Shown here: positions 1-16,602 of the stretch, one piece after another
Numbering within the stretch: the stretch's first letter is position 1
Layout of the letters: each line of letters opens with the position of its first letter
Source of the DNA: Nitrosospira sp.
GTDB lineage: Bacteria; Pseudomonadota; Gammaproteobacteria; Burkholderiales; Nitrosomonadaceae
DNA length: 16,602 nucleotides
Direction of reading: 5' to 3'
Assembly (NCBI GenBank): GCA_030453055.1
Contig: JAKDLC010000015.1
Location: 1-16,602 of the forward strand
Notes under the pieces: model-generated
The model's input: the letters and a program-made list of their open reading frames with translations, nothing else
The model's database searches: none
What the model was told of the DNA's origin: nothing
Position numbers and translations under genes: made by a program

Positions 1-1747
1 CCCGGACCAATTGCTCGGTCAACTGCATATCGTAGTCGCTCAGAAAGATCACGCGGGCGCCGAGCCCGGCGCGGCGAATGAATTGTGTCCACTCCCGGAT
101 CAGGGCCTGACCGGCTTGATCCGCCGGATGGGCCTTGCCCGCCATGATGAGCTGCACCGGGCGGTTCGGATTATTCAACAGCCGCAATAGCCGTTCAGGA
201 TCGTGCAGCAGCAGATCGGGCCTTTTATAGGTGGCGAAGCGGCGCGCAAACCCCAGTGTCAAAGCGTCGGGGTCAAGCAGACGCTTTGCGGCTTCGGCGG
301 TTTGCGGCAACGCCCCTGATACGGCCAATTGCCGGAACAACTGTTCCCTGACGAATTCAACCAGGGACAGGCTCTCCTCGGCGCGAAATCGCCAGAGATC
401 AACATCGGAAACATCGGAAATGCTCCGCTCCAGCGTTTCCGTCGCCCCCAGCCAGAGTCCCTTTCCACAGGCCTGTGTCCAGAGTCTGTCCGCAGACTCG
501 GAATCCCAGGTGGGGATATGCACTCCGTTGGTCACATGACCCACGGGTACTTCTTCCGTAGGCCAGCGTGGAAAAATGGGCGCAAAGAGATGCCTGCTCA
601 CGCTTCCATGCAAACGGCTCACTCCATTGACCGCCCCGCTGCCGCGGATCGCCAGATAGGCCATGTTGAAAGGCTCCGACGCATCGTCGGGATTTTGCCG
701 GCCCAGCGCCAGTAAATCGTGGCATGTCATTCCGAGTTGCGTTTCGGCGTAGTCGCCGAGATATTGCTCGATGAGAGTAGGAGCGAAGCGGTCAAAACCG
801 GCGGCCACCGCCGTGTGAGTGGTAAAAAGATTGCCCGCGCGCGTGGCGGACAATGCGGCATCGAAAGTCTGTCCGGTTTCCTCCATGAAACTTCGGGTGC
901 GTTCCAGGATGGCAAAGGCCGCGTGGCCTTCGTTCAGGTGGCAGACTTCCGGCTTGATGCCAAGTGCGGCCAGCAACCGCCATCCGCAAATGCCGAGAAG
1001 CAATTCCTGCTTGAGGCGCAATTCCGGCCCGCCGCCGTAAAGCTCGCTGGTGATGCCTCGATGAGCGGGAAAATTGGCCGCGTCGTTGCTATCCAGCAGA
1101 TACAGCTTCGCCTTCCCCACCTGGACTTGCCAAGTGCGTATCCAGACGGCGTAGCCCGGCAACTGGATTTCCAGCCGCAGCCACTCGCCGTCCGGGCGGC
1201 GCAGCGGCGTGACGGGCAGCTGACCGGGATCGTTATACGGGAATAGGGCCTGCTGGGCGCCGTTCTTGTCGATCACCTGGCGAAAATAGCCTCGCTGGTA
1301 GAGCAATCCCACGCCGATGACCGGCACGCCCAGATCGCTGGCGGCCTTGAGCTGATCGCCCGCCACGTTGCCAAGCCCGCCTGAATAAATGGGCAGCGCC
1401 TCGCTTAGCATGAACTCCATGCTGAAATAGGCGACACACGTCAGGGAAGATTGCGGCCATGTTTGTTGAAACCAGCCAGGCGCGCTCATCGCATCGCGCT
1501 GAGCCTGCACCAGATTGTCAACGCTCTTGCGGAAGGTGGGATCGGCAAAAACATCCTCAAGTTTCTCCCGGGAAACGGTCTGTAAAACAACCCACGGATT
1601 ATGCGTCAACCCCCAGAGCGCCGCATCCAGCTGTCGCCAGATGTGGTCGGTGTCGTGCCACCAGGACGATCGCATATCCAGCGCCAGCTCCGCCAGGGAA
1701 TCGAATCCCTCTACATCGCTCGCGGCTTGATGCCATTTAATCGTCAA
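1..1747 (-). CDS. glgP: Alpha-glucan (glycogen/maltodextrin) phosphorylase, 3'-truncated by the window edge
   Basis: Cytoplasmic PLP enzyme that releases glucose-1-phosphate from alpha-1,4-glucans. The minus-strand frame is open from about 1798 to base 1, giving roughly 582 codons from the chosen start; it lacks the C-terminal third that carries the PLP lysine. Family motifs appear in order: SSWWHDTD near the N-terminus, YFSMEF, LPIYSGGLGNVAGD, ELYGGGPE, HLNEGHAAFAILE, FTTHTAVAAG, NGVSRLHG, GHVTNGVH, FATYKRPDLL and MAGKAHPAD. This pattern fits the shorter bacterial alpha-glucan phosphorylase branch (about 850 residues) rather than the E. coli GlgP/MalP branch. Start: TTG at 1747 gives MTIKWHQAAS, which resembles the usual N-terminus. 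An in-frame ATG at 1798 would add 17 residues that overlap a small coding frame and look non-native. Neither has a strong ribosome site. The body is free of stops and frameshifts. The TTG start overlaps the preceding small frame by 11 bases, so coupling is possible. Confidence 0.93.
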   Translation of the reverse strand, partial: MTIKWHQAASDVEGFDSLAELALDMRSSWWHDTDHIWRQLDAALWGLTHNPWVVLQTVSREKLEDVFADPTFRKSVDNLVQAQRDAMSAPGWFQQTWPQSSLTCVAYFSMEFMLSEALPIYSGGLGNVAGDQLKAASDLGVPVIGVGLLYQRGYFRQVIDKNGAQQALFPYNDPGQLPVTPLRRPDGEWLRLEIQLPGYAVWIRTWQVQVGKAKLYLLDSNDAANFPAHRGITSELYGGGPELRLKQELLLGICGWRLLAALGIKPEVCHLNEGHAAFAILERTRSFMEETGQTFDAALSATRAGNLFTTHTAVAAGFDRFAPTLIEQYLGDYAETQLGMTCHDLLALGRQNPDDASEPFNMAYLAIRGSGAVNGVSRLHGSVSRHLFAPIFPRWPTEEVPVGHVTNGVHIPTWDSESADRLWTQACGKGLWLGATETLERSISDVSDVDLWRFRAEESLSLVEFVREQLFRQLAVSGALPQTAEAAKRLLDPDALTLGFARRFATYKRPDLLLHDPERLLRLLNNPNRPVQLIMAGKAHPADQAGQALIREWTQFIRRAGLGARVIFLSDYDMQLTEQLVR

Positions 1748-1856
1748 TCTCGATGCGCTTGCCGTCTTCACCGGTTTCGATCTCGAATTTCTCGCCATCT
1801 TAGGCAGAGTACGCCACTGTAATCGCCAGGGCAAGTAGCAGAATTGCTTTATACAT
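1737..1856 (-). pseudogene. Small exported protein (39 codons) interrupted by one in-frame stop
   Basis: Reading down from the ATG at 1856, 18 codons encode a textbook signal peptide (MYKAILLLALAITVAYSA). A TAA follows at 1802-1800, and then 20 more codons in the same frame encode an acidic tail (DGEKFEIETGEDGKRIEIDD) ending in TAA at 1739-1737. Both halves look like real protein and only codon 19 breaks them. TAA could arise by a single substitution from GAA, CAA or AAA. The product would be a tiny periplasmic peptide. No clear ribosome site precedes the ATG. I do not recognise a family. Alternatives are a sequencing error, stop read-through, or coincidence in the leader of glgP. Confidence 0.5.
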
Positions 1857-2406
1857 TACTATTTTGCTGTAATATTCATCTGAATGCTGATTGGATAAGG
1901 GTATTCGCAAACGGAGACGAAATGAATCGCAACTATTTTTGTGATTGATTCCATGTTAACGAGCGATACTACGTTTTTATGTACGGGGACGCACATAACT
2001 TCCATGCCTGATATCGACTCATTTTTTTCCACCGGCCCGCTAGCCAAAACTGTGCCTGGCTATAGCATGCGCGCACAGCAACTGGAAATGGCAAAGGCAA
2101 TAGCAAGTACCATCGCCGCTAATACTGACTGGCTGAAGTGGAAGCGTTTTTTGCGAGAAATAATGATGTGGCTACCATCAGCTCACAGCACCGGGCCGTG
2201 AATAACTAATGCAGATGGTTTTCATCAAGTTTCGACGCTTTTGACGATGCAAAATGGCTTCAGGGTCGCAAGGAATCAGTTACTCGCCACTGCTGGATTG
2301 CATCGGGGTATTGAACCACGGAACTTTTGCGTGGAAAATGATGTGCCTATCATCTACAAGCCTTCTTCCTCGTGAGAGTGATATGTCAATATTTCGCCGG
2401 AGTTAA
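1857..2406. other. Gene-poor gap holding only the helicase remnant
   Basis: 550 bases separate the glgP side from the serine hydrolase gene. The only recognisable content is the DinG/YoaA remnant at 2004-2146. Bases 2147-2406 hold short frames only; in the frame following the remnant they read FFARNNDVATISSQHR and then stop at about 2214, which I cannot identify. The final bases provide the ribosome site of the downstream gene (GGAG at 2399-2402). No tRNA, terminator with a T-run, or repeat was found. Confidence 0.5.
2004..2146 (+). pseudogene. N-terminal remnant of a DinG/YoaA-type ATP-dependent helicase
   Basis: From the ATG at 2004 the frame reads MPDIDSFFSTGPLAKTVPGY and then about 21 residues with R-QQLEMAKAIA. 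This matches the start of DinG/YoaA-type helicases, where a GPLA..-PGY..R..Q..MA segment precedes the Walker A motif (VEAGTGTGKT). After residue ~43 the match fails in this frame, but +1 DNA at 2138-2146 (GTGGAAGCG) would encode VEA, the residues just before Walker A. This suggests a one-base loss and then replacement of the rest. The surviving frame runs on to a stop at 2199-2201 with unrelated residues. No Walker A or DEAH box is present, so the product cannot be an active helicase. Confidence 0.6.
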
Positions 2407-4305
2407 TTGCTGAACATACAGAAGAGGAGATTCCTCATCCATATTTTCTTCCTCTGTCTGCTATTCGCTACGACCTATGTTGCGCAGAGCAAAGAAGCAG
2501 ATACTTCGAAGGCGCCCCGGTCCATCAACGAACTCCAACAGGAGCTTGAAAAGATTCTCAAAGACACACGCACGCCGGGCCTGTCGGTAGCAATCATGCA
2601 TAGAGATGGTCCGGAGTGGATTGCAGGTCTTGGCAGAGCCGACGTATCCGATAACCGACCGGCGACGGCGGACACCCTGTTTCGTATCGGTTCCGTCTCC
2701 AAAGCATTTGTCTCGCTATCGATCCTCAAGTTGGTCAATGAGAAAAAACTTTCTCTGACAGACTCCGTGCATGAGCTGGTTCCCGAGGTGTGGTTCGAGA
2801 ATCAATGGGAGGCGGGCGACCCGGTACGAGTCGTCGATTTGCTGGAGCATACGACCGGCTGGGAAGACCTGCATTTGCACGAATATGCGAAAGACAACTT
2901 AAAGTTTGATTTGCGCGAAGAACTTTATTATGGCCGGCGCTCACGAATCTCCCGTTGGCCGCCGGGCACTCGCATGGCATATAGCAACTCGGGATCGGCC
3001 GTTGCCGCTTATATTGTCCAGAAGCTCACGGGACAACGATTCGAAGATTTTGTCGCGCAAAACTTCTTCAGCCCTATCGGCATGAAAACAGCGACGTATT
3101 TTCCGCCCGCATCCGCGACGCTTACGTCGCTCTATCATCTCGACGGCAAAACCCCCTATCCCTACTGGAACATTCTCTACCGCCCGGCAGGCGCGATAAA
3201 CGCTTCCGCCAAAGACATGGCGGCTTACCTTTCATTCTACCTTCACCGCGGCACCGTAAACGGCATGCAGGTGATGCCAGCCGCCTCCATCGATCGCATG
3301 GAAGTTCCAACCCGCACCTGGGCAGCGCAGGAAGGGCTCAAGGATGGATACGGACTCGGCAGCTACTCCAGCATCCAGGACGGATTCGTTTATCACGGGC
3401 ACGCCGGTGGTGTTCAGGGCGGCTTGACAGAAATGGCCTATTTACCGAACTTTAGCGTAGGCTACTTTTACAGTATCAATACGGACAATGGTGACGCTGC
3501 CATAAAAATCGGTAATGCCATTCGGGCATACATCACGCGGGAATTGCAGAAACCACCTTTGCCCACAGTCGCATCCCTCCCTGCGAATGCCAGTTCCTAC
3601 GCAGGTTGGTACATTTCCGACTCGCCGCGCGCGAAGACTGCTTACTTTGCAGAGCGTCTGATGAGTATGACTCATGTCAGTGTAGACGATGGCAGGCTAC
3701 TTCTGACTTCGCTGACAGGACCAGATCTAGCTTTTGTCCCCGTCGCTGGCACGCAATTTCGCCAACTCTCTGACCCAGTTGCCACAGCCAAATTACTAAC
3801 GCCGAATGGAGAAGGAGAATTCATTCAGTTGTATGGAGGAATGATGACGATGAAGCGCATCCCTACTTGGATCGCCATCACCCAAATCGTACTTGCAGCG
3901 TGGATTGCATTGGCTTTGATTTCAGTGCTCATCTATGCGCCTTTCTGGTTGCTGGGATGTATCCGAAAGAATTTTTTTCAGCCGACAGAGCGCGTTATTC
4001 TTGGCTTCCCGTTGCTCGCCGTGTTGAGCGCCGTGATTACAGTCGCCATAGTCCTTCTCGTCGAGGGCAACGCTAACGCCCTATCGCTTTTAGGAAATTT
4101 AACCATCTGGTCTGGCGGCATTTTCTTGGCAACCGTTGTATTTGCTATCGCTTCCATAACAAGCGGTCTTGTCTTGTGGTATACGCCAAAACAAGCAACT
4201 CGTCGGGCTGTCCGCTGGTATTCGACATCAGTTATCTGGGCAATGCTGGTTTCCACCGCATACCTTGCCTATTGGGGAATTATCGGCCTGCGCACATGGA
4301 CATAG
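2407..4305 (+). CDS. Beta-lactamase-fold serine hydrolase with C-terminal membrane helices
   Basis: 632 residues. An N-terminal signal or anchor (residues ~9-26) directs it to the periplasm. The catalytic domain (~40-380) has the three class C beta-lactamase/DD-peptidase motifs: SVSK at 96-99 (nucleophile Ser96, Lys99), YSN at 192-194, and HAG at 332-334 within HGHAGG. Residues ~390-480 form a beta-rich linker domain. After that come about four hydrophobic helices (~488-516, 530-552, 563-590, 604-628). The architecture resembles penicillin-binding-protein-like serine hydrolases (Pfam Beta-lactamase, PF00144) that act on peptides, esters or cell-wall material; antibiotic resistance should not be assumed. 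The start is TTG, supported by GGAG at 2399-2402 four bases upstream, and it yields a full signal sequence. It stands alone, with gaps of 300 bases or more on both sides. The substrate is unknown. Confidence 0.9.
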   Translation: MLNIQKRRFLIHIFFLCLLFATTYVAQSKEADTSKAPRSINELQQELEKILKDTRTPGLSVAIMHRDGPEWIAGLGRADVSDNRPATADTLFRIGSVSKAFVSLSILKLVNEKKLSLTDSVHELVPEVWFENQWEAGDPVRVVDLLEHTTGWEDLHLHEYAKDNLKFDLREELYYGRRSRISRWPPGTRMAYSNSGSAVAAYIVQKLTGQRFEDFVAQNFFSPIGMKTATYFPPASATLTSLYHLDGKTPYPYWNILYRPAGAINASAKDMAAYLSFYLHRGTVNGMQVMPAASIDRMEVPTRTWAAQEGLKDGYGLGSYSSIQDGFVYHGHAGGVQGGLTEMAYLPNFSVGYFYSINTDNGDAAIKIGNAIRAYITRELQKPPLPTVASLPANASSYAGWYISDSPRAKTAYFAERLMSMTHVSVDDGRLLLTSLTGPDLAFVPVAGTQFRQLSDPVATAKLLTPNGEGEFIQLYGGMMTMKRIPTWIAITQIVLAAWIALALISVLIYAPFWLLGCIRKNFFQPTERVILGFPLLAVLSAVITVAIVLLVEGNANALSLLGNLTIWSGGIFLATVVFAIASITSGLVLWYTPKQATRRAVRWYSTSVIWAMLVSTAYLAYWGIIGLRTWT

Positions 4306-4693
4306 AAGCCCTGCTTTTGCCCTTGCCATCGCAGCGCTATGAAATGACCGTCAAGGTCCACATCGACTAGCACGTGAACGTCAAGGGGCATCGCAACATC
4401 AAGCAGCGATTCAGAACTGATACACCCCCATTACTTTGTCATGTAATCCCTGCTCATACCGGCAGCGGGGGCCTTTCTCTCAACTCTTGGCGATAGGCTT
4501 TAGAGATGACACTTGCTCACTCTCCAGACCCTATTTACGAGAAGAAGAGTTCGCCCGAAGTGGAAACTGGTATAAACTTGGCAATGCGGTGTTTCCGCGA
4601 TGATACTTACATGAATGCGGCCGGACAGATGGTTGCGATTGCAACCACGAAACAAGCAGAACCAGCAGGTTGATCGAATGATGAGGGTCCTCA
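4306..4693. other. Intergenic gap of 388 bases with no supported gene
   Basis: No convincing gene was seen. After the serine hydrolase stop the region 4316-4425 reads in one plus frame as two short open pieces separated by a TAG (KVHID, then HVNVKGHRNIKQRF). This could be a degraded reading frame, but I cannot name it. A 55-codon ATG frame at 4506-4673 lacks a ribosome site and a recognisable motif. The last bases carry the ribosome site GAGGG (about 4683-4687) for the kinase gene. No tRNA or strong terminator is visible. Confidence 0.45.
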
Positions 4694-6127
4694 ATGACCA
4701 GCAAGGTTAAACGCGCCATAGCAGTTCCAGTCCATCCCGTGACGGAAGAGGATGCAAGCGCAGGTCAGGCGTTGCGCGAGCGTCTGAAGGAAATCACTTG
4801 CCTTTATGATATTCGTCAGGGCATGGGGCTGGAATTATCGCTGGATAATGTCTGCGAGCAAATTTCCAAGCACCTGATACCCGCAATGCAATTCCCGGAA
4901 ATTGCTACCGCCGTGATCGAACTCGAAGGCAGACGATTCACCTCCGGGAATCATCATCAGGGACTTACGCACGAACTACAATCGAAGATAAGCGCCAACA
5001 ATAATCTCCGCGGCCAGTTGCGCGTGTTCTATCCCGAAGACAAGCCATTCCTGGTGCCGGAAGAGCAGAGACTCATCGACGCCATCGCAAGCGATCTGGG
5101 GAGATGGCTCGAGCGCAAGCAGCTCGATGAGACGCTGCGCGAGCGTTTGAAGGAAATCACCTGTCTCTACGAGATTCGCCGTGGCATGGGGCTGGAATTA
5201 TCGCTGGATAGTGTCTGCCAGCAGATTTTTGAGCACCTGATACCCGCAATGCAATTCCCGGAAAATGCGGCCGCCGTGATCGAACTCGAGGGCAGACGAT
5301 TCACCTCCGGGAATCATGGCCAGGGCCTTACGCACGAGCTGCAATCAAAGATTAGCACCAACAACAAACCATGCGGCCAATTGCGCGTGTTCTATCCCGA
5401 AGACAAGCCATTCCTGGTGCCGGAAGAGCAGAGGCTCATCGACGCCATCGCGAGTGATCTGGGGGGGTGGCTCGAGCGCAAACATTTGGAGCAGAGACTG
5501 GTTTCCATAGCGGAAGAACACCAGCGTTCGATCGGACAGGAGTTGCACGACAATCTTGGACAGCAGATTGCGGCCATTGGCTATCAAGCCAAGGCTCTGG
5601 AGAAAAAAATATTCGCTTCGGGGAGTGAGGATGCGGCAACGGTCGCCGCTTCCATTGCGACACAAGCGCAGGTCGCCGTGATGCATTGCAAACAGCTCGC
5701 GCAGGGGCTGCTTCCGTTTGAACTGGAAACCAATGGCCTGATGGCTGCGCTACAGGCTTTTGCATCGAGAATCGCAATTACCTATAAAATTACTTGTGAT
5801 TTTAGATGCAAAAATGAAATCCTTATAAAGGATAAGGATATTGCGCTTAACCTTTACCGGATTGCGCAGGAGGCCGTCAACAATGCAATACGCCACGGTG
5901 GCGCGCAACATGTGACAATTTCGCTGGCTTTGGCGGAAGATATGCTCAGCCTCTCGATATGCGACAATGGCAGCGGTTTTGCCGGTATTGACACCAAAAC
6001 CGGGGCGACACCGGGGATGGGCATTAAAATTATGCATTATCGCGCCAAGCAGCTCGGCGCGACACTGGAATTTCTGTCGTGCCCCAAAGGCGGAACGGAA
6101 GTGCGGCTTGAAATGCGAATGGTCTAA
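4694..6127 (+). CDS. Soluble NarL-type (HisKA_3) sensor histidine kinase with duplicated GAF-like domains
   Basis: 477 residues with no signal or membrane helix, so a cytoplasmic sensor kinase. After a ~26-residue leader come two GAF-like units of 121 residues each (27-147 and 148-268), both starting LRERLKEITCLY and ending near DLG-WLERK. The HisKA_3 dimerisation/phosphoacceptor helix follows, with IGQELHDNLGQQ placing the phosphorylated histidine at His285. The HATPase domain shows the N box (AQEAVNNAIRHGG) and the G box (CDNGSGFAG), then GMGIKIMHYRAKQLG. It should autophosphorylate and pass phosphate to the response regulator encoded 27 bases downstream. The start is ATG with GAGGG upstream. 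The signal is unknown; a GAF fold suggests a small ligand or redox cue. The near-identical duplication is unusual and described separately. Confidence 0.93.
   Translation: MTSKVKRAIAVPVHPVTEEDASAGQALRERLKEITCLYDIRQGMGLELSLDNVCEQISKHLIPAMQFPEIATAVIELEGRRFTSGNHHQGLTHELQSKISANNNLRGQLRVFYPEDKPFLVPEEQRLIDAIASDLGRWLERKQLDETLRERLKEITCLYEIRRGMGLELSLDSVCQQIFEHLIPAMQFPENAAAVIELEGRRFTSGNHGQGLTHELQSKISTNNKPCGQLRVFYPEDKPFLVPEEQRLIDAIASDLGGWLERKHLEQRLVSIAEEHQRSIGQELHDNLGQQIAAIGYQAKALEKKIFASGSEDAATVAASIATQAQVAVMHCKQLAQGLLPFELETNGLMAALQAFASRIAITYKITCDFRCKNEILIKDKDIALNLYRIAQEAVNNAIRHGGAQHVTISLALAEDMLSLSICDNGSGFAGIDTKTGATPGMGIKIMHYRAKQLGATLEFLSCPKGGTEVRLEMRMV
4772..5497 (+). repeat. Tandem in-frame 363-bp duplication of the GAF-like sensor unit
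   Basis: Unit 1 spans 4772-5134 and unit 2 spans 5135-5497, exactly 363 bp (121 codons) apart with no indel seen. By eye the two protein copies differ at about 18 of 121 positions. Long DNA stretches are identical, such as those encoding HLIPAMQFPE, IELEGRRFTSGNH and FYPEDKPFLVPEEQRLIDAI. Such DNA similarity points to a recent unequal-crossover event or ongoing gene conversion. Confidence 0.95.
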
Positions 6128-6154
6128 GGAATCCCCTGTCTGCGGAACCCGTAT

Positions 6155-6811
6155 ATGTCAGGCTTGAAAACACAAGTCATGCTGGTGGACGACCATGCCA
6201 TGTTGCGGCATGGTATGGCGATGCTCATCAATCTCGAGCCTGATATGGAGGTAATTGCCGAGGCCGGTGACGGTGATGAAGCGCTGGCCAGACTCAAGAC
6301 GGAGCCTCGTCCCGATATCGTGCTGATGGATGTGTCCCTGAAAACCCTCTCCGGCTTTGAGGTCATAAAAAGCGTGCATCACCGGATTCCCGCATTGCCC
6401 GTGCTCATGGTCTCCATGCATGACGAAGCCGTTTATGCCCAACGCGCTTTGCGGGCCGGTGCGCGTGGCTACGTAATGAAACAGGAACCCGGTGAAGTAC
6501 TGGTAAACGCTATCCGCGAGGTATTGAAGGGGAATTTTTATCTCAGCAAGCAAATGCACGCCAAGCTGTTGAATCGAGTCGTGACCGGAGGCTCTGAGTC
6601 TGAACCGTTGATCAACAGCTTGACCCCCAGTGAGTTTGAAGTGCTGCATTTGATCGGAGCCGGACATAGCAGCCAGGAAATCGCCACGTTGCTTAGCCGC
6701 AGTATCAAAACCATCGAAACGCACCGCTTCAACATTCGTACCAAATTGAATTTGAAAGACGGCGCCGATTTGATCCGTTACGCCACCCACTGGATTTCGG
6801 AAGAACGTTAG
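6155..6811 (+). CDS. NarL/FixJ-family response regulator
   Basis: 218 residues. The receiver domain (7-125) has the acidic pair Asp12-Asp13 (LVDDH), the phosphoacceptor Asp59 (LMDVSL), Ser87 in the Thr/Ser position and Lys109 (GYVMK). The C-terminal LuxR-type helix-turn-helix (about 148-212) carries LTPSEFEVL, SSQEIATLL and the recognition helix SIKTIETHRFNIRTKL. It is thus a phosphorylation-controlled DNA-binding transcription factor. It sits 27 bases behind the histidine kinase gene on the same strand, almost certainly its operon partner. The ATG at 6155 is chosen because the receiver fold begins at once. GGAA about 9 bases upstream is a weak ribosome site. The target genes are not evident; the next gene downstream is a possible target. 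Confidence 0.95.
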   Translation: MSGLKTQVMLVDDHAMLRHGMAMLINLEPDMEVIAEAGDGDEALARLKTEPRPDIVLMDVSLKTLSGFEVIKSVHHRIPALPVLMVSMHDEAVYAQRALRAGARGYVMKQEPGEVLVNAIREVLKGNFYLSKQMHAKLLNRVVTGGSESEPLINSLTPSEFEVLHLIGAGHSSQEIATLLSRSIKTIETHRFNIRTKLNLKDGADLIRYATHWISEER

Positions 6812-7124
6812 GTGCGATGAAAAGAATAGATCATCGCTAATCCCCACTCGTCTCCATCTCACCGTTCTCTGCCGGTTAGGTGGCGGGCTGATTGCTAATT
6901 TTCCCGCCGTGATCCGATCTACTTCCGTTGCCGAGCTCACTCGGCAACGGACGGGTGGATATTCGTGATTTTTAGTCCATTCGGTACGGCAACGCACAGA
7001 AAAAGACTGCGGCGGCGGTTATTCTTATATCTTGCGAGGTTTATTTTGTATGTACGCTCGTCCGAGGGAAGCGGAATTTGAATTTCTGTCTACCCAACCT
7101 TTAACCGTATTGGAGACGATTATC
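6812..7124. other. 313-base gap containing strong hairpins
   Basis: No gene is supported. An ATG at 7032 is in frame with the following lipoprotein, but it would put 31 non-signal residues before the lipoprotein leader, so I take this as leader DNA. The gap carries a 12-bp perfect palindrome (6924-6951) and a weaker 6-bp GGCGGG/CCCGCC stem with a 15-base loop (6882-6908). The ribosome site GGAG at 7112-7115 serves the lipoprotein. Confidence 0.6.
6924..6951. repeat. Perfect 12-bp inverted repeat with 4-base loop
   Basis: TCCGTTGCCGAG (6924-6935) pairs with CTCGGCAACGGA (6940-6951) around the loop CTCA. It lies 113 bases after the response regulator stop and 173 bases before the lipoprotein start. 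No T-run follows on either strand, so it is not a standard intrinsic terminator. It may be an mRNA-stabilising hairpin, a protein-binding palindrome, or a dispersed repeat. Confidence 0.85.
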
Positions 7125-7553
7125 ATGAACTACTTGAAACCTGTGTTCACCGCGGCAACGCTGGCGCTTGCGCTCACCGCTTGCGATTCGCCGAAGGAAG
7201 AACGCCGCGAAGAAGTGCTGGAAAACAAAGCGGATTTACTGGAACAAGCGCGGGAAAACAAGGCGGCTATAGTGGACCAAAAGGCGGAAAACAAGGCGGC
7301 TATAGTGGACCAGGCGCAGGAAAACAGAGCGGCCATAATAGACCAAAAGCTGGAAAACAAGGCGGATCTATTGGAAAACAAGGCCGATACCGTACGCGAA
7401 CGCGGAGAAGCAGTGGCTGACCGTATTGAAAGCCGAGATCCGGGGCTGGACAGCAAAGTTACCGACCGTGCCGCTGAGGCCGCACGCGATATATCCGAGT
7501 CTCGTGCCGACCGGTTGGAGGAAAAAGCCGATCGCATTCGGGAAGTGAAATAG
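7125..7553 (+). CDS. Small lipoprotein with hendecad coiled-coil repeats
   Basis: 142 residues from the ATG at 7125. The leader MNYLKPVFTAATLALALTAC ends in the lipobox LTAC (Cys20), giving a lipid-anchored periplasmic or outer-membrane protein. The mature part is highly charged (Glu, Lys, Ala, Asp). Residues 33-87 hold five 11-residue repeats of the form ENKAAIVDQ-x-x, then a 7-residue step to another ENKAD. The mixed 11/7 spacing is typical of a continuous alpha-helical coiled coil, as in rod-like envelope lipoproteins. The C-terminal part (about 88-142) is also helical and rich in Arg, Glu and Ala. The start is chosen because GGAG lies 9 bases upstream and the lipoprotein leader begins there; the upstream in-frame ATG (7032) would bury it. 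It faces the tyrosinase operon convergently. A structural or stress role is possible but not shown. Confidence 0.85.
   Translation: MNYLKPVFTAATLALALTACDSPKEERREEVLENKADLLEQARENKAAIVDQKAENKAAIVDQAQENRAAIIDQKLENKADLLENKADTVRERGEAVADRIESRDPGLDSKVTDRAAEAARDISESRADRLEEKADRIREVK
7221..7394 (+). repeat. 33-bp tandem repeats coding for hendecads
   Basis: GAAAAC opens each unit at 7221, 7254, 7287, 7320 and 7353, exactly 33 bp apart. A final unit starts at 7374, only 21 bp later. Units at 7254 and 7287 are nearly identical (GAAAACAAGGCGGCTATAGT core). The period is a multiple of three, so copy-number change keeps the frame. Confidence 0.93.
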
Positions 7554-7576
7554 CGGCTGATGCGGTCGAATCACCC

Positions 7577-7599
7577 CGATGACGGGTAGTCCGTCATCG
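7577..7599. terminator. Candidate bidirectional hairpin between convergent genes
   Basis: CGATGACGG (7577-7585) pairs with CCGTCATCG (7591-7599) around GTAGT. It sits in the 47-base space between the lipoprotein stop and the tyrosinase stop. No T-run follows on either side, so termination would be inefficient or factor-assisted. The placement alone argues for a shared transcript end. Confidence 0.55.
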
Positions 7600-7600
7600 C

Positions 7601-8497
7601 TTAAGGCTCTGTCAGATCGGAGATCGTGTCATATTCGTAGTACCGCTTGTAATCGACCATTTCGCGTGGCGTAACCGTATCCTCAAAGACGCTGTAAAGC
7701 GCATCATCGATCCGGTGAAACTGGAGCGTATCCGGCGCAGTCATATCCGGCTGATAGGCCGAATTCGGGTGTTCTTCCTGCCATGCGGCCCAGATACGAT
7801 CCACATTGCAATGGTGCAGAAAGAAGACCGGGTCGTTCGGTGATGATGACAAAGACATGTCACCGCCAACCCAGACATGTACATTGTTGTGAATGCGTTC
7901 TCTTCCAATCCATCCTTCTACATGATTTCTCACCCCGTCAGACGAAAACGAATCGAACGGGGGTGAGTCATAAGCTGTCTGGTTGCGTATGACCGTACGC
8001 ACCCCATCTCGCGTAGGCAGCCTTCCTCCCTGCCCGAGAGCACGTTCCAGCGGCCGATCCACTATCTGCAAGTCGCCCGTGCTCAGGCTCATTTCCAGAC
8101 GGACCCGCCAGTCCGCACCGGCAAACTGACCGAGGTTTGCATTGCTCCAGACCGGGGATGTGACCGGGTCAGGCAATTCCGCGTCGGCGTTCCAATCCCA
8201 GTATGGAATTCTGAAGTTCGTATCATCGACCGCCTGCCGCAGGAAGCCTTCCAGGGTGATCAGAAAGTACCGGTGCCAGGGCAGGAATGCCGGACCGGAG
8301 TGCGCCGCATTGCGATCGCTTTGGTCGGGTGGGGTCATCATCATCATCGACTGGTGATGCCAGAAGACGAACATGTCATACATCGACAAATCGTCCCGGC
8401 CCGGCCACGGAAACTGGGCCGGGTCTTTCAGCCGCTTTACTCCATCGATGAATGTCTGCGCAGCGGCGGCGTCGGTGCGAAAATTACGGCGGATCAT
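7601..8497 (-). CDS. Tyrosinase (type-3 dicopper monooxygenase/oxidase)
   Basis: 298 residues. The enzyme family oxidises monophenols and o-diphenols to quinones with O2 at a dicopper site. CuA ligands: His47 or His48 (FWHHQSM), His66 and His75 (HSGPAFLPWHRYF). CuB ligands: His203 and His207 (HNNVHVWVGG) and His229 (DPVFFLHHCNVDRIW). Glu194, nine residues before His203, and Asn204 right after it match the Glu/Asn pair that holds the proton-accepting water in Bacillus megaterium tyrosinase, suggesting monophenolase ability. There is no signal peptide. A Met-rich patch (SMMMM, 50-54) follows the first His pair. Its ATG overlaps the stop of the upstream caddie gene as ATGA, implying translational coupling. 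The substrate is unknown; o-aminophenol oxidase/nitrosating relatives such as NspF or GriF are alternatives. Confidence 0.93.
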   Translation of the reverse strand: MIRRNFRTDAAAAQTFIDGVKRLKDPAQFPWPGRDDLSMYDMFVFWHHQSMMMMTPPDQSDRNAAHSGPAFLPWHRYFLITLEGFLRQAVDDTNFRIPYWDWNADAELPDPVTSPVWSNANLGQFAGADWRVRLEMSLSTGDLQIVDRPLERALGQGGRLPTRDGVRTVIRNQTAYDSPPFDSFSSDGVRNHVEGWIGRERIHNNVHVWVGGDMSLSSSPNDPVFFLHHCNVDRIWAAWQEEHPNSAYQPDMTAPDTLQFHRIDDALYSVFEDTVTPREMVDYKRYYEYDTISDLTEP

Positions 8498-8958
8498 GAG
8501 TGCCCCCCCTCGTGGCTATTATGGTCATGATCATGACCGGCGCCCGGATCGGAAGCAGAGAACGCATCCGGGTAAGCATTCATGACTTCTTTCATCAGAT
8601 CGACAGCCGAGGAGTACGTTACGAATGGCGTGGCATGCGTGTACACTTGCCCGTCCTTGTCAACGGAAAGGTGCATGCCGGCCGGTTTTCCATCCACCTC
8701 GATGCGATAGGTAGTGATGATCTTGATGTCATGTCCCTTGTGCGTGAGCTGGCGCACGCTCGTTGCTCCATGTTTGTCGTGGGGCTCGATATACGTCGGG
8801 AATTTTGCTTTTACCCAGTCCGGGTGGGCTTGCGCGCCTCCCGTTGGCGAATACCGGGCGAGCACAGAGATATCCGGGTTTTTGATCGGCTCATTTGATT
8901 CCTTCGGAGCCGCTTTCGGCTCCTTGCTCCCGGGACCGGGAGCGTTCTTTTTTGCCAT
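8494..8958 (-). CDS. MelC1-like tyrosinase cofactor ('caddie') protein, His-tailed
   Basis: 154 residues, first gene of the tyrosinase operon. In Streptomyces, MelC1 binds apo-tyrosinase, delivers copper and shields the active site. Here residues ~73-135 (KGHDIKI, EVDGKPAGMHLSVDKDG, SSAVDLMKEV) match the MelC1 layout: a beta strand, I/V-DG-P-HL hairpin, acidic-Gly turn, then an alpha helix. The N-terminal ~25 residues are Lys/Pro-rich and low in complexity. The C-terminus (141-154) is GHDHDHNSHEGGHS, a likely copper-binding tail. No Sec or Tat signal is seen, unlike MelC1, so the pair may act in the cytoplasm. A strong ribosome site GGAGG lies 7 bases before the ATG. The stop overlaps the tyrosinase ATG. 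The family call rests on context plus a modest pattern match. Confidence 0.72.
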   Translation of the reverse strand: MAKKNAPGPGSKEPKAAPKESNEPIKNPDISVLARYSPTGGAQAHPDWVKAKFPTYIEPHDKHGATSVRQLTHKGHDIKIITTYRIEVDGKPAGMHLSVDKDGQVYTHATPFVTYSSAVDLMKEVMNAYPDAFSASDPGAGHDHDHNSHEGGHS

Positions 8959-8981
8959 AATGGGTCCTCCGTAAAAAAATC

Positions 8982-9007
8982 GTCGGGTTACGCTGCGCTA
9001 AGCCGGC
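8982..9007. repeat. REP-like imperfect palindrome
   Basis: TCGGGTTA-CGCTGCGC-TAAGCCGGC forms an 8-9 bp stem with one mismatch and a GCGC-type loop. It resembles the common dispersed repeat built on CGGGTTACGCTGCGCTAACCCG found between genes in many proteobacteria. It lies in the leader of the caddie-tyrosinase operon. Confidence 0.5.
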
Positions 9008-9029
9008 ATACGCCTGCTACGCCTGCTGG

Positions 9030-9050
9030 ATTCCGGGTCAAGCCCGGAAT
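9030..9050. repeat. REP-like palindrome (ATTCCGGG/CCCGGAAT)
   Basis: ATTCCGGG (9030-9037) pairs with CCCGGAAT (9043-9050) around TCAAG, flanked by CTGG and GACG. This is the familiar TTCCGGG..CCCGGAATGACG element dispersed through many proteobacterial genomes. It lies next to the other REP-like palindrome in the operon leader. Confidence 0.65.
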
Positions 9051-9116
9051 GACGATATTCATAGTCCCTTCTCGCCGCATGAATAATCACGCGCTACTCC
9101 TCCCACATTTTTATTA

Positions 9117-9149
9117 TTTATAGCTCATGGAACAGAAAAGACAAGTATT
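9117..9149 (-). promoter_or_regulatory. Candidate promoter of the caddie-tyrosinase operon
   Basis: On the minus strand TTGTCT (9144-9139) is separated by 16 bases from TATAAA (9122-9117), a fair sigma-70 promoter. The 33-bp block matches a block at 12204-12236 at 27 of 33 positions without gaps. A start near 9110 would give a leader of about 150 bases that includes both REP-like hairpins. Confidence 0.55.
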
Positions 9150-9172
9150 TGTATCGCGACGTGCGCGTCAAT

Positions 9173-9592
9173 TTATGAAATATCCGGGTTAGATGTAACA
9201 ATCGCTTCGGTGGCGTCTTGCAGCGCGACGATCGCGGCGGGAATTCCCGCCGCGTTGCCGGAATAAACCGCGCCGCCAAAGAGAATCAGCGCGGAGGCGA
9301 GGTCAAGCGCCTGCTTGAATTTTTCGATATGCTTCACCGCCGACTTTGCGCTCTCGATGCCGGACTGCAAGCGCGCTAGCGGAGTCTGGCTATCCGTCAG
9401 GACCAGCCCTATCGCGCCGGTATATAGGCTGGATGCGATGTTCAGAAGGGTGATTTGCTGATCATCGAGCTTATCCCACTGGGATTGGCTCAAGCTGGCT
9501 CGATTTTTGATGCGCCACTCTCCGAGCACAATTGCCGCATCGCGGAACTGGTCGCCCAGTTTGAAAGCATCATCCGGCGTAAGTTTTTCCAT
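9173..9592 (-). CDS. Small protein of unknown function, partner of the lipoprotein gene
   Basis: 139 residues with no signal peptide. The sequence is helical and amphipathic; a more hydrophobic stretch near residues 95-120 (LASALILFGGAVYSG, AAGIPAAIVAL) could pack against a membrane or form a helical hairpin. No family was recognised. It lies 18 bases after the lipoprotein gene on the same strand. A good ribosome site (AGGGGA, about 6 bases before the ATG) supports the start. The spacing suggests that the two products work together, for example as a periplasmic lipoprotein and an associated subunit, but nothing in the sequence shows the function. Confidence 0.8.
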   Translation of the reverse strand: MEKLTPDDAFKLGDQFRDAAIVLGEWRIKNRASLSQSQWDKLDDQQITLLNIASSLYTGAIGLVLTDSQTPLARLQSGIESAKSAVKHIEKFKQALDLASALILFGGAVYSGNAAGIPAAIVALQDATEAIVTSNPDIS

Positions 9593-9610
9593 AACGTCCC
9601 CTATACCCTT

Positions 9611-10480
9611 TCACGGTGAAGCATCGCGCAGGTTCTGGTAAGCAGCCCGAAGCTCATCGATATATGGCTTGAGTCGCCGCCCGAATTCATCGTTGCCGAT
9701 CCTATCCCGATGATCATAAAGATATTGGTGCCCTGCGGCGATCTTCTCCAGCACGGCATCGTAACTCTGAGCCGCCCGGATACGGCTGTCAATCCGCCCC
9801 ATCGCTTCCGCCCTGGCTTCTTTTGCCAGCGCCATCGCTACCGGCTCGGCAGGGTTGTCCGGCGCGAACATAAAGTTGTCGTAGTACCTCCCCACCATTA
9901 CGGCTTCGACCCGCAGGTCGGCGGCAATGCCGTTCCTCACAATCTTGCGGATGGCCTCGATCACATCCTGAAGCGGCTGGTTGCCCTCCTGAATCAGCTC
10001 TTTCATTTCATGCCGCCGATATAGGCTGGTGACTGTGCGGGCAAGCAGCGTCGATAGCGCGCCGACGGCTTGTTTCTCGTTCCTGTCGAGCAACGTGGCC
10101 TCGTTGAGGCTGTCACTGACATCTTTAAGCGAGCTGTCGAAAATTCGGGTATCGCCGGAAGCAAGACCTTCGAGGCCCCGCATGTAATCGATCAACGTTT
10201 CCCGGAGTACATCCAGACTGGCGCGTTGCGCCTCCCGGCGTATTTTTATCGCTTCCAGTTCGCCATGGAATTTCGGCGGCTGATACTGCTTGCGCCGATC
10301 GAGCGCGCCGATATAGTCTTCAGTGAGCGCTTCGTAGCTGGCTGCATTCGAAGAAATCGACGCAAATGTCTTGACTTCTTTGAAACTGGCGCATCCGGAT
10401 AGACCAGCCACCAGGAAGACCACGGTTAACGCCAGCCGGAATCGTCCGGTCATGCCTGTTGGCCGGGGAGTAGGAGTCAT
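9611..10480 (-). CDS. Helical lipoprotein of unknown function
   Basis: 289 residues. The leader ends in the lipobox LSGC (Cys30 from the ATG at 10480; Cys21 from an alternative ATG at 10453), so the mature protein is lipid-anchored. The rest is predominantly alpha-helical with many Glu, Arg, Ala and Leu, a coiled-coil-like central region (about 50-180) and a C-terminal helix pair ending YIDELRAAYQNL. No enzymatic motif was seen and no named family was recognised. I prefer the 10480 start because GGGA lies about 8 bases upstream, though the longer leader (MTPTPRPTG) is atypical and 10453 remains possible. It is the first gene of a two-gene operon. Confidence 0.85.
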   Translation of the reverse strand: MTPTPRPTGMTGRFRLALTVVFLVAGLSGCASFKEVKTFASISSNAASYEALTEDYIGALDRRKQYQPPKFHGELEAIKIRREAQRASLDVLRETLIDYMRGLEGLASGDTRIFDSSLKDVSDSLNEATLLDRNEKQAVGALSTLLARTVTSLYRRHEMKELIQEGNQPLQDVIEAIRKIVRNGIAADLRVEAVMVGRYYDNFMFAPDNPAEPVAMALAKEARAEAMGRIDSRIRAAQSYDAVLEKIAAGHQYLYDHRDRIGNDEFGRRLKPYIDELRAAYQNLRDASP

Positions 10481-10636
10481 GTTTTATTCCCGTAGCGCCA
10501 AGTTACGAGCCGGCTGCTTGCCGATGGCCTATCCGCTACGCTGCAAACTACGCGGGATGCAAAGTGGGTAGACCCGCTTATGACCTCCAATTCTAACCGG
10601 GAAACAATAGCCTTAACGTATAGGCCTCGATATATC

Positions 10637-12100
10637 TCACCTCAGGGCAGTGTTTTTTCTTCTACTCGCAAAACCCAGAAGTGCCAGCCCGGCCAGCATC
10701 AGCGCGTAAGTATGGGGTTCTGGGACTACGCCCAGAGCAAACGGCGACAAGTTATCGGTAGAGGCCGTGAATGTGTTATTCGAGGCATTAAAGCTACCGC
10801 CCAAGTCTTCCCAAGCCCCGTTTGTCCAGTGGTAGATTCGTAGTTGATCAGTGTCAATGGCTGATGATAGCAACGTGGGATCGAGGCCAAATGTGAGCCG
10901 AAGTGGACCGTTGAAGCTGCCGCTGTAATCGAGGTCCCACAACGGAGTCAATCCGTCGATTGCCCCAAAGGTTGGTTCGCCGAACTCTCCCATATTTACG
11001 AATGCAGAGATACCCGCGGAATCTTCTAATGCATAATCAATGAAGAAAGTACCTGGGTCATGAGTTCCGCTAAAATTATAATCGATCCCGCCCGCAGCTG
11101 TCGCGCCACCGCCAATGCTTCCTGTATTTGTGTCACTGTCGACCCTATACCCCGTGAGAATCGACAAGGCAACGTCAAAAGTTTTTGACTGCATGGAATC
11201 GAGTGTTCCGAGGTCGAAACGCTGGGCCCCGGCCAACCAGAGCTCGTTCGGCGCAAAACTGTCAACATTGCTCAGAGAATTGGCTTCCACTGAAAGGTGC
11301 GTTCCTACCGAAGGCTTACCGGTTAAGTGATCATCAGTTCCCTGAATTCCATACCGCCCGATTTCGAATGCGCTCGGCGCTATCTTGCTGTGAAATCCGA
11401 TGTAGTCAAGCTGGGGGAATACAGGAAATTCGGGAATTCCAGGAAGAGATAGTTCGAAGTGCCCGCTTTGCGTAACGTCGTAACGGTAGTCACTCATCAC
11501 ACCGTTATAATCACGATTATCGTAGACGCCGGATTGGGAGTTCAAACCATGCAGAAACTGAAAAAACTGCAAATCTTCAATTGGAGCGGCGGATATATTC
11601 TGGAAGGTATAGGAATGCATCAAAACATAGCGGTTAGATAGCAACGAGGAGCCAGTGGCGCTTGAGGCGGCAGCGGTTCCCATTGCTATTCCAGTGACCG
11701 TATCGACAACTTCCAGATTCTGGATAACCTTCAGCGTACCGTTGGAGATTACCGAACTCGCCGTTGGTAGGCCGGAGCTATTGGGTATACCAAGGGTCAT
11801 TGGTTGCACAACGGAAAAATCAGAATTTGTTGTCCAATCCGGAAAGACAAAATCAGGCTCCAGCCAAGTGGGCGCTTTACCCTGATAACCGATAGCGCCT
11901 GCCCATTCACCGGAAAGGTATTCGCGGCCTTCAAAACCGGGGGTGAGATCGCCGAGGTAGTCGGAAAATCCAAAGTTGCTAACGTCGATCTCCCAATCCG
12001 GCGATTGAATTAGCGTTACTTGCGCATGAGCGCCGAACGAAAGACAGGCGGTGATTACAGCGGTAACCAATTGACAGGCCTTAAAAGCTTGAAATTTCAT
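10637..12100 (-). CDS. Exported PEP-CTERM sorting-domain protein
   Basis: 487 residues. An N-terminal Sec signal (residues 1-26, ending SFGAHA) sends it out of the cytoplasm. The body is Ser/Gly/Asn/Thr-rich, beta-type sequence without a recognised catalytic motif; near residues 340-450 it contains NFSGTHDPGTFF and YHWTNGAWEDLGG. The C-terminus is a complete PEP-CTERM tag: VPEP at 459-462, a hydrophobic helix (YALMLAGLALLGFA) and the basic end SRRK. Such tags are processed by exosortase (EpsH/XrtA) in bacteria that make exopolysaccharide, so the protein is probably a surface or extracellular-matrix component. GGGAG lies 6 bases before the ATG. A promoter-like block lies about 105 bases upstream. 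No exosortase is encoded in this window. Confidence 0.9.
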   Translation of the reverse strand: MKFQAFKACQLVTAVITACLSFGAHAQVTLIQSPDWEIDVSNFGFSDYLGDLTPGFEGREYLSGEWAGAIGYQGKAPTWLEPDFVFPDWTTNSDFSVVQPMTLGIPNSSGLPTASSVISNGTLKVIQNLEVVDTVTGIAMGTAAASSATGSSLLSNRYVLMHSYTFQNISAAPIEDLQFFQFLHGLNSQSGVYDNRDYNGVMSDYRYDVTQSGHFELSLPGIPEFPVFPQLDYIGFHSKIAPSAFEIGRYGIQGTDDHLTGKPSVGTHLSVEANSLSNVDSFAPNELWLAGAQRFDLGTLDSMQSKTFDVALSILTGYRVDSDTNTGSIGGGATAAGGIDYNFSGTHDPGTFFIDYALEDSAGISAFVNMGEFGEPTFGAIDGLTPLWDLDYSGSFNGPLRLTFGLDPTLLSSAIDTDQLRIYHWTNGAWEDLGGSFNASNNTFTASTDNLSPFALGVVPEPHTYALMLAGLALLGFASRRKNTALR

Positions 12101-12203
12101 TTTTTTCTCCCGAACGGTTGATTCTGGCTACAGCAACAGGCTGAACGACCTTACGAACTCCCCCATTTACCAACCGGGCTACGCACCATCGTTCCCCTTT
12201 TCC

Positions 12204-12236
12204 TTTATAGTTCAGGAAACGTAAAAAACAAGTATT
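12204..12236 (-). promoter_or_regulatory. Candidate promoter of the PEP-CTERM gene
   Basis: Minus strand TTGTTT (12231-12226), 16-base spacer, TATAAA (12209-12204). The block is 27/33 identical to the one ahead of the tyrosinase operon. Predicted leader about 97 bases. It lies in the 186-base space shared with the divergent esterase-domain gene. Confidence 0.55.
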
Positions 12237-12286
12237 CTTGGATTTTTTTTGCGATCGGGATTATTTCGGGGGAGAAATTCATCGTT

Positions 12287-13468
12287 ATGAGAATAGATAT
12301 TCTCGTCATTCTGGCCGCGGGCTTCTTTGCGGGCGCCCCTCATATCACCAGTCACGCCGCCGACTTCAACCTGAGCTATATCGGCCAGCAGATCGTACCC
12401 AATAAAACACGCTTCGACGGTACGACCGTCGGTGGCTTGTCCTCACTGGATTACAACCCGCGCACCGGCCGTTACCTGGCGGTCAGTGACGACCGGAGCA
12501 AAACCAATCCGGCGCGTTTTTATGAATTATCCCTGGATCTTGCCCAATTTGAGCGCTCTTCCGAGCCCGGCATGGCCGGCGTGACTTTCCACGCGGTGAC
12601 CACCATCCAGCAACCCGGCGGAGGTGCGTTCGCAAGCAATTCCGTGGACCCGGAAGGCATGCGCTTCGACGCCGCCCGTAACAAGATTTACTGGAGCAAC
12701 GAAGGCCAGCGCAGCATGTTGGGTTTTCAGAATCCGACCGTGCGGGAAATGAATCCTGACGGCAGCCATAGCCGCGATTTCGCGGTACCCGTTCGTTACC
12801 ACCCGAGGGGCTCCAATATCGGGATATTTCCGGGCGATAGAGGCATCTACAACAATCTGGCGTTCGAGAGCCTGGCGATATCGGTTGACGGCAACACTTT
12901 GTATACCGCCACCGAAAACGGCTTGATCCAGGATACGCCGCCCGCCAACGTGCTCACGGGCTCCCGCACGCGCATTCTGTCCTTCGACATCGAGAGCGGA
13001 AAGCCCCGCTCCGAATACATTTACGAGGTCGGCCCCGTTGTCTTCGCCCCGCCCTCAATAGGCGGTTTTGCCACCAATGGGCTGACCGACTTCATCGCCA
13101 TCGGAGACCGCCAGTTCATCACGATCGAGCGCTCTTTCACGTTTGGCGCAGACACACCCGGCAACATCGCGACCGGCTACACCGTACGGCTATATTACGC
13201 GGATGCGCGAGGCGCCACCGATATCTCGGAGATGGGGTCGATTGCGGGCGAGAGCATCCAGCCGGTGACCAAAACGCTGCTACTGGATTTGTCGGACCTG
13301 AAAAATACCGATGGCTCCACGCTTTCGGTGGGCAACATCGAAGGCATCACCCTTGGCCCGATCTTCAATGGCAAACGCACTCTCGTGCTGGTTGCCGACA
13401 ACAACTTCAGCAGAAAGCAGTTCACCCAGTTCGTGGCGCTGGAAATCAGTTCCGATTTGGGGCAATAG
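12287..13468 (+). CDS. Secreted phytase-like esterase-domain protein
   Basis: 393 residues with a signal peptide ending near residue 25 (TSHAA). The mature part fits the 'esterase-like activity of phytase' domain (PF13449), a beta-propeller. It shows GGLSSLDYNPRTG, YLAVSDDR, DPEGMRFD, FESLAISVDGNTLYTATENG and NIEGITLGP, which mark acidic, probably Ca-binding loops. These proteins are secreted or periplasmic and are thought to act on phosphate or other esters; the activity here is unproven. It diverges from the PEP-CTERM gene. A GGGGGAG ribosome site lies about 12 bases before the ATG, a long spacing. No better in-frame start was seen. Confidence 0.88.
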   Translation: MRIDILVILAAGFFAGAPHITSHAADFNLSYIGQQIVPNKTRFDGTTVGGLSSLDYNPRTGRYLAVSDDRSKTNPARFYELSLDLAQFERSSEPGMAGVTFHAVTTIQQPGGGAFASNSVDPEGMRFDAARNKIYWSNEGQRSMLGFQNPTVREMNPDGSHSRDFAVPVRYHPRGSNIGIFPGDRGIYNNLAFESLAISVDGNTLYTATENGLIQDTPPANVLTGSRTRILSFDIESGKPRSEYIYEVGPVVFAPPSIGGFATNGLTDFIAIGDRQFITIERSFTFGADTPGNIATGYTVRLYYADARGATDISEMGSIAGESIQPVTKTLLLDLSDLKNTDGSTLSVGNIEGITLGPIFNGKRTLVLVADNNFSRKQFTQFVALEISSDLGQ

Positions 13469-13720
13469 GGCTCCGCCATGCGCCGGCTGTGCCGGATGAA
13501 ATGAACCCGTGCTGCGGCATTCGGCATTCGGCGGGAGGGCGCCTCTTCTGATAAAATGGCTCGCGTCCGGGTTGCACGCAAGCGAAAAGGCGACAGGAAT
13601 CATAAGGTGCATCACGCCCGTCAGGTTCTTTAGCAAGCGGGACCGGTCTCCCCACCTGCCCAGCCTCCGCTATTCGCCCGCCAAGCTCAGCACCGGGGAT
13701 GAAATGATTGAACCTTCTTC
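13469..13720. other. 252-base gap before the potassium uptake genes
   Basis: No gene is supported. A small plus frame (13509-13724) overlaps the ktrA start by ATGA but its residues look random. No ribosome site is clear before ktrA. No strong promoter or terminator is seen; a small CCGG-CTGTG-CCGG stem occurs just after the esterase-domain gene. Confidence 0.4.
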
Positions 13721-14371
13721 ATGAAGCATACCTATACCGTTGTCGGCCTTGGCGTCTTTGGATCCACCATTGCCCTTGAACTTTCGCGCCTGGGCAATGA
13801 TGTTATCGGCATTGATCTCAATCCCGGTCTCGTCAACGACATCGCCGATAGAATTACACAGGCAGTGATAGCCGACGCACGCGATGAGAAAGTATTGCGC
13901 GACCTCGGCGTACATGAATGCGATGGCGTCGTGGTCGCCATCGGAGAAGATATCGAAGCCAACATTCTCGCCACGCTGATTGTCAAGGGTATGCCCAAAC
14001 CTAAAGTGTGGGCAAAAGCGCTCAATCCCAATCATCATAAAATTCTCGAAAAACTGGGTAGCGATCATATTGTGCATCCCGAACACGAAATGGGTCTGCG
14101 TCTTGCACGCAGCATGGTCTATCCCGAAGTCATGGACTACATCAGTTTCGGAGACGACCAGTTTACCGTCGAAGTGCGTGCGTCAGAACGGCTTGCGGGG
14201 CAAAGCATCGATGCACTGCATCTATCCGAGAATGGCCTGCAATGTTTACTCATCAAACATCTGGATCAAGTGATGGCGCCGCCCCCACAACGCTACGAAT
14301 TCAAGCTCAACGATAAAATTCTGTTGTGGGGCGCCATTGGCAATCTGCGCAAAATCACCAAGTATCTATGA
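13721..14371 (+). CDS. ktrA: KtrA/TrkA-type potassium channel regulatory subunit
   Basis: 216 residues, cytoplasmic. The RCK-N Rossmann domain has VVGLGVFG (7-14), whose glycines hold the nucleotide, and Asp32 (GIDLN) at the end of the second strand for ribose contact. The RCK-C domain starts near residue 138 (DYISFGDDQFTVEVRAS). With one RCK unit and this length it resembles KtrA more than the double-length E. coli TrkA. It gates the membrane subunit KtrB, encoded 116 bases downstream, in response to ATP/ADP or NAD(H). The start is the ATG at 13721, with no obvious ribosome site. Confidence 0.95.
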   Translation: MKHTYTVVGLGVFGSTIALELSRLGNDVIGIDLNPGLVNDIADRITQAVIADARDEKVLRDLGVHECDGVVVAIGEDIEANILATLIVKGMPKPKVWAKALNPNHHKILEKLGSDHIVHPEHEMGLRLARSMVYPEVMDYISFGDDQFTVEVRASERLAGQSIDALHLSENGLQCLLIKHLDQVMAPPPQRYEFKLNDKILLWGAIGNLRKITKYL

Positions 14372-14447
14372 TCCTGAATCCGGTTGTTGACTGCTCATCT
14401 AATGGATCAGCGTTATGATCAATAACGATATTTCTTATTATCTGACG

Positions 14448-14464
14448 CTCACCTTCCGGGTGAG
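14448..14464 (+). repeat. Short hairpin between ktrA and ktrB
   Basis: CTCACC (14448-14453) pairs with GGTGAG (14459-14464) around TTCCG, 23 bases before the ktrB ATG. It has no T-run. It may affect processing or translation of ktrB in the shared transcript. Confidence 0.4.
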
Positions 14465-14487
14465 GCCGCTACAACCGCGGATTTAGC

Positions 14488-15849
14488 ATGATACAAGCAT
14501 CACCCGGCTTGGAACTGCTTCAGCGGGTAAAGACGCAAGTTCTCGGTCTGACGCCGCCACAGGCCTTGGTTCTTTCCTATATCGGGCTGGCCTTCATCGG
14601 TACCCTGCTGTTAAAACTGCCGGGCGCGAGTCATCAGCCGACATCGTGGCTACAGGCCCTTTTCACCGCCGTGTCCGCTTCGACCGTCACCGGGCTTGCG
14701 GTCGTGGACACCGGCACACACTTCACATTACTGGGTCACTGGATATTGCTGCTTCTGATGCAATGCGGCGGCCTGGGATTGATGACATTCGGGATCATCG
14801 TCATTCATCTGACCCGGGGCCAATTGGCGCTGAAGCACCGCGCCGCGTTGCGCGAAACATTCAATCACACCGGACAAGGCGATATTCGGCGTGTGATGGT
14901 ATGGGCGATGGGATTTACCGCGATTATGGAACTGCTCGGCACTTCGCTTCTGGCGTTGCAATGGGTGCCGGAAATGGGCTGGGGCACGGGTTTGTTTTAC
15001 AGTTTTTTTCACACCCTTGCGGCATTCAACAATGCCGGTTTTGCGTTAACGACGGATGGCCTGACGGCCTATGCAGGCAACCCACTGATTAATAGTGTTA
15101 TTCCCTTGCTGTTTATTTCTGGCGGAATCGGATTCGTCGTCATAGCCGACATCATAGGCAAAAGGCGCTTCAGGCACTTTGCGCTGCATACCAAGTTGAT
15201 GCTGGTCGGCACGCTGATTATCAATACAATCGCCATGATTGTAATTCTGGTACTCGAATACGGCAATCCCGCCACACTGGGCGCACTACCCGATTGGAGC
15301 GCGAAACTATGGGCAGCCTGGTTCCAGGCCGTTGCACCGCGCAGCGCTGGTTTTAATACGCTGGATATTGGAGCGATATTTCCGTCCACCGCATTTTTTA
15401 TCATAGGACTGATGTTCATCGGCGGCGGCAGCGGCTCGACGGCCGGCGGGATAAAACTGAGCACCTTCATTGTGGCGCTGCTGGCGACCTGGGCGTTTTT
15501 GCGGGGACGCGAACGCCCCGTGGTATTTGGCCGCAGTATTCGACTCGATATCATCCGTAAATCACTGGCGATCATCGTCATCTCGCTGCTTTATGTCAGT
15601 ACTGGCATATTTTTATTGACGATCACCGAAAAGGGAGATTTCCTCGACCTGACATTTGAAGCGGTCTCAGCCGCCGCCACGGTGGGATTATCACGAGGGG
15701 CAACCCTCCATTTGTCCGCCGCCGGGCAGGGCATCATCATCGCGCTGATGTTGATTGGCCGTGTAGGGCCGCTGACCATCGCGTTTACCCTGGCCAATGT
15801 GCGTGGCGAAAATATTCAATATCCGGCCGGCCAAGTGAATATCGGGTAA
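14488..15849 (+). CDS. ktrB: KtrB/TrkH-type potassium transporter membrane subunit
   Basis: 453 residues, inner-membrane protein with about eight membrane helices plus four pore loops. The four selectivity-filter motifs are present: TVTGL (66-70), NNAGF (181-185), RSAGF (285-289) and TVGLS (398-402). GGGSGSTAGGIK (312-323), the intramembrane gating loop region, and GRVGPLT (424-430) are typical of KtrB. Together with KtrA it forms a K+ (often Na+-dependent) uptake system used in osmotic adaptation. It is on the same strand as ktrA, 116 bases downstream, and probably co-transcribed. No clear promoter is seen in the gap. Confidence 0.96.
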   Translation: MIQASPGLELLQRVKTQVLGLTPPQALVLSYIGLAFIGTLLLKLPGASHQPTSWLQALFTAVSASTVTGLAVVDTGTHFTLLGHWILLLLMQCGGLGLMTFGIIVIHLTRGQLALKHRAALRETFNHTGQGDIRRVMVWAMGFTAIMELLGTSLLALQWVPEMGWGTGLFYSFFHTLAAFNNAGFALTTDGLTAYAGNPLINSVIPLLFISGGIGFVVIADIIGKRRFRHFALHTKLMLVGTLIINTIAMIVILVLEYGNPATLGALPDWSAKLWAAWFQAVAPRSAGFNTLDIGAIFPSTAFFIIGLMFIGGGSGSTAGGIKLSTFIVALLATWAFLRGRERPVVFGRSIRLDIIRKSLAIIVISLLYVSTGIFLLTITEKGDFLDLTFEAVSAAATVGLSRGATLHLSAAGQGIIIALMLIGRVGPLTIAFTLANVRGENIQYPAGQVNIG

Positions 15850-15892
15850 GGTGGAAGTGAGAGAGCATGCCGGCACTGGGGATGACTATGCG

Positions 15893-15921
15893 TAAAATTA
15901 AAAAATGAGCGGTCAACCGCT
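15893..15921 (-). terminator. Intrinsic terminator of the adaptor gene
   Basis: Read on the minus strand, AGCGG (15921-15917) TTGA CCGCT (15912-15908) forms a stem followed by CATTTTTTAATTTT. It starts 21 bases after the adaptor stop codon. In the plus direction no T-run follows, so it would not serve ktrB well. Confidence 0.7.
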
Positions 15922-15941
15922 GGGGGTTGGGATAATTTCAT

Positions 15942-16602
15942 TCATGGGTTATTTGTGGGCTCGGGGTTATTGGTGGGCTCGGAAGAAGATTGAATACGCG
16001 CCGTTGCTCGCTGACGGATAGCCTGACCCGCGACACGCGGCGTTACTCCCGGCAAGCTCACCTTGCATTTTATGCCCGCAGGCAGCTTAAAATCTTCATT
16101 AGAAATTTCCATTCGCACCCCAAAAGTTCCGCTCGCTGTATCCATGACTTTGTCTACGATTTTTACTTTAGCTTTGTGGGAACCACCAATGGGTGCTTCC
16201 GGAACCACTTCCAGTAATTGTCCCGGTTTGATCTTTCCATAAGCTTCAAGTGGCAGCAGCGCTTCCACATGCAAGACCGCAATATCCGCCACTCTCAAAA
16301 TTGTTTTTCGATTATCGCTCCTCGCGTCTGTCAACTCCCCAGGGTGCATCATCCGGTCGATGACTATTCCATTGAATGGACTTTTCACAGTCCGTAACCG
16401 CAGCTGTTCGCTGGCACGTCGATATTCCAGCTGCGCCACGCGTTTATTGTCGAGCGCCTCCCGTAGCTCCGCCTCAGCCAGCTGCTTCTCTGTCGCCGCC
16501 TCATCGCGATCTTGTACTGATACAAATTTCTGCGCAAGCAATTGCTCACGCCGGTTATGTTTCAATGTCGCATACTCGGATCGACTCTCACTTGCCTGAA
16601 TT
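15942..16602 (-). CDS. HlyD/RND-type periplasmic adaptor, C-terminal 219 residues
   Basis: Open at the right window edge; the N-terminus lies outside. The visible part begins in a coiled-coil hairpin (EQLLAQKFVSVQDRDEA, then AELREALDNKRVAQLEYRRA). It continues with the second half of the lipoyl domain (VKSPFNGIVIDR), then a beta-barrel (LHVEALLPLEAYGKIKPGQ) and a membrane-proximal strand set (LPAGIKCKVSLPGV). This is the order in membrane-fusion proteins that link an inner-membrane pump to an outer-membrane channel. The C-terminus ends in a tandem EPTNNPEPTNNP. The frame is continuous upstream of the TTG at 16565 to the edge, so that codon is not the start. Pump and channel genes should lie to the right or elsewhere. 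Confidence 0.92.
   Translation of the reverse strand, partial: IQASESRSEYATLKHNRREQLLAQKFVSVQDRDEAATEKQLAEAELREALDNKRVAQLEYRRASEQLRLRTVKSPFNGIVIDRMMHPGELTDARSDNRKTILRVADIAVLHVEALLPLEAYGKIKPGQLLEVVPEAPIGGSHKAKVKIVDKVMDTASGTFGVRMEISNEDFKLPAGIKCKVSLPGVTPRVAGQAIRQRATARIQSSSEPTNNPEPTNNP
15946..15981 (-). repeat. Two 18-bp repeats at the adaptor C-terminus
   Basis: GGGTTATTTGTGGGCTCG (15946-15963) and GGGTTATTGGTGGGCTCG (15964-15981) differ at one base. They encode EPTNNP twice at the very end of the adaptor. The period is six codons. Confidence 0.95.

Follow-up and report, generated by a model that had tools for sequence, protein, structure and literature searches.

How does a bacterial tyrosinase without an apparent export signal acquire its copper, and does the small histidine-rich protein encoded directly upstream serve as its caddie? 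This question is raised by a gene pair in the stretch of Nitrosospira sp. DNA analyzed here (the window; 16,602 nt), which forms contig 44 of an assembly of 2.5 Mb (80% complete). The pair consists of two minus-strand genes, the 5′ one encoding a caddie-like copper-chaperone candidate of 154 aa with a Lys-rich N-terminal and a His-rich C-terminal tail (positions 8494–8958), and the 3′ one encoding a tyrosinase (type-3 copper oxidase) of 298 aa (7601–8497). Their coordinates, strand and 4-base ATGA overlap, shared by the caddie stop and the tyrosinase start (8494–8497), are as given in the initial annotation of this DNA. A GGAGG ribosome-binding site (8966–8970) is located 7 bases before the caddie ATG. 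Promoter and terminator scans yielded 3 sites vs. 1.5 in shuffled sequences and 4 vs. 2.3, respectively, and neither was used as evidence. The host is presumed to be an ammonia oxidizer by kinship; no match to the AMO family was found in the 80%-complete assembly, but the control genomes were equally empty, so that absence of the family is not implied.

The larger protein is a member of the tyrosinase family. Its PF00264 domain scored 147.2 bits (Pfam cut-off 22.6), and all six copper-ligand positions recognized in the initial annotation are occupied by His: His47, His66 and His75 in the CuA region (8273–8359), and His203, His207 and His229 in the CuB region (7811–7891). The proposed water-holding pair is likewise intact, with Glu194 (7916–7918) kept in 120 and Asn204, the residue following the first CuB ligand (HisB1+1), in 119 of 121 aligned sequences (the window protein plus 120 homologs listed of 2901). 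This Glu/Asn combination is the sequence signature expected of an enzyme with monophenolase activity. The nearest named protein among the 120 listed homologs is encoded by a Nitrosospira MAG (98% identity). The score against the MelC2 equivalog model of NCBIfam (NF047834) was 196.3 bits, below its cut-off of 450. Comparison with PDB sequences gave nearly equal scores for Streptomyces MelC2 (1wx2_A, 175.3 bits) and Bacillus megaterium tyrosinase (3nm8_A, 170.5 bits). The latter enzyme is also small and, according to a table in PMC10526336, has no caddie, in which it differs from the window enzyme. The likeness to it that had been noted initially is weakened: it is no closer than MelC2, and it therefore does not follow that the window enzyme needs no caddie. 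A partner gene was in fact present at all 24 loci described below, a situation unlike that of caddie-less tyrosinases of the B. megaterium kind.

NspE/NspF, like GriE/GriF, form an o-aminophenol oxidase pair, and the formation of nitrosophenols by such an activity had been considered for this locus. The fourth residue after the first CuA His acts as an activity selector, which decided nitroso-forming activity in a published residue swap and is Asn in GriF and Ile in a tyrosinase (PMC12184298). In the window enzyme this place is taken by Met51, and Met was found in 121 of the 121 aligned sequences instead of the Asn of GriF and NspF; moreover, the conserved Tyr is replaced by Thr55. Judged from the selector residue, the enzyme looks like a tyrosinase and not like an o-aminophenol oxidase, and the nitrosophenol role was rejected. 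Met51 opens a run of four Met residues (WHHQSMMMM; residues 51–54, positions 8336–8347) beside the first CuA ligand. This run, including Met51 itself, might take part in copper entry.

The smaller protein proved invisible to sequence searches. Comparisons with Pfam, NCBIfam and PDB sequences, using single sequences as well as profiles, gave no link to MelC1; PF06236 (MelC1) had no match at the locus in a search of its own genome with E-values up to 10, and none in 52 caddie members. A database search revealed 162 relatives, and the 120 of these that were listed contained no Pfam domain. By contrast, an hhalign comparison of the caddie profile with the 1wx2_B segment scored 21.1, above each of 150 shuffles (maximum 18.6). 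In this register, caddie His96 (codon at 8671–8673) is paired with MelC1 His82, His108 (8635–8637) with His97, Ala109 (8632–8634) with Tyr98, and Pro111 with Pro100, while Ser98 occupies the place of Met84. In one Nitrospira relative, the plug place reads SHYAP, like SHYDP of MelC1.

AlphaFold modeling of the caddie core (residues 40–136) with 72 more diverse sequences, an alignment that held no MelC1 sequence, reached a pLDDT of 75; the model of the full-length protein (52 sequences, pLDDT 48) was set aside. When the predicted core was used as a Foldseek query, the first 14 matches were MelC1 chains, and re-alignment of the matches with VIA-align placed MelC1 chains in the first 20 rows, in both cases with modest scores. 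The description “MelC1-like” in the initial annotation is thus supported by the profile and predicted-fold comparisons, but not by sequence searches, and the unrelated fold that it had named as counter-evidence was not what the prediction gave. With these modest scores, the caddie may represent a diverged member of the MelC1 fold. The His-rich tail was seen as described: the caddie contains 12 His in 154 residues, five of them within the last 19, and its tail (residues 142–154; positions 8497–8535) has at least three His in 119 of 132 relatives and none in two.

Neither protein carries a visible leader, in agreement with the initial annotation. The caddie has a highest 11-residue Kyte-Doolittle mean of 0.38 within its first 40 residues, and the tyrosinase one of 0.96; five apparently exported proteins encoded in the same window reach 2.2–2.9, and the response regulator of the window 1.21. 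The corresponding values for 132 caddie relatives (median 0.21, maximum 1.70) and 120 tyrosinases (median 0.6, maximum 1.82) were also determined. The caddie shows no Tat signal: there is no RRx[FLIVM] motif in its first 40 residues and no hydrophobic N-terminus. The upstream Tat/Sec leader that would have overturned the leaderless reading was looked for 5′ of the caddie gene, and none was found. An in-frame TAG (8998–9000) lies 14 codons 5′ of the ATG, with no ATG, GTG or TTG between them, which rules out an upstream start and thereby an N-terminal leader. The N-terminus of the tyrosinase, MIRRNF, includes a Tat-like RRNF string with no hydrophobic stretch after it. As neither protein carries a leader, the enzyme is expected to function intracellularly.

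A pattern search across named genomes identified 24 caddie loci, and in each of them a tyrosinase gene is adjacent on the 3′ side. These loci span Nitrosospira and Nitrosovibrio, Nitrosomonas, Methylobacter marinus, seven Pseudomonas, a Nitrospira MAG and an actinobacterial MAG. With the tyrosinase start taken at MIR or MAIR, the two genes overlap by 4 bases at 12 loci and by 14 bases at seven, and are separated by 2–201 bases at the remaining five. Two paralogous caddie types, A (that of the window) and B, are 37–43% identical over the matched part. In a 61-genome sample, one or the other was found in 17 of 23 genomes of the genus, at 18 places, all of them with a tyrosinase match no more than about 1 kb away, and in none of the 38 genomes of other genera. 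The distance matrices of caddies and tyrosinases correlate closely (r = 0.97 over 27 pairs; reached by 0 of 1000 permutations), and the division into types A and B contributes to this value. The HisB pattern was read in 26 of the 27 paired tyrosinases; the one at L031 deviates and is left out. The invariable adjacency and the correlated distances point to a caddie–tyrosinase partnership.

Tyrosinases scoring above the cut-off were present in 23 of 23 genomes of the genus vs. 49 of 102 other genomes of the family. The genomes of the genus contain 2 to 5 tyrosinase-family matches each, some of which are split hits of one gene. Longer tyrosinase types (frames of approximately 480–600 aa) also occur in them, besides the contig 440 type described below. 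Searches of 369 genomes of the window's class and of 200 from the order to which the actinobacterial locus belongs revealed only the window itself and only that locus, respectively, and three were found in 245 genomes of the Nitrospira phylum, including the query's own genome.

Of 11 other type-A genomes, 10 have a 245-aa gene (U245) directly 5′ of the caddie gene, and the eleventh has a shorter gene of the U130 type. A match to the U130 domain was seen in the C-terminal portion of U245, which has no Pfam hit. Neither gene is present in the window, where the gap at 8959–9172 holds no remnant of U245, and the assembly (80% complete) contains no match to U245. Only 14 of 45 U245/U130 copies (split hits merged) have a tyrosinase gene at a distance of 3 kb or less, which assigns them to a wider paralogous family outside the mechanism; U245 was therefore set aside as a third operon component. 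In the gap where U245 would sit, there is a palindromic intergenic repeat, ATTCCGGGTCAAGCCCGGAAT (9026–9054), which looks like a dispersed repeat element. The gene order phytase-like, 289-aa lipoprotein-like, 139-aa unknown, caddie, tyrosinase (upstream part at 9173–13468) also occurs at L024, L027 and L028, which carry U245 in addition; in the window, a PEP-CTERM protein gene (10637–12100) separates the phytase-like and lipoprotein-like genes. A 173-aa lipoprotein-like protein with repeated ENKAAIVDQ-type units is encoded at 7032–7553, and related genes lie approximately 4 kb or less from the tyrosinase gene at 8 of the 24 loci.

The most conspicuous departure from MelC1 concerns Tyr98. In 132 caddie relatives (120 of the 162 matches of the first search, nine of the last search and three type-B proteins), this place is occupied by Ala in 124, Pro in six, and Gly and Tyr in one each. 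The places paired with the copper-transfer histidines are kept: His was found at the His97 place (His108 in the window caddie, by the hhalign register) in 132 of 132 relatives, and at the His82 place in 131 of 132 (130 recognized by the pattern, and one missed by it but read separately). Of the 132 relatives, 121 have retained Phe112; it is not conserved in type B, where most proteins have Asn. The single relative with Tyr at the plug place is encoded at L041 (5878–7328; Nitrospira), beside a tyrosinase with Gly in place of the Asn after HisB1; at this one locus, the two could be a linked change. The missing Tyr98 and the conservation of the pair across genera are points beyond the initial annotation, as is the precedent of intracellular helper–oxidase pairs in Streptomyces (see below).

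In Streptomyces, Tyr98 of the caddie sits in the active-site pocket and is converted to dopaquinone after copper and O2 have bound, a conversion linked to caddie aggregation and release of the enzyme; in crystals of the complex with the Y98F caddie, copper was still taken up and the oxy form was reached (PMC6312201). Loading can thus proceed without the tyrosine hydroxyl, whereas the known release step needs it. By analogy, the caddies described here should load copper and then be released otherwise or not at all. Phe112 might fill the active-site pocket in place of Tyr98.

A second leaderless caddie–tyrosinase pair is encoded on the minus strand of contig 440 (L001) of the same genome. Its caddie (87 aa; 2177–2440) differs from that of the window in matching MelC1 by sequence (best E-value 6e-5; 20.9 bits, below the Pfam cut-off of 27), in having Phe at the Tyr98 place and in having no His tail, and its tyrosinase (503 aa; 664–2175) carries C-terminal PPC domains, as revealed by a domain search. 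PPC domains are often found on exported proteins. Phe occupies the Tyr98 place in 20 of 20 contig 440-type sequences/loci of the genus. These caddies also lack the His82, Met84 and His97 residues and thus represent a different case from the window caddie.

Several characterized systems resemble the window pair. It shares with melC1/melC2 and ORF378/TyrC the gene order, the predicted caddie fold, the His82 and His97 places, the tyrosinase fold and the six ligands (PMC6312201). The window caddie differs from MelC1 in the absence of a Tat leader, in the replacement of Tyr98 by Ala and of Met84 by Ser, and in its additional His tail and N-terminal extension. GriE/GriF also combine a helper gene with an intracellular type-3 copper enzyme, but the activity selector is Asn in GriF and Met in the window enzyme (PMC12184298).

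The melD1/melD2 operon of Streptomyces encodes an intracellular polyphenol oxidase that protects against several phenolics (PMC2758597, the source also of the following data on melD). As in the window, the helper gene lies 5′ of the oxidase gene and overlaps it (by 17 bases in melD), the enzyme is not exported, and MelD1 of S. coelicolor, S. griseus and S. avermitilis has no Tat motif; its paralogy to exported pairs may also be counted among the likenesses. With a helper free of a Tat motif and a gene overlapping that of the oxidase, the window pair has the features of the melD type. The differences are that melD is actinobacterial, that MelD2 occurs mainly in the membrane fraction, and that TatP gave a signal peptide (without a Tat motif) for two of the three MelD1 proteins, and both signal peptide and motif for that of S. 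scabies. Furthermore, a phenotype was shown for melD in Streptomyces. Intracellular helper–oxidase pairs are therefore already known (melD, griE/F), and novelty is confined to the unnamed, diverged caddie family lacking the plug tyrosine.

Taken together, these data incline us to the view that the window encodes a cytosolic phenol/catechol oxidase, perhaps protective, which receives its copper from a non-suicide caddie with a MelC1-type fold. If it works like MelC1, the caddie would bind the apo-tyrosinase, and copper gathered by its His-rich tail together with His96 and His108 would be passed to the CuA/CuB site. Without Tyr98, the suicide release of Streptomyces (oxidation of the tyrosine to dopaquinone and aggregation of the caddie) is impossible, and the caddie would leave by simple dissociation or be retained as a removable cap. 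Intracellular phenols and catechols would then be the substrates of the tyrosinase, which would most likely have a protective function comparable to that of MelD2 in Streptomyces. Detoxification of phenolics, as initially suggested, is possible. Gallic acid irreversibly stops Nitrosospira multiformis (PMC13056722), which counts against a protective role if that strain carries the pair.

A somewhat unlikely variant is that the caddie, having loaded copper, stays bound and silences the cytosolic enzyme, with Phe112 or the His tail filling the pocket, until it is displaced by copper, pH, lysis or a partner. The loss of the release tyrosine in 131 of 132 relatives and the retention of Phe112 in 121 are consistent with such a standing cap, and a free cytosolic quinone maker would presumably be costly; V. 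spinosum and fungal enzymes are described as placing a Phe of a C-terminal extension at this site, which is removed by proteolysis in V. spinosum. It is weakened by the type-B caddies, in which Phe112 is not conserved and most have Asn. Alternatively, the partner could be no chaperone but a protein that delivers or stores a metal or a substrate, and whose small β-sheet/helix fold is shared with MelC1 by chance. The weak sequence link, the long His- and Lys-rich tails and the modest fold scores would fit this reading, but MelC1 chains rank above other PDB chains in the fold search, the invariant His108 and Pro111 fall on His97 and Pro100 of MelC1, and the gene order is that of melC1–melC2, which makes it improbable.

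Two further explanations concern the location and the chemistry of the enzyme. Export of the leaderless pair by hitch-hiking on a third protein might be read from the Tat-like RRNF string of the tyrosinase and the PPC domains of the contig 440 paralog; given that neither protein contains a hydrophobic stretch and that Streptomyces pairs without Tat export are described as intracellular, it is very improbable. The least probable of these readings is an o-aminophenol oxidase making nitrosophenols, despite the equally intracellular location and helper gene reported for GriF and a weak match to the NCBIfam BagH/FevF model (110.4 bits vs. a cut-off of 630), since it is contradicted by the invariant Met51 and by Thr55.

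Returning to the non-suicide caddie, a broader and more tentative proposal is that natural Tyr98-less caddies form a widespread class that supplies a cytosolic tyrosinase with copper and, rather than being destroyed, goes on to further rounds of loading or caps the enzyme reversibly. The three paralogous caddie types of Nitrosospira (A, B and C) all lack the tyrosine (Ala, Pro, Phe), which suggests selection in this genus for a non-suicide, copper-gated phenol oxidase, possibly directed against plant phenolic nitrification inhibitors.

In the open-access literature searched, no studies of Nitrosospira or Nitrosomonas tyrosinases and no paper on Tyr98-less caddies were found; a survey covering the copper proteins of 119 beta-proteobacteria includes the PF00264 family in its counts (PMC6769254). 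A caddie family that has kept the copper histidines and lacks Tyr98 provides a natural test of whether the sacrifice of this tyrosine is needed, and allows loading and release to be tested apart with natural proteins. Several plant nitrification inhibitors are described as phenols (MHPP, gallic, caffeic and vanillic acid). If the enzymes act on phenolics, they would have a bearing on how ammonia oxidizers meet these compounds.
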